NCBI RefSeq assembly: GCF_000003815.2
Contig: NC_049980.1
Location: 18,732,731-18,796,730 of the forward strand
Direction of reading: 5' to 3'
DNA length: 64,000 nt
Origin: Branchiostoma floridae
Taxonomy: Eukaryota; Chordata; Leptocardii; Amphioxiformes; Branchiostomatidae
Within the stretch, counting starts at the first letter, position 1; each line of letters begins with the position of its first letter. A program made the translations under genes and the position numbers. Below, piece after piece: positions 1 to 64,000 of the stretch. A model generated the notes under the pieces. That model made no database searches. It saw only the letters and a program-made list of their open reading frames with translations, and was not told the DNA's origin.

Positions 1-528
1 NNNNNNNNNNNNNNNNNNNNNGTTGGCTAGTGGTGACCAGAGAAGTAAAAAAAAAAAAAAGAAGAAGAAAAAGGCTCTTGAATTTAAGCAAAATAGACTT
101 CTAAGTACATTAGATTTTTTTTATCTTAATAGGCTTTGAACCTTCCTTTTTTTTACTTTCCCTGAGCGCCAACAACTTGACCCAAAAGAGAGACACTGAT
201 GTCTAGGCCCATCCTTTGCGATTCATTGATGCAATCTGCTGAGGCAAGAAAATAATATATTAGAGCTTCCTATCCATGTTTCGGTATTCTAGGTGGCATA
301 AAGGTTTCGCGTACGTACGATACAGTACGACAATAGTACGATTCTTTTCTAAATCGCACTAGAGAAACAAGGTTTTAAGACGACGCTACGAGAAATTTGA
401 GGCGGTGTCCAGGAGTGATTTTCATGCCGAGGCACATTGCAACAAAACATCGCAAAGGGGCGACCAAGGCTTTATGATACGGTTGCTGCAGTTTCATTAC
501 ATGATGATATTGTTGTTGTTTAACTCAC
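1..528. other. Left edge: 21 Ns, then presumed intron
   Basis: Bases 1-21 are N. The rest is AT-rich with short A and T runs and no coding region I can recognise. It directly follows (on the minus strand) the 5' splice site of the SLC43-like exon at 529, so it is most simply the next intron of that gene. I see no second SLC43 exon in it. Confidence 0.5.
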
Positions 529-1205
529 CTGCAGAAGATCTGTGTTTTCCTTGCTCCAAACCTGTCCAAGATGATGCCACCTGGTAGGGTAGCACCGGAC
601 AGAAGGAAGGACCCTAGTGTGTAGGCTAGGCTGAGTTGTCCCTCTTGAGCCGAACAGGTAGTCACCGTCCCATCCGTTCTGTTGTGGACCGCAGAGCGTC
701 CCTCTCGGACAGTCTGTATTTCTGTTGTCGACGATTCGAGCCTCGGCCTATATCTAACCCCTCGCCATTTCCATTTCTGAGACGCGTTTTCCTCCAAAAT
801 TTCGGAGTTTCCGTCTAGAAATTCGTCAGGCACTATGACCTTCTTGTTTGTTAGTTGGCCGGCAGTTGGCTCAGTCACGGTGAGCAATGTCTCCTCGCTC
901 AGGTACAGTTGCTGCCGTTCTCTCGTGAATTTAGGTTCTGCACTGGGGGGGAATGTATTTTGTGAGTTCTTGTTTGCAGGTGTTTTGTACGCCTGATAGC
1001 TTGGCCTTGCGCGACGGTCTTCAGTGGGATTGGCGCCATCTTGGTCACACAGGTGAGAGAAAACACCTTCCTGTCTCAGCACAGGTAGGAGATTTGCCCA
1101 ACCCAGGAGAATTCCTGAGAACAACACGATCTGAAGAATGGAGGAACACAGCAAAAAGTGCCGACGGCGTCGCACTGCTTCGACCGAGGGCGCCTTGAAA
1201 CACAT
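529..1205 (-). CDS. SLC43-family solute carrier, first coding exon (N-terminal 225 codons)
   Basis: Partial gene. Read on the minus strand from the ATG at 1205, the exon encodes a basic N-terminus (VRRRRHF), TM1 at about residues 16-40 containing FSGILLGWANLL, a long hydrophilic loop, TM2 at about 191-213 (LAYTLGSFLLSGATLPGG), then the MFS loop signature DRFGARK. The order GILLGWANLL, loop, cysteine, LAYTLGSF, DRFG is typical of SLC43 carriers (SLC43A1/A2 large neutral amino-acid uniporters, SLC43A3 nucleobase transporter). The ATG at 1205 was chosen over the upstream in-frame ATG at 1307 because it puts about 15 residues before TM1, as in the family. The exon ends at 529 with CTGCAG|GTGAGT in phase 2; the remaining TMs lie outside the window. 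The TM1-TM2 loop is about 150 residues and has an N-glycosylation sequon (NRT). Substrate cannot be told. Confidence 0.78.
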
Positions 1206-2445
1206 AGTCTGGGTCCACTCAGTGTAGGTCTCCCGTTGTCCACGAACGTGCGAGATTTGATACCCACTCAAACATATACACAACGAACTTGTCAAACTGC
1301 ACACCAAAAACTGCTTTAAGTTCTACTCTTGTACCTGCTTTCCTCAATATTCAGGTGTACTGATGTCAACCCAAACCGGCTCGAACCGGTTGATAAGTTG
1401 TGTGACAACAATGTTGTCAGACAAAAGCACGAAACCCCTGGAGGGACAGTCCGATGATCAACGATTACTCCGACTGGTCGGGTAACATTGTCAGAACCAC
1501 TGATAATGAATACTGGTGCACACTCAATCTCTGGTAGGACTGTCGTCTTCCGTCACCGATTTTTGCACGAACTTTTGAATTTTAGTACAGTTTCCGCTCT
1601 ATTCCGACTGCATCACAGTGGAACCTGAAACAATAAACATGAAAATTTAAAAAAGAAAGTGGTTTTCCAAGCATTGATGATTAGGCGAAAACCCCGAGGG
1701 ACAAACCAAAACAAGTGACCGTAGGTAACAAACTCTGTGACCTAATATATAATTATGGTTTATGTCGGTAGTGATATTTTCTGTGGAGTGTGGTGTATGA
1801 CTTGGTGTTTTTATCGCATACAGAACACATCACCTCAACTTGTACTAAAAAATTAACTTAAAAACATGCCTATCACTGCCAAATTCAAAACCCTCCAGTC
1901 ACAGAGTAATTAACTTTGGACAATCCGTCTCAGCTAGCTTTTACCTCCATTATGCACAGAAATGCGATAATACAATAGAGAGACAACATAGGGCACTTCC
2001 CAAATCATCATGAAATCCCCAAGGAGATACTGGGAGGAAGCCCGGGACGTTGCCAAGACCAGGCCGTGGACAGAAACATTGTGCATCCCTTTAAACATTA
2101 GCTTGAAGATTATGCCACGACACTGCACTTGAAGGACACTGCCATTCCTTACCCAAATATGTCTATAGGAATGAAAGTGTCCGAATTCTTGTCAATATGA
2201 AAACCTAACCAATATCCGACAACTAGCGATGGAGCGATTTGTGTTCAAGCGCATTGTGTTCAAAGCATTTGGGCCCTCTCCTTCACAGTTTTGAGCTTGC
2301 CGGTGCTTTGCTTGTCTCCGCGGAGATGTCGAGGGTTCACAATAAAATAGTAACGTATAAAATAGTAACCGGCTGACGTTTCTGACAAGCTGTTCAGTCT
2401 GTTCAGATTAAGGGTCGGATTTTTGTTGTCTCCATGCCCCCCTAT

Positions 2446-2596
2446 AGCCTCTACCAGGCTCCGTGGTCGGTGGTCTAATTGTAGAAATTGTAGAAATCCT
2501 CACTTTACTGGCCGGTCGACTCCCCTAGCGTACTGTTGACTCTATTTGTTAAATTTCTACAATTAGACCACCGATCCACGGAGCCTGGTAGAGGCT
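2446..2596. mobile_element. Fold-back MITE, TCTACCAG-terminus family, copy 1
   Basis: The two ends are long inverted repeats: AGCCTCTACCAGGCTCCG at 2446 and its reverse complement ending at 2596. The arms continue inward through GGTGGTCTAATTGTAGAAAT, giving arms of about 45 bp around an unpaired centre of roughly 50 bp. No coding capacity. Its termini resemble those of the two larger palindromes at 37252-37434 and 38305-38516. Confidence 0.75.
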
Positions 2597-4006
2597 CCCC
2601 CATGCCATACTTGTTCACTGTCCCTGAAACTGTGTATCTTTTCGATGTTTTCTCCATTATCTTCTGACAACGCCCCCTCTTCTGTCAATACTGTGTCGTG
2701 GCACTGAACCTAATTTGGTCACACCATGTTACTTGGGACAGTTCTGCATCTACACGCTTTCTCACCTCACTTTCATGTTTCTCTTTTCATTTGCTGCCAT
2801 GTGTTTTGTATCAATATACTTCTTCCGTAATAGTGTCCTTCTTTTTCACTGTCCCCAATAAGGGGTCGTGTGGTGTAACGGCAGGTGTGCGGCCCAAAGC
2901 TAAGAGGTTTTGACCATTTAGATTTCATAATGAAGGTAACTTTTTATTTTGACCAAATTAACTTTTTGTTATTCGCACGCTCGCATCAGTATAGGGGTTT
3001 CCGGAGGATGTCATCCATATAATCAAATCAACATGCCTAAATAAGCACGGTACGGACCATGCTGTGTTGACGGTAAAGAAGGAAAGGGCGAATACCTTGT
3101 TTATTATGACTTTCCTAATATATATGCAAATGGTGGAGCAGGGCCAAGTTTTACTACGCGATAGCACATATTTACATTGGACCTCCTACTGATTTAATTC
3201 TAACAGTTTCTCCATAATACTTAGTTACATTTACGATATCAATAATCAATCAAAAGCTATTTATTGTTTTGCATGCAGTCTGCAGAGTATTCCATCCATA
3301 AAATGTACATGCTGTGGCCTAATCCTACATATACGGAGGCTCAGACACTATAGTCCAAAACGAAAACCATGTTGAAAACGGAAAAACATGGGAAATACAT
3401 TACACTTTACAGAATTTGGGAAACACAAAGAGACAAACAAGCCGAAAAGAATGCTCCCTCGGCGGGGAAATCAGAGTTGGAGAGTGGAGTAGCCGCTGGT
3501 TCAACCATTGACCAGAATGATGATGAGATATTTACTTTAGACCGCCATGCAGCCACAATAGCGCAAACCATTTGAAGAATGATGTTTGTGGTATCATATT
3601 CCCCATATGTATGTAAATTTCCAGACCAAGGTCGTAAGATAGATAAACCAAACAACTGGAAATGTACCAAAAACAGGATCACACCAAGACGCTATTACCG
3701 GTTACGGATAAATATAGAATCAACTAGATGAAGCTGTCGTCGATAAGCTGCGCATGCGTTATTATTTTGAGAATCTTTTGAGTGAGGTGAGGTCATGACA
3801 TGAGGTCGGCTTATGGTAGCAGAACACAGTTTTCGGTTCCTATAGTTAACACAAGGTGACTGACATCGACGCGGATAAAACCATACCAGGGTGCAGTTTT
3901 GAAGAACTGAAAAGCAAAAATCTTTTTTATCTTTCTTTTTTAATTTTGATGCAATCTTTGAAATGGGGCCATGCGGGGTCATGGGGAACTGCAGTCGACT
4001 CACAGA

Positions 4007-4212
4007 GGCGCATTTATACTACTCTCCAAGCAGAAGTTAGGCTCCGGATGTTTTTTCAAGTTTTTAGTCATTTTTTATCGGGTTTTCGTTAGGCCGCGAG
4101 ACATCAAGAATGACTACAAAATAGAAAGCCCGATAAAAACGACAAAAAAAAACGTGAAAAATAAACAGCCGGAGCCTAACCTCTGCTTGGAGAGTAAATT
4201 TATACGCCGAAT
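4007..4212. mobile_element. Fold-back MITE with CTCTCCAAGCAGA arms
   Basis: Left arm ACTCTCCAAGCAGAAG then TTAGGCTCCGG near 4021; right arm CCGGAGCCTAA then CTCTGCTTGGAGAGT near 4180. The inverted similarity extends outward through GGCG...TTTATA on both sides and inward through TTTTATCGGG/CCCGATAAAA. There is no ORF with recognisable coding. One arm of the same family recurs at about 39225-39320. Confidence 0.75.
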
Positions 4213-7200
4213 GGGCAAGCATCTTAATCCTATACATACGATCTGAAAGTCGACTCATTGTACTACCATATAGCAAAGTTATGCCCCGCTGTCTTCCACG
4301 TTACATCTTTTACAGACGATCCCAAATTTCGGCCGCACTACTTTTTTACCCCTGCTTCCTCGGGGTCGCGGAAAAATACTGTGTTCTGCTTCCTTATCTG
4401 TTACACCATCTGCGGCGCAGTTCATGTAGCATAGGTCAAAAGTACAATCAGGAGTTCATCTAAAAGCCTTACACAACAATAATGTCTGTGAGAAGAAATA
4501 ATCACATGGCCACAGTTTTTTTCTCTCATTTTGCTGCACACTTGCATTGCCTTTTCCATCTTTATAATTTATATACTATCTGGAGAAAGGATTTTGGCAC
4601 TAGTCTGATAGTTGACGACATTCTCCTGGTGCCTGCTAACCATTTGCACGGACCGGCTTTAAGAATGCTTTCCGGCCACAGTCCTGATAAATAACGTATA
4701 ATCAAATAAATAGATCAATATAATCTATTGGGCTTTTCTGACAGCCTATATTTCCAGCCGGCCTTTCTATTCACTACCTATGACCTGGTGTTCGCCAATG
4801 CTGGGAGGGTGGGCAACACCGACCCAGCGCCGTAGAGATACCGGGAGCTCACTATGGTATAGCTATACCATGGACCATAGTTAGTCGCTCCGTCGACTCT
4901 TGTTCAACGTTAACGTTCATTCTAGATGCCAACAGTCGAACCATGGGGAAAACGGGTGGCCATCTGCCAAGATGGAGTGGTGTATTCATGGTGAGATTCG
5001 TCACATCATAAAGTAGGGACTTCACAACCGTGAACGGAGGTAATAAAAATCATTTTGTGGCCCTTTCAGCGCGTGCCCTTTCTCCCTAGACAACTGTATC
5101 GACGAACAGACAGGACGACCCTGTCATCTCCACACTAGTATACAGACGGGGTTGTGAGGACTTTGCCCACATACGGATTCAATACGGATTCAAATGTGTA
5201 CAATACTGGGACGTATGTAGAGGTGAAATGACAACCATAAAAGACTTCCAGACATAATGTTAGCATATAGAGGTACATGGATTTGCAGGCGCGGTTTATT
5301 ACAAAGACATAGGAGCAAAGTTGCCGAAGTAATCAGAATGTCACAGACAATGTTATCCACAAACAAATTTCTTAGGATTAAAATTCGGTGCTATACAAAT
5401 CATGAAAGACAGTAAGCGGTACCATTTTAGATGAGCTGCACGCTGTCTAGAGTAGAGAGAGCGCATAGTCGGACTAGTACTGCTAGAGCCGTGGCACGAA
5501 TTTTGAGCCGGCACATATGACGTCAGGAATTTTCCACTGTGTCTGCTCTCCAAATAACTCCCCACGAATGGGGACGTGTGTGACAGGGTGATGTTTGATT
5601 TACGCTCGACCTCAGCGCCCCGGGCGCCTGTATGGTAGTTTTCCACACTCGGCCAAGGCCCATCCTATCCTATCTGGTCACGGCAGTCGTTACAAAGGTG
5701 ACGAGGTATTTATAGTTACAGTCACTGGAAAGGCGTTAATATATGTGCATGTACTTGTCCGTTGTAAAAGGATATGGCATTGCCGATAATTTGGCTTCAG
5801 GGCTTTCTTGGAAAGCATAAAAGGAGAGAAAAGTTTCCACTGGTGGCAGAATGCCACAAAGTAGACAAGGAGCAGTTGAAGGGCGAGGGGTGATTTTCAG
5901 TAGGCCACTGTAAGAACGATCGTCACTTCATACATGAAAGAACGCACGATGAAAGACATGAACGAAGTATGTTTTCTGTCATTTGGAAACGACGACGTGG
6001 ACTGACCAAACATGTTCAACTATGTTTCAAGGTCAATGGTAAAAGTTGAAGCATGCAGATCTTTAAGAATATATTTTCTCTATGTTGACAGGACAATGAA
6101 TTAATTTTCATGATTTTTTACATGTTAGTAACTTTGATGAAGGCCATGTCAATGTAATGATATGTTAATTATGCAAAACTCAAACTTTATTGGTAGATTA
6201 TGGCATGGCCCAAAATTGCCAACGTCAACTATACGTAGGTTCATTTTTTATAGAAATTACAAACTACGATTAGTCAATCCCCACAAAAGGCACTTTTTCG
6301 CATTTAGTGTACAACCGCACCTAGCGCGCGGCTGCAAAACTTTACCTGCTAATTTCTTCAGTTACAAACGAGCTTTCACCAATCCAACTTTTGAGATCAG
6401 TTCCGCTGGCTAAAAGGGAATTTCTCACCGCTAAAACACGCGTCCATGCAGCCGTTTATTTTTTGGCTCGGATCTCTTTTAGGTACCCACTCTACCCACT
6501 CGGAGTAATACATCAATGAGACCTTAACTGTCATACACACACGAAACACGCGTAGATCATGTTACTGTCGCCTGGCATGCCTGATGTCATGTACAGGTAA
6601 CGATGCTGACTTGGCAGGGGATTTGCACGCTTGGGCATTTTCTGGGTCAACGATCGCTAGCACGGTTTTGTGTATACGCATTACTGGACTACTTAGTTTT
6701 ACACACAGCAGTTGCAACTTGCCTACAACAGTTCAAGTTGTGAAATACAGGACCGGTAATTTTAATTCCATTTATGAAGAAACCTTTTACGTGCTCGATG
6801 TGTGGCTCTCCTCAAACACTGGACCTCTGGTTTTACGTTTCGTCGGAGACTATGGACTCATTTTTACTAGTCGAGTGAAGATATTGGTGAAAATTGTCTT
6901 TCCGGATTCCAAAGACACAATACAAATGTATTGATTAAAAAACAGGCAACAGTTGGAAAATCATTATCATGGGGTATTTTTTTCTGCTTTGATAAGTATA
7001 TGGTTCTACGCATTTTGTGACATACTTCATGAACTTCTTTTTTTCACGCTCAAATTTTCAGGCGCAAAAACATTCTATGTGGGCCAACGCATCGAGTCAC
7101 ATTTTCGAGAGGACGGCAAATGATTTTAGAACGTGATGCAGTGGAAACTAGAAATGTTTCCAGTCAAAACTTCATGAATTATAGATTAGCTTTAAATACC

Positions 7201-9254
7201 TTCAGGCAGTCTACTGTCTACCGCAACTGGTTTCCACACATGGGGATAAATTATGTATTGTCTGTTATTCTATCATCCAGACATCGCCAATGACTTTCTT
7301 CTATGGCTGCATGGGTTGGTTCAGACGGTAAATGCGTTACTAATAAGTTCACTCGGAGCCGTAAATTGTCACTCACTTAGTGACAGCAGATAGACGAAAA
7401 CCTAATTTACGTTCCCTATTAGAGGTAGGTCTCCTTAATGACAAAGTATTCAGAAAGAACAATTCTCGAAAGCTTACTTCTTATAATAGTAGAGCTTTTC
7501 CTACATTTTCCCCTCAAAGAGACTTACCCCCTCTACGTCTGCTTGGAGCTTATCAAGCTAGATGGAGAGGGGCTCAAACACGCGCAAAACACTTCATCTG
7601 CTTGGAAATCAGGAGTTGATAAACAACTTGATTGGCAACGTTAACTTTTATCAAAAATATGTTTTATACTGAAGTAATACATTGCAAATTAGTACAGCAA
7701 CGCGCGAAAGACCAACACATAGATAGTGGTATATACAACTCACGAAAAAGAGGGGCGTTATAACGTTACCAGTAACTTGACAACTAGATCGGCAAAGGAA
7801 AGTGATAACAGTACTCGTAATGGGGCTGTAGTTTTCCAGTCAAGTTTGGATTCTTCCGTTGAGTCTGGATGGATTTTGACATTCAGTTCTTTGCCAACAT
7901 CATGCGTGACTTCTGTTCAATGTGTACTATTCTCGACAGAAGAGACATGCCGTTCATGCTTCCACAGCGACCGACAAACAGCCCCCTGTGGTGTAGGGTT
8001 CTGTCAAAAATGTCATTGACGTTGGTGTAGCGTGGGTAATGTTATCATGCGATGGCGTTTTGTCAGTGTTGTATAAAGAATTTCATGATATCTGTTCATC
8101 AGCGTCACACTCGAAATGACTGTATTTCTTGGCCATTCTTCCCCTACTAAGACATTAACGTAATGTCAAACGCCTATGCTCGTTAACACAGCGACAACAA
8201 GTTGATTCTCTGTTGCAAGCCGACGGCTACTTGCAAGGGTACATGCAGATACAAGAACGTAGCAGGAAAAAATATGAATATTCTATCGAACTAGCTAATG
8301 TTTCTACATACATTTACATCATGGCAATGGGGGGATTTTAGTAGAAATGTGACTTTGAGGTCTTTCTTCTGTAAGGTCTTTCCAAGCAAGCTAGCTTGGG
8401 GCCTCTACTACTACCCTAGGCCCGACGATCATGTTACATGGATGATCCCATTCTGACCGTCTATAGGGTATAAACCGTCATTTCAATTCACCTTACATCA
8501 ACCCTAACACGGCAAAATATTACTCAACTGTGAAATAGAACTTAATTTGATAATCAAAAGTAACTCTTAGCGATAACACTTGTCGCATCAAAATATCAAG
8601 TTAACCATTCAGCAAATTAATAAATTCTAAGAGGCAAAAACGATTCCTTCAGTGAAATGGTACAAGCCAACTAGCCATTTAAACCCTTGTGTTATTCTGG
8701 TATTTCGTAACGCCCTACTTCACTCCCAAAACACCTGTACCTGTGAAACAGGCACTACAAACGGCCATTGTACTAACGATTGCTAGCTGACCATGCGTTT
8801 TCACCAGTCGACACAGGAGAACACTTTTGTCCAAGGAAAAGAAAACACAGGAGACTTAAGTTTTGTTCCTTGTCTGACACCAAAACTAACATATCTACCT
8901 GTGTGGTTAGAGTAGTACTCAGTGCTATTTGCTCATTCACTTAGATTGGTCCCGGCGATGTGGACACTAGACCACAGGGTTATCCGTCCGGACAGTACAA
9001 ATCCAACAACAGAGTCTCGCAAAGCTGAACTTTGATACGCCATTGTCGTCTGAGCGATCCTATCTCACGGGCAAGCCATCAGTACTCTGTGGTTGGAAAC
9101 TTGTAGATACTCCTATATATCTTCTAGCTACCTATTCTCCTCTCAGAGGAGCTAGCCGGTAAATTTCCCGACTAATGCTATATCTCCGCGCGCGACTCAA
9201 ACTCTGCTTGGAGAATACAGCTAGCTGCCCAAGTCTTCTAGGATGACTAAACTA

Positions 9255-9570
9255 GTAACCTGGCGTCCAGTCTGTTGCAGACTGGTCTGGCTCTCTTCAG
9301 GATAGAAGGAGATATCCTAGCTTCCATAGCAGGCTCCCTGGGCCTCTTTCGTCTCTTTTTATGCTCATAATACACCTTTGCTGGCCATTTCTTTTTTTGT
9401 ACTGGGTCGCTTATACTGCCGGTCCTGCCAAAAAGACGAAAAGGCCCAGAGAGTCTGCTCAGCTAAGGAGGCTAGAGATTTACGCCGCTCGACCAAAGTC
9501 TACCCGCGGCAGAAAGCGTTCGCCATGGAGGGAGCCCGGCCAATCTATGGTAGACTGGATGCCAGGTTAC
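9255..9570. mobile_element. Fold-back DNA element with GTAACCTGGCRTCCAGTCT ends
   Basis: The terminal inverted repeat of 19 bp differs at one position between ends (GTAACCTGGCGTCCAGTCT at 9255, reverse complement of GTAACCTGGCATCCAGTCT ending at 9570). A second nested inverted repeat lies inside (GGGCCTCTTTCGTCT near 9340 and AGACGAAAAGGCCC near 9435). About 316 bp, non-coding, so a non-autonomous DNA element. Confidence 0.65.
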
Positions 9571-9599
9571 AGGGACGCCTAATATAACTGTTAATAACT

Positions 9600-9765
9600 C
9601 ATCCTTCTTCTCCTACTCCTGCTCCTACAACTACTATTCCTCCTCCTCCTCCTCCTACTACTACTACTAACTATATTACTATTACTACTACTACTTCTCC
9701 TACTACTTCTAATCCTCCTCCTCCTACTTGCTCCTTCTACTACTTCTACTACTACTACATGTGCA
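9600..9765. repeat. (CTN)n trinucleotide microsatellite
   Basis: About 165 bp of imperfect CTA/CTC/CTT/CCT triplets in runs such as CCTCCTCCTCCTCCTACTAC, on the plus strand. Interrupted and therefore probably old. No reading frame or gene association is seen. Confidence 0.85.
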
Positions 9766-12190
9766 TATATAACGGTATACAGTAACTAGGCCTACAGCGA
9801 CCCGCCCGGGAGCTATTAAACGAGACTGGATGGCCTAGATTCCAGGCTGGTGTGGGTCCCAGGCCGGCTGCAGGTTGACCTGTTTTTCCCCTAGCTCTGT
9901 CTATAAAGCAAGGACGTTATATGAGACAGGTCATCAGGCAAGCACTTTAATACGCAGCCATATGACAGTAGTTTTAACAACTGTATCGTATATCGACGAT
10001 ACTGCATTGTAACAAGGCTTTTGCACCGCTCTGAAGAGTAGGCAACTGACTTTGCAAGACTTCTGGACCGGGCCTTGAATATACATGAATCAGCACGTTC
10101 TGTGCTGCTACTATTTATTGTGTAAACAAAACACCGCTGGTGCATTAGGGCCCAGGGGAGTTGAAGGGCAGAAATACCCCAGTCCAGGCCCGAACCACAA
10201 CAACAGAGTGCCCCGGCGGGGTGTTGTCTTGAAAGTTTCTTTGCATGAACAAAACTCATTCTTAACTTAAGTTTACCAGCTAACCTTGTCCCCAATTCCA
10301 GGGACAAGGCTACAGACATGACAAGCCGCTGTTTGCAGAGGCCAGCCTGACGCCCGGGGCCGGGAGGTTTGGCGTACAGCCAGTTAGTGTTTACACGGCA
10401 AATGTCCCCGGCCTCCTTCCCTGTCTCGGACAAATCGCCTTAAACCCACAAACGTCTACTTACAAGTCATTAGAAAAGAAGTCGCCAAGGCAAGACAAGA
10501 TCAACTTGCAGCAATGACGCAATGTTAAACACTACAGTACAGAAAAAACTTACCAAACTGGCAGGAGCCGCCTGTGCCTCTAGTTACCCGGTGTACGCCC
10601 AGCTGATCCAGGGTCTAAACACAACCATATTGTCTTTCTCGCTGCAGGTCAGCGCTCTTGGCCCCTGGGGCCGGTACGGCAAACCCCATTGGTCAAACAA
10701 GTAACCGAGGTCAGGCGTAACGCTAATGCTCGGGCAATCACGCTTGAATGGGTTTTGTATTACTCCGCGACGCGAGAAAAGTCTCCGTGATGCCCAGTTA
10801 TGTGACGTGCTGGACTGTAGCTGGACTGAAGAGGCACATCATTGACAGTAGCGTGCACCCAAATCTTTCCACTACACGAAACATGCAGTGTGCTTCATTA
10901 ATCATACACTATTATTGTTGGATCTATATAGATAAAAGGCCTAAAGTGAGTCAGTGAACGTCACTAGTATCCTCACTGGCCGTCGATGTTGCGGCATATG
11001 ATATGGGCCACCCATAGTCATAGGTAAATGCTAATGATTGATTGAATATTGAAACGATGCAGCAATGTCGCTAGACATATCTTTCTGTCTATTCACCGCA
11101 AGTTCGATTATTCCTTTCAAGTATTCATGTGTCATGGCATTTTGTATCAACACGCGATAGCAATTAATCAATCACCCTGCCCCCTGACGCAGCCAAAGAA
11201 AAATTAATGACGCTAAACTTTTAAAAACAAACTACTGAAACTGTGAAAAGACGATCCCTGATACAACTTTTCAATGGCAAAGCCATACCCATAAAGATAG
11301 TTTCGGTGTAAAACTGTAAAAGAAACAACGTGCATAATCTCACTTTCTATTAGATTGTAGTTTATATAGTAACGATAGAAGTATTCTTTTTAGCCATATT
11401 ATAGGAAAGTTCCCTCGCTTTGAATATATGTCTAGTGTTGAAAAATTCATTTTTCTTATGAGCTTTGATCAAACGACATTATACAAACACATCTCAAGCT
11501 ACATATTTAACATAACTAAGAAACGAGAAGAAGCCGAACAAATGTATTAGAATAGTTTTAGAATTTATGTTTTAGATTAGTCTTAGAAACCATGATGTTT
11601 ACTGCATTACTACCCTTTGTATCTATATGCCTGTACTTAGCCCGATAGGGCATGAATGTGCAATAAAGGCTATTACAATTATATCACGCAGGTATAGTCA
11701 TCCCTGTGCCAAAGCACATCGCCACATAAAGGTCCACCGAACCGATCGTGAGATACAGCTGCGAACAGCATAAAAGATAAATTTCACAATCTCCCTTCAA
11801 GAGATAAAAAAAACATGTAAAACTCGCAAGTCGCACGAACGCTATATAGTGTTAGCTGTTTATATTTCGCCGAGATCTGCAGACAGAACTCGCACCCCGG
11901 CAAGCCCGCAGACTATTGACAATGTGCGTTGTGTAGAAGTATGCCAACAAAAAATCCGCCTGTTTTGTTAAAACATGACGACTTGAGTTGAAGGGCACAG
12001 CTGAATTGGAGGGAGGCAGCGGAAAATATGTTGAGTCTATTAAAGCATGCTTGGTCCAGGTGAAGTTGACTGTAGAAGATTCGAGTTGACTGAGGAAGTT
12101 TCGAGTAAACAACATTGGGCCACCCTGGCAGAGTTACTCACACACATTCACCACAGGTCTCAGTACAAATCATACTCGAAGAAAGAGGTT
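9766..12190. other. Intergenic, no gene recognised
   Basis: Short ORFs on both strands show no family signature. GC-richer patches occur near 10130-10420, while 11000-11850 is AT-rich. No RNA gene or long repeat was identified by eye. Confidence 0.45.
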
Positions 12191-12835
12191 GTTTGTTTGA
12201 ACCTTTATTTATTCATTAAAGCTCAAATCGGCCTGCAGGCCGCTTTTCATTGAGGTCATGAGGGAAGAGGCAAGGGTCAGACAAAGTATTAAACAGAGAT
12301 AAAGTTACATCGTTTTGAGTCCTTATAAGTCCTATACGTCTATATACACCATTTACATTTACATACATACAGAATACATGATAGAAACTGCTACATTATT
12401 CAAGTCCGTTCATTTGGAAGCCAGAGTTGGGGCTGTGCGTATGTCCGGTGGTAGACTGTTCCAGATGGTGGGTCCACGGTAGGCGATGGCTCTTCTGAAG
12501 GTTTCTCGGTTGGGTTTTGGGACAGCAAGTTGATCACTTGTGCTTTGCCTGGTTGTTCTTGTGCTTTGGTCTCGGCAATAGACAAACATCTGGCGCATGT
12601 AGGGTGGGAGTTTGCTGTTCAGAGCTTTGTAGACAAGTACGGCATTGTAGTACTGATATGTTGCCTTAATGCCCTTCCAGCCCAGCCTAGAGTGTACTTC
12701 GGTTGATGGTGTCCTGTGTGGAGCCTTCAGAATTAGTTTTCCCGCCCGATTTTGCATGGTTGTTCCTTGTGGAAGAGCTGTGCCTTTCTTTCCATCATTT
12801 ACATATATAGAATCTGTCTGTTTGGAACACATTGG
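12190..12835 (-). mobile_element. 5'-truncated CR1/L2-like LINE: end of reverse-transcriptase ORF plus 3' tail
   Basis: The minus-strand frame from about 12832 to 12410 encodes the C-terminal tail typical of CR1/L2/Rex-like non-LTR reverse transcriptases: AGKLILKAPHRTPSTEV, LGWKGIKATYQYY, VYKALNSKLPPYM, RTTRQSTSDQLAVPKP, then RRAIAYRGPTIWNSLPPDI. In that family this region lies after the palm/thumb. Upstream of about 12835 the frame meets stops, so the copy is 5'-truncated and inactive. Downstream lies a short 3' UTR with AATAAATAAAGG near 12210. It is a retrotransposon remnant and should not be annotated as a host gene. Confidence 0.82.
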
Positions 12836-14722
12836 ACGACATTGTTGGGTATCGCTTCATTATATAACAACATCGGTCTCTTGGTCTGTATCACAATTAA
12901 ATGGTATTTTGTATATCAACACATCGGACAGTTAAGATCAGTTGAACAATCAATCATTCAACCTGCCGCTTAGAGCTTATCTCGTGTATTACTGTATGGC
13001 TTATCATTAAACGGATTAATCGGTGATTAACCAATAGTGTGATGACACAAGTACTTAGGGACGCATGGTCTCCCGTGACGCGTACACAGGTGCATTCATA
13101 CACTTTGCGCAGTTCCAGCCAGTGCTAAGTACAGCAGTGCAAACAGATGTACGAAGGGGAAATCTATCCCCTCCCCTCTCACCATGCCTTTATATACAAG
13201 ACCATCGGGATACAAGGTAGATCACAGTGCATCATGGCCGCCAACTTGCTCAAGTGTCCTGCCGGGGACTTTTATAAAAGGTCAATGAATAATGGTGCGT
13301 CAAAAAGCGGGTGTGTGTACATTTGGCGATCTTTCCCCCGGTGACAATGATTATCGATAAATCTCCTAGCAGGTGTAAGGAACCGGCTTATTCTCCGTGT
13401 TTTACTACGTTTGGCAGATACTCGTACATGTATAGGTAGTGCACTTGTTTTATTTATTCTTTGCCCTTTCCTAATGTTACATCTACCGAAGAGACAGAAA
13501 GAAAGAGATAAAAAACATTGTGAATGTTTCTAATACAGGTTTATCTGGCGATATCTGTCAGTGGGACCCATTTGTGGTCTATGCGCGTTATACGCTCACA
13601 TATCAAAACACATTGGGTACCTACTGGCTGCAATAATACACCAAGGTGTAAAACAAAACCGGGGTCTACACCACCACTGCAGCGTGTCGTGATAAGGCGT
13701 CATCTGGCAGCTTTGGTGAGATTACACGAGTACTCAATGAATAGGACCCTATGAAACACTCTGCTCATTGAAAATAGAAAGGAATACTGAGTCAGTTATT
13801 GCCAAATGATATAATGATTAACAAAGAAGAACAGATACAATGATAGAGTAAAGGGGTCATCATAATATAGGATACTGTCCCTGTAAATCATAAATTGCAT
13901 GAACTTCATGTGCATTTTGCCCCACTAAGTGTTGCAAATACAATGTAACATTCAACAATCATCTAATACTACATTTTCTCCACTATGGCTCAAAACAATA
14001 TCATGTATTATTATAGGTTTTATTAACCTTTAAAAGGTTATGCAAAAGATATATATGGTATGAAGATATGATATAAAAGGATGCAATAGAAAAGTTCTAT
14101 AGTATAACATAATGTACTTGTACATGTGATAAGTACATGTATGTAGCATTAAATATTGTATAAAAGTTCAGGGTCCTAGATGATTGAATAGTTCTAGTTT
14201 TACTATGTAACATTATAAATTCTACTGCATTCCATAGCTACATTCATATGATCTTAGATATTTTCTTACTTCCAAAACTTTTTTTAGAATACATTGCAAA
14301 AGGTCAGGTCCACAACACTATAAACATATAAACAGGCTCATGACTCCCTTCTGTAATTGAACCATGGAATGACCATTATCCGATATGTATCATGTTCTAT
14401 GTGTTTGAATGCTGAATTTACCAGTTCCACAGCATTTCTCATTTGTTCTATGCATAAGGCTAAAGCCTGAATGTTCCCCATACTCAGGGCTGCTGGCTTT
14501 TTAAGTCTCCATTGGAATGCATTATAAGTGACATCCCTCACAATATGCACAGGAAGGATTTGAACCTTTAATGCCTGAATGACAGAATTTGCTCAATATA
14601 TTATATGTTTAGAATAAAATCAACATGTGATTTGTATCTTTTTAACTGCCAAAATGTGAATATCATCCCTTAAACAAGTGTGGTCTAATCAGTGAAAAAC
14701 AAGACTGCATACGACATTGACT
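12836..14722. other. AT-rich intergenic stretch downstream of the MS4A-like gene
   Basis: No coding region or structured repeat recognised. AT content rises between about 13800 and 14330. The stretch follows the 3' end of the MS4A-like gene on the minus strand. Confidence 0.45.
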
Positions 14723-14727
14723 TTATT
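14722..14727 (-). promoter_or_regulatory. Polyadenylation signal overlapping the MS4A-like stop codon
   Basis: The last codons read GGC CAA TAA AG, so AATAAA (14727-14722) contains the TAA stop. A T-rich stretch (CTTGTTTTTC) follows about 25-30 bases downstream, where a downstream element would be expected. If used, the 3' UTR would be only some 15-25 nt. Use of the signal is inferred. Confidence 0.5.
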
Positions 14728-17700
14728 GGCCAGTGCTGTATACAGGAGGGGGGCTGGTGGGCGGACCTGAACCTGGAGCTTCACTCTGCGGCTGCAGCTC
14801 CATCCTCTGTGGGGGTTGAGCACCTGCCAGGACAACATGCCCACCTGCTCCTGCTGCACCTGTGTGAAGGTGTGAAGGTGTGAACACACAGAGCAAAACC
14901 CATTGTCATATAAGGTATCTTTGTGTTAATGCTAGCATTAATTTATAAGAGTGATCACTGCTGACTAGTCTGGTACATGTACCTATCCCCATTTTAACAC
15001 TTGGCATTTACATCATTTATCATTGTAGGATCAAATATTACTAAGAAGCAACATACTTGGGACCATATTTCTGAATTTCCGCTCAAATCATTTTACTTAA
15101 GCCATGTTACAGGGACATGCAACTTACAGCCAATAAGAGTTCTCACGTAATCTCCAACCAGATCCACGGTGCGTAATGTATACTAGTAGTATCAAACTAC
15201 CTGTTTGACTCGCTTGGCCGGCTACACTCATTGGCCAGCTTTGATACTATCTTATGGCACCGTAGGATCTGCTTGGAGATTATTCTCACCTATATGTCAT
15301 GTAACGTTATATATTATTTCTCTGTCTTTTTATTGCTGATTGTGGTATCTGTAAAATAAAATATACAACTATGAGAAAAGTGATGACTAAGCATTCCATA
15401 ATGCACAATCTAGCTGTCCCTTCCCTGAGGAGGGGCAATTGTTAAGATATGAACTGGTCACCTTGCTCAGTACCTCCCTGTGGCCCCAGAAACGGCTGTC
15501 CTGGGTGGGAAACTACCTGGGCCGTCCTGCTGTCAAACTGAACAATGCTCTGGGGAGGGGCCTGCACATTGCCATGTGGACCAATGTCACTGAGAACCTA
15601 CATAAATGATAAGAATCACTGTAAATGAAAATGATGAATGTCACATTATAAGCTCAGACTGCAAATATTTCAATTTGTTTTTGCACATCAAGGGTAACAT
15701 TGCATTCTGTTTATCAGCAGTATTGTTGAACTCAATTATCAATACATAGTGTACAATAGCTAACAGTTTGAACTTTGTGCTATTAACACAAAGCCTGGGC
15801 AAACATAGAATCACAATGTAGTAAACCTGGTAGGGTTGTTGGGTGTTCCCTGGATTCCCACAGCAATTACAGCACCCGTTGGTCAGTGTGTAGGCAGTGA
15901 CAGTTACAGAAGCGATACACAGGCCTAGCTCCACCAGGGTACACAGGAGGACTATGGCGTCAACCAGGGATCTGGCCAGCTACAGGCAGGAAGAAACAGC
16001 ACTGTGACAAAATATTTTCAAACCAAGCCAAACCGCTGTTCTTGCAGGTCTTACAACTGTGGTATCGCCAATAAAATAACACTTTGCAAGTATATATTTT
16101 TTCATGTTTTATGGAACTGTGAAAGCAGAAAAGGAATAGAATTATCACTGTCTCAGGGTACTAGTGCTGATAAGACAATGCTGTAACGTTATAATGTTGT
16201 ATGAACCGACACTTACCTATATCTGTAATTGGCAATACAGACGAGGGTTAAACTTCATTTTTACTGTGATGATAAGTCACATTACTAAGGTATTGCCTGA
16301 ACAGCTCGGTAATTACAATGAATATGATGATAACCTAATTATATAAAAATAGTGAGTTATGAGGAACAATGTCAGGTCACATCAGAGTAATTTCTTGATT
16401 CTTAGATCTTCTGCAGAAAAAAAAGAGCAGGTGTAGGGTGAAAAAAAATCAAACACATGTAAACATGTATCCTGTGATCATTGTTAACAGGAACCTGTTA
16501 ACATAATTTGGCAAAGGTAACATCAACTCTTGTAACTCTACCAGATGCCAGAATACTGCAACATGAGAAAAACACATCTGAAGTGATTTAAGGAGATGTA
16601 TCACACTTGTAATCCTGGGGTATATTTTAGGCGTTGAAGTCAATCTTGAGAAGGCCTCTATAACAATGTTTTCTGACTGTGTGGTGGTATGGCACCCTGT
16701 GGTGAGAGTTCATGTTATCAGGCCATGTTCAAAGTGCTTCAAACAATGACTTTTCGATCTAGATCTGACAATGGTTCTCAACTATTGGTGTAGAAAAACA
16801 GTAAAAAAAAAAGTTGTTTCATGTCCAAATGGTTAAAATTTGACTAATTTTCTTTTTGCAACTGAAACAAATGACTTTGCAAACTAAGAAATTATTACTT
16901 AATGTGTTAACGAGGTACTGTATGCTTACATTAAGATGCTTGCAGACATTCCGTTCTGTGTCCCAATCATACCAACAGCCTATAGGTCCTGGGAAGGTGT
17001 TCCAAGGTTCCGTACTGATGGCAGCGCTGGCTGATGCTATTCCAGACAGGACCATCAGGAGACAGACACATGACATCACCAGGAACCCCACCACCTGAAG
17101 GGGAGAGGAAGAATGACAAGGAGATGTGACACTGTAAATTCAATTAGGGGGCCGGGGCCTTATTTCTGTGTGAATCCTGTGTAACTAGGGGTGTATGTAA
17201 AAGTTTGTGATGTCCATTCTGCTGCTCTTGTATGAAGCCCTCATCACTCTTTCATTGGTTGTAGCCTACAGGTGAGGATAGCTATGCAGCAGTCACTGTA
17301 AACTTTAGGGGATGCAAATGTAGTACATTTCCTCGGCAAAGGACATTACTTCCAAAAATTAATCTTATTACGGATTGAGAAAGTAAAGTGGTAGGAACAC
17401 TGGGGATCTGAGCTATGAACTATTGAAAACATCTACAAGTTACCTGAAAATTTAATGTTACCTCTACAACAAAGTCCCTAATCCAATTTCACAGAAGAGA
17501 AACAAACTTGCCTTTGAAAGTCCGTTTCACGGTTTGTTTGGAAGAAAGTTAATTTGTTTCCTATGATGCTATGCATGGCAACACTGATGGACACACAGGG
17601 TGCATTACTGACTGAAAATCTGTGTTGTCCAAGTTCAAGTGCTTATCTATAAGAACTTAAATACAGAAAACTTACCGTGCACTTGGTGTGCCTGTGGCTG

Positions 17701-18267
17701 GACACAACTCCCAAGATTCCTGTCACCAGGTACTGGAACAGTAAATGTTATTCTTCATGTCCAATTAATCTGTTACATGTTGGTGCCAGTAACTACTCTT
17801 TGCATAGTACAAAATTGTGGACAAGCAAGATTTTCAATTACAAAATAATGTACTTTGATCTACACACCTTGTTTTGTTATCAGTCAGCCCTGGCTTTAGA
17901 GACTTTGCCCTTGTGGCATGATGTCTGCATGGGAGTGGGTGGGTGGGTGGGGGGGTTGTCCCCAATTTCTTGATGTGAAATTGTGAGGGCCAACTTAATG
18001 ACATATGGTAATAGGCAATTATTACAGATTTCTCAGAACAAGAAAAAGTTACATTAATCTGACATGCCTACCATAAGACCGGTCCATATTGGGGTTCCAG
18101 CAAAGTAGGAAGCTGTGTTGATCACACTCCCTGCGATGCCAAAGGTTAAGAGAAGACTTCCAAAGACAATATGAGATGCTCCGAGTCCTCTCCCACCACC
18201 AACCACATACTTAGAGCGTGTGGAGTGGACAGGAATTGCCTGGTTCACTGCATACATTATGTTGTTG
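14723..18267 (-). CDS. MS4A/CD20-like four-transmembrane protein, six exons, 273 aa
   Basis: Exons on the minus strand: 18267-18072 (ATG at 18257), 17732-17676, 17094-16930, 15979-15827, 15597-15474 and 14859-14723. All junctions fit GT/AG and the phases agree, giving 822 coding bases. TM1 is at residues 24-50 (LGASHIVFGSLLLTFGIAG), TM2 at 56-74 (WTGLMYLVTGILGVVSS), TM3 at 82-107 (GFLVMSCVCLLMVLSGIA) and TM4 at about 142-167. The GASHIVFGSLLL and WTGLMYLVTGILGVVS patterns, with one exon border inside TM2, resemble MS4A proteins, which are membrane channel or receptor adaptors. The TM3-TM4 loop has three cysteines. TM4 is followed by GCCNCCGN, a possible palmitoylation cluster, and a proline-rich tail ending PPPVYSTGQ. 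The start sits 10 bp after a splice acceptor, so a non-coding exon must lie upstream. Ligand unknown. Confidence 0.8.
15148..15282. mobile_element. MITE with TAATCTCCAA(G/C)CAGATCC ends and 8-bp target duplication, inside an intron
   Basis: The left end TAATCTCCAACCAGATCC is matched by the right-end reverse complement TAATCTCCAAGCAGATCC. Further inside, AGTATCAAA and TTTGATACT also pair. The flanking 8-mers TTCTCACG (15140-15147) and TTCTCACC (15283-15290) look like a target-site duplication with one mismatch, as for hAT-like elements. It lies in the last intron of the MS4A-like gene and is about 135 bp, non-coding. Confidence 0.72.
17216..17350. repeat. Dispersed repeat, copy 1 (partner at 20425-20550)
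   Basis: Shares CTG(T)ATGAAGC, GCAGTCACTGTAA, GG(A/T)TGCAAATG, AGTA and CGxCAAAGG in the same order and spacing with 20425-20550. About 130 bp, direct orientation, diverged. It lies in an intron of the MS4A-like gene. Element class unknown. Confidence 0.55.
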
Positions 18268-18817
18268 CTGTAAGAAATCAAAACTATACTGTAAATTCAT
18301 TAAGTTTGTGGCACTTAATGTTTAGTTTCTGTGAAGCACAGTGAAAATCGAGAGTTTGTAGTATCTTAGGATTTGGAGAAAAAGATTCATGATGTACAGT
18401 ATCTTTATACACAGGACAATATATAACGTCCTTGATCTTACAGGGTAAAGTTCAGTTTTTTGGCCAGATAAGGGCTGTTTTGGTTCTGTAAATACCATCA
18501 ACTCACTTTGATATAATGTAGCATTATATAATAAAACCATGAACGAATAGATAAACTAGAGTTCCACGACCCCATCCCTTCACCAAATGATTCAACCTTA
18601 CTGATAAGTCAGTATAATTCTCATTGAAGGTCCTTATTTGCACATTTCATATCAGTTGATCCAAACAACAGAAGTTGTCTTAAGTATGCCTGTCTTAAAA
18701 AGAAGGCTATAATGGCATTTTCTCCATATGCATAATTCATATTCAGTGATGTTCACCTTCATGTAGTTTCCAAATGCCATTTGCCACTGTGGATTTATTG
18801 TATTTTATCAATAAATA

Positions 18818-19363
18818 AAGGGGCATTCCACTCCAGACGGGACTGTTATTTTCCGATAGATATTAATTGTAGGAGGTGAGAAATGTATGCTACGTAACAT
18901 TATACGATAGAGTACCCATTAGCCCCATGCGCATCAAAAATCATTCAGTCTTCTACAAAACTCCCCAAGTACCCTCTAATTAAATCAATCAATCTCAGCC
19001 TATGGCTAAATACAGTGTGCCTGACAACGCCTGAATAAAGTTAGGTTACAAAGCTTATTTCAGGGGTGCTAAGAAAAACACGTCTTGTTATGTGTTCTTT
19101 GATATCTTGTGAACAATTGACCTTCTTGGTTTGCTAAGCGCCCCTCATTTATGCCAAAAATATTCACGATAAAGGAAGTGTCTACACGTATAGGGAATAC
19201 ATGGGTAGGGTCTGCATGGGTTTAGTGAGTGTCATATTGTTTTACAAACACACATTGCGTAATTCGCGACAAGTGGAATTCCACCAAAGGTCGGCTGATC
19301 ATGTATTAATTGATACATTATCTATTGGAAAATAACACTCCCTTCTGGAGTGGAATGCCCCTT
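18818..19363. mobile_element. Non-autonomous DNA transposon with ~37-bp terminal inverted repeats
   Basis: The left end AAGGGGCATTCCACTCCAGA is repeated inverted at the right end (TCTGGAGTGGAATGCCCCTT). The similarity continues through TGTTATTTTCC/GGAAAATAACA. TA dinucleotides flank both ends, which fits a Tc1/mariner-type TA target. About 546 bp with no transposase coding, so a MITE or internally deleted copy. Confidence 0.75.
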
Positions 19364-20424
19364 TAACATTACATATCAAGTTCCTGATTCTTAATGCAAA
19401 TTAGATTCTGATTTGTAAAATTAATATTTACTTATAACAAACATCTTACACACCAAAAATCATAATGATCTGTTGATCCCTTCTTGAGTTATTTTATTTC
19501 CAAGTCAGAAACAAAACTGGCTTCTGCAGTTCCAAAAAGCCACTAGGGGGCCCAAACTACTTACTCTCTGTCCCAGGAGCTATTTTAGTGCTCAAAAATC
19601 ACAACTACATGCATGGTATATCTAGAACATGAGGTATTCAAACACACACACAGACACACACATACATACAAACACTAACAAAACATAATATTGGCAAAGG
19701 TAAACATCCAAAACACCTCTTGGATCCTTATATCTGCTTGGAGATAAACAATTCGCCACGGTTTTTGGCAGCTGATGAACAGTGCTGAAATTTGATATAG
19801 GCCGCTTTCTTGGCACTAGTTCATTTCCGTCTGAGTGAGAGGCCACACAAGGATTTTCGTAGAGTTCAATACCAATGCAGGCGTCTTCTCGTGAATGAAA
19901 AATAGAATGGACTAGACTTGTTTACGTGTATATGTATATCTTCTGTATACACTTGATCAAAATGCCATGAACACTTCTAAAAATGCAACCTCATTTCTTT
20001 CATTCTTGCATGGTTCAATCTACCTTGAAATCCAGCTATATCCTCACAACTATTTGGTGAACGTTCCTGAATATTCCTGATGAGATGCAAACTGACAGCA
20101 CGGACGTTTATAGTCGCACAAGCGGGTCCCTTTAAAGTTATCCATGGGGCCTCGAGGCAGGGCGTACTACATTTGTGCACTGAGTGATGTTAGACCATAT
20201 ATATAGGAGTACACAAGGCTTGAAAATACGCCTTCCGCAAGGCTGTCAGTGCCATAAATGTGATATCCTACCATTGCGATTACTTCAGAAGATATAGGGA
20301 GAGGTCCTTGATCCCAAGTGCAGCCGGGTAACACATACTTACCGACGAGAAATCAGTTAAACGGTGAAGAAAATCAGTTAAACGGTGACTTTTGTTGAAT
20401 CACTGCACGGCTCAGCTGAAGACC

Positions 20425-20550
20425 AGGGAGCGCTGCTGTATGAAGCAATCATGACGTTTCCGTTGGCTGTGATGGTGAGCAGTCACTGTAATCTTCAAGG
20501 GGTTGCAAATGCAGTAACGTTACCTTCGTCGACAAAGGTCGGCTACATGC
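20425..20550. repeat. Dispersed repeat, copy 2 (partner at 17216-17350)
   Basis: Direct-orientation relative of 17216-17350, about 3.2 kb away, sharing ordered blocks including GCAGTCACTGTAA and TGCAAATG. It may be a short interspersed element or an old duplication. Confidence 0.5.
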
Positions 20551-21658
20551 ATTCCAAATCACTCTTAATGATTCACACACAAGAATGCACTACAATATTT
20601 TCATCAATCAGACACAAAAGATGGTTGTAGAATGTATTTTGAAACTAGAGTCCGGCGACCTAATACCTCCATACAATGTTTATAGCTTTTGTAATTTTTA
20701 TGTAAATGACTTACTCATTTACATGATTTATGGATGGCGATGTCCATCATTGACCAATGCACACATCATTCATAATCAAGTGAATTTTGCCATTTTTGAA
20801 GATTTATATGCAAATCAATTCCTCATTTGCATATTTGGTATCTGTTTATGTTCCACCTAACATAAATCGTGTTACATGTATATTTATTGAAGTCCAGTTA
20901 TGGAAAACAAAAAAATTATGCAATTTCCTCATTAATAATGCAAATTAATCCAATTGCATAACATATAACACATTAGGAACATCTTTGCCTAAGCTACCTG
21001 TATGTCTAAATGATAATGTTACAAATCCGTCATTCCTATCTTCAGCCATCCTCTTTGGAATGTCTTGACTGTTGACAAAAAAAGGGGGGCTCAAACCAGC
21101 TCCACTTTGCCCCGACATCAAAAGCTATTTGCCACCCAAAAGTCAAAACCATATCATGTCTGGGACAAGAGATACATTGAAAAAACTACCATGATAGAAT
21201 ATTCTTATTAATCATGCAACTGTCATCTTATTTTGCATAATCATTATTTCATTTTGTACGACTTAATCATCCTCCTGCGCCCGTTCCCCAACGGCTAACT
21301 GCCCATATAAGGGTAAGCTCATTAATACTTATAAGCAGGGCGGTCAGTAACTGATCTAAGTGCACCAGACAGCAGAGGTGACCACAAGGAGTTTCGACAT
21401 GACTGTGCGGTCCCTCTGCGTAGGAGAATGGCCACTAGGGGCCAAAACTTATATCACTCCTTCTTGAGCACAAGAGCTGTGTAACAAAAATCGTGACCAA
21501 AGCTTTTTCAGTACACTTGATGCAAAACCAGATGTTCTGCTGCAGTTTCAAGGAAAGGGGCTAGGGGCCCAATATCTAATCATTTCCAGATTTTGTCACA
21601 CCATACCAACACAAGTATGAAACCAATCCATCCAGCCATTCTTGAAGTATCTTGTTCT

Positions 21659-21686
<28 letters not shown>
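21659..21686. repeat. (CA)n microsatellite
   Basis: An uninterrupted CA dinucleotide run of about 26 bp directly follows a fragment of the CTAGGGG-containing dispersed repeat. Confidence 0.9.
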
Positions 21687-21690
<4 letters not shown>

Positions 21691-22405
21691 CTTGTGAAAA
21701 TATACCCTCCATGAATACTTCATGGTTGTAAAAAACAAAAAATACATTATCTAACTTAAAGTTAAACATGAAATCATTGAACCAATACACAGCAGAAAAA
21801 ATGAAATTACATGTATGCAGGTTAATGTTGTTTCATGTTTTAGATTTGAGGTGATTACATGCTTCACAATATACTGTGGTATTATGGAAATACATGTATT
21901 AGCTTGTCAGCTTTCTTCTTGTTCTATAGGTACTGTAATTTACATTCCACATCCATATACAATGTATGATTTAGAAATATCTTCTACACCCTTGATGACC
22001 TTTGCATACACAGAATACACCTGTACTAAGTACTGTATCTATAAAAGTCAAGCACATTAAAATTCTGGCTAATCAGACTAGATGATAGATGTCAACTGGA
22101 TGATGGGGTATCTCACCGGACTGAAGTGTGTTTGGACCACTGTTGCCAACAAACATTTCCCAACATATTGCAAACAGGTGCAAATAAATGTGCTGTCAAT
22201 CAGCAATGCCAATGTGTTACCTGAAATGGTGAAAAACGCAAGTGGCATAATGCCACCAACATGCCACCAACTAGCTGTGAAGAAGACGCAAACAATACAC
22301 TAAAGAGCCAACGGGCATAAATGCAAACTGGCGTGACCTAGATACTAGTACAGAGCTACCAAGAAGACATAGGGTGACTCTTTTTTTTACAAGCACACAA
22401 TACTG

Positions 22406-22734
22406 CAGGGTTCTAGCTAGTGCATTTTAGCGTAGTGGGTCACTACACTAAAATTTGTGACCCCTACGCTAAAATAAGGGCCACTAGGCTAATTTTTAAC
22501 TAGTATAGTGGTGCTTTGCTGTCATTTGCTTGTTCAACAATGACTAATAAATGTCTGAACAATGAAAAATGATGATATGCCACTCAAAACTGACCCCAAA
22601 ATCCTAACTTTTAACTCTACATCTTCAAATCTCACTGTGGAAGGACCAAGACCTTCCACACCAATCTCCTGATTAGTTGCTTTGCTACCATGCCATTCCC
22701 ACTACGCTAAAATAAAATCCTGGCTAGAACCCTG
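22406..22734. mobile_element. hAT-like MITE with CAGGGTTCTAG ends
   Basis: Ends CAGGGTTCTAGCTAG and (reverse complement) CAGGGTTCTAGCCAG, followed on both sides by TTTTAGCGTAGTGGG or a close match. CAGGG...CCCTG termini are characteristic of hAT elements. AATACT is present immediately outside both ends, a probable remnant of the target duplication. About 329 bp, non-coding. Confidence 0.75.
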
Positions 22735-23209
22735 AATACTATTGGATGAGCCTAATGGTATAGTATAATACTAGTAATATTGATGACCTGGTCAAAAAGT
22801 TTTTACTGCGATCCTGTTTACCTGGGTTTTAAATGCAAATGCACCTCAAATCAGTGTGACTGCAAGGCCAAGGGAAGACTGGCAACAACTTCATAAAGGT
22901 GCCGCAACAAACAGTCGCCAACATGCCACGGTCCAGTGGGATACCTGACAAACATTCTTTTTTTTAATTTTTTATAATTTTTATTGATTTTCAAAGAACA
23001 TAAAACACATACAAACACATGTATGGCACGTAAATCATAAACAGAATGACACGTGAAAAACTATAGAACTGATGATTAAAATAAAGTGAAGGTGATGACA
23101 AATAAGGTTCTAGAAGTTGTACCCCAATTACCATTGCAGCAATACATAATGTATAAGACATATCAAATTAAATATAACCAATTAATTTTCCCCATTTACC
23201 GATATGCTG

Positions 23210-23335
23210 CCAAACATTCTTACTCTTTGCTCCTGTTGGTGCTTAAGACACCGATGAACTTCCTCCAGTTCTTCCTATCTTGGGCCATCCATCTCTTAGC
23301 AGGTCTTTCATACAGCAATACTGTCTGTTTTTGGT
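23210..23335 (-). mobile_element. Short fragment resembling the C-terminal end of a LINE endonuclease/reverse transcriptase ORF
   Basis: The minus-strand frame reads ERPAKRWMAQDRKNWRKFI and stops soon after. The RPxxRW ... AQDRxxWRxF pattern is common at the C-terminus of endonuclease/reverse-transcriptase ORFs of widespread LINEs. The fragment covers only some 30 codons and no poly-A tail is clear, so the call is tentative. Confidence 0.35.
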
Positions 23336-23544
23336 CTTGAGTAACCTGCTTAACATCAGTGGCTTAACATAGGGAGTCTGATGAAAGACCTACTTTACTT
23401 GTTAATAATACCATTTCATTGGTTAGTAATACTCAGTTTATACCTGCCTTCCCTAAACTTTATGCCCCCCTGCTGTCTGATTTTGTGGGTTACCTTATTA
23501 CCATCTCATGATTGTAATTTGCATTGTTTGATAAACCTCCAGGC

Positions 23545-25764
23545 CTAATAGGTAGCTTCAAATCTCTGATCAAGGTATCCCTTAGCTGTGATTGGTTCGT
23601 ACTTATTGGACCCGTCTAGACAAGAAATCATGACATCATCGTCGGGGTGAACAAAGAACGCCAGTGACTGTCGCATCTGTTGCCGGTCAGTGGGCAGCAG
23701 GACGCGGTGTTTGGTGGACACAAGACGATCCGATGTCCACCTCTGCATCAGGTCTCCAATGTTGACCAGCACGGCGTTCTCGATGATGGGTGCCTGAACA
23801 TATACCCCGTCCCTGTTGAGAACCTCCAACCCGGGGACCTTGTCCTGGAAGAGGAGCGTGATGGAACCATAGTCGGAGTGCTCACCGCAGCGCACCTGGT
23901 CTGGCTTGGTCTCTGCGGGTACCGGCGGGTAGTGGAGTAGGCGCAGTGCCGTGGCATTAGGCCCAGAACCCATGAACTTGTGGGAGTTAACAAACCCCTT
24001 AACATCCTTCACATGCAGACCCCTGGCAACCAGCTCCAAAATGTGCAAGCTGAGCTTTCTGCACTTGTCGTAGAAGTTCAGTACAACGTCTCTAAACTCT
24101 GGAAGCTCTGCCATTGGCCACGCTGGTGGCTTTTCCACCCATGTCACGTTGAAGGCCTCCTTCAAGTCACCTGGGCGAGACGGGTTGAGGCTCTCTCGTT
24201 CCAGGGTCACCCATCCATGGTTGTTGTCTGCTGGTCGAGCATACTTTTGTTTGGCATCCTTGGGCAGTGCGAAGAACTTCTCTGATACTCGAAAGACTCG
24301 TTCAATCTGTAGAGCAACAAAAAAATTACACTCAAGTACTAATTTCCATTAGGCTTCAGGCGCTTAAGTAGATATAAAAAATGGAAATTTCACTACAGTA
24401 CCTTAGAAAGCCGCTAGGGGGCCTATTATCGACCTTTGTTTTCCTGACCCTACCTACCTACCAATTATTATCAGGATCCATCCAAATCTATCTGATCACC
24501 ACTTATATCATTTAGTAACAGTCAGCAGTTGTAATGTTCATTTTGTCAAAACTTCCAAAATGCAAGGGGGGGTTGAATACTTTTACAAGAAATTGTACAC
24601 ATTAAGTATAAATCATTAACACTTTGCTATCCTATAGCATAGGGTATACTATATGGTGTATTCTGAGTCATCTGAAGTAGCAGCCAAACTGTTAGGTGAT
24701 CCCATCCATGGGAAAGCTGGGACTGAGGGTGATTCTAACAGCTAGATCTGGTATTTGAATCTAAATTTTTCCACAGCAGTGCACGACAAGTACATTCTAA
24801 TTATCAGCTGGAATCCCGTGGAATACAGATACTAGTATACGTAGAAGAAGCCTATAGGATTCTGCACAAAAAAGCACAATACATAATAGTCTAGAGCACC
24901 CATATGAAAAGTTATCACAACCCAGATATGACAGAAGGTGTAGTAGTTAGCAGCCCCACTTCTGCATCACAGTACCCTGGGAAAACAGCTCGAAGAAGCT
25001 TCGCAAAGAAGAGCTACCGATCCCCTGCCTAACGCGCGCCCTCCCGCAACTATGCACCCGCCCCACTATCAGCTGGCCCCACTTACGCTGGCCCCCGAAT
25101 ATCGCTTGCTTCTCCGGAGAGGCAAGCGATAGTTGAGGCTAGCTGGTTTGTGGGGCCAGCGGGTGTTGGGCGGCGGGAGTTCCGTGCGCTCGTGTGGTGG
25201 GGATCGGTAAACTAAGTTTTCTAAAATCCACTTGTCCTATCGGGCAAGCACATAAAAAATGTACTTGCCCGAACCAATTTTTCACTTGCCCAAAATTCAA
25301 ATGTCACTGTTACTAGTATATGCATTTTCACTTCCAGGAATGGAATTCTCTGTACTGAGTCTGTAGACAATTGCTTAATGTCATGACTGTAAAAAGTAAC
25401 AAGTATATCAAAATTGCACTAAAATCAATGGAAAAATCTTACTTGCCCAATCGGACAAGTGGGGTAGGACATGCACTTGCCCGAACAGCACTTTCACTTG
25501 CCCTGGACAATAGGGCTAGTGGACTTGTTTATCCCTGCAATTATGTCACGCAATCTCACATTAGCTAGTAAGTAAACACACCTTTACTTAATATGATAAC
25601 CATACCTGCGCTGGGGGAATGCCGTGGTGCCAAAGGTACACAAACCCGGTGGTGCTGAAGGCATGGATGAGCTGACCAGCCAGGGCGGCCAGTTGGTCGT
25701 CATCCGCGCAGTGGTTTGCCAGGCTGTAGGGTAGGAAGTCCACTACAGGGATGGGGCCCTCCAT
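23545..25764 (-). CDS. 2-oxoglutarate/Fe(II)-dependent dioxygenase, isopenicillin-N-synthase-like, two exons, 306 aa
   Basis: Exon 1 is 25764-25606 (ATG at 25764, 53 codons, ends GCGCAG|GTATGG, phase 0). Exon 2 is 24306-23545 (acceptor TCTACAG, 253 codons plus stop). Exon 1 carries the N-terminal DIOX_N hallmarks IPVVDF and STTGFVYLWHHGIP. Exon 2 continues FRVSEKFFALPKDAKQKY, then the double-stranded beta-helix with the iron ligands His196 and Asp198 (GEHSDYG) and His253 (STKHRV), and the 2-oxoglutarate-binding Arg265-x-Ser267 (RQSLAFF). All catalytic residues are present and the length is normal for the family (about 300-350 aa), so the enzyme should be active and cytosolic. Plant and fungal relatives make hormones and antibiotics; animal substrates are largely unknown and I do not assign one. 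The AUG start was chosen because it directly precedes IPVVDF. Confidence 0.88.
25016..25208. mobile_element. Imperfect fold-back element with ACCGATCCC ends, in the oxygenase intron
   Basis: ACCGATCCC at 25016 is matched by GGGATCGGT ending at 25208. Inside, CTCCCGC/GCGGGAG, CGCCC/GGGCG and GCTGGCCCCAC/GTGGGGCCAGC pair, with a core of TCGCTTGC/GCAAGCGA around TCTCCGGAGA. It is GC-rich compared with its surroundings and lies inside the only intron of the oxygenase gene. Confidence 0.65.
25218..25525. repeat. Duplicated CACTTGCCCGAAC repeat block
   Basis: Two direct-orientation blocks (about 25225-25295 and 25440-25525) share, in order, ACTTG(C/T)CC, ATCGG(G/A)CAAG, ACTTGCCCGAAC and TTTCACTTGCCC. 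They directly follow the fold-back at 25016-25208 and may be the ends of one insertion. Non-coding, intronic. Confidence 0.5.
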
Positions 25765-27180
25765 TGTGTATTTGTCTGGGCAAACAGATATTTAACAGGA
25801 TTCTATGGACTCAAATAACAGGTGATATTGATATTTATCATTATTCACCATTACTTAGTGAATCAACTACTGGTATTACCGGAGAAAGGGACCCCATAAA
25901 GTTAAGATAAACTTTCTGCAACTTTATGATCCACTGTTCACCGTGTCACGACTTGTATCCGAATCTCTTATCTCTCCTCCTACTAGTACTACGCAGGGAC
26001 ATCCAATGGCGAATAAACACGTACAGATTCGGTGCCAACTCTTTCCCCCGTCCCCAATTCTTCATCAGAATAGCCGTATTATAGTAACATCAACTGCATG
26101 GTCTAGAGCAATAAGATCTTGTCAAAACCAGTCAAAGGCTAAGCTAACCTTGGTGGTGAACTCGGGCGCATACATGACCATACATGTGACATGTGTGAGA
26201 AAAATATGTTTTGGTGCACTGCACTGGCAACTTCCTCAGTGCTCAGACATATATGACTTATGGATCGTTACGAAAAATATCATGGGCAAACAGAATGTTA
26301 CCTGTTACCTTACCTTGCCTTTGAATATGATGCTGTGTTCGTAAAATGGTCTTGTCGAAGCGCTATTTGCTGTTCATGAAAAGACTGCCACAGCCACTGC
26401 CACGTCCTGCCCCCCTCCCCACCTAAACTTTAGAGCGTTATAAGGTGACCAATCAGACGAGACCTTGGTAGTTCAAGGAACCAATGGGCGCCAGCTGATT
26501 AACCTCCAAGCAGATGTTGGGGTTGGTTCCGTGTTTTTTCCTCCTATCTATGTTCTGTAACAGTGGGGTTCAAGCGCTGCCAAACTGACCACGCCAATGG
26601 CTCTAGAGCTTTTGGTGTTGTGGTTTGCACGTTGGATTTGTTCATTTCTGTTCTTACTCGCCCCTCTATATTTCTACAGTTCTAGTGTTGTATGAAGGTT
26701 AGACATTTTGATACAGCTATGCTCGAGATTAAATCTCGCTTATAGTAGCTCAGCCCGCCCAACATCCTAATCTTTACCAGACCCCCGCCTGGCCGAATAG
26801 TAATAGGATAATAGGGGAATCTGGTCGTCTTCCGGGAGGGACGTAAAACGGGGGTCCCGTGCTCGAGGAGGTGCCTCGAACACGTTAAACAGCCTCATTA
26901 CCCTACACATTGGGTACCTGCCTGTGGCACTGGCTGCAAATACACCCGATATTATATAATAAAAGTCTAGTAGGAGTTAGAGGCCTAGGACTGAAGTGAC
27001 CGGCCGCGACCTCGCTAGCTGGATAGACTGCAAAAGACTGACTGAAAACACATAGTAATATATAGTTGTCCCTATTCCTATTTGGCCAAATTCTTCTTCT
27101 TTTTTTTTTATCCAGCTGACACGAAAAACTGTTGAATTTTAACTTCTGTAAAACTAGAAAAACTACAAGTCTAATTCTCC

Positions 27181-27254
27181 AAGTAGTGGCCTGAACTTTT
27201 ACTGGCTCGATCCCCTCACTGAGCCAGCCAGTAAAAATCCCGACCACTACTTGA
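27181..27254. repeat. Perfect-ended hairpin, 74 bp
   Basis: AAGTAGTGG at 27181 pairs with CCACTACTT at 27246-27254. TTTTACTGGCT and AGCCAGTAAAA pair inside, around a loop containing ATCCCCTC. This could be a very short MITE or a structured RNA segment; the arms carry mismatches in the middle, which is more like a transposon remnant. Confidence 0.55.
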
Positions 27255-28022
27255 AGAAAGGGCTTACTTTTTAATAGGACTTTTAGTGGTTCGTGTTTTA
27301 CTCCCTTCACTTTCACATCTGTAAGATCCTATATATATATATAGAAATTACATCTGATGTCCCGGACATGATGACAGGCTTGCCTTCCCGCCAAATTCTG
27401 TTCAAATCCCGACTTATCACACTTTCCGGACAAAAATTATGAACAAGCTACCACGAAATATAGATGCGTTTCCTACAGAAATCGCCAGAGGACAGCTGTA
27501 GCTCTGTACTTTAGGTGCTGAGTGAGTTGACGCTGTTGCTAGCTCTGTTTGCCATGGTTTACACAGACAGCCTTGCTACAGATAGTGGTATCTTCATCTT
27601 CTATGACTCATCTATGGGTACCATCCAATTACTACCTTATGCTCACTGCGCTGAATTGCTTCATTTTCAGCAGCGAGTATAAGGAAGTTCCAGAGAAGAT
27701 CCGGTAAACCGGATGGGACGGTACCCAGGCTAATTTATATCGGCCAACAAACGACTTCTCCAACCAACATAACAACGAAAAGCTACTCACTTGTTCTGTT
27801 GTGTATTTCCCAAATAAGGTGTGTTTCTTTTCCACAATGAATCAAGTCTACCGAAGTATAAATCAACCAACCTAGGTACTCCAGTGTGCTTGTAATGGGT
27901 CTGTAATGTGTAATGAGATAAGAGTTCTGAGAAAGGCACACGTGCACGTCATTAATTGTGCAAAGCGTGTCCGTCATCGGGTAATCATTCATGCATCTTG
28001 GAGAATAATCAATCTGTCTGTC

Positions 28023-28115
28023 AGATGCATCCTAAACACTGGCATTCTTGTTAGAATGTCTGTCAGAACGACATCCTATTAAAACACTGGCATTCTTGCT
28101 AGGATAGACCACGAG
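28023..28115. repeat. Short tandem duplication
   Basis: The blocks GACATCCTATTAAAACACTGGCATTCTTG (about 28069) and GATGCATCCTAAACACTGGCATTCTTG (about 28024) are direct diverged copies roughly 45-50 bp apart. They share ACACTGGCATTCTTG and are each followed by (C/T)TAG(A/G)AT. No function suggested. Confidence 0.6.
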
Positions 28116-29054
28116 TAGAGGGATTGAGAGCCAGAGGATCAGACAGGAGTAACTTGCATTTTGGAATGAGGTTGTGACTCATCTCACCATTTAAAAACAC
28201 TAATCTACCGATCCGCAAGGCTCGAGAACCAATCCCCGAATCCCTTATCATATAAACCAGATGTCGAACCATATGTCGCGAAGGAGTGACTCTGGTGTCT
28301 GATCATCATCTTCGTGTCAGCAGACAAAATCCAAGGATTAATTTATGCTGTGGCTAATCATACAAGTAACTATTATGTCTGTTTCTGACTTTCTGTGTCC
28401 AACGACATCCTAACACATAACACCCCTCATCGTCATCATATCGTTCCGTGCCAGTACTGCAGCCAGGCCACGGCCATCTCATTAGCTTCTGATAGGTCCT
28501 GGTTGGAGGTGTATAACGTTACTGGTATACCGTGTTCTGTGAGGCTTTTACCTATCAGCTTCACAAAAACAGCTAGTAACAAAATATGTACTAGTAGTCA
28601 GAGCGTTTTCTTTCACTTTCCAGGTCAGATCATCAATAAAGCAGTCAGATGCTGGTCGCCATGTTCGTGTCTTTGATTTACATTCCAATGGGCGTTCTTT
28701 AAAGCCTTAAATTGTATCAATGGATTATTCGAGTACTCGCTTTTCCGATCTGTACAGGGATCTCGTCATGCTCGAAAACAACTGAGCTACCATTTACGAA
28801 AATTAACCTCAAAATGGCTACTGGATGTATCTATCATTTGAACACTTAAAGTCCGTAATGCTGTCACTATCTCTCCTCTACTTTCATAAACAATTTCTTA
28901 AGGTAATGTTGGATTAAAGTCTATTGTCAATGTGCCGTTGGTAGCGTAATATTGGCGACCGACTGGTAAATTCTAATTTGCCCCCCCCCCCAAATCACTA
29001 CTTTGAGAAAACAATCCAATAGTCAAGACAGGCAAATATGAGAGCAATAAGCTG

Positions 29055-29060
29055 TTTATT
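29055..29060 (-). promoter_or_regulatory. Candidate polyadenylation signal of the 2143-aa gene
   Basis: AATAAA on the minus strand about 365 bases beyond the TGA of the long ORF. It is the first canonical hexamer I noticed downstream. It implies a 3' UTR of about 385 nt if used. Confidence 0.4.
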
Positions 29061-29424
29061 CAAACGACGTCGAAACATCTACGATAACCTCCAATCTACA
29101 TCTAATATAAGAAATAAACAAGGATAAACATAAATAAATGTCAATGCAACCAATGTATAACAAGAGAAAGGAATGTTTTCGAGAATAATAATCTTTTTGT
29201 TTGATGTTTCCAGCCTCAGGCTTGAAATAAGCGAACTCGTTTAGGCAAACACATCTTATGTCACAAAATACATTTCAACATTTCACTATAGCTACAGCAA
29301 TATGAGATATCTTGAACTCTCAAAACAGCAACAGTCGATACGAAGCATCTCGGCGTACATGCATAGGTACTTAGGTGGTAGAATTAATGAGGTAAAACGT
29401 GACACCTATTCTCAGAAGGGTCGT

Positions 29425-32400
29425 TCAATGATCCCAACCAGTTCGCAATCCTGAGTACATCTGGGCCGTGTACCCTACCCCCGGTACTTCTGACGGCTGA
29501 CGATTCCTCTCAAATGCATGTTGTTGCCAATCCTCAACCCTTCTCATTTGTGCCCACGCCTGAATGACGGAAGTCGCACTGGTGTTGGTTTGGTATGGAG
29601 GAGGGGGAGGGGGGTAGTGCGATTGCTGGAAGGTGCTCACAGGATGCTGATACGGCCTCTGGGCCGACTCCATTCTCACACTGGCCGCTGTTGGAGGTTG
29701 AAACGGTTCGGTCGGTATGCGAGACTGCCTATGCTGCGACATGACCCGCTGGGCACTGCCATGCATCCCCTCGATAGGCATCGTTTGTTGTCTCCCTGTC
29801 ATATTGTAAAATTCTCCCGTAGCAAGACTCTGCACGGCCACAATCTTTATGTCATTATTATTCTCCGGGCTACCGAGTAGACTTGGAGCACTGGCGGTGG
29901 ATATAGGTACTACAGACGAATAGTTCACGTTTGGCCTTCCGGAACTATTCGGTGTTGAAGACGGCGCGTGACCATTAGGCACTTCGTTATTACGGTATCC
30001 GGTGCTTGACAGCTGTAGAGGCTGGATTGTGGAGTCTGTACCGTTGTTAACATTGGGAGCGTTCTCATTTGGTAACATATGACAACCCTGTTGGGAGAAA
30101 CACTGGCTTAACAACTTTGCAGTGGAGAAAACACTGTCCGCTAACTTTATGACAGTTGCGCACGATGCTTCGTTTTTTCCCGCTTGAAGGAACAGCTGCC
30201 TTATGGATGGGGGGCAAGCGCAAATTCTCAGCTTTAGCTGTCCTACCGCCCGCATGAAGTCTGTGAGATTGACGTAAGGAAAGAGACTCACGATGTCCGA
30301 AGCAAGGGCAACCTTCATATGTCCGTAAACTGTCACCACGGGAAACATTTCATGGGTTTTATCTTTAGGAACTCCGTCAACAAAGCCGCAGTGTTCCCAT
30401 CTCAATTGCACCCTCATGTGATTTTCCTTGTAGATGGCATCACTGTCGCGAGTAGCATTCACAGCTTGTCTCACGTGGTCAGTGTTGGTTGACTCTTCGC
30501 GTTGTCCACGCTGCTGCTGAACGGCATTCTCAATCGGCCAAACCGGAGACTTCCTTTTCGAAGAAAATACCCCTTCCATCGGCGATGCCTTACGCTTCCT
30601 ATTAACGGCGCCTGTAAGAATGTCATTCGGTGGACAAGAGGCAACAGAGTTTGGCGGTGATGAAGAGACCGATTCTTCAGCGGCCCGTGAGACAGCCTGG
30701 ACATTTACGTGATGGAGGGGAGGAGTGGCCTTACGCTTCCCAGGGGCGCCTGCAGGAATGCCATTCGGTGGACCAAAGGCAGCTGGATTGGCCGGTGATG
30801 GGAAAGCCGACTTTCCAACGGTCCCTGTGTAAGTCTGGACCTCATCAAGGTGATTGAGTGGGGGAGCGGCCGGACGCAGCTCTCCCACGGTCGCTGGGTG
30901 ACCTGGAGGCATGCTTGGGATTTGCGACGTGACCCGAGCCTGGGATGAATACCGAGGTCTGCTGTCTCCTTGCTGTCTGGTCGTGTTTTCTACTTCTGAA
31001 GAGCTAGAGACATTTTCTTCATACGCACAAGTTGACACACCTGTCTCCGATTTGATGTGTTGCTGAGATTGCTTAGGTGGTATCTTTTCCCCTGTACCCA
31101 CTGCGTGCCTGTTTGTTGCATCGTTGCATGCGTGGTTCGTGTTATGTCCATGCGCTTCGGAATGTAACGCATCTGGAGTTGATTCCTTCGTTGATGCATC
31201 TTCAGGTGCTTCTCTCCTACTGCCTATCTTGATCAAGTCACAGCCAAGCAGGATACCACCAGGTCTGGATTCGTCAGAGAACAAATCAAAACCAAACCTC
31301 CTACACCAAGTAGTATCAATAGGCCCTTTCCAATTGGTCAAACGTTTGAAATCATCAATCGTTACGAAAATACGACGTCTGTGCTCTAAAGTTGCAACAA
31401 CGCTGTCACCTTTTCTGAGTTTCCCATATTTATAAGGCCCCGTTCTTCCTTCTTGGCACTGGTAAGTATACTTTCTCAAGCTCGTCTCGGTAACCGCGGT
31501 GGGAACTGTCACTTTACTAACCGTTAGATCAAGGACGGCTGATGACTCGTCTGCTTCGGGTGTCTCTTTATCCCTATACGTACTCGGCACGCCGGGCATC
31601 TCCTCAGGTTGGTTTGGTGCTTGCTGTGTAACTTCAAGGAAGCGAAGCAAATCCTTGGTTGTTGGATTTCGCTGAGCGATGTCTACAACACCTTTGTGAC
31701 AATACCTGACTTCGTGTCGCGGCGGATCCTCTGCCTTGTCTTGAGTTATGATACCGACCATTGAATTTGTCGCGACCGTTACTTTGTGTGGTTCAGCGGT
31801 AGTACCGCAGGGTTCACCACAGGGTTCCGGAACGGGACAACGCAGGACTGTCACACCAGCCGTGGTCGTTTTCGAACCGTTAGAAGTAGATGGCGCAGCT
31901 GCGGTGTTTACGTGGTTGATTTCAGTAGCAGATGGTAACGTATCCATTTGGCTGTCACTAGCTACTCCGTGTGGCCCTGAAGGCTGACCAGTTTCTGCTG
32001 CAGTAGGGGACTTAGCGCAGTTTGACAGCTTCTCCAGACTCTCTGTCGATCCTTTGATGTCAACACGTTGGCTATAATTCTTTTGGACCGTCTCCAATGA
32101 CGGCGCTGTAGATACTGCATAATTGGCATCAGAAGGTCCAACGTGGCCATCCGAAGTGTGTTTCTCGGAGAGAATTGGTGGCGAAGGGGACACACGTAAC
32201 ATTCGCAGGGATCCACACCTACCACCCATGCGGTTAGACGAATATGTTTCTACACCAATATTGGTGAGACCATGTTTCCTCAAGACCGTTGAACTTGTAT
32301 TTGTATCAGAGGAAGCACTTGCTGTCGCTTTGCTTGCTTGACCAATAGACTTGCCTACTACGCCCTCTTTGGTGTTGCCAACCAACCTGGACCCAGCTAT

Positions 32401-35400
32401 ACGATCAGTTGTTGCTGGCGTGGCAACCACCTTCTTCATCGAAGGTTCTGGGCATTGGTGTGTGCTGGTCAAACGATCATTAGCAACTTCCATTTGTTCT
32501 GTCTGTGTAGCTTGACGCTCTTCCATCGAAGGCTGTGGACATTGGAATTTGGCGGCCAGGTGATCACTCGTATCTTCAGTTTTCACTGCATGTGAGGCAA
32601 CTGGATTCTCCTCCGTCGACGGTTGTGGACATTGAAGTCTGGGCCCGGGGTTGCTCTCTATTCGCAGGAGGAGTTTGGATAAGTCCCGTAAATCCAGCGG
32701 CACCGTGACGACTTTAAAGTCATGGAGATCCATAGATGGTAATGATGACGTAATTATTGTGTGACCGATTGATCTCAACACGGCTGGCGGGGCCAAACCA
32801 ACTGTGATGTTCAGCTCATCGCACATTTCGTTCAAGCAATCGAGAGATACCCTAGGGTAGACTTGCTGAAATTCTTTAAGAGGAATATAGGCTCCACCGC
32901 TTCGGTAGTATATCATCAGTGCATGACTATGATGTACGAGATCGTTGTTGATCATCACCTTGTGCGACATTGCTTCTCTCGCTTGGCTTACTGCCCTTTC
33001 CATGGTGGGCCTCTCCTTCCTGTCAACTTGACAAAAGGCCGTTTCGAGGAATGACAGCAACGCAAACAGTCTCCAGATGCGAGCTTTTAGGACGTTAAGG
33101 CATCGAATCTGCGAGTAGCCAAGCGACTCAAAGCAGGACATAACATCCGCGCCTACCTGATCAACGCTGATGAAGTGGACGCCGAAAATCGGACACAGCT
33201 TCTTTAGCATGCTGGAGGTAAAGCTCGGTACGCCGGTGCTGACGGCGGTCGCTCGGCAATAGAAGGTTGTACCCACTTGTACAACGTCCATGTCCTTCTT
33301 GTTGAGGCGTAATTTCCCGAATTGCGCAGCTTTCGGAGCTCCACTTTCCGCGGGTTTCCGTGTGGCAGCAGGATGTAGGGCTTCTGGTTGCTCGTCTGTT
33401 GACCTGAGGGGACGGTTTGTTGATGGAGGCGTGGTACCTAATGATGGTTTACCATCACTCGGTGTGCTCTTTTCTAAAAGGGTCGTCAATACCGGATATT
33501 CAGGCTCCTTCAAAAGGTTCGTCAGTATCGGATGTTCAGTCTCCACAGCATCCTGTGTTGTAGATCCGCATCTTGTTGTCCCTTCGTCCATATGTTCAGC
33601 AGCACTACTTTCCAAAAGAGGGGGTGATGTCGTAGCCACGAGCTTCTTACTTGGTGTTGGTGTCTTGCAAACATGATCTCGGTTTGGTTGATCGTGATGG
33701 GGACTCTCTAATGTTGAACCAGGCGTAACTTGACATCGTTTTGGTGTAGTGTGATCTTCCCCCTTGACCGTTTTGAATGTATTGTTTGTGTTTTCTTGTG
33801 GTACTTTGAACCTGGCTTTGGTGAACGTTGGCTCTGGAACGCACTCCATTACCAATCCAATACTTTCCTCCTCGGTGTCATCCGTAGACCCCTTGCAGTC
33901 TGTAGGCTCAATTCTGACCTGCTTTAACTGATTATAGGGTGTTTCTGTCGCAATAGCGGTATCCTTGCCCCCGAGGCGGCTGGCGGGGCGATGACTAGTG
34001 ACTGCATCAAGTTCTGTCTTCTCCGCATTTCCAGTCACCTCGACAGAAGCTGTAGTGCTGCTTGTTGTTCCCCTAACATCTCGTCTTCCCGCTGTTGTCC
34101 CCATGCTTACAGTGTCTTTTTCTGGAACTTTTAGGTCGGTCGCGCGACTCAAGTCCTTGTGGAGGCAGTGTGCTGAAGCCATTTTAGAACTTCGTGAAAT
34201 TTCTACTCTACTCCTCGGGGGTGACAGATCTGGTGGGGTCACGCCGTTGTTGTGAACAGCAATGTTTTCATGAATGGTGCAACCCTTCCCCGCCGGTCTA
34301 GCTGATCCACCAACATCTTCGATGTTACCAGCAGGTGGGCGACCAAATAAGTCTAACATTTCCAGCGATGACCACAAGTTTCTGTCTCGCTGAATCCCAG
34401 TTGTTGGTGGTATGTCGCTCTCTGAAACTGTGCTTGAGTTGATACTGGTGTCTTTTTTGTCAGCTTTGGTATGCTGATGAGGCAAGTCCAGTTCACGCCT
34501 GGGCGACTGCATAGAGGAGGCCATTGTCGCACTACTGTTTGTCATTTGGTTCCCACGATCATGCAACTCATCAGTGGTTGACCCCTGTGGTTCCTCGACT
34601 TTTGTTACGCTAATGTTGCCCTTTGGGTCAGGGGATATTTTCTCCAGTATATATTCATCTGCTCTGATGTTCGGCGTCTCCCCTTGGACGGATCGATTTC
34701 CCACCGCACTGTTCTCCTCTGTCTGACAACTGCTGCCAGTTTCATCCACTGAAGCGTCGGGATTCTGGTTGGCGTGTGGGCTGACTGGGCAAACTTCTAC
34801 GGCTGGATCACTGCTTTCTTCGTGCTCCTGCGGTCCGCCACATGTTGTTGGTGTTGTACACAAAGGGCTTTTATGCATGCCGACACTGCATGGGGCCACA
34901 CCAGTTGGTGGACAATGAAGGCGTGGTGAAGTATGCTGAGAAGTGAATTCCTCCGGGCTCTCTTCCTGTTGGTCTGTGAGATCCCTGATATGGCCTTTCT
35001 GAGGTTCTTCATGGGAACATGCATTATTTGAAACCGGATTAGTATCGGCGGGATGGCAGTGTCTGTCATTTTTTGTCTTGCCACTTTCTAATGTCAGCAC
35101 GGAAGAGCACTCACTTTCCGCAGTAACCTGGTCAATGACTACCCATCCCCTGTAATCGGTATAGCAAGCGTTGTTTTTTAGAGACGAAGGGTTAAGGTGG
35201 CTCTTGTTTCTGCTACTCTCCCCCCTGTTTTTGAAACCGTCAGATTGTTCATGAGGTGTGTCAACAGCTGCGTCAACCTTCTTGACATCTGTCCTACACC
35301 TTCTCTCCCCAGACTTGACCTTTTGTTCCACACTAGCGATTCTGGAAGCTTTTAGGGGGTCCGTCGACGGTGAAGCTTCTCCCCTGCCACTGTGGTTGTT

Positions 35401-35856
35401 CGTGGTCAAAAGATCGGTTTTCTGTTTCGTTCGTGTTTCTTTACTGTCTCTGTTTCTGTAACCGTCCCGATCTTCGGCTTGCATAGTTTGACGGCCATCT
35501 TCCTCGCGCGCTTTGTCGACTTTGCTACCGTATCTCTTACAGATTCGGCATAGTTCAGGGTAACACAGTTTCAAATCGTCAAGCAAGACGAGGGGAAAGG
35601 TCCCTTCCCGTGGTTTCCCGTGCGAAATACCCTGAATGTTCTGCAACACTCGAGTTTCTGGCCAGGACGCTATGTGCTGTTGAACTCCGGTATGCCCGCC
35701 GAGCTCCCTGAAGATGTCGAACGGGTCCACGTGGCTCGGCACCCGGGGAAACAGCACATTCACAACTGCGTCCACCGGAACGTACTTCCGCCCATTTCGG
35801 ACGACTTCCGGGAGGAATTTACCCTCAAAGATGACTATTCCTGCCGAGATGGACAT
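29425..35856 (-). CDS. Single-exon 2143-aa protein with multiple Ski/Sno/Dac-like modules
   Basis: One uninterrupted frame, ATG at 35856 and TGA at 29425, with no intron. Globular islands sit in Ser/Thr/Pro-rich linkers: D1 residues ~5-110, D2 ~853-945, D3 ~975-1068, D4 ~1459-1545, D5 ~1825-1915. D3 reads AYIPLKEFQQVYPRVSL then CLNEMCDELNITVG, matching the Ski/Sno/Dac pattern of a hydrophobic 'LP' strand, a helix with xVCDELxI, then a 'L..LG' helix. D2 and D5 end C-LNVLKARIWRLFALL and CATVIKLADSVFSTAKLL, like the C-terminal 'C.LIT..D...L...L' helix of that fold. D1 and D4 are weaker. KRK clusters near residues 1700-1770 look like nuclear localisation signals. Ski/Sno/Dac folds act in chromatin-bound corepressors, so a nuclear role is inferred, not shown. 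D2 and D3 are almost adjacent. The family call rests on pattern only. Confidence 0.6.
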   Translation of the reverse strand: MSISAGIVIFEGKFLPEVVRNGRKYVPVDAVVNVLFPRVPSHVDPFDIFRELGGHTGVQQHIASWPETRVLQNIQGISHGKPREGTFPLVLLDDLKLCYPELCRICKRYGSKVDKAREEDGRQTMQAEDRDGYRNRDSKETRTKQKTDLLTTNNHSGRGEASPSTDPLKASRIASVEQKVKSGERRCRTDVKKVDAAVDTPHEQSDGFKNRGESSRNKSHLNPSSLKNNACYTDYRGWVVIDQVTAESECSSVLTLESGKTKNDRHCHPADTNPVSNNACSHEEPQKGHIRDLTDQQEESPEEFTSQHTSPRLHCPPTGVAPCSVGMHKSPLCTTPTTCGGPQEHEESSDPAVEVCPVSPHANQNPDASVDETGSSCQTEENSAVGNRSVQGETPNIRADEYILEKISPDPKGNISVTKVEEPQGSTTDELHDRGNQMTNSSATMASSMQSPRRELDLPHQHTKADKKDTSINSSTVSESDIPPTTGIQRDRNLWSSLEMLDLFGRPPAGNIEDVGGSARPAGKGCTIHENIAVHNNGVTPPDLSPPRSRVEISRSSKMASAHCLHKDLSRATDLKVPEKDTVSMGTTAGRRDVRGTTSSTTASVEVTGNAEKTELDAVTSHRPASRLGGKDTAIATETPYNQLKQVRIEPTDCKGSTDDTEEESIGLVMECVPEPTFTKARFKVPQENTNNTFKTVKGEDHTTPKRCQVTPGSTLESPHHDQPNRDHVCKTPTPSKKLVATTSPPLLESSAAEHMDEGTTRCGSTTQDAVETEHPILTNLLKEPEYPVLTTLLEKSTPSDGKPSLGTTPPSTNRPLRSTDEQPEALHPAATRKPAESGAPKAAQFGKLRLNKKDMDVVQVGTTFYCRATAVSTGVPSFTSSMLKKLCPIFGVHFISVDQVGADVMSCFESLGYSQIRCLNVLKARIWRLFALLSFLETAFCQVDRKERPTMERAVSQAREAMSHKVMINNDLVHHSHALMIYYRSGGAYIPLKEFQQVYPRVSLDCLNEMCDELNITVGLAPPAVLRSIGHTIITSSLPSMDLHDFKVVTVPLDLRDLSKLLLRIESNPGPRLQCPQPSTEENPVASHAVKTEDTSDHLAAKFQCPQPSMEERQATQTEQMEVANDRLTSTHQCPEPSMKKVVATPATTDRIAGSRLVGNTKEGVVGKSIGQASKATASASSDTNTSSTVLRKHGLTNIGVETYSSNRMGGRCGSLRMLRVSPSPPILSEKHTSDGHVGPSDANYAVSTAPSLETVQKNYSQRVDIKGSTESLEKLSNCAKSPTAAETGQPSGPHGVASDSQMDTLPSATEINHVNTAAAPSTSNGSKTTTAGVTVLRCPVPEPCGEPCGTTAEPHKVTVATNSMVGIITQDKAEDPPRHEVRYCHKGVVDIAQRNPTTKDLLRFLEVTQQAPNQPEEMPGVPSTYRDKETPEADESSAVLDLTVSKVTVPTAVTETSLRKYTYQCQEGRTGPYKYGKLRKGDSVVATLEHRRRIFVTIDDFKRLTNWKGPIDTTWCRRFGFDLFSDESRPGGILLGCDLIKIGSRREAPEDASTKESTPDALHSEAHGHNTNHACNDATNRHAVGTGEKIPPKQSQQHIKSETGVSTCAYEENVSSSSEVENTTRQQGDSRPRYSSQARVTSQIPSMPPGHPATVGELRPAAPPLNHLDEVQTYTGTVGKSAFPSPANPAAFGPPNGIPAGAPGKRKATPPLHHVNVQAVSRAAEESVSSSPPNSVASCPPNDILTGAVNRKRKASPMEGVFSSKRKSPVWPIENAVQQQRGQREESTNTDHVRQAVNATRDSDAIYKENHMRVQLRWEHCGFVDGVPKDKTHEMFPVVTVYGHMKVALASDIVSLFPYVNLTDFMRAVGQLKLRICACPPSIRQLFLQAGKNEASCATVIKLADSVFSTAKLLSQCFSQQGCHMLPNENAPNVNNGTDSTIQPLQLSSTGYRNNEVPNGHAPSSTPNSSGRPNVNYSSVVPISTASAPSLLGSPENNNDIKIVAVQSLATGEFYNMTGRQQTMPIEGMHGSAQRVMSQHRQSRIPTEPFQPPTAASVRMESAQRPYQHPVSTFQQSHYPPPPPPYQTNTSATSVIQAWAQMRRVEDWQQHAFERNRQPSEVPGVGYTAQMYSGLRTGWDH

Positions 35857-37251
35857 CCTCGGAACTGATTACCACCTGTGGCAACCAGGACTTCATCTGC
35901 GTGACGACCTGTAACACAAGAAAGCACCATAACACAATAGCACAGCACGATGTACAAAAATCGTTCAAAACTGAGGGCACATGATCTGACATCTGAATTC
36001 ATTTTAAATACGTTTGATGATTCATCAATGTTCTGTATTAAAGGACTTCGTACATTATACATTTTGGAACGAGCAGACCCTATCCACATTTATTGGGACG
36101 GCCTACAGATATACGCAATCAAAACACGATGTTCCGAGCTCGTAGTAGAAATAAAGAGTCAAGCGGCGCGGCGCCTACAGAGAAGGCTAATGATAAAATG
36201 CATCTAATTCAAATGCATATGGAGTGCATTGACACCACCTGTGGTGAACTACGACTATCCGTTGTGTGAATAATTCCAGTCTCCCACCAAGCTCCTTGCT
36301 CCCACAGAATAGCCGGGTGATATGATTATGCGTCTCTTCTACAAATGCGTCAGATGCTGAATTCAGTTTCCAAATCGAAATGCATGCATTGAGTTTTTTA
36401 ACTTCTTGAATAATTTAAGATGAACGTTGGCGCACAGTGGGTTCTCTGTGGCCATCTGGCGTTGTCTGGCAACATGCAAATGAGGATTCCAATACAGAAC
36501 TCACATCCGAACACATGTGCCCTTTCTTTCCTTTTGTGCCTACTCAGAGTGCCTACTCCTCGAGCAGAGGTAGGTGGGAAGATTGTGACCTCGTTTTCTG
36601 TCCGCACGCGAATATATTTTTCCGTAGAACCTCCCTCTAGATGATATGGAATTTGACAACGAAACTACTAAGACCTATATCAAATCAAGATTTCAATGTT
36701 GCAAAAACGCGCGTAATAGCCAAGGTAAATATTCAAATTGACTGACCCCGATCCTTACATCTGTTTGGATTTAATAGCCAGTCTCTCAGAGATGAATAGG
36801 GCACGTAGGAGAATGGGATTTAATACCATGTAGGAACATTTCCCTTCGGAGCGGACTGAAGTCTCGCGCATGTCGTTGCCTGTGGTAACTGTTTACTTTT
36901 CATTACGACGGTAAGGACTTCAACCAGTGTACATCTGTTTCGTGTTAGAACGTCAACCATAACACCACCAAGGACCTTGATAACACCAAAGACTGTGCTC
37001 ACAAATCAGTTCGCAGACTTCATATCTCCATGAAAAAATCTGATTATGCAAAAAATCCATAACTTACAGAGATCAAAATGATGTAAGGCTAACTGCATAC
37101 GAAATGAAAACCGGAAATCCGTCTTTCCTTTCAGAGAGCCTGCAGTTCCAGAGCAAGCTGTGGGACGGGGACGGGGACGCGGAGGGGGGGGGGGGGGGGG
37201 GGGATAGAACCTAAACAATGTCTACAAGCTATCTGGCACCAAAATATCATG
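35857..37251. other. Upstream region of the 2143-aa gene
   Basis: Presumed promoter and 5' UTR. A possible acceptor (TTGCCACAG, about 20 bases before the ATG on the minus strand) hints at a spliced 5' leader. No TATA box is recognised. No other coding feature is seen, and a G-rich run lies at about 37182-37203. Confidence 0.4.
37182..37203. repeat. Poly-G run
   Basis: An uninterrupted run of about 20 guanines on the plus strand follows GGGGACGGGGACGCGGA. It could form a G-quadruplex; it may also be an assembly-sensitive homopolymer. Confidence 0.85.
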
Positions 37252-37434
37252 GTCTCTACCAGAGTCCGGGTCGCTGGCTACCGTAGAAATGGAACAAATA
37301 GAGGAGTTAGCCGGCCAGAGAAGTACGGAACCCCATGGGTCCCGCGCTGTTCCCTAGCCGGCTGTACTTCTCTGGCCGGTTTACTTTATTTCCATTTCTA
37401 CGGTTTTCCAGCGACCCGGAGTCTGGTAGAGACT
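37252..37434. mobile_element. Long palindromic MITE, TCTACCAG-terminus family, copy 2
   Basis: Begins GTCTCTACCAGAGTCCGG and ends with the inverse (CCGGAGTCTGGTAGAGAC). The arms continue through CGCTGG, CGTAGAAATGGAA, GCCGGCCAGAGAAGTAC and AACAGCGCGGG-like segments almost to the centre, so the whole 183 bp can fold into one hairpin. Non-coding. Confidence 0.85.
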
Positions 37435-38304
37435 AAAAATATCCAGTCCATAGCACGCACAGGTCAAATGATACAAATGTTCTACAGCAGTACCAAGGTC
37501 ACGTACAAGGGGGCCCAAAATCAACCTTTTTTTTTCCCAGTCCCTATCCATCAAATATCATTACAATCCATTCAAAGATTCTAAAAATGTCGGAAACACA
37601 AACACACAGACAGGCACACCCAAAACAATATAATATCGCCATTTTTCATGGATAGAGTCCATTCCAAGATACCATGCGGATGTTTGTTGCCATTGTTTAG
37701 AATTGATTTTAAAGTTTTGTAATTATATGTCTAGGACATTTGATACTTATACTTATACTTGATATTATCAACCTTAGAATTAGACAGTCTTTCTGCAGCC
37801 TAAATACCAGATGGAGGCATGTTGGTCCTAGATGATACGATGATGATGATGATGGCCCTGGATCCAAGGAGTTTGCACAGTCTGGCATCCAGGCCACGTC
37901 AACATATAATCAATACATGGCATTCAGGCTTGTCTTTCTGCTGTAACTACCATTGATGGTCATGTTTTTTTTGTTTTTTGTTTTTGTTTGTTTGTTTGTT
38001 TGTCTGTGCGAGTGTGTATGAAAACTGTCCATATAATGCCGAGGTAGAAGTTGTCACAAAAGGGGAGAAAGCATCTGCTTGGAGATAATTACCGACATGT
38101 CAAATACCAGACCCCGTATGATCACAAAAAGCGTAATGAGAGAATAATCCATCTATTGGCTTTGCATTGAAACTACGGTCCAGTGAGTAAGAAGTCTGGC
38201 TGCAGCCGGCATGCTCGAATTATAGCCTCCTCCGCCGGCCTCATGAGGGCCAGACTCGCTATTTACTCGCTATTTTCACGAGTCTTTCAACACTTTATAC
38301 TTTA
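37435..38304. other. Spacer between two palindromic MITEs
   Basis: Non-coding. It holds a GATGATGATGATGATG microsatellite near 37838, GTTT-rich DNA near 37965-38005, one copy of the ATCTGCTTGGAGAT motif near 38070 and one CAGTCTGGCATCCAGGC end-motif near 37877. A CCAAGGGGGCCC-type fragment of the dispersed CTAGGGGGCCC family may lie near 37505. No gene. Confidence 0.45.
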
Positions 38305-38516
38305 GTCTCTACCAGACTCCGGATCGCTGGAAAATCGTAGAAATGGAACAAATAGAGAGGAATATAACCGGACAGGGAACAGCTCGCGATCCTAGGATCC
38401 GTGGATCGCGTGCTGTTCCCTGGCCGGTTATATTCCTCTGGCCGGCTTACTCATCTATTTGTTCCATTTCTACGATTTTTCCAGCGATCCGGAGTCTGGT
38501 AGAGACTATAATACTT
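38305..38516. mobile_element. Long palindromic MITE, TCTACCAG-terminus family, copy 3
   Basis: Begins GTCTCTACCAGACTCCGG and ends with its reverse complement. The arms read on through ATCGCTGGAAAA, CGTAGAAATGGAACAAATAG, GGAATATAACCGG, CAGGGAACAGC and CGCGATCC. About 212 bp that is nearly a perfect palindrome, so a very stable hairpin is possible. Little divergence between the arms suggests recent amplification. Confidence 0.88.
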
Positions 38517-39028
38517 AGCCCGCGTTGAAAACCGCGAATAGGCACTCCGACAAAAATAAATACCGCTGCTCCGAAGGTCTGCGAAGGAGGCTTGTATACA
38601 CGACATGACAACACAATTCCTTTAAAATATATATGTCGTGAGTGACAAAGTGCAGATTGCAACACTGATGCCTTACATAGATTTTTGTCTAATCGAGATG
38701 CAAACTACGTAATCCTCCCATTTCTCACTCCGTTACCAACTTGTCATTATTCATAGCCTCTGAACAACAACTCGAACAGGTTTCCTCGCCTGTGTCGGCG
38801 CCGTCTCTGATCACCGCACCCTCACACTCAGTGTTAACCCCGAGTGAGAGGGTGTGATCACCGACGCCTGTGGACAGTGGAGCCTTAAAGTCTGAGGCAA
38901 TGACAAGTGATAAGAGGTACCGCCAGTTAGCACGTCCGCGCCGAGCCGACGGGGCTTGAGGTGACTCCACAACGCCAGATTTATGCAACCTCCTTGATTT
39001 ATGCGATTTCGCGCAACACAAATATAAA

Positions 39029-39222
39029 TACTGTAAATGCAGAAATGTTCGCGGTGCCGGTGGATTAATGTTCGCGGCGGCCGCTTCACCGCGAATTTAA
39101 AACCACCGCGAACATTCTTCCATAACAGTAAGACACTACAGCGCATGGTGCTACCGCGAAATTAAATCCACCGCAAAAAGTCATTTTTCCCGCTACCGCG
39201 AACTTAAATGCATTTACAGTAT
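39029..39222. mobile_element. MITE with TACTGTAAATGCA ends and TTCGCGG repeats
   Basis: Left end TACTGTAAATGCAGAAATG, right end AAATGCATTTACAGTA. Between them TTCGCGGTG, TTCGCGGCGG, ACCGCGAA, ACCGCGAAC and TACCGCGAA recur as inverted subterminal motifs. About 194 bp, non-coding, with TA at both borders. From memory, very similar TTCGCGGTGGATTTAAT elements occur in several marine invertebrates. Confidence 0.8.
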
Positions 39223-39224
39223 AC

Positions 39225-39320
39225 TCCCCACGCAGAGGTTCGGCTCCGCATGTTTTTAATGTGTTTTCTGGATATTTTATCGGGCTTTCTACTTTGTACA
39301 GTTGTCTTCATGTCCGCTTG
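39225..39320. mobile_element. One-armed relic of the 4007-4212 MITE family
   Basis: CGCAGAGGTTCGGCTCCG, TTTTATCGGGCTTTCTA and TTTGTA...GTCTTCATGTC match the reverse complement of the right arm of the 4007-4212 element in the same order. The second arm is missing. It directly abuts the MITE at 39029-39222. Confidence 0.6.
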
Positions 39321-42300
39321 CCAAACGAGTCCACTTTGGACGTGATATTATGTAACGTTATGTATTCTGTCTTCACAATACCTGACGCGCTAGGAACTTT
39401 GGAACCTTGAGTGTGAGAGAAGGCAGACTGTCAACAAATAAGTCCCAAGAAACTTGCCTGGAGTGTGTTAGGAAATAACAAGGAATTTCGGGAACTTGAC
39501 GCACCAAAATATGACTGTGCAGGCTAAAAAACAAGGATTTTGCTAAAAAAATAACTACTAGTAATTGACACAGAAGGAAAAAATGACTGCCCGAGGTTGT
39601 TATGCATATGGTAATTTCCAACCGAGCTATTGAAGTACAGGTCACAACATAACAAGACAAAACATTTATATATCTCTCTATATATATAGACAGAGAGTAT
39701 CACAAATTTGTAAAGCTACTCTTACACAGAAGTTCGGCTTCTTCTCGCTTCTTGGTAATGGTGATTGAACATGTAGGAGAGGACTGTATGGGTTTAGCTA
39801 TGGTCGGTTTGTCAAAACGCATGAGGAATACAAACTTGTCAGTGCTGTCTCAAGTTAGAGAATCAATTTTCTATGTAACTGAAATGAATATGAATAGTAT
39901 TTGCTAATGTTGTCGGTTACACGCCACATATGTCAACCCTAAAAATAAGCAATAAGTGTTTTATGATCATTGTCACTGGAACGTCTGTGCTCCTTGCACT
40001 TGCGAGTGCAAGGGGACTATACAATAAGGAGCCTCGGTAGAAATCGGATGGTACTCAGGCTAGAAAGTCCTAGTAACGTTATCAAAACTTTGATAAAACC
40101 TCCGTGAAATATTACCTCTGTTAAATATCATCACTTTTGTGTAACTAGTGCCATGACTAATGTTGGATGCCAGACCCCAGCCCGATCTCTATAAAAATAT
40201 CCAGCGTGCCGGTAGGCATTTAGTGTAAGCCGTGGAAACAGTCTGGCATCCAGGCTAGTTTTGGTGGGTCACCCAATAGAAGTGCTGAATGATACAAAAG
40301 AATGTGACATTCCTGAGCAAGAGCAAATTTACATATTTTTAATTGTTGAAATGGATGTAGTCAAACAGCGATTCTGAACTGTCCTGTCTAGTCCTGTAAA
40401 TATTTTCTAGCACAATTGACTATGTGTTCCTGTCAATACTTAGTAGCCTCGGCGTTATATAAATAGCTCGAAAAGGTGTTACACGCCGCGAGTGCACAAC
40501 TCGACAAATGATGCTAAACAAACCCACATAATTCCTACTTATCAAGCCGTGCTTCAAATAGTTCCGTTTATTTTCGGTTGACAACTTGCCCTCCAAAAAT
40601 CATGCAATGTCCCCACGATTTTTTCATGATGAAAGCTCCTTGATAATTCTCAGTCATATACAGTAATTAGCTTGATTACGAGGTAAGCTGATAAGCAGCT
40701 GTCATACGACTCTTTACCATCTGGAAATCATAAAATATTTTTTTCCACAGTTTCTATTGAGATAGAGGAAAGTACTAAACTCTTCTGTAAAAGGATGTCA
40801 ATGAACAGTTCAACTGAATAATCAACTTTTGAGACTTACGGTCTAGTTATGCGTAACAGCCACCAAGGAGCTTTTTCCTCGCCAGGAAGTGCCCCCCTCC
40901 CCCAACTCAAAGTTGGATGTACGCGGTTCACACAGAAACTTGGGTGACCCTCGGTTGACACAGCTCCGTCAGAAAAATTTTAGAGCCAACGGGAAACGAC
41001 ATAAACCGTTACTGGGGATCATACAAGTTTATGACGTTAACTATTTTTGAAACATACTCAGCTACGTTAACGTTACCTCAAAAATTCAACGAGACGACGA
41101 CTTGAACACACCGCTGTCAGAGTTGTTCCTTCTGTGTGCCCACACGAGGTGCCAGTCCCTTTTTGTGTGCACGGTTTCGTTCGCACGTGGGTGTCAACTG
41201 TGCAACAACGAACAGCACCTGGTTTTGATTAATGGGAAATGGCGGGAAAATATCCCCGTGCTGGAATTTGAGACGATCAACGAATAGCAGTCAAAGGATG
41301 CAATCTTCTCGGAATGACAAATATAAAATTGTAACGTTACTCAGTGATTTATTAATACACAGACCTTTGATTAGTGATAACAAAGTGGTGTAACGTTAAA
41401 TATCCTAATCTACAATCACAGACCAGGTGAAATCTGAAGGTTGTGGATTATCTATTTTCCTGACCTTGAATGATAACAATATATTTTTCGGATAGAGGGA
41501 CATAACGTTAGATTATACTAACTATATGCCTGTCATAAGCATCTAAGCCATCCTACCGTGCTATGAAACATGGATCCGTCCTTCGGTCTGTAACTCTCAG
41601 AAAAATTTTATTTGAACAGACCTCGGCTGATTGAATTATAATGATCTATGATGAAGTTGCGAAACTACCCGATGGTGCCCCCTGCTTTGTCTCGCCATCT
41701 GTAAATTGTTACTTCACGCTACTCCACCCACAGCTAGACATTCCTTCCTGTCGGTGTAATCGAAACCTGGCCACTCACCAAGAGCAGTGCGCGCCCTGGG
41801 GCTAGGACAAGTAGGTTACAACAACAATGGTACCATCCTGCGCATCCATGGTCATCCATAGAAAGCATCACTCTACTCAGTACTCTACTCTTTTATGCTT
41901 GTTCATTGAAACAATTTTTCCATGATCTCTACATACCTAGAGGCCAGGGCGTGCATGCAGGGTGGCACCACGCCCTGTCAGGTGGCGGGCTGGTCGAGGG
42001 GTCAAAGAAATCTTGCCCCTCTGTAAATTGATGGAAAAGACAATTTATGGTCCATCGATCATGTTTGTGACAGTAGGTCAGAATCAAAACAAACAAAAAC
42101 AGTTGATCGTTAAAAACTTTTGACCTGTTTCAGTGTTTGTAAACAATGTAACTGGCGATTCATCGGCCAGGCCAATATATCACGTCTCAGACAATATAAC
42201 TGACTGGCTGTATCATCGTATGGATATGTAGCGATTATGAACAAGCTCTGCCACATGTCTACACTATGATGACTATCGGTTGTGGCATACCGCTGCAACC

Positions 42301-42677
42301 CTGCAAGGCTCACTCCCCTGCGGAGGCGGCTCCATGGCGTCCTGGGTTGCGAGAGTTTGTGTTACAGACCGATTACTCGTACTCATAAACAAACAAACAA
42401 ACTCTCCCAGAAGACAGAAGACCATCTGTCAGTATGTGACCCAGGGTGTGACCCGTCACTAAGCGTGATAAACCACTGACACTTCGTTTGATTGATTGTC
42501 ACAATGCAAGTGGTGCAGAGCGAATCCAGCGACTGCTGATATTGTACAAAAACAGTGACACGTGTGTCTATCAGTGATGTATGTTGGAAAAATGAGGTTA
42601 TCACTAGAACCTCTTGCTTGAACTTACCAATATCTTGAAATGTTTGTGTATGTGAAATTTTCCCGTAGGTTTTGAGA
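39321..42677. other. Gene-free intergenic stretch
   Basis: No coding region recognised. It contains a small MITE (40164-40252). Short ORFs on either strand carry no domain signature. The motif TAACGTTA recurs several times near 41040-41510. Confidence 0.45.
40164..40252. mobile_element. Small MITE with TGGATGCCAGAC ends
   Basis: TGGATGCCAGAC at 40164 is inverted as GTCTGGCATCCA ending at 40252. About 89 bp. The same end-motif occurs singly near 37877 and, in modified form, in the ends of the 9255-9570 element (TAGACTGGATGCCAGG). Confidence 0.6.
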
Positions 42678-43593
42678 CATGAAGGAGGGTCTGCATGCTC
42701 TTTTCCGTAAGGCGTAGGCAGGCCTTTTAATTTCCCGTAATTCGTAGGGAACCTTTTTTATTTCACGTAATTCGTAGTGAGGATGGAAAATTTACCGTAA
42801 AGCGTAGCCAATGCATTTCACGTAAAGCGTAATCTAGCCCAAAAATTTTACGTAAAACGTAATCTAGCCTAAAAATTACCCGTAAATCGTAGTCTGGCCT
42901 CCCAAATTTCGTAAGTCGAAGCGTAGTCTACCAGTGAATTTTAGCACTCAAAACAAAGGAAATTGCGTTTCAAAGGATCAAGATTTCAAAATTTTTTCGG
43001 ACCTCCCTTGCGACTCTTCTCACCTTAGGTCATCGACATGGTAAAAATTGTATCGGTGGCCTCGCCCTCGAAAACAAATTTGCTAATAGGAATTAAAGTT
43101 GGCTTAGTCTGCCAGCAAAATTTGCCCATCAAAATGCAGGAAATGTCATTTTAGAGGGTCAAGATTTCAATATTTTCGTGGTCCTCCCTTGCGTCGCCTC
43201 GCGCCTTCGGCGCTCAAAATGCTGAAAATGATGTTGGGGGATGTGACGTGTCAACCTCAAACACCCTTATTGCTTATAGAAATGTCATAAGTTTTATATA
43301 ATAGCCAGAAAAATGCAGTAAATCGCGTTTCAGGCGGTCAGGATTTCACAAATTTTCGTTCAAAATACAGGAAATAGTGTTTCAGAGAGTCAAATTTCAA
43401 AATTTTCCCAGCGGAGCATGCCCCCGCCCCTGTCGAGTGTTGCTAGCCTTCCAGAATTTAGCGTAAACCGTTGCCAGCCTTTCTGAATTTAGCGTAAAAC
43501 GTTGCCGGCCTTCGGAATTTAACGTAAAACGTTGTCGACCGTCCTGAATTTAGCGTAAAGCGTTGCCAGGCCCCCCCATGCAGACTCTCATGA
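42678..43593. mobile_element. Compound repeat element with terminal inverted repeats and subterminal CGTAAAGCGTA arrays
   Basis: The left end CATGAAGGAGGGTCTGCATG is imperfectly inverted at the right end (CATGCAGACTCTCATG). Next to the left end, about 8 diverged ~28-bp units carry CGTAA(A/T)(G/T)CGTA (42704-42925). Next to the right end are four ~30-bp units with GCGTAAA(A/G)CGTTGCC (43447-43573). Between them, four diverged blocks carry GGAAAT...GTTTCA...TCAAGATTTCAAAATTTT (near 42957, 43137, 43315 and 43370). Subterminal repeats of this kind are typical of transposase-binding arrays in DNA transposons. No transposase ORF is seen. Confidence 0.55.
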
Positions 43594-45884
43594 AGAGTGA
43601 TGTACCCAAAAAAAGACACAGCCCCCCCCCCCAAGAAAAACAACACCAGCACGTCCCCGCGGTGACCGCCCTATGTTCCGAAATCCCTATGTTCCGAAAT
43701 CCCTATGTTCCGAAATCTCTATGGAAGTGTTCCAACACACTAGTGTACCGACTGGTGTTGTACAGCGACCTGGGAGTCGACCAAAGCTACATAAGTCCAG
43801 GCTGCGGACACGCGGTCAGCAAAATAGGAAGTTGCGGCCTATATATTATATCACGCTACCTTTTTAAATATTCTCCTTTTTGTGTTATTTGGGATGTCTT
43901 GAAATCTGTTAAAACTATAATAATAACAGAGGACGAACGTTACCTCCATTGCAGATTTTAGCCAAAAGAATTCTATAAGTGCAATCGTGCAAAGAGGTCA
44001 CCTGCTTTTTGTGTGATGAAATCAATTCTTTCCCACAATACCTTGTCTTTCCAACAATATCTCACCTTCCAACAATTATCTCACCAACATATGGAAAATA
44101 TAATTCAAGTTGTACGAAACAAATCATACTCAAGGTGAAATGTAAAAAAAAAACAGGGTATACCGTATACATGATGTTGGTGTATTTGCCATACGTTGTA
44201 CCTGATGCAATATCATTAGCCCCCAAAGCAGGCTGTTTTTTTTGGTCTCATATTTACACATTTGTTGCCCTTTTTTTTTTTTGCAAAAGTGTCTTCAATA
44301 TTAGCCTGTGTTTACACAAGCTCTCTCGCCGGCTGGGCTTAATGACCCCCCCCCCTCCGCACGTGACTTTTGCATCTCATTAGCACCATATATGGAGGCC
44401 CACTGCCGACAATATCCGCGAGGTTTAGACGGACCTGACATCAAGCTCCTACGGGTGGCGGCAATTATAGGGCCGGCCGCTAGGGGCTTGATTTTAGTCA
44501 GGCTATCTTCAATATAAGCCAAAACAAAGGGCCTCAGAGAGCTATGCAATCATTGTGCAATAAACTTTGACTTGACATTTGACTTTCATCAGGTGTACCG
44601 TGTACGTGTACATTGCAAACAAACATTGCAACAACACGCTCTCCCAACAGCTACAATGTATATTATAATGGGCAGCAAACAAAACACAAACAAGTACAGC
44701 CAATTGCAATATTTTAGCCAATTTTACTCAAATGACCATCTGTACAATTGTGATCTTTATCTTCTACATAATAAACACAAGTTTGGACATGTCCATGCTA
44801 ATGTTGTTAGCAATGATTTGCATGAAATAAATATTATATACCAATACTGCATTGGTAAATATAAACTGGAATCTACGTAACTGTGACCAAACAAAAAAGG
44901 AAAACCACATCTTATTACATGTATCACTGAAATTTGATCAACTGTAAAGGAATTCAAAATTTATGCAGCATTGTTTTAACATGCAAATTATGACCATTGC
45001 TTGAGCAACTGCTACAATATGCAAATGTTGACAACAGAAAGAACATTTGTAAATCTGTCTTTGCAGGGAAAATCACAAATATTTGTACTCAGCAATGCAG
45101 TGAGATAGCTTATACGTAACATCTGCAATCCTTAACACTGACAGATATGGTTCAAATCTTCTATCATATATTTCAAACAGAGCGGTGCTGTTGCAGTGTA
45201 AGGGCAGTCAGACAAGCATTTTTCATTGCTCCTTAGATTTCCTTTCAGTTAGAGAAAGGCAATTATGTTGTACACAGGATCATCAAAGAAAGCTCCAGCC
45301 TTCAGAAATTGCAAAATCAGATGTCTCATTTGCATGTATTTTAATAATCTAAAGCAATAAAAATCTATTCCTACCAATTACACCTCATGAGCACATGGTA
45401 AATACATTCACGGTGACTTCCTAGATCCTCTTTACAGTGTATGTACACCATCTCAAGATAAGCTGATTTTTCTTATATCCCCTTTATTTGTTTCCTCGTC
45501 AGGCCACTGACTGTTTAAGAATAAAAGCGAATAATAGCAAAAACAGATTTTCATGTCACGAAGGTACAACTTTCGGGTTGTAGGAAGAAAAGCAATGACA
45601 AACATCAACTTGTATGGAATAAGGCAGTCCTACAAACACAAACTGTCCACAAACTTTTTGCTTTGTAAACATCCTGGATTTTGATTTGACCATGATGACT
45701 TTGGTTATGGCTTTATATCCTGGCTTGTAACAATCACCAATTGCAAGGAAACTATCATGTATAAAAGGCTTTAGTATACAATTTTCCTTCACCTCTGAAT
45801 TCTTAAAAGCGTTTGTCAAACTAAGCAATATCTTTCCATATAATCCTTCTTGTAGTATGCAGACCAAGGTATTAAAAAAGGTAG
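43594..45884. other. Downstream region of the DENND4 gene
   Basis: No gene recognised. A 16-bp unit (TATGTTCCGAAATCCC) is repeated three times at about 43673-43723. The 3' UTR of the DENND4 transcript probably reaches into the right part: AATAAA on the minus strand lies at about 45483-45488, some 1.35 kb beyond the stop codon. AT-rich elsewhere. Confidence 0.4.
43673..43723. repeat. Short tandem repeat, 16-bp unit, three copies
   Basis: TATGTTCCGAAATCCC occurs three times in tandem, the last with one change (ATCTC). No function inferred. Confidence 0.85.
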
Positions 45885-46100
45885 TTCAATAGCCACCTAA
45901 CCTTTACGAGGCTGTCTTCTTGGGTATGGTGCTGGAAGACAGAGCCCATTGATTCCCCTACCTCCCCAAGTCAGGTGGGGTGAGGAAAGCAGTTTGACGT
46001 GCCTTTTCCAAGGACACAAGGTCTGGTCCACTGCATCCAGGAATTGAACCCCCATGACCTCTTGATCTCCTGTCTGCTAGCATAGCCATGTGAACTACAT
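45885..46100 (-). mobile_element. tRNA-derived SINE (diverged), in the DENND4 3' region
   Basis: On the minus strand a B-box-like GGTTCAATTCCTGG (about 46038-46052) is preceded by a degraded tRNA head. It is followed by TGTGTCCTTGGAAAAGGCAC and TTTCCTCACCCCACCT, a central block shared with the other SINEs at 52430, 52690 and 56649. Confidence 0.6.
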
Positions 46101-46832
46101 GTAAATGTTTTCTGCATTGCATCTCCTGTGTGTCTATGTGATACCTAGCTGGAGTTTTGATAGCCTTGAATAATTGCAGACATGATGTAGATGTATGTTT
46201 CTCCCTATCACACGAATAAAAAGGCTTTTTGTTCATAGTGCCAAATTTCCAACCTCAGATTCAATGAAACGAGAAGCTGAAACCCCACAAAATTCACACT
46301 GTGTGGGCAATGAGAAGTTCCTACATTTTCTTAGCTTGAAGTGTAATATATGAACCAACTAAACACATGCAATAAACCTTACAGGGCCACAAACCTGTCC
46401 CTTTCTCTTCTAATTTGTTAGACTTTTAAATACTTTGCAAACTTACATTTGTTTCTACTTTTTGGAAGAGTTCCACAAATCTACTTGCACAGTGCTGAGC
46501 GTCCAAAACTCCATTAACCATCCCCACAGATTGCTTGTACAAATGCAGAAAAAACATGGCTCATATCAATAACATCATATACATGTAGAGCCATCTATAG
46601 CAAAAATCTTAATCGCTTGCAAGACCAGGTATTCATAACATGGGATGCAAAGACAAATAGATGTCGTTATCATTTTTCACAGCTATTTACACGTTTATCT
46701 ATCTTAAAGAACAATTTGCAGAAGCATACTAGTGAAGTATTGTGATAAATCTTAGGCAGTAAACTTTGAAAACCAGCAGCAAATAAAAAGGACTTAAGAT
46801 TATACACAAATTATCAGGAAGCAGAGTTTAGG

Positions 46833-49800
46833 CTACAGGTAGAGAGAACTGAAGATGCGCCGACACCACAGAGTCCGGGCACTGGGCGGTTTGTCATCCT
46901 CTTGGGTCATGGCCTGTAGGTCCTCAGATAGACGGCTGAATGCTAGCTTGTACTCACGGTCAAACGCATCTGTGTAGGGCAGGGAAAAAAGGCAATCATG
47001 TTTACAATAATCAGTTCTTGTTACACAAGTGTGGGTAGTTGTTGGTCAAATGTGAAATGTAGCCATCCTTTTTCCAAAAACTGGCAAAGTCTTTTTTCCA
47101 GATCCCAATGCATGCTGGAAGATGCAGGGCACTATGGGTAACACAGGCGCCAAACAAAATCTTTATCACACAGGTACTCCAGACTGGAAACAGTGGGCAT
47201 GGCCAGCATACATGCTATTATGGTCATGTTGTTGCTTGCACCTTATGCTACCCATCATGGCCAGATCTCCCAGCTTGCAGTAGGATGCATGGAGAGGTTT
47301 GTGTTAGGACTATCTATGACACAAGGCAGAACTAGCCTTTATTCAAACTTGCTTGTATAATGTGGAAATCTAAACATAAGGTAAAACCTTGCTGTTTGCA
47401 ATTGATTTTTATAATCTTTGGATAACTACTGTAAGATTAGCTCAAAAAATGATTTAAAAATGCCAGACAGCTTGAGAGATATGACAAAAGATAGTTAGTT
47501 TTGATTAGGAGTAAGAAGTGGAGATTAGTGGAGAGAATTGTAGAAGGTATGGTGCATTTAAAAACTCACATGTTGCTCTGATCCTACCTGTGCATATCAC
47601 ATGCAGGGAGTGAAAAGTAACAAAACAAAAAGAATGGTCATTTCTACGAAAAAAAAAAAAGAATTCTCAAAACTGAAATTATACTATGCAAGAGGCACAG
47701 TGCTGGTCATCAGACCACAAAATAAAGAAGCTTACCATGGTCAATGTTGTCCCTTCCTAGAGATACTAAGGACAGATATAGTATCTCTCTGTAGATACTC
47801 CTGTAGGACAGTGGCAAAACAGAATACAAGTAGTCAGTTTAAAGACAACTTGATCATAAAAAGGCATGCAAAATCTTCTGCAATGTTTTCATTTAATGAT
47901 TTATTTCAAGTGCTATGGTAAATTTTTGTTCTTGTGGTTGGAATCACTAATTGACAAAAGAAGTATATTGTGCATACTTGAACGTAAGTCTATTCAGGTA
48001 CAGTACTGGTCAATCTGTATTTCTGACCAGTACTAAAAAGATTGTCACAATACCATATAGATACAGAGCCCCAGTGTATAATACAAGATTACTAGATGTA
48101 AACTGACCTGTGTCTGCCCTGTGTAGCCTTGTGCTTGTGGTACTCCTGTAGCATGTACTTCATGGGGGTCAGCAGGTCGTTACTCTGAATACTCGTCACA
48201 ATCGACTGCATGAACCTAGCAAACAGTCAAGTAAACACCATTAATCAGCCATAAAGACACTTCTGACAAACATGGTTTTGTCTGCTGCTATTATGTAGCC
48301 TTATTCAAACATGGGAAAAACTTGCAAGCTCGTTCAAAGTGCATTAACTGCAATCAACTACAGCTGTACACAGGAGGATCGTTTATACAAATACGTCACA
48401 ATACTATTAGAGTGCACCTGTAGCAGTATGACAGATTATGTCAGCCTGTGCACTGTATGTCAAACATGTACTTTGAGTTTATGAAAAGCACTATTTCCTA
48501 ACTTACCGCTTAGATGACAGCTTCTCCTCTGTGATGAGGGCATGTGCCAAGGATGACTTTTGAGCTGTGAACCAACACAAATCATTAGACAAGCAAAGGG
48601 GAGGGGTATAACATTCGTTTTGGATGGTAACATGAACACAACAGCCCTGTTTATCGGGGAGCTTCAGGAATTAGCCTCATGTATCAAACCTCTGCAGGTT
48701 TAAGAACACTATTCGAGAACAGTAGGGGTGACTAAGCTGAAAATACAAGTCGTGGCAAGGCCGTATCGCACTACTACCGGTAGCTATCCAAACAGCATTA
48801 TGCTTCGCCTCAGTCTAAGGTTGGCTGCTTTACCCTTTTTTATATCTACGTACGGAAATACAGTTTAAGTGATCCCAGTACCATGTGCATTCCACATGAG
48901 GTACAGAGGCTGTCCTGGCTCCTCATGCAGGTTGATGTTGTCCCAGAGAACCTTCACACACACATGCTTACTGTCTGCTGACAGCCACTGCTTGGGGATC
49001 TGTACGGAAAGAAGCAATAAAGAAAATCAAGCATTTTAAATTCACATCATACATAGTTGAAGATAAAGTTGCTGGCATGAGAAATAGAAATGTAAAATGC
49101 AATTTTTCCAACAACATTTTAGAGTAATTTTCCAAAGTTCACAGACACTGTGCCTAAAGCACTACAGCTGATCTTGTACTGTCAATAGGGAAGACCATGT
49201 TTCCCTCAAAATTATATTGCACATACATGCATGTCTACCATATACTCATATATATTAATAGAGATCCTTTCCAATTTTTTTGTGCCTTTACAGGTACAAA
49301 TTAAAAGAGTGACCAGTGGCTTCACAAAGACCTTTTCGCAGATTGCAGTGCATGCTGGAAGACGTAAGGCACTATGGGTAGTGCAGGGGGCAATGAGTAT
49401 GTGTCCAGTTTGGTCTATGTTGTCACAGTAAAGATTTTGTTTCTTGAGCTACCCATAGTGCCCCTATATCACCCAGCATGTGATGGGACCTGTGAGTACG
49501 TCTGTCATCCCATACCTCTGCAGCCTTGGTGGTGATTTCCGCTGACAGCACCAGTCCGATCAGGTTACTGGGCACGTCCAGCCGGCGGAAGTACCACACC
49601 AGGTTCCAGTAGATGATGGGGTGCTGGTCCACGAAGTCAGGCCTGGTGAGGGAGCTGTCCCCCTCACTCTCCAGCACGTTCTCCACCTCCTTCCGCAGCA
49701 CCAGCGGGCTCAGGTACGGCACCGTGATGGGGTCAGGCTGCGGCCGCTGCGCAGCAACAGCCAGGAACTCCTACACATGGCAAAAACAAGACTTAAGTAC

Positions 49801-52800
49801 AAGTGTGGTGCTGGGCTCTCAGGGGAAGGAGCATGAGCACTGCATGACAGTATGTCTTGGAAAAGTTGCATCTGTGACCTAGAAATCAAAGAACAGTACC
49901 TAGACATTGAGAGAAATCAAGGAGTCAGGAAATCAACCACATCAAAATGTTCTGAGGATTCAGATCAATCTGTCACTTAGCATTTGCATGGGGACTACAA
50001 AATAATTTGATCAGTTATCAAGAAGTTACCATGACCATCTGGTGCAGCAAGAGACAGTCCCCAACTGTGGAAGCAAAAGCTTTCAATCAAATTCTTACCT
50101 GTTATGTATTTGTCTGCTGAAGTAACACAAGAAATCATGCTAGACACATGCATGAGATTCTCACACAACTAACCATACACATGTACATGTACTGCAGCAC
50201 AGACCTGCACAAGGACAAAATCTACATCAACTAGCTGACCATGACATGCATTACTAATCCTAATGAATCAATACGTTGGTTATAGAAAAAGCTGCAGTAG
50301 ATCAAAGTTGCTGAATTTGATTTAGCTTGCTTTCTTTTTTTGGTGACTCCTTAGGGGCAGAGAATATATTCTAAAAGTGCAATGACAAACTATCATGTTA
50401 AATATAATTAACCTTCTCTCCACAGAAAGTTTTTCCTCGACCAATACAAGTTGCAGGGAGAAGGTTAAATATATTCTTGACTACAATCCTCAACAAACTC
50501 TTTGGAAAATGTTTTAAACTTGTGCAGGTATATCATCAATATTGGACCATAAGCACATACAGTCATTCAATTACGAAGCTAACTAATAAACATGTCTCAA
50601 CCATTAAAGAGTAATTTGTTGTACATCATAGTGAACATTTTGAATCAGACAAAGAAGGGTTTTTATAATTAACTGGAACCTTGTTGTAATGCTCTTTTAA
50701 TGCAATCAGTAATAAAACTACACAAATGATTGGTTCTAACAATAATCATGTGCAAATACACCAGTCACAGACACGAAATTTAATTTCAAGTACCAATTTC
50801 CAACACTGTACCCTACAGGTGTGATTACGTGATAAGTGGAACCACTAACAATGGTCTGTATGATTGAAAGAGCAGTTCGAAGTTGATTTCTGTTGTACTG
50901 TTTTCTATCATTGTGAGAATTGGTATGTTGTCTGAGAAGAATCATTGTGACACCTAGCCCAGCACAAATCACCTAAGCCTCATCCTTGCCATCCCAGCTG
51001 CCTTTAAACAGTTGTAAATGGTTCTGTGGGACAAGTACAAACCGTGTCCATGCTATCCACCTGTCCTGTAGTCTCATCCAGCCCGGTGACGACACGCTGT
51101 GGCGTAGAAGATGATGGTGGCGACTCAGAACCCGTCTCATCCAGCCCACTCCCTACACTCCTACAGAGCCGGCTGTTCAGCACTGTCGTCTCTCCGCCAT
51201 CGCCAGAGCAGCCCGAATTTTCCACAGAAGACCTTATCCCTTCTAGGCTTGCACTTCTTGTGATGGTGGTCTTTGGAGAAGAGTCCTCAAGCAAGGCTTC
51301 AACACTTTTAGACTTGGGCCTGTTGAGTTTGTGCTCCAGTGGAATGACTTTAGTCCTTCCCAACCATATTGGTCTTGCCTTAGCTTCAGAGTCTGCATCT
51401 CCAGCTGCCGCCATGCCCAGGTAGCTCACCGCTTCAGGAAGGAGTTGTTGTGGACGGTACTTGAAGGAACCGAGGCACTCCTTACGAATCTCAGCAACCC
51501 GCGGGTTGGCAGCAACACCTCCCCTTACGATCAGCTTCGTATGCTTAAAATTCAACATTTAAAGTAATATTTGCAGTTACAATTGTTGTTACAGACTTAG
51601 ACATGTTTGATACATGTTTGTATTGACCAATCACTGAGCACACTTTTTGAAAGCTTGTAGTAATTCTAATTGTTAAAACACTAAGATATCTTCTCTTCAT
51701 AATGGATATCTTTAAAAAATTGGATGTGCAACACGTTTTTGTTAACTGTTAGGTCACTAAGGCATTGTTGATTCTATCTAGTTCTAGTTCGGTAATATAC
51801 TTCCTTTCGAGGCAATATCAAAGGAACATCTTTCTATGAACTTGCTCAATTTATGATATATACAAAATACACAAGTCTGGTATGGCATCATGTTCTTTCA
51901 AATGATTGCCAAGAATTATGTTCTGAAGAGAACAACCAATATGCCAGACTATACACATGTCATAGTAGTCATAATTCATTGTTATAATCACATCATATTA
52001 GTATCGTATATCAATGATGACTCATGATTAGTCAATAGTCATTCTATGTCCATGTACCTCTCTATGCACCCGTGCAAAATTATTATGTACAATTGATTTT
52101 GCTTAAAGTTTATAGTATAATCAATTTCCTAGAATAGCTACTCCAGATGTGTTTGTACCAGGAGATGATACGTTAGTGCAGTGATTATGAGGACTGATTG
52201 CACAATGATTGGAAGCATGGATGGATGTGGCCATGAGTTACCTGTGAGGTGGAAGTGTCTGGCTTGGTTTCCTGTACGGTACTGTCCTTGTGTTCCTGTA
52301 ACGTACAACACACAACTTTCTATAATGGAACAAAGGACTACAAAACTCTATTCATCCAGCTAAATTGTCTAAGAAAGAAAAATTCACATGTAGCCACTTT
52401 AAGGCTGTAGGGACAGTATCTTGGGCACAGTAGGTGGAACCCATCCCTCCCCTTTCAATACCTTTTACCTCCCCAACCAAAATTAGGTATCCATTTTACA
52501 TCTGGGTGGAGTGAGGGAAGCTGTGTTGAGTACCTTCCTGAGGACACAACATCTAGCTAAGAATCTAACCAGTGACCCCTGGTCTAACCACTTTTAGCAA
52601 TGCCATCTTGTCATGCCTGTATTCAGGATTTTGTTCCCAGGGTTCTTTTTGTAGATTATTTGGACCAGCAAGCCCTGATGGCACAAGCTTTCTAGCAGAG
52701 CCCATCCCTCCTCTCCTTCCACCAGATTTTACCTTGCGTACAGAAATTCAGGTACTCATTTCCACACCACAGTTGAGTAAGGAAAGTTGTCTTTGCCAAA

Positions 52801-55800
52801 AACACAATGCCTGGAGAGAAATACCAGGGATCGAACCCATGACCTATCAATCTCGTGTCCCCTAGCCTAGCCACTCAGCCACTCCCGCCACCCCCACCCC
52901 ACCCACACACACACACTTTGGGATCAAATGCTGGCCACAAACATACTCCCAAAAATATCTTAACCTATTGGTCAATGCTATTGTGATAAGAGGTCTATTT
53001 CCATGAACACGTATTAATCATGCACATGTGCTGGAATATCATGATACAGTTACAAGCGGATGAGCAGTCCACCTTTTCCATTGGTTACATTATACAATGA
53101 CTGGACTTCTCACACATTCAAGGTAGAAATTTATATTTCACCAGTAAGAAGTTTGTGTTTATTAGCTTTCATCACCAGAGCAACATCCTTGAATGGGAGT
53201 CCTCCTCAAACATACATACAAGCTGTGCACAGATAGGTATAGATGGAAGGAAGTTGTTAGTAGATTAATGATGAAGAGCAGGTGCTGAGAGCGCTGACAA
53301 GTAGAATATCTGCAAAGGATAATAAGCTACTTCACAGTTCGAATGCGTTGTGGTCTCAGGTCAAAGTTTAAGCTCCCTTACTTGTACACAATTTACTTCC
53401 AAGGGGCTTTAACCTCTGACCTTACCCATAATCCTGTGCAGTGCTAGAACTGTGAGGTGGCTTATCATAGGAGTCATGAGGAGTACATTAGAACATCTGT
53501 AAATAATTATGGAAAGAGAAAGAGAACATTAGTGCATTAGGCTATAAAAGAGTTTTGCAAACATATCATATAAAGTGTATTCTCAATACCTGACCCTGGC
53601 ATAAGTTAAACTTGTTAGGAGGTTTAGCCTGTGCATGTACGAGTTCTGTTAGATAGTCAATACATGTGTACTTGGTCCAGATAGATGATGCAGTTGCACG
53701 TCAAGCATAGATATTGCACAGATGATGCAGTTGCACGTCAAGCATATTGCACATACATGACAATCTATTAGCAATCAAGTGTGACTTAGTAAAGACAGAA
53801 AACTAGGCTTCATCAAATCTACATGTATACAGCATACATGTAATGCAATATGCATTTGCCACAACAATCAAACAGATCAGAAGGCTTGCGTATGTGTGTG
53901 TGCCCTTACTGGCCCCAAAAGAGGTCCAAAGATCTACATTTAATTTCTTTTCAACTGAATAAGAACGCTGTTCAAGATCAGTGTGTGTGCGTGCACACGT
54001 GCACGTTTGTGTGTCTGCTCATGTGCATGAATGTACACAACTGTTGATTCAATTTGAAGAAATTTTTCATTATCTCCCGGCAGAACTGTTTTCCTGAACC
54101 TAAGATAAAGTCCTAAAGAGTCAGTTGTGTATTCTGTATGATGAGCTTGAGAAATGAGTCAAACTTACCTGTTGGTCCTTGAAGCTGGAAGGAAGACTCT
54201 TGTCCTGTTCCTCCTCCACACTGAGGAGCGGGCCAGTCTTCAGGGACGAGCCGAGCGACTCCCTGCGTGCGGGAACACACTCGCTGGTGCAGCGCCGCCG
54301 GTCCACCGGGATGTGGATGGGCTGGGGCGCAGAGTCGCTGTGAGGATGGTCCACAGACAGGGAGTGTTTCAGTTTGATGTGAGGCCTGTTGGGGGGAGAG
54401 AACATGATATTGTCTGACTCAGTAAGGACAATGATCAGATTGTGAAATGCCTGGCCACTTGTTTGGGTAACTTTTTTATTGTGCATGACATTGCCACTTC
54501 CTCACTACCTTCTCTGATCCCTTGTGAAGTTCTAACCCACTTGAATACAACTTCATGCATTTTGAGTGGTAAAGTGCATTTGGTTTCATATTGACAGTCT
54601 AGAAATTTTTGTTGCACTGTTGATAAATGAATGTAGTTACAGTAATAAAGTTACAATTGTTAAAAATGGTCTATCTTTTTTTGTCCCATACAGTAAAATT
54701 CTATAAGATAAAAGGATGGTTGTTGAGGAAAACCCTGCTCTTTATCTTCAACCTTCTACCTACTACATAAATCCATATCCAATACAGATTGAGTAGCCAG
54801 CTGAGAGTGCAAAAGGTTATATCATATAAGCTATCTATGCAGAGGGATAATAAATGACTAATGATGAGTGACAGTTTGGACTGACCTTGCAGGACTGTAG
54901 CTGTGGCTCATGGCAGTTCCATCTACCTCCCCCTCCCCCACCTGCACCAGGCTGTCTGCACTCAGGTCCGACCCCGTCCTGGTCAGGCTGGTCTGACTCA
55001 CCGTCGCCATGGGGTGGATCGGAGGGGCTGATTGGATACTGTGGAAGCTCTCTATGGACTGGCTGGGAGTTAGGAATTGCCTGGGAGGAGAACAACATAA
55101 GACAGAGAGAGATGGAAATAGGTCTATAAGGAAATACAGTATTATGTCTATTACGCTGCAAATCAATATGACACACAGTTTTTCTAAGTACACATGTAGG
55201 AACACCCTAGTAATTACCCAATTAGCCCTATTACTCTAATGTCTTTTCAGAGAAGATTTCTCAAATGTGTAAAATTCTGATTGACTAGTGACTGTAACAG
55301 GGCACATATTGGCCACATGTTGATTCAGACCGAGCTTCCAAGAAATCCACAGAAACTGATGATCACAGATATATTATATTTATAAACATCTTGTATTTTT
55401 GCTGACCAAGGAGGAGATAAGGGAGAAGAAAGGGAAGATCTATAGTTATCTAATTAGCTGTCAAGCACATCTGGTCTGATTATATCAGCACCCAGCTCAG
55501 GAATAAATAGAAGGCAGATTTGAGATTGAGCTAGTAAGATTGAGCGGTCAGATGAGATGAGTTGAGGCAAAGTGAGGAGAGGACGTGACAGTGCAGAATA
55601 AAGATTGTTACTCCGCCACGGCAACCATTAAGCGTCTGTGATCATTCTCTACCGGAGTTCTACGGCTAGCCCCGTCTCGACTTCTTTACATAACCATATC
55701 AAGCCAGAGGTGACCAGTCTTCAACTGTAACTTGCCAGACAACAAATTTCACCATGACAAAGCCCTGTTATTTTTTAATGCCCCATTTTCAATGTCATGT

Positions 55801-58800
55801 TAGAGGTCTAAGTCCACAAACTCGGCAGAATGGAACAGTCCTGAACAGCAAGAGTTTATGTTATGTTATGTTAAGCACCCACATCCCCACTCACCGGCTT
55901 CCTCCTCTCAAGTCTGTTACCACTACATTAAGGAATGGGACAAGGAGAGACTTGCAATGCTGGCACCTGAAACAAAACAAAGAAAAAATTAAGACTATCA
56001 TAAACATTTTCCTTTATATCCTAAACAATTAAACAAGCACTCTCACAGTTCCAGTAACACAGGGATTGTGGGTAAACTCTGAGAAGTTAGCAAGCATCCA
56101 CATTGCAAACACATCAAGACAAAGAGCTGTTTACAAGTGAGGGACATCAGGAAATATATTCTCTACATCAGATGTGCATGCACAAATTGAAAGACTTAGA
56201 GCATGTGCATGCATATACGGTATGTATGTACAAAATGATCATGTATACCAAAATTAAAATCGAAGTCATAGGAATTTGCATTTTGCATGACACTGTAAGA
56301 CAGCAGTTTATGAAAAAATTATGGTGGCTGAAAAACAAAGTTATATTACAAGTGGGCCGGCCCCTGCTGTAATGCTTGCACAGGTGTGGGCCATAGTCGG
56401 AGATAGACACTAGAAAACTACCTATAAACCAAAAGTTGTGGGAAGGATCTTAACTCTAGCCTTCTCTAGTAGAACTGCCAAAGCGAATAACCAATACAAA
56501 TTTGTGTAGCTAAGTGGGTACCTTAGCCAGATGAAGTTAACTATACCGACTCTATGTTAAGGTGTAACTTAACTATACCCACTCTGTGTTACGGTGTAAG
56601 TTAACTATAACCACTCTGTGTTAAGGTGTAAGTTAACTATACCCACTCTTTTTTTTTTTTTTTTTTTTTTACTCAATGGTCACCACGTAACAAGGCCTGA
56701 AGGCCACTCAAGGTTACGGGTTACATGATTGGAACTGTAACAGCAACTCTTCGCCCTAGGTCAGAAACATCATGATTGAGACCAGCCCAATTGCTCACTA
56801 TGAGTGAGGACTATCTGACCCAATAGGCGAAGCAGGGGTTACGAGGGCTGCTCGGGAGATTCCCTACCCCTATTTTGGCCGGAATGGTTTGATCCGCTCG
56901 GAAGGATGTTCGCACATGTGGCGACATTTGTCGATTCTTTAACGTGCATAGGGTATGGCTCTCCCCATACACGGGACCTCCATTTAACGTCCTATCCGAG
57001 GGACGACTCATTTTTCACTTGAGTAAAGTGAGGAAAGTCGTGTAAAGTGCCTTTCCCAAGGGCACAAGACCGGCAACACGGCAAGCGGATTCGAACCGGC
57101 GACCTCTCGGTCACGGGCCGAGTACACTACCACTGTGCTACGCGGCCCCACTCTGTGTTAAGGTGTAAGCTAACTATACCCACTCTGTGTTAAGGTGTAA
57201 GTTAACTATACCCACTCTGTGTTAAGGTGTAAGTTAACTATAACCACTCTGTGTTATGTTGTAAGTTAACTATACCCACTCTGTGTTAAGGTGTAAGCTA
57301 ACTATACCCACTCTGTGTTAGGGTGTAGGTTAACTATACCCACTCTGTGTTAGGGTGTAAGTGAACTATACCCACTCTGTGTTAGGGTGTAAGTGAACTA
57401 TACCCACTCTGTGTTAAGGTGTAAGTGAACTGTACCCACTCTGTGTTAAGGTGTAAGTTAACTATACCCACTCTGTGTTAAGGTGTAAGTTAACTATACC
57501 CACTCTGTGTTCAGGTGTAAGTGAACTATACCCACTCTGTGTTAAGGTGTAAGTGAACTATACCCACTCTGTGTTAAGGTTGGAATCATCAGGTGTCCAT
57601 CCTGCCATGATCTCCTCATCGTACAGCAGGGTGTTACAGCTGTAGCACCTCATACAGCTGCTCATGCGCACCTCCATGGCGTAGTTATGGAATATACTCT
57701 GGGTGCTGGCATATCTGGAGGACCCGTGGCTGTCAAGGGAGTCCCTTCGGTTCAGCATGCCTGGCATGGGAAGGCTCCCTGTATGGAGGTGAGATGGGCA
57801 TAATGAACACACTGGTCAGTAGTCATTTGATAGAATAATCGTCAGAGTTCTATACATAATACCTAAAGTCTTGTTAATTTTAACTTCTATTTACCTTTGC
57901 CAGAATGGCTAAGGTTATGTTTTAGGCTTGTGAGTCTGTCTGTCTGTGTGTGTGTTAACAGCATAACTCAAGAAGCCTTGGATGGATCCCGATAATATTT
58001 GGTACGTGGATAGGGGTCGGGAAAACGAAGGTCAAGTTCGATAATGGGCCCCCTAGCGGCTTGCTAAGGTACTGCAGCAGAACCTCAATTTTTGATATCT
58101 TGTGTTCTGGACATGCTGTGGTTATGATTTTTGAGTGGTAGATAGCCCTTGGGGCAGAGAGTAAGTACTATTATTTTGGACCCCCTAGCGGCTTGTTTGG
58201 AACTGCAGTCGCCGATTTCCTTTCAAACTTTGGACGAGAATAACTCGAGAACGTGTTGATGGATCGTCACGATTTTTGGTATGTAGATAGCCCAAGTAAC
58301 ACTGTACATTATGGAATACTAATTATGCAAATCAGCAACTAATTTTCATAATTAATGAGGAAAGTTTATAAATCCGCTGCATTTCATGATAGGACTTTCA
58401 AACTTGTCACATATATAGATGAGAAATAGAGAAAAATCAATCCATATTAATTATGCAAATAGAGACCTCATTTGCATAATTAATGAGAAAATATAAACGT
58501 GTTGACGGATCGTCATGATTTTTGGTATGTAGATAGCCACATGGAAGACTTACATGATGGAATTCTAATTATGCAAATCGACAGCTAATTTGCATAATTA
58601 ATGAGGAAAGTTTGTAAATCCACTGCATTCCTTTATAGGACTTTCAAACTTGTCACATTTGTAGCTGAGAAAGAAAGAAATATCTATACATATTAATTAT
58701 GCAGATGATGATCTCATTTGCATAATTAATGGCAAAATATGAACATGTTGACGGATCGCCTTTTTTTTGGTATGTAGATATCCTAAGTAAAAACTTACAT

Positions 58801-61800
58801 AATGAGATACTAATTATATAAATTAACAATTTGCATAATTAATGCGGAAAGTTGATAAATCCACTGCATTTCGTGATAGGACTTTCAAACTTGACACATA
58901 TGGAACTGAGAAAGATGGCAGAGACTAAGAGGTGTATGTGTGGATCCGGTTATGTCTTTTCTTGAACTGCAGGAGCCGGTTTAGTTTCCTACTTTGAAAG
59001 AGAATAAGTCAAGAAGGGATGAAAGGATCATCATGATTTTTGGTATGCTGATAGTGATAGCTTAAGTGATGCTTGATACAATTTAATATCATTATGTAAA
59101 TAGGGATCTAATTTGTATAAGCAATGGCGAAATGTTATGAGCCAACTCCTGGCATATAAAATAAAATGTAATGAGTAACACATCTATGTCTACAGACATC
59201 ATTCTACATAACAAACCTGGTTTATTTGGCAAAGGTATGTGTTCGTGGAAATCTAGTTGAAAAATACTGAAGCCAGCGTTCCTGCCCTACAACTGCCTAA
59301 GGGGAAGGGGTTTCATCCCAGGGTCTGCCCCAGCACAGACCTGTTGTAAGGACTTCATTGATCATTTTGGATGGTGACGTAAAGCCAGCAATCGCGCAAC
59401 ACACTTATCGCAAAGTTCGAATGACCCTGTATGCTGGACTAACAAAGTGAGCTGTAGTGAAGCAGCACCAGCTACTTCCATAAGCTTCATACTTTACCTT
59501 TGTTGATAAAATGTGATAAAATAAGAGGCTTTGTAACTCAAAAACTTGCTATACAAGATGTAAATATGAGCACATGGGGCAAATAAAATCAACTGTCTTC
59601 AACTTGAGTTAACAGTAAAAAATCTTGCACAGCAGAGCAGCCAGTACATCAGTATGTTTTGTAAGATTATGAGACACTGTTATAGGCAATAATTAGATGG
59701 ACTGACCTGACATCATATCAGGAGGTGTTCCGACCAGATGTGTCTCACTCCTGCTCAAGTAGTCCAGGTTCCTGGAGCTCCTCTTGGGAGTTCTCTCTCC
59801 TTCCGAGTCATCCCCGTCGAAGGTCACCAGGCTGTCCAGTTCTGGGGCCCTCAGCATGTTGTCCGACCTGCTCGTCAGCGAGCTGCCCATGAATTTACTG
59901 GCCATGGCACTGGCCGCCGCTTTGAACACGTCCAGTTTGGAACTGGAGCCCGACCCCTGGCGGCTGTGGACTGGCGTGAGGGAGGGGGAGGCCCTGTCCT
60001 TCAAGCCGGTCACCTCGCTCATGGAGCGAGGCATGCTGGGGGAAGATGTAGGAGAGGTGCCCCTTCCAGGACTGAACATGCTGGCAGCAGCAGATTTCAG
60101 GAAGCTGAAGCTGGAGCCAGAACCTTGTCTATTGTGAGAAGGTGCTCTTGAGGGGAGGGAGGCAGCCACTGCTACAACTAGTCCTGATTCATCTGGGCTC
60201 TCCGACAACTTACTACTCAACGGACTGCGGGCAGAGCCAGCCGAGCTGAGCTTAGCGTGACAGCTGGGAGACTTGTGCATGTGTCGGACAACTTCTCGAG
60301 GAGGACTAGTGTTAGCAGATGTGGGCGAAGTACCTGTGCTGTCAAAGTTCTGAAACAGTTTTGGCATGTCCGACTCTAATGCCAGACTTAGGGACCTGTC
60401 AGTCTTACCTTTCGGTTCGCTTGGCACTGACTTTGCTATTTTCTCCTGTTTGGAGTCCATATCATCATCCAATGGCAGTAAAGGATGGAAGGAGGCCTCG
60501 GTGAGGCTGGGCCGTCTTATCCTAGGCCTTCCAATGCTATTGCACTTGGCTTCAGATTCGTCTTTTGCGTCATCTTTTGTTTCATCAGTCTCTTCTTTAT
60601 CCAGGTCTTCATTTAAAAATGGGTCCCACTGATTTTCCCATGAGTCTTTCCTGACCAACTCTTTCTTCTTCTTTTCATCCTCCTCTGACTGCTTCCTTGA
60701 CATCACACTGTCTCCAGAGCTCCTTTTCAACCTGGTGGCTGCCCCTGCAGCCTTTCTGTGTTTCATGACAGAGGCATCACTACTGGAGCGGGAGCGGCTC
60801 CCGTCCGAGAACCATCCCACGCTGGCCGGACGTGAGGCACCTTTGATCCTCTGTCGAGCCTGGTTGACACTGTCGTCTCGACTCAACCCAGACAGCAGTT
60901 TGGCGTCACCTTTGAATAGGTCAATCTTCAACTCTCCGTCCATCTCGCTGTCATGACTCCCCTGTCGGGACAGCACCTCCGTGAGGGTGACATTGCTGTC
61001 CCCGCTCGGGTACCGCGGCCGTTCCACTCCGCTGCCGCCACTGCCTCCAGCTGCACGCTTCATCTTGGAGGGGTCTCCCGCGCTCTTGTGTCTCTTCCTG
61101 GTGGAGCGTGCAGGTCTGAAGGCGGCAGAGAGGCTGTACGAGCGCTCGTGGAAGACAGGCTCCTCCACAGAGGTCTGACTGGTGATGAGAAGTCCTGCCG
61201 CACTACCTGTGAGGAATGACAAATACTTCTGTCCATACTACAGAGATACAGTACAAAAACATAGTGTACTACTGTATGGTACAATGCTGTAATACATATA
61301 CATGAAATGCACATACAAAATGTATTTTCGGCACACATGTCCATAGGATAATGATGCATTCCTTGCACCAAATGATGAATATCTGATATGCTTATTTATA
61401 TCTGCCTTTGAGAATAGTTCCAGTGCAGCTCTCAAAAGTGCAACAACTTTTGATAATCATTCAAGGACAAAACAAGGAGAGCACAGCACAAAAACACAAG
61501 CAGGCACCAGGAAGCCTCACACAACATGCATAGCTACTGACATTCAATAGCAGAGCTATGGGGACACAGCCCCTAAACCTACAGCCAAGCTGCTCAAGCT
61601 GTAATACTGGTGAGAACTAACAAATAACATACACAAAAGTGCAAACAGTAAAGGCAGCAAAGATGTTGGTGAAGTTAGTAATGTTGTAATAGCTTGAGCT
61701 TGATGGGGGGAAGATTTGAAGAGGACAAAGTCATGCAGAGAGACTGCGCTGTATCCTTTCTTGTCTCCTTTTTTTGTCCTTTCTAATAAAAATGACTGGC

Positions 61801-64000
61801 AACTTCCATGGCATTTCACTGGTTTTACTCAATTTTATCAGCATTAATCGAAAGAATTACAGCTTTGAGAGGCCTTTTTGTCAGAGAATCCATAAAGGTT
61901 ATCTAAGATCATTACCTCTCTAGCGCAATTACCCCGGGGTATAGTGGCACAGGGAAAAAAATCAAAGTTTTGTTACTATTGTCAACTGATCTGCACGTGC
62001 AAGCCACCGCAAACAAGCTAGCTAGTCTTTACAAGCTGATAATGATTGCAAAGCCCTCTCCATTGCTATAAGTGCTACAGATTGAAGTGGTGTATAATAC
62101 TGCCCTAACGCTCAGGGTTTGATGCTGATGTGGTCTGGCATTGGTGAATGATTAGTGGTTGGCGCATTAGAACAGCATTAATGCAAAAAATTGTGAGGGG
62201 ATCTGGGCTGGGATGTCATCTAAGCAGCACTCATCCAGCATTACACACCACTTTCATAATAATCATGGCTGGACTGGTGAGAAAGCGCTGCCTTCGGCCA
62301 TGCAATGGTGCGACTGGACAACAACATCAACTGTTTTTAGCATGTTACAGTCACGCTGGTATGACTCACCGATAGGAACAACACCATCGGGCAGAGATAT
62401 CAAGCGTTTCACTTTCACTTTTGGCCTTCCATGGCCTTCAATATCCTTCCCTGGTGAGGAAAAACATGCAGAAATGTGGAGGAAACATTCAAACAGCATG
62501 CAGAAATTAAGGGCAATTAAGTATGGTAAGTGAGTAATAATGGATGGTATAAAGCATTACTATTAGATGACCTCTTATGAGTTAGATATGAATATGTATA
62601 TGGGGGATAGTAGAAATAGAAAATACAGATACAGACATAAAGCAAAACTAGTACCAAGTACGATTCAAGTCTTAAGAAAGAAAAAGAACAGAATAGGACA
62701 GTTCTGTAAACCAATGGTTCGAATAAGTTATTTTGCACCACTAGGTCATTACTGTTATATATTTTGCCTGTGGATAACATATTTTGTGACAGAATGACAA
62801 TGTCTAATGTGAAATGTTTAATTTTTGGATGTGCCAAAATGTTTCTAACTTTTGTCAACCCAAGCAGCTTATTGCATTTTCAATTGGAAACTGAAGAATT
62901 AAGTAAGTCTGAAGAAATGAAGACCATGGTGATGCACATTTATTGTGGAAGGAAAATGAACATAACACACAAAACAAAAAGAAGAGAGGAAAGCAATCAA
63001 GACAAGAGGATCTGGTATACCGGTAGCAAAGTGTACGAGAGAGACAGCATTGACTCATGGGAAAATGTAACCTGATCTACTTGACATACTTTCAAGGTAT
63101 CAGAGCTTAATCAGTCCCCTGCACCTTTTGACTACAAATTTGTGGTGCAACTGCCATTGGTATGGCTATCACTACACAGTACTATGGTGATCCCGTGTGG
63201 AAACATATTGGAACCAATCACTTAAGATTACAATTTGAAGCACATATGCAATAATAGTGGAACTGGTGAAGTGAGGTGAGATGCAATAATCACACAGCAC
63301 ATTAATGACAAGTTGATGCTCAGAAAAAGTAGGCATTACAGTTCAGTACAAAACTCTCCCTACTGACAATTCTTCAATGTGATATACTGTAGCATATATA
63401 ATTGCCTTTACCTTCCTTTAGCTCAGTCCAAAAGAACATTGTTATAATATCAAATTGCGATGACTTACTTGTGCTTCCCCTTAGAGTACTTATACTGCTC
63501 ATACTGCCGGAGTTACGGACGATACTGCTGACGCGTGGACGGAATGGTTCAGGCCCATCATAGTCAACCGGCTCGAACTTGGGCTGCTCCTGAACGGTGG
63601 CATCTGAGTCCACTCCGTTTGTATCATCTTCATTTTCTGCAGGTTAACAGAAAAGATTAGACAAGTGTCCAAAGCACAGTCTGTAGAAATATGTGCTATT
63701 CATGTGTCATTCCCTTCACTGGGAAATGTCCAGATTTCATGAGGATGCCTTGGAAGAGTCCATTCTTGCATGGAGAAAAGATAAAATTGGAAAAATTCCA
63801 TTTTGGACTTGGATGACTTTATCACAATTTTGGGGGCCGAAATAATTTTACGAATGTTCCTTTAGTCAACAGGGGTGAGTCTTAATACAAGGTGCTTATT
63901 TTAGTATGGAGGAGGAATGGGTGTGAAACATTCTGTTTGATTCCGTATGCTCCAATACTGGTAATGGATTTATTACAAGGTACTAGACTTACCTGAACTG
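46833..64000 (-). CDS. DENND4: DENND4 (C-myc promoter-binding protein/Crag) orthologue, 3' part, 16 exons in the window
   Basis: Minus-strand exons: 64000-63993 (edge), 63636-63469, 62450-62370, 61206-59707, 57778-57568, 55966-55895, 55080-54886, 54385-54169, 52295-52242, 51543-~51043 (or 51061), 49770-49516, 48999-48882, 48564-48507, 48215-48108, 47800-47736, 46969-46833 (TAG). Phases agree throughout, giving about 1246 codons. Diagnostic segments are a two-CxxC element ([32 protein letters not shown]), [52 protein letters not shown] and [17 protein letters not shown], all matching the C-terminal half of DENND4A/B/C. The MABP, DENN and PPR parts lie beyond the right edge. The 1500-bp exon encodes a Ser-rich disordered linker. 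In the family, DENND4 proteins are guanine-nucleotide exchange factors for Rab10 (Drosophila Crag: Rab10/Rab11) in polarised membrane traffic. All three vertebrate paralogues match, so no letter is assigned. Confidence 0.92.
47109..47280. mobile_element. MITE with TGCATGCTGG ends, copy 1 (DENND4 intron)
   Basis: TGCATGCTGGAAGATGCAGG then CACTATGGGTAA near 47109-47145 is inverted near 47245-47280 (TACCCATCATGGCCAGATCT then CCCAGCTTGCA). A second copy lies at 49345-49485. Non-coding. Confidence 0.65.
49345..49485. mobile_element. MITE with GCATGCTGG ends, copy 2 (DENND4 intron)
   Basis: GCATGCTGGAAGACGTAAGG then CACTATGGGTAG is inverted as CTACCCATAGTG, CCCCTATATCACCCAGCATG. The element starts only some 30 bases beyond the 5' splice site of the 49770-49516 exon, so it sits very close to splicing signals. 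Confidence 0.7.
52430..52590 (-). mobile_element. Degraded SINE fragment, DENND4 intron
   Basis: The minus strand contains TTGTGTCCTCAGGAAGGTAC, CAGCTTCCCTCACTCCACCC and AAATGGATACCTAA in that order. This is the central SINE block also found at 45885, 52690 and 56649. A tRNA-like head is only faintly visible. Confidence 0.55.
52690..52891 (-). mobile_element. tRNA-derived SINE, DENND4 intron
   Basis: The head on the minus strand reads GGCGGGAGTGGCTGAGTGG with a B box GGTTCGATCCC at 52838-52828. The spacing is that of a class II (Leu/Ser-like) tRNA, as GAGTGGCTGAGTGGCTAGG resembles the D-arm region. The central block TTGTGTTTTTGGCAAAGAC, TTTCCTTACTCAACTG, AAATGAGTACCTGAA follows. Decayed, so not a functional tRNA gene. 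Confidence 0.72.
53322..53465. mobile_element. Small MITE with ATAAGCYACYTCACAGTTC ends (DENND4 intron)
   Basis: ATAAGCTACTTCACAGTTC at 53322 pairs with the inverse of ATAAGCCACCTCACAGTTC ending at 53465. About 144 bp, non-coding. Confidence 0.6.
53683..53755. repeat. Two-copy tandem duplication, ~37 bp unit
   Basis: AGATGATGCAGTTGCACGTC then AAGCATA is repeated directly within about 75 bp. Intronic, no function inferred. Confidence 0.75.
56649..57149 (-). mobile_element. Nearly intact tRNA-derived SINE inserted in the minisatellite
   Basis: Minus-strand order: head GGGGCCGCGTAGCACAGTGG with A box TAGCACAGTGGTAG (57140-57127) and B box GGTTCGAATCC (57097-57087); central block CTTGTGCCCTTGGGAAAGGC, TTTCCTCACTTTACTC; a second conserved part with GGACGTTAAATGGAGG and GCACGTTAAAGAA; then a poly-A tail (22 T on the plus strand at 56649-56670). 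CCCACTCT of the satellite borders both ends, a probable target-site duplication. The anticodon arm can fold (TCGG/CCGA) but the rest is not a functional tRNA. About 500 bp, long for a SINE. Confidence 0.88.
57567..57578 (-). promoter_or_regulatory. Authentic 5' splice site of the DENND4 zinc-finger exon
   Basis: The coding frame requires the exon to end ...AAC ACA GA|GTGGGT at 57568 (phase 2), because the next exon (55966) begins G TGC CAG and completes a GAG codon followed by the conserved cysteine pair. GTGGGT is an acceptable but not ideal donor. The same sequence is repeated in every unit of the adjoining satellite. Reading on unspliced gives TGG GTA TAG, an immediate stop. Confidence 0.85.
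57955..59075. repeat. Tandem repeat of ~245-280-bp units (DENND4 intron)
   Basis: The motif GATTTTTGGTATGTAGATAG recurs with small changes near 57991, 58271, 58518, 58763 and 59034. It is preceded each time by a GATGGATC/GACGGATCGTC-type block. In the middle units it is followed by TAATTATGCAAAT and TTTGCATAATTAATGAGGAA. The first unit carries GGCCCCCTAGCGGCTTG, which is also found (inverted) at about 19546, 21430 and 24408, so the unit is part of a dispersed family. Confidence 0.78.
61207..62369. other. DENND4 intron without identified element
   Basis: Intron between the 62450-62370 and 61206-59707 exons. No repeat with clear ends or coding segment is recognised. Confidence 0.5.
62451..63468. 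other. DENND4 intron without identified element
   Basis: Intron between the exons 63636-63469 and 62450-62370. AT-rich; no recognised repeat or gene. Confidence 0.5.

Follow-up and report, generated by a model that had tools for sequence, protein, structure and literature searches.

The window analysed here, which is the whole stretch of 64,000 nucleotides from Branchiostoma floridae, carries on its minus strand a series of coding-like exons of a DENND4-like gene. One of these exons is 211 nt long (57568..57778, minus strand); its predicted borders are an acceptor at CCATACAG/GGAGCC and a donor at CACAGA/GTGGGT (the slash marks the splice border). When read from 57778 to 57568, its final codons are GAT GAT TCC AAC CTT AAC ACA GA, the encoded end is SNLNT-GA, and the exon terminates as AACACAGA/GTGGGT. 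The following coding exon (55895..55966, minus strand) has the putative acceptor TTTGTTTCAG/GTGCC and starts with G TGC CAG CAT TGC at 55966. The intron between the two exons is 1601 nt long, and joining them gives the frame NT-E-CQHCK. The 5' splice site GTGGGT at 57562..57567 (minus strand) was taken as the genuine one, since it is the first of a long row of such sites and keeps the frame into the next exon.

More coding-like exons follow downstream on the minus strand, to a stop near 46.8 kb, which would agree with the C-terminal part of DENND4. The name of the gene comes from the peptide of the two joined exons, which we take to resemble a conserved stretch of the human DENND4 proteins. 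Searches with this peptide in Pfam and PDB gave nothing significant, and none of the 9 matches listed in a DENN-domain search lay at the array locus. Upstream of the window, as far as a window coordinate of about 79 kb, much of the DNA consists of N. Between the exon that borders the array and an exon near 59.7 kb, a tandem repeat with a unit of 246 bp occupies 58250-58915 in 2.7 copies.

A minisatellite adjoins the end of the 211-nt exon at 57568/57567. TRF reports it on the minus strand as two blocks with a 32-bp period: a proximal block at 57147-57580 with 13.6 copies and 95% matches, and a distal block at 56534-56649 with 3.6 copies and 90% matches. The consensus of the unit is ACCTTAACACAGA/GTGGGTATAGTTAACTTAC, comprising 13 exonic and 19 intronic bases, with the donor among the latter; the exonic portion is the same as the final 13 bases of the exon. 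An earlier note on this DNA had correctly placed the exon end, the GT and the start of the intron within one unit, but had given the exonic share as 11 bases. The 14th base back from the exon end no longer matches the unit. Because the 13-mer ACCTTAACACAGA occurs 10 times on the minus strand of the window and the 14-mer only once, the match between exon end and unit is beyond chance, and a chance resemblance was ruled out.

A GT is found in the donor position at 18 sites today, 14 of them before and 4 after an inserted SINE. The exact AGA/GTGGGT is present at 14 of the 18, the genuine donor included; the remaining four read GTGGTT (two), GTGGGG and GTCGGT. Beyond the genuine donor, the proximal array (57147..57561, minus strand) holds 13 further donor-like sites at 32-bp spacing, the last of which is split by the SINE, and the four sites of the distal array lie within its 3.6 units (56534..56649, minus strand). 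Each unit is thus a potential decoy donor, as had been proposed from the first reading of the sequence.

In that reading, the minisatellite was a single array at 56536..57581 with about 18 donors. The 32-bp minisatellite and its 18 GT sites stand, but the span is interrupted at about 56650-57146 by a tRNA-derived SINE that ends in a poly-A tail and is inserted within one repeat unit (56650..57146, minus strand). The element is approximately 0.5 kb in length, its start is tRNA-like (Rfam tRNA at 57076-57147, 36.5 bits), and it is flanked by AGAGTGGG on both sides. The left copy (57147..57154, minus strand) and the right copy (56642..56649, minus strand) are read as a target-site duplication. 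A relative at L032:7324-7799 is 95.3% identical, with an alignment that spans all 485 bases compared; partial relatives of this family of poly-A tRNA-derived SINEs were also seen in L019, L022 and L025. The insertion probably doubled one donor-position site, which would give about 17 sites beforehand and 18 now.

When the genome assembly (513,431,437 bases in 431 contigs) was searched with the array, only the array locus itself was matched among the best-scoring candidates, and a single copy of it was found. The array therefore probably arose in place; an introner-like element, for which dispersed copies are required, was rejected on the same result. The published chromosome assembly of B. floridae is described as a Sanger shotgun assembly with merged haplotypes (PMC7269912), so the copy number may be wrong. 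It is nevertheless very improbable that the array or its length is an assembly error: the units differ from one another, with 23 differences from the consensus across 16 full units, a SINE with its flanking duplication lies within the array, and the same arrangement is present at other loci. The donor 9-mer (9 of the 32 columns) contains 3 of the 23 differences (p = 0.16). The donor 9-mers thus show no clear sign of constraint or of decay, which is neutral evidence, and selection on the donors of the array was set aside.

Tandem duplications of an exon-intron border are known in amphioxus as mirages and have been described in the globin genes BflGb6 and BflGb9 (PMC3087553). According to the account of earlier work in that paper, the units of the Adh3 mirage measure 10-72 bp and show somatic instability; the Adh3 data and RT-PCR on the globins suggest that splicing is undisturbed, and repeats of this type were proposed to be able to create introns (PMC3087553). 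PGBD5 and troponin C are also described as carrying mirages, and splicing is reported to be undisturbed in the genes studied (PMC3902484). Compared by description with these published cases, the DENND4-like array shares tandem border repeats with repeated splice signals: it is a head-to-tail minisatellite (32 bp, 13.6 + 3.6 copies), and its unit lies across the exon-intron border with the splice signal, 13 exonic bases being joined to 19 intronic ones. Its unit length falls inside the range cited for Adh3. It differs from the published mirages in its gene, in its donor AGA/GTGGGT and in having about 17 copies before the SINE split them. The arrangement is not new: the same layout has already been described under the name of mirage (PMC3087553, PMC3902484), and the DENND4-like locus adds one case to an already known oddity. 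Among the papers listed in literature searches for such arrays, neither a genome-wide survey nor a DENND4 case was seen.

The array is very probably an amphioxus mirage, a near-neutral minisatellite that arose by tandem duplication of the end of an exon together with its 5' splice site. A short stretch across the 3' end of the exon and the splice site would have been duplicated in tandem to give the minisatellite, slippage or unequal exchange would then have expanded the array, and the SINE would later have split it. Splicing would normally take place at the exon-proximal donor, and the downstream copies would leave as ordinary intron. The proximal donor would be preferred because it is made first and is the one donor that borders on the whole exon, together with the exon's acceptor and exonic signals. 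Occasional use of a later donor would yield a transcript with an early stop, which is expected to be degraded. An array close to neutral is the most likely state of affairs.

The consequence of choosing a later donor can be read directly. Continuing from the exon in its own frame gives NT-E-W-V-stop, and since the first added unit already contains E-W-V-stop, any later donor would bring the stop. That a shift downstream adds a stop codon had been claimed before and is borne out; the unit length of 32, indivisible by 3 and offered as part of the reason, is irrelevant to the truncation, because the stop is already present in that first unit. The predicted U1 duplex at the genuine donor (57562..57567) is -9.1 kcal/mol. 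Of the 13 other proximal sites, 11 have the same predicted value and the remaining two have -4.9 and -8.3, so the first donor is unmarked by sequence alone.

Such a row of donor-like sites might act as a U1-rich intronic enhancer, gathering U1 snRNP and thereby aiding the first donor or blocking early polyadenylation. The pairing was computed for the 13 proximal sites beyond the genuine donor, and its equal strength at 11 of them would suit this role. The genuine donor, however, is not especially weak, its -9.1 lying within the range of -6.1 to -13.5 kcal/mol for 11 donors predicted for the DENND4-like gene in the window, and no constraint is seen on the donors; an enhancer of this kind is accordingly considered unlikely.

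Donor arrays elsewhere in the genome were sought across the 513-Mb assembly as three AGGTRAGT words spaced 14-44 bp apart. This search did not target arrays of the DENND4-like type, because the DENND4 donor is weaker than AGGTRAGT. Three tandem AGGTRAGT gave 473 matches in the genome. With the reversed word as control there were 116, with a second control word 155, and with that second word reversed 268. The single words occur 38,147 times (AGGTRAGT) and 39,566 times (reversed), counts that were taken for this word pair. Over the highest control (268), the excess of donor arrays is only 1.8-fold, and some long arrays account for a large part of the matches. Arrays were also considered individually, being counted by hand in three contigs (C1-C3) among the matches listed: the donor word, followed to 0.4 Mb short of the end of C3, formed at least 20, including 2 simple repeats of GAGT type, the reversed word 7, all largely 4-bp repeats, and the second control word 6, one of which is the dynein array itself. 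The window and L007-L032, which together make 27 sequences with 289,919 non-N bases, contained 38 minisatellites, none with AGGTRAGT, the sample being too small for such arrays.

The upstream side was read for all 20 listed donor arrays of C1-C3. Four of these (L033-L036) had been chosen partly for their coding-looking units, and the other 16 are the remainder. An exon end at the first donor is backed by homology in 7 of the 20 arrays and weakly, by a BACK match, in 1; another 3 have an open frame only, and 9 gave no exon evidence. Four of the homology-backed cases (L037, L038, L046, L050) come from the 16 loci that were not picked. Among the chosen loci, L033 matches CHD1 (PDB, 6.4e-19, query residues 1-50 of 50), and L034 shows a weak BACK match below the family cut-off (Pfam, 0.0081, residues 2-26 of 49). 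L035 matches a Na/Ca exchanger (Na_Ca_ex; Pfam, 2.1e-7, residues 2-32 of 41); because this match ends at residue 32 of 41, the last part of the exon rests on the open frame. L036 (C1:408320-408720, minus strand) matches TALPID3 (Pfam, 4e-8, residues 11-82 of 84).

Among the remainder, L037 (C1:222126-222273) matches dynein (PDB, 2.5e-7, residues 3-28 of 28) and L038 (C1:229971-230436) dynein AAA_7 (Pfam, 3.4e-6, residues 15-50 of 50). L046 matches SH3-containing GRB2-like protein 3, an endophilin (PDB, 7.5e-6, residues 1-33 of 34), and L050 matches condensin complex subunit 3 (PDB, 8.3e-10, residues 2-48 of 49). Long open frames up to the donor, with no family match, make L040, L043 and L052 putatively coding; reading of the upstream side gave no exon evidence in L039, L041, L042, L044, L045, L047, L048, L049 and L051. 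The Pfam queries, one from each of the 20 sister loci except L033, L045 and L049 (17 in all), gave three matches over the family cut-off (Na_Ca_ex, TALPID3 and AAA_7) and four under it, of which BACK and BAR were taken as real but weak and two as chance. The other ten queries had no Pfam match, including those from L037 and L050, which are both supported by PDB. Six sister loci were searched against PDB, with matches for four and nothing for L038 and L035. A distance of 8 kb separates the donor arrays of L037 and L038, each of which begins at a dynein heavy chain-like exon, and the pair may represent one dynein gene with two mirages.

These loci also bear on the direction in which the DENND4-like repeat was copied. 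An array born within the intron might have grown into the exon and overwritten its end, and the array alone cannot reveal the direction of copying. The exonic portion of the unit, however, encodes N-L-N-T, which we take to be conserved in DENND4, and in the CHD1 and dynein sister arrays the exonic part of the unit has homology to its last residue. An intronic origin is thus regarded as highly improbable. The exonic stretch held in common with the second unit varies among the sister arrays; it is shortest in L043, with a few bases, and longest in L037, with at least 25.

Eleven arrays were taken as exonic, namely the seven backed by homology together with L034, L040, L043 and L052. Use of the second donor would lead to a stop in six of them (L034, L035, L038, L043, L046, L050), to an open frameshift in one (L036) and to an in-frame addition in four (L033, L037, L040, L052); in L037, the addition would be GESHLWVENLNT. 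Since these outcomes vary over the 11 arrays, the truncating stop at the DENND4-like locus is not a common feature, and the variation, as predicted from sequence, speaks against a designed switch. The earlier note had suggested, as one possibility, a built-in noise or regulatory switch. In a regulatory switch, the choice of donor would be tuned and a share of the transcripts would end early and be degraded, setting the level of the gene. Such a device would fit with a row in which all later donors end in E-W-V-stop and the 9-mer of the genuine donor recurs at 13 further sites; moreover, coding-like exons lie further downstream, and decay would therefore be expected. No common design is seen over the sister arrays, however, in either unit length modulo 3 or stop content; the donor 9-mers are without measurable constraint, and a SINE sits inside the array. 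The suggestion of a switch is therefore unsupported, and we regard it as distinctly unlikely.

Scaled up linearly from about 104 Mb to the 513 Mb of the assembly, the 7 homology-backed cases would become roughly 34 and the 11 arrays taken as exonic roughly 54, a rough estimate for strong donors at short spacing only. It is possible, although we would put it at somewhat less than an even chance, that in this genome the end of an exon, together with the 5' splice site, is a hot spot at which minisatellites tend to be born, and that mirages form a genome-wide class. The evidence for hot spots is suggestive, and the 268 matches of the highest control weaken it. In L013-L032 (180,750 non-N of 200,000 bases), 6.4% of the sequence belongs to arrays that have a period of 10-200 and two copies or more, so that a certain number of borders should fall inside arrays even if no special mechanism is at work. 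Many AGGTRAGT words are true donors, and random seeding of arrays on this word would therefore often place them at exons; that AGGTRAGT arrays outnumber those of the reversed word points to more than random seeding, but over the highest control the excess is only 1.8-fold.

If exon ends are indeed such hot spots, dozens of genes with strong donors would carry mirages by extrapolation, and more with weaker ones. Mirages would then constitute a natural experiment on how the spliceosome chooses the first among many identical donors, as well as a standing source of new introns and in-frame peptide additions. Where near-identical donors stand in rows at exon ends, as in CHD1, dynein and condensin, it becomes possible to test in living animals how the first donor is chosen; donor arrays at exon ends also bear on the origin of introns from tandem duplications.

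Repeated donor sequences inside an intron are also a property of recursive splice sites and zero-length exons, and in this the DENND4-like array resembles them. Recursive sites, however, have an AG/GT junction, whereas the DENND4-like unit has no AG joined to GT but CAG-A-GT; a search of the DENND4-like intron for AGGTRAGT and GGTRAG found neither, and recursive splicing or a zero-length exon was rejected. The array of L036 is built of 23-bp units with TTTTCTTCTCACACTCAG/GTGAG, which resembles an acceptor joined directly to a donor and may be compared with a zero-length exon. In human segmental duplications, internal tandem repeats at exon-intron borders have been described and linked to novel introns (PMC2812944). 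They share with the DENND4-like array a repeat of minisatellite type at an exon-intron border; in that description they concern primate paralogues and changed transcripts, whereas the present array is described at the level of the DNA sequence.

Two further features of the window were observed. A single open frame of 2143 codons extends over 29425-35856 on the minus strand, with no Pfam match at E up to 0.1. At 42701-43723, four short tandem arrays are clustered, with unit lengths of 30, 30, 31 and 16 bp.
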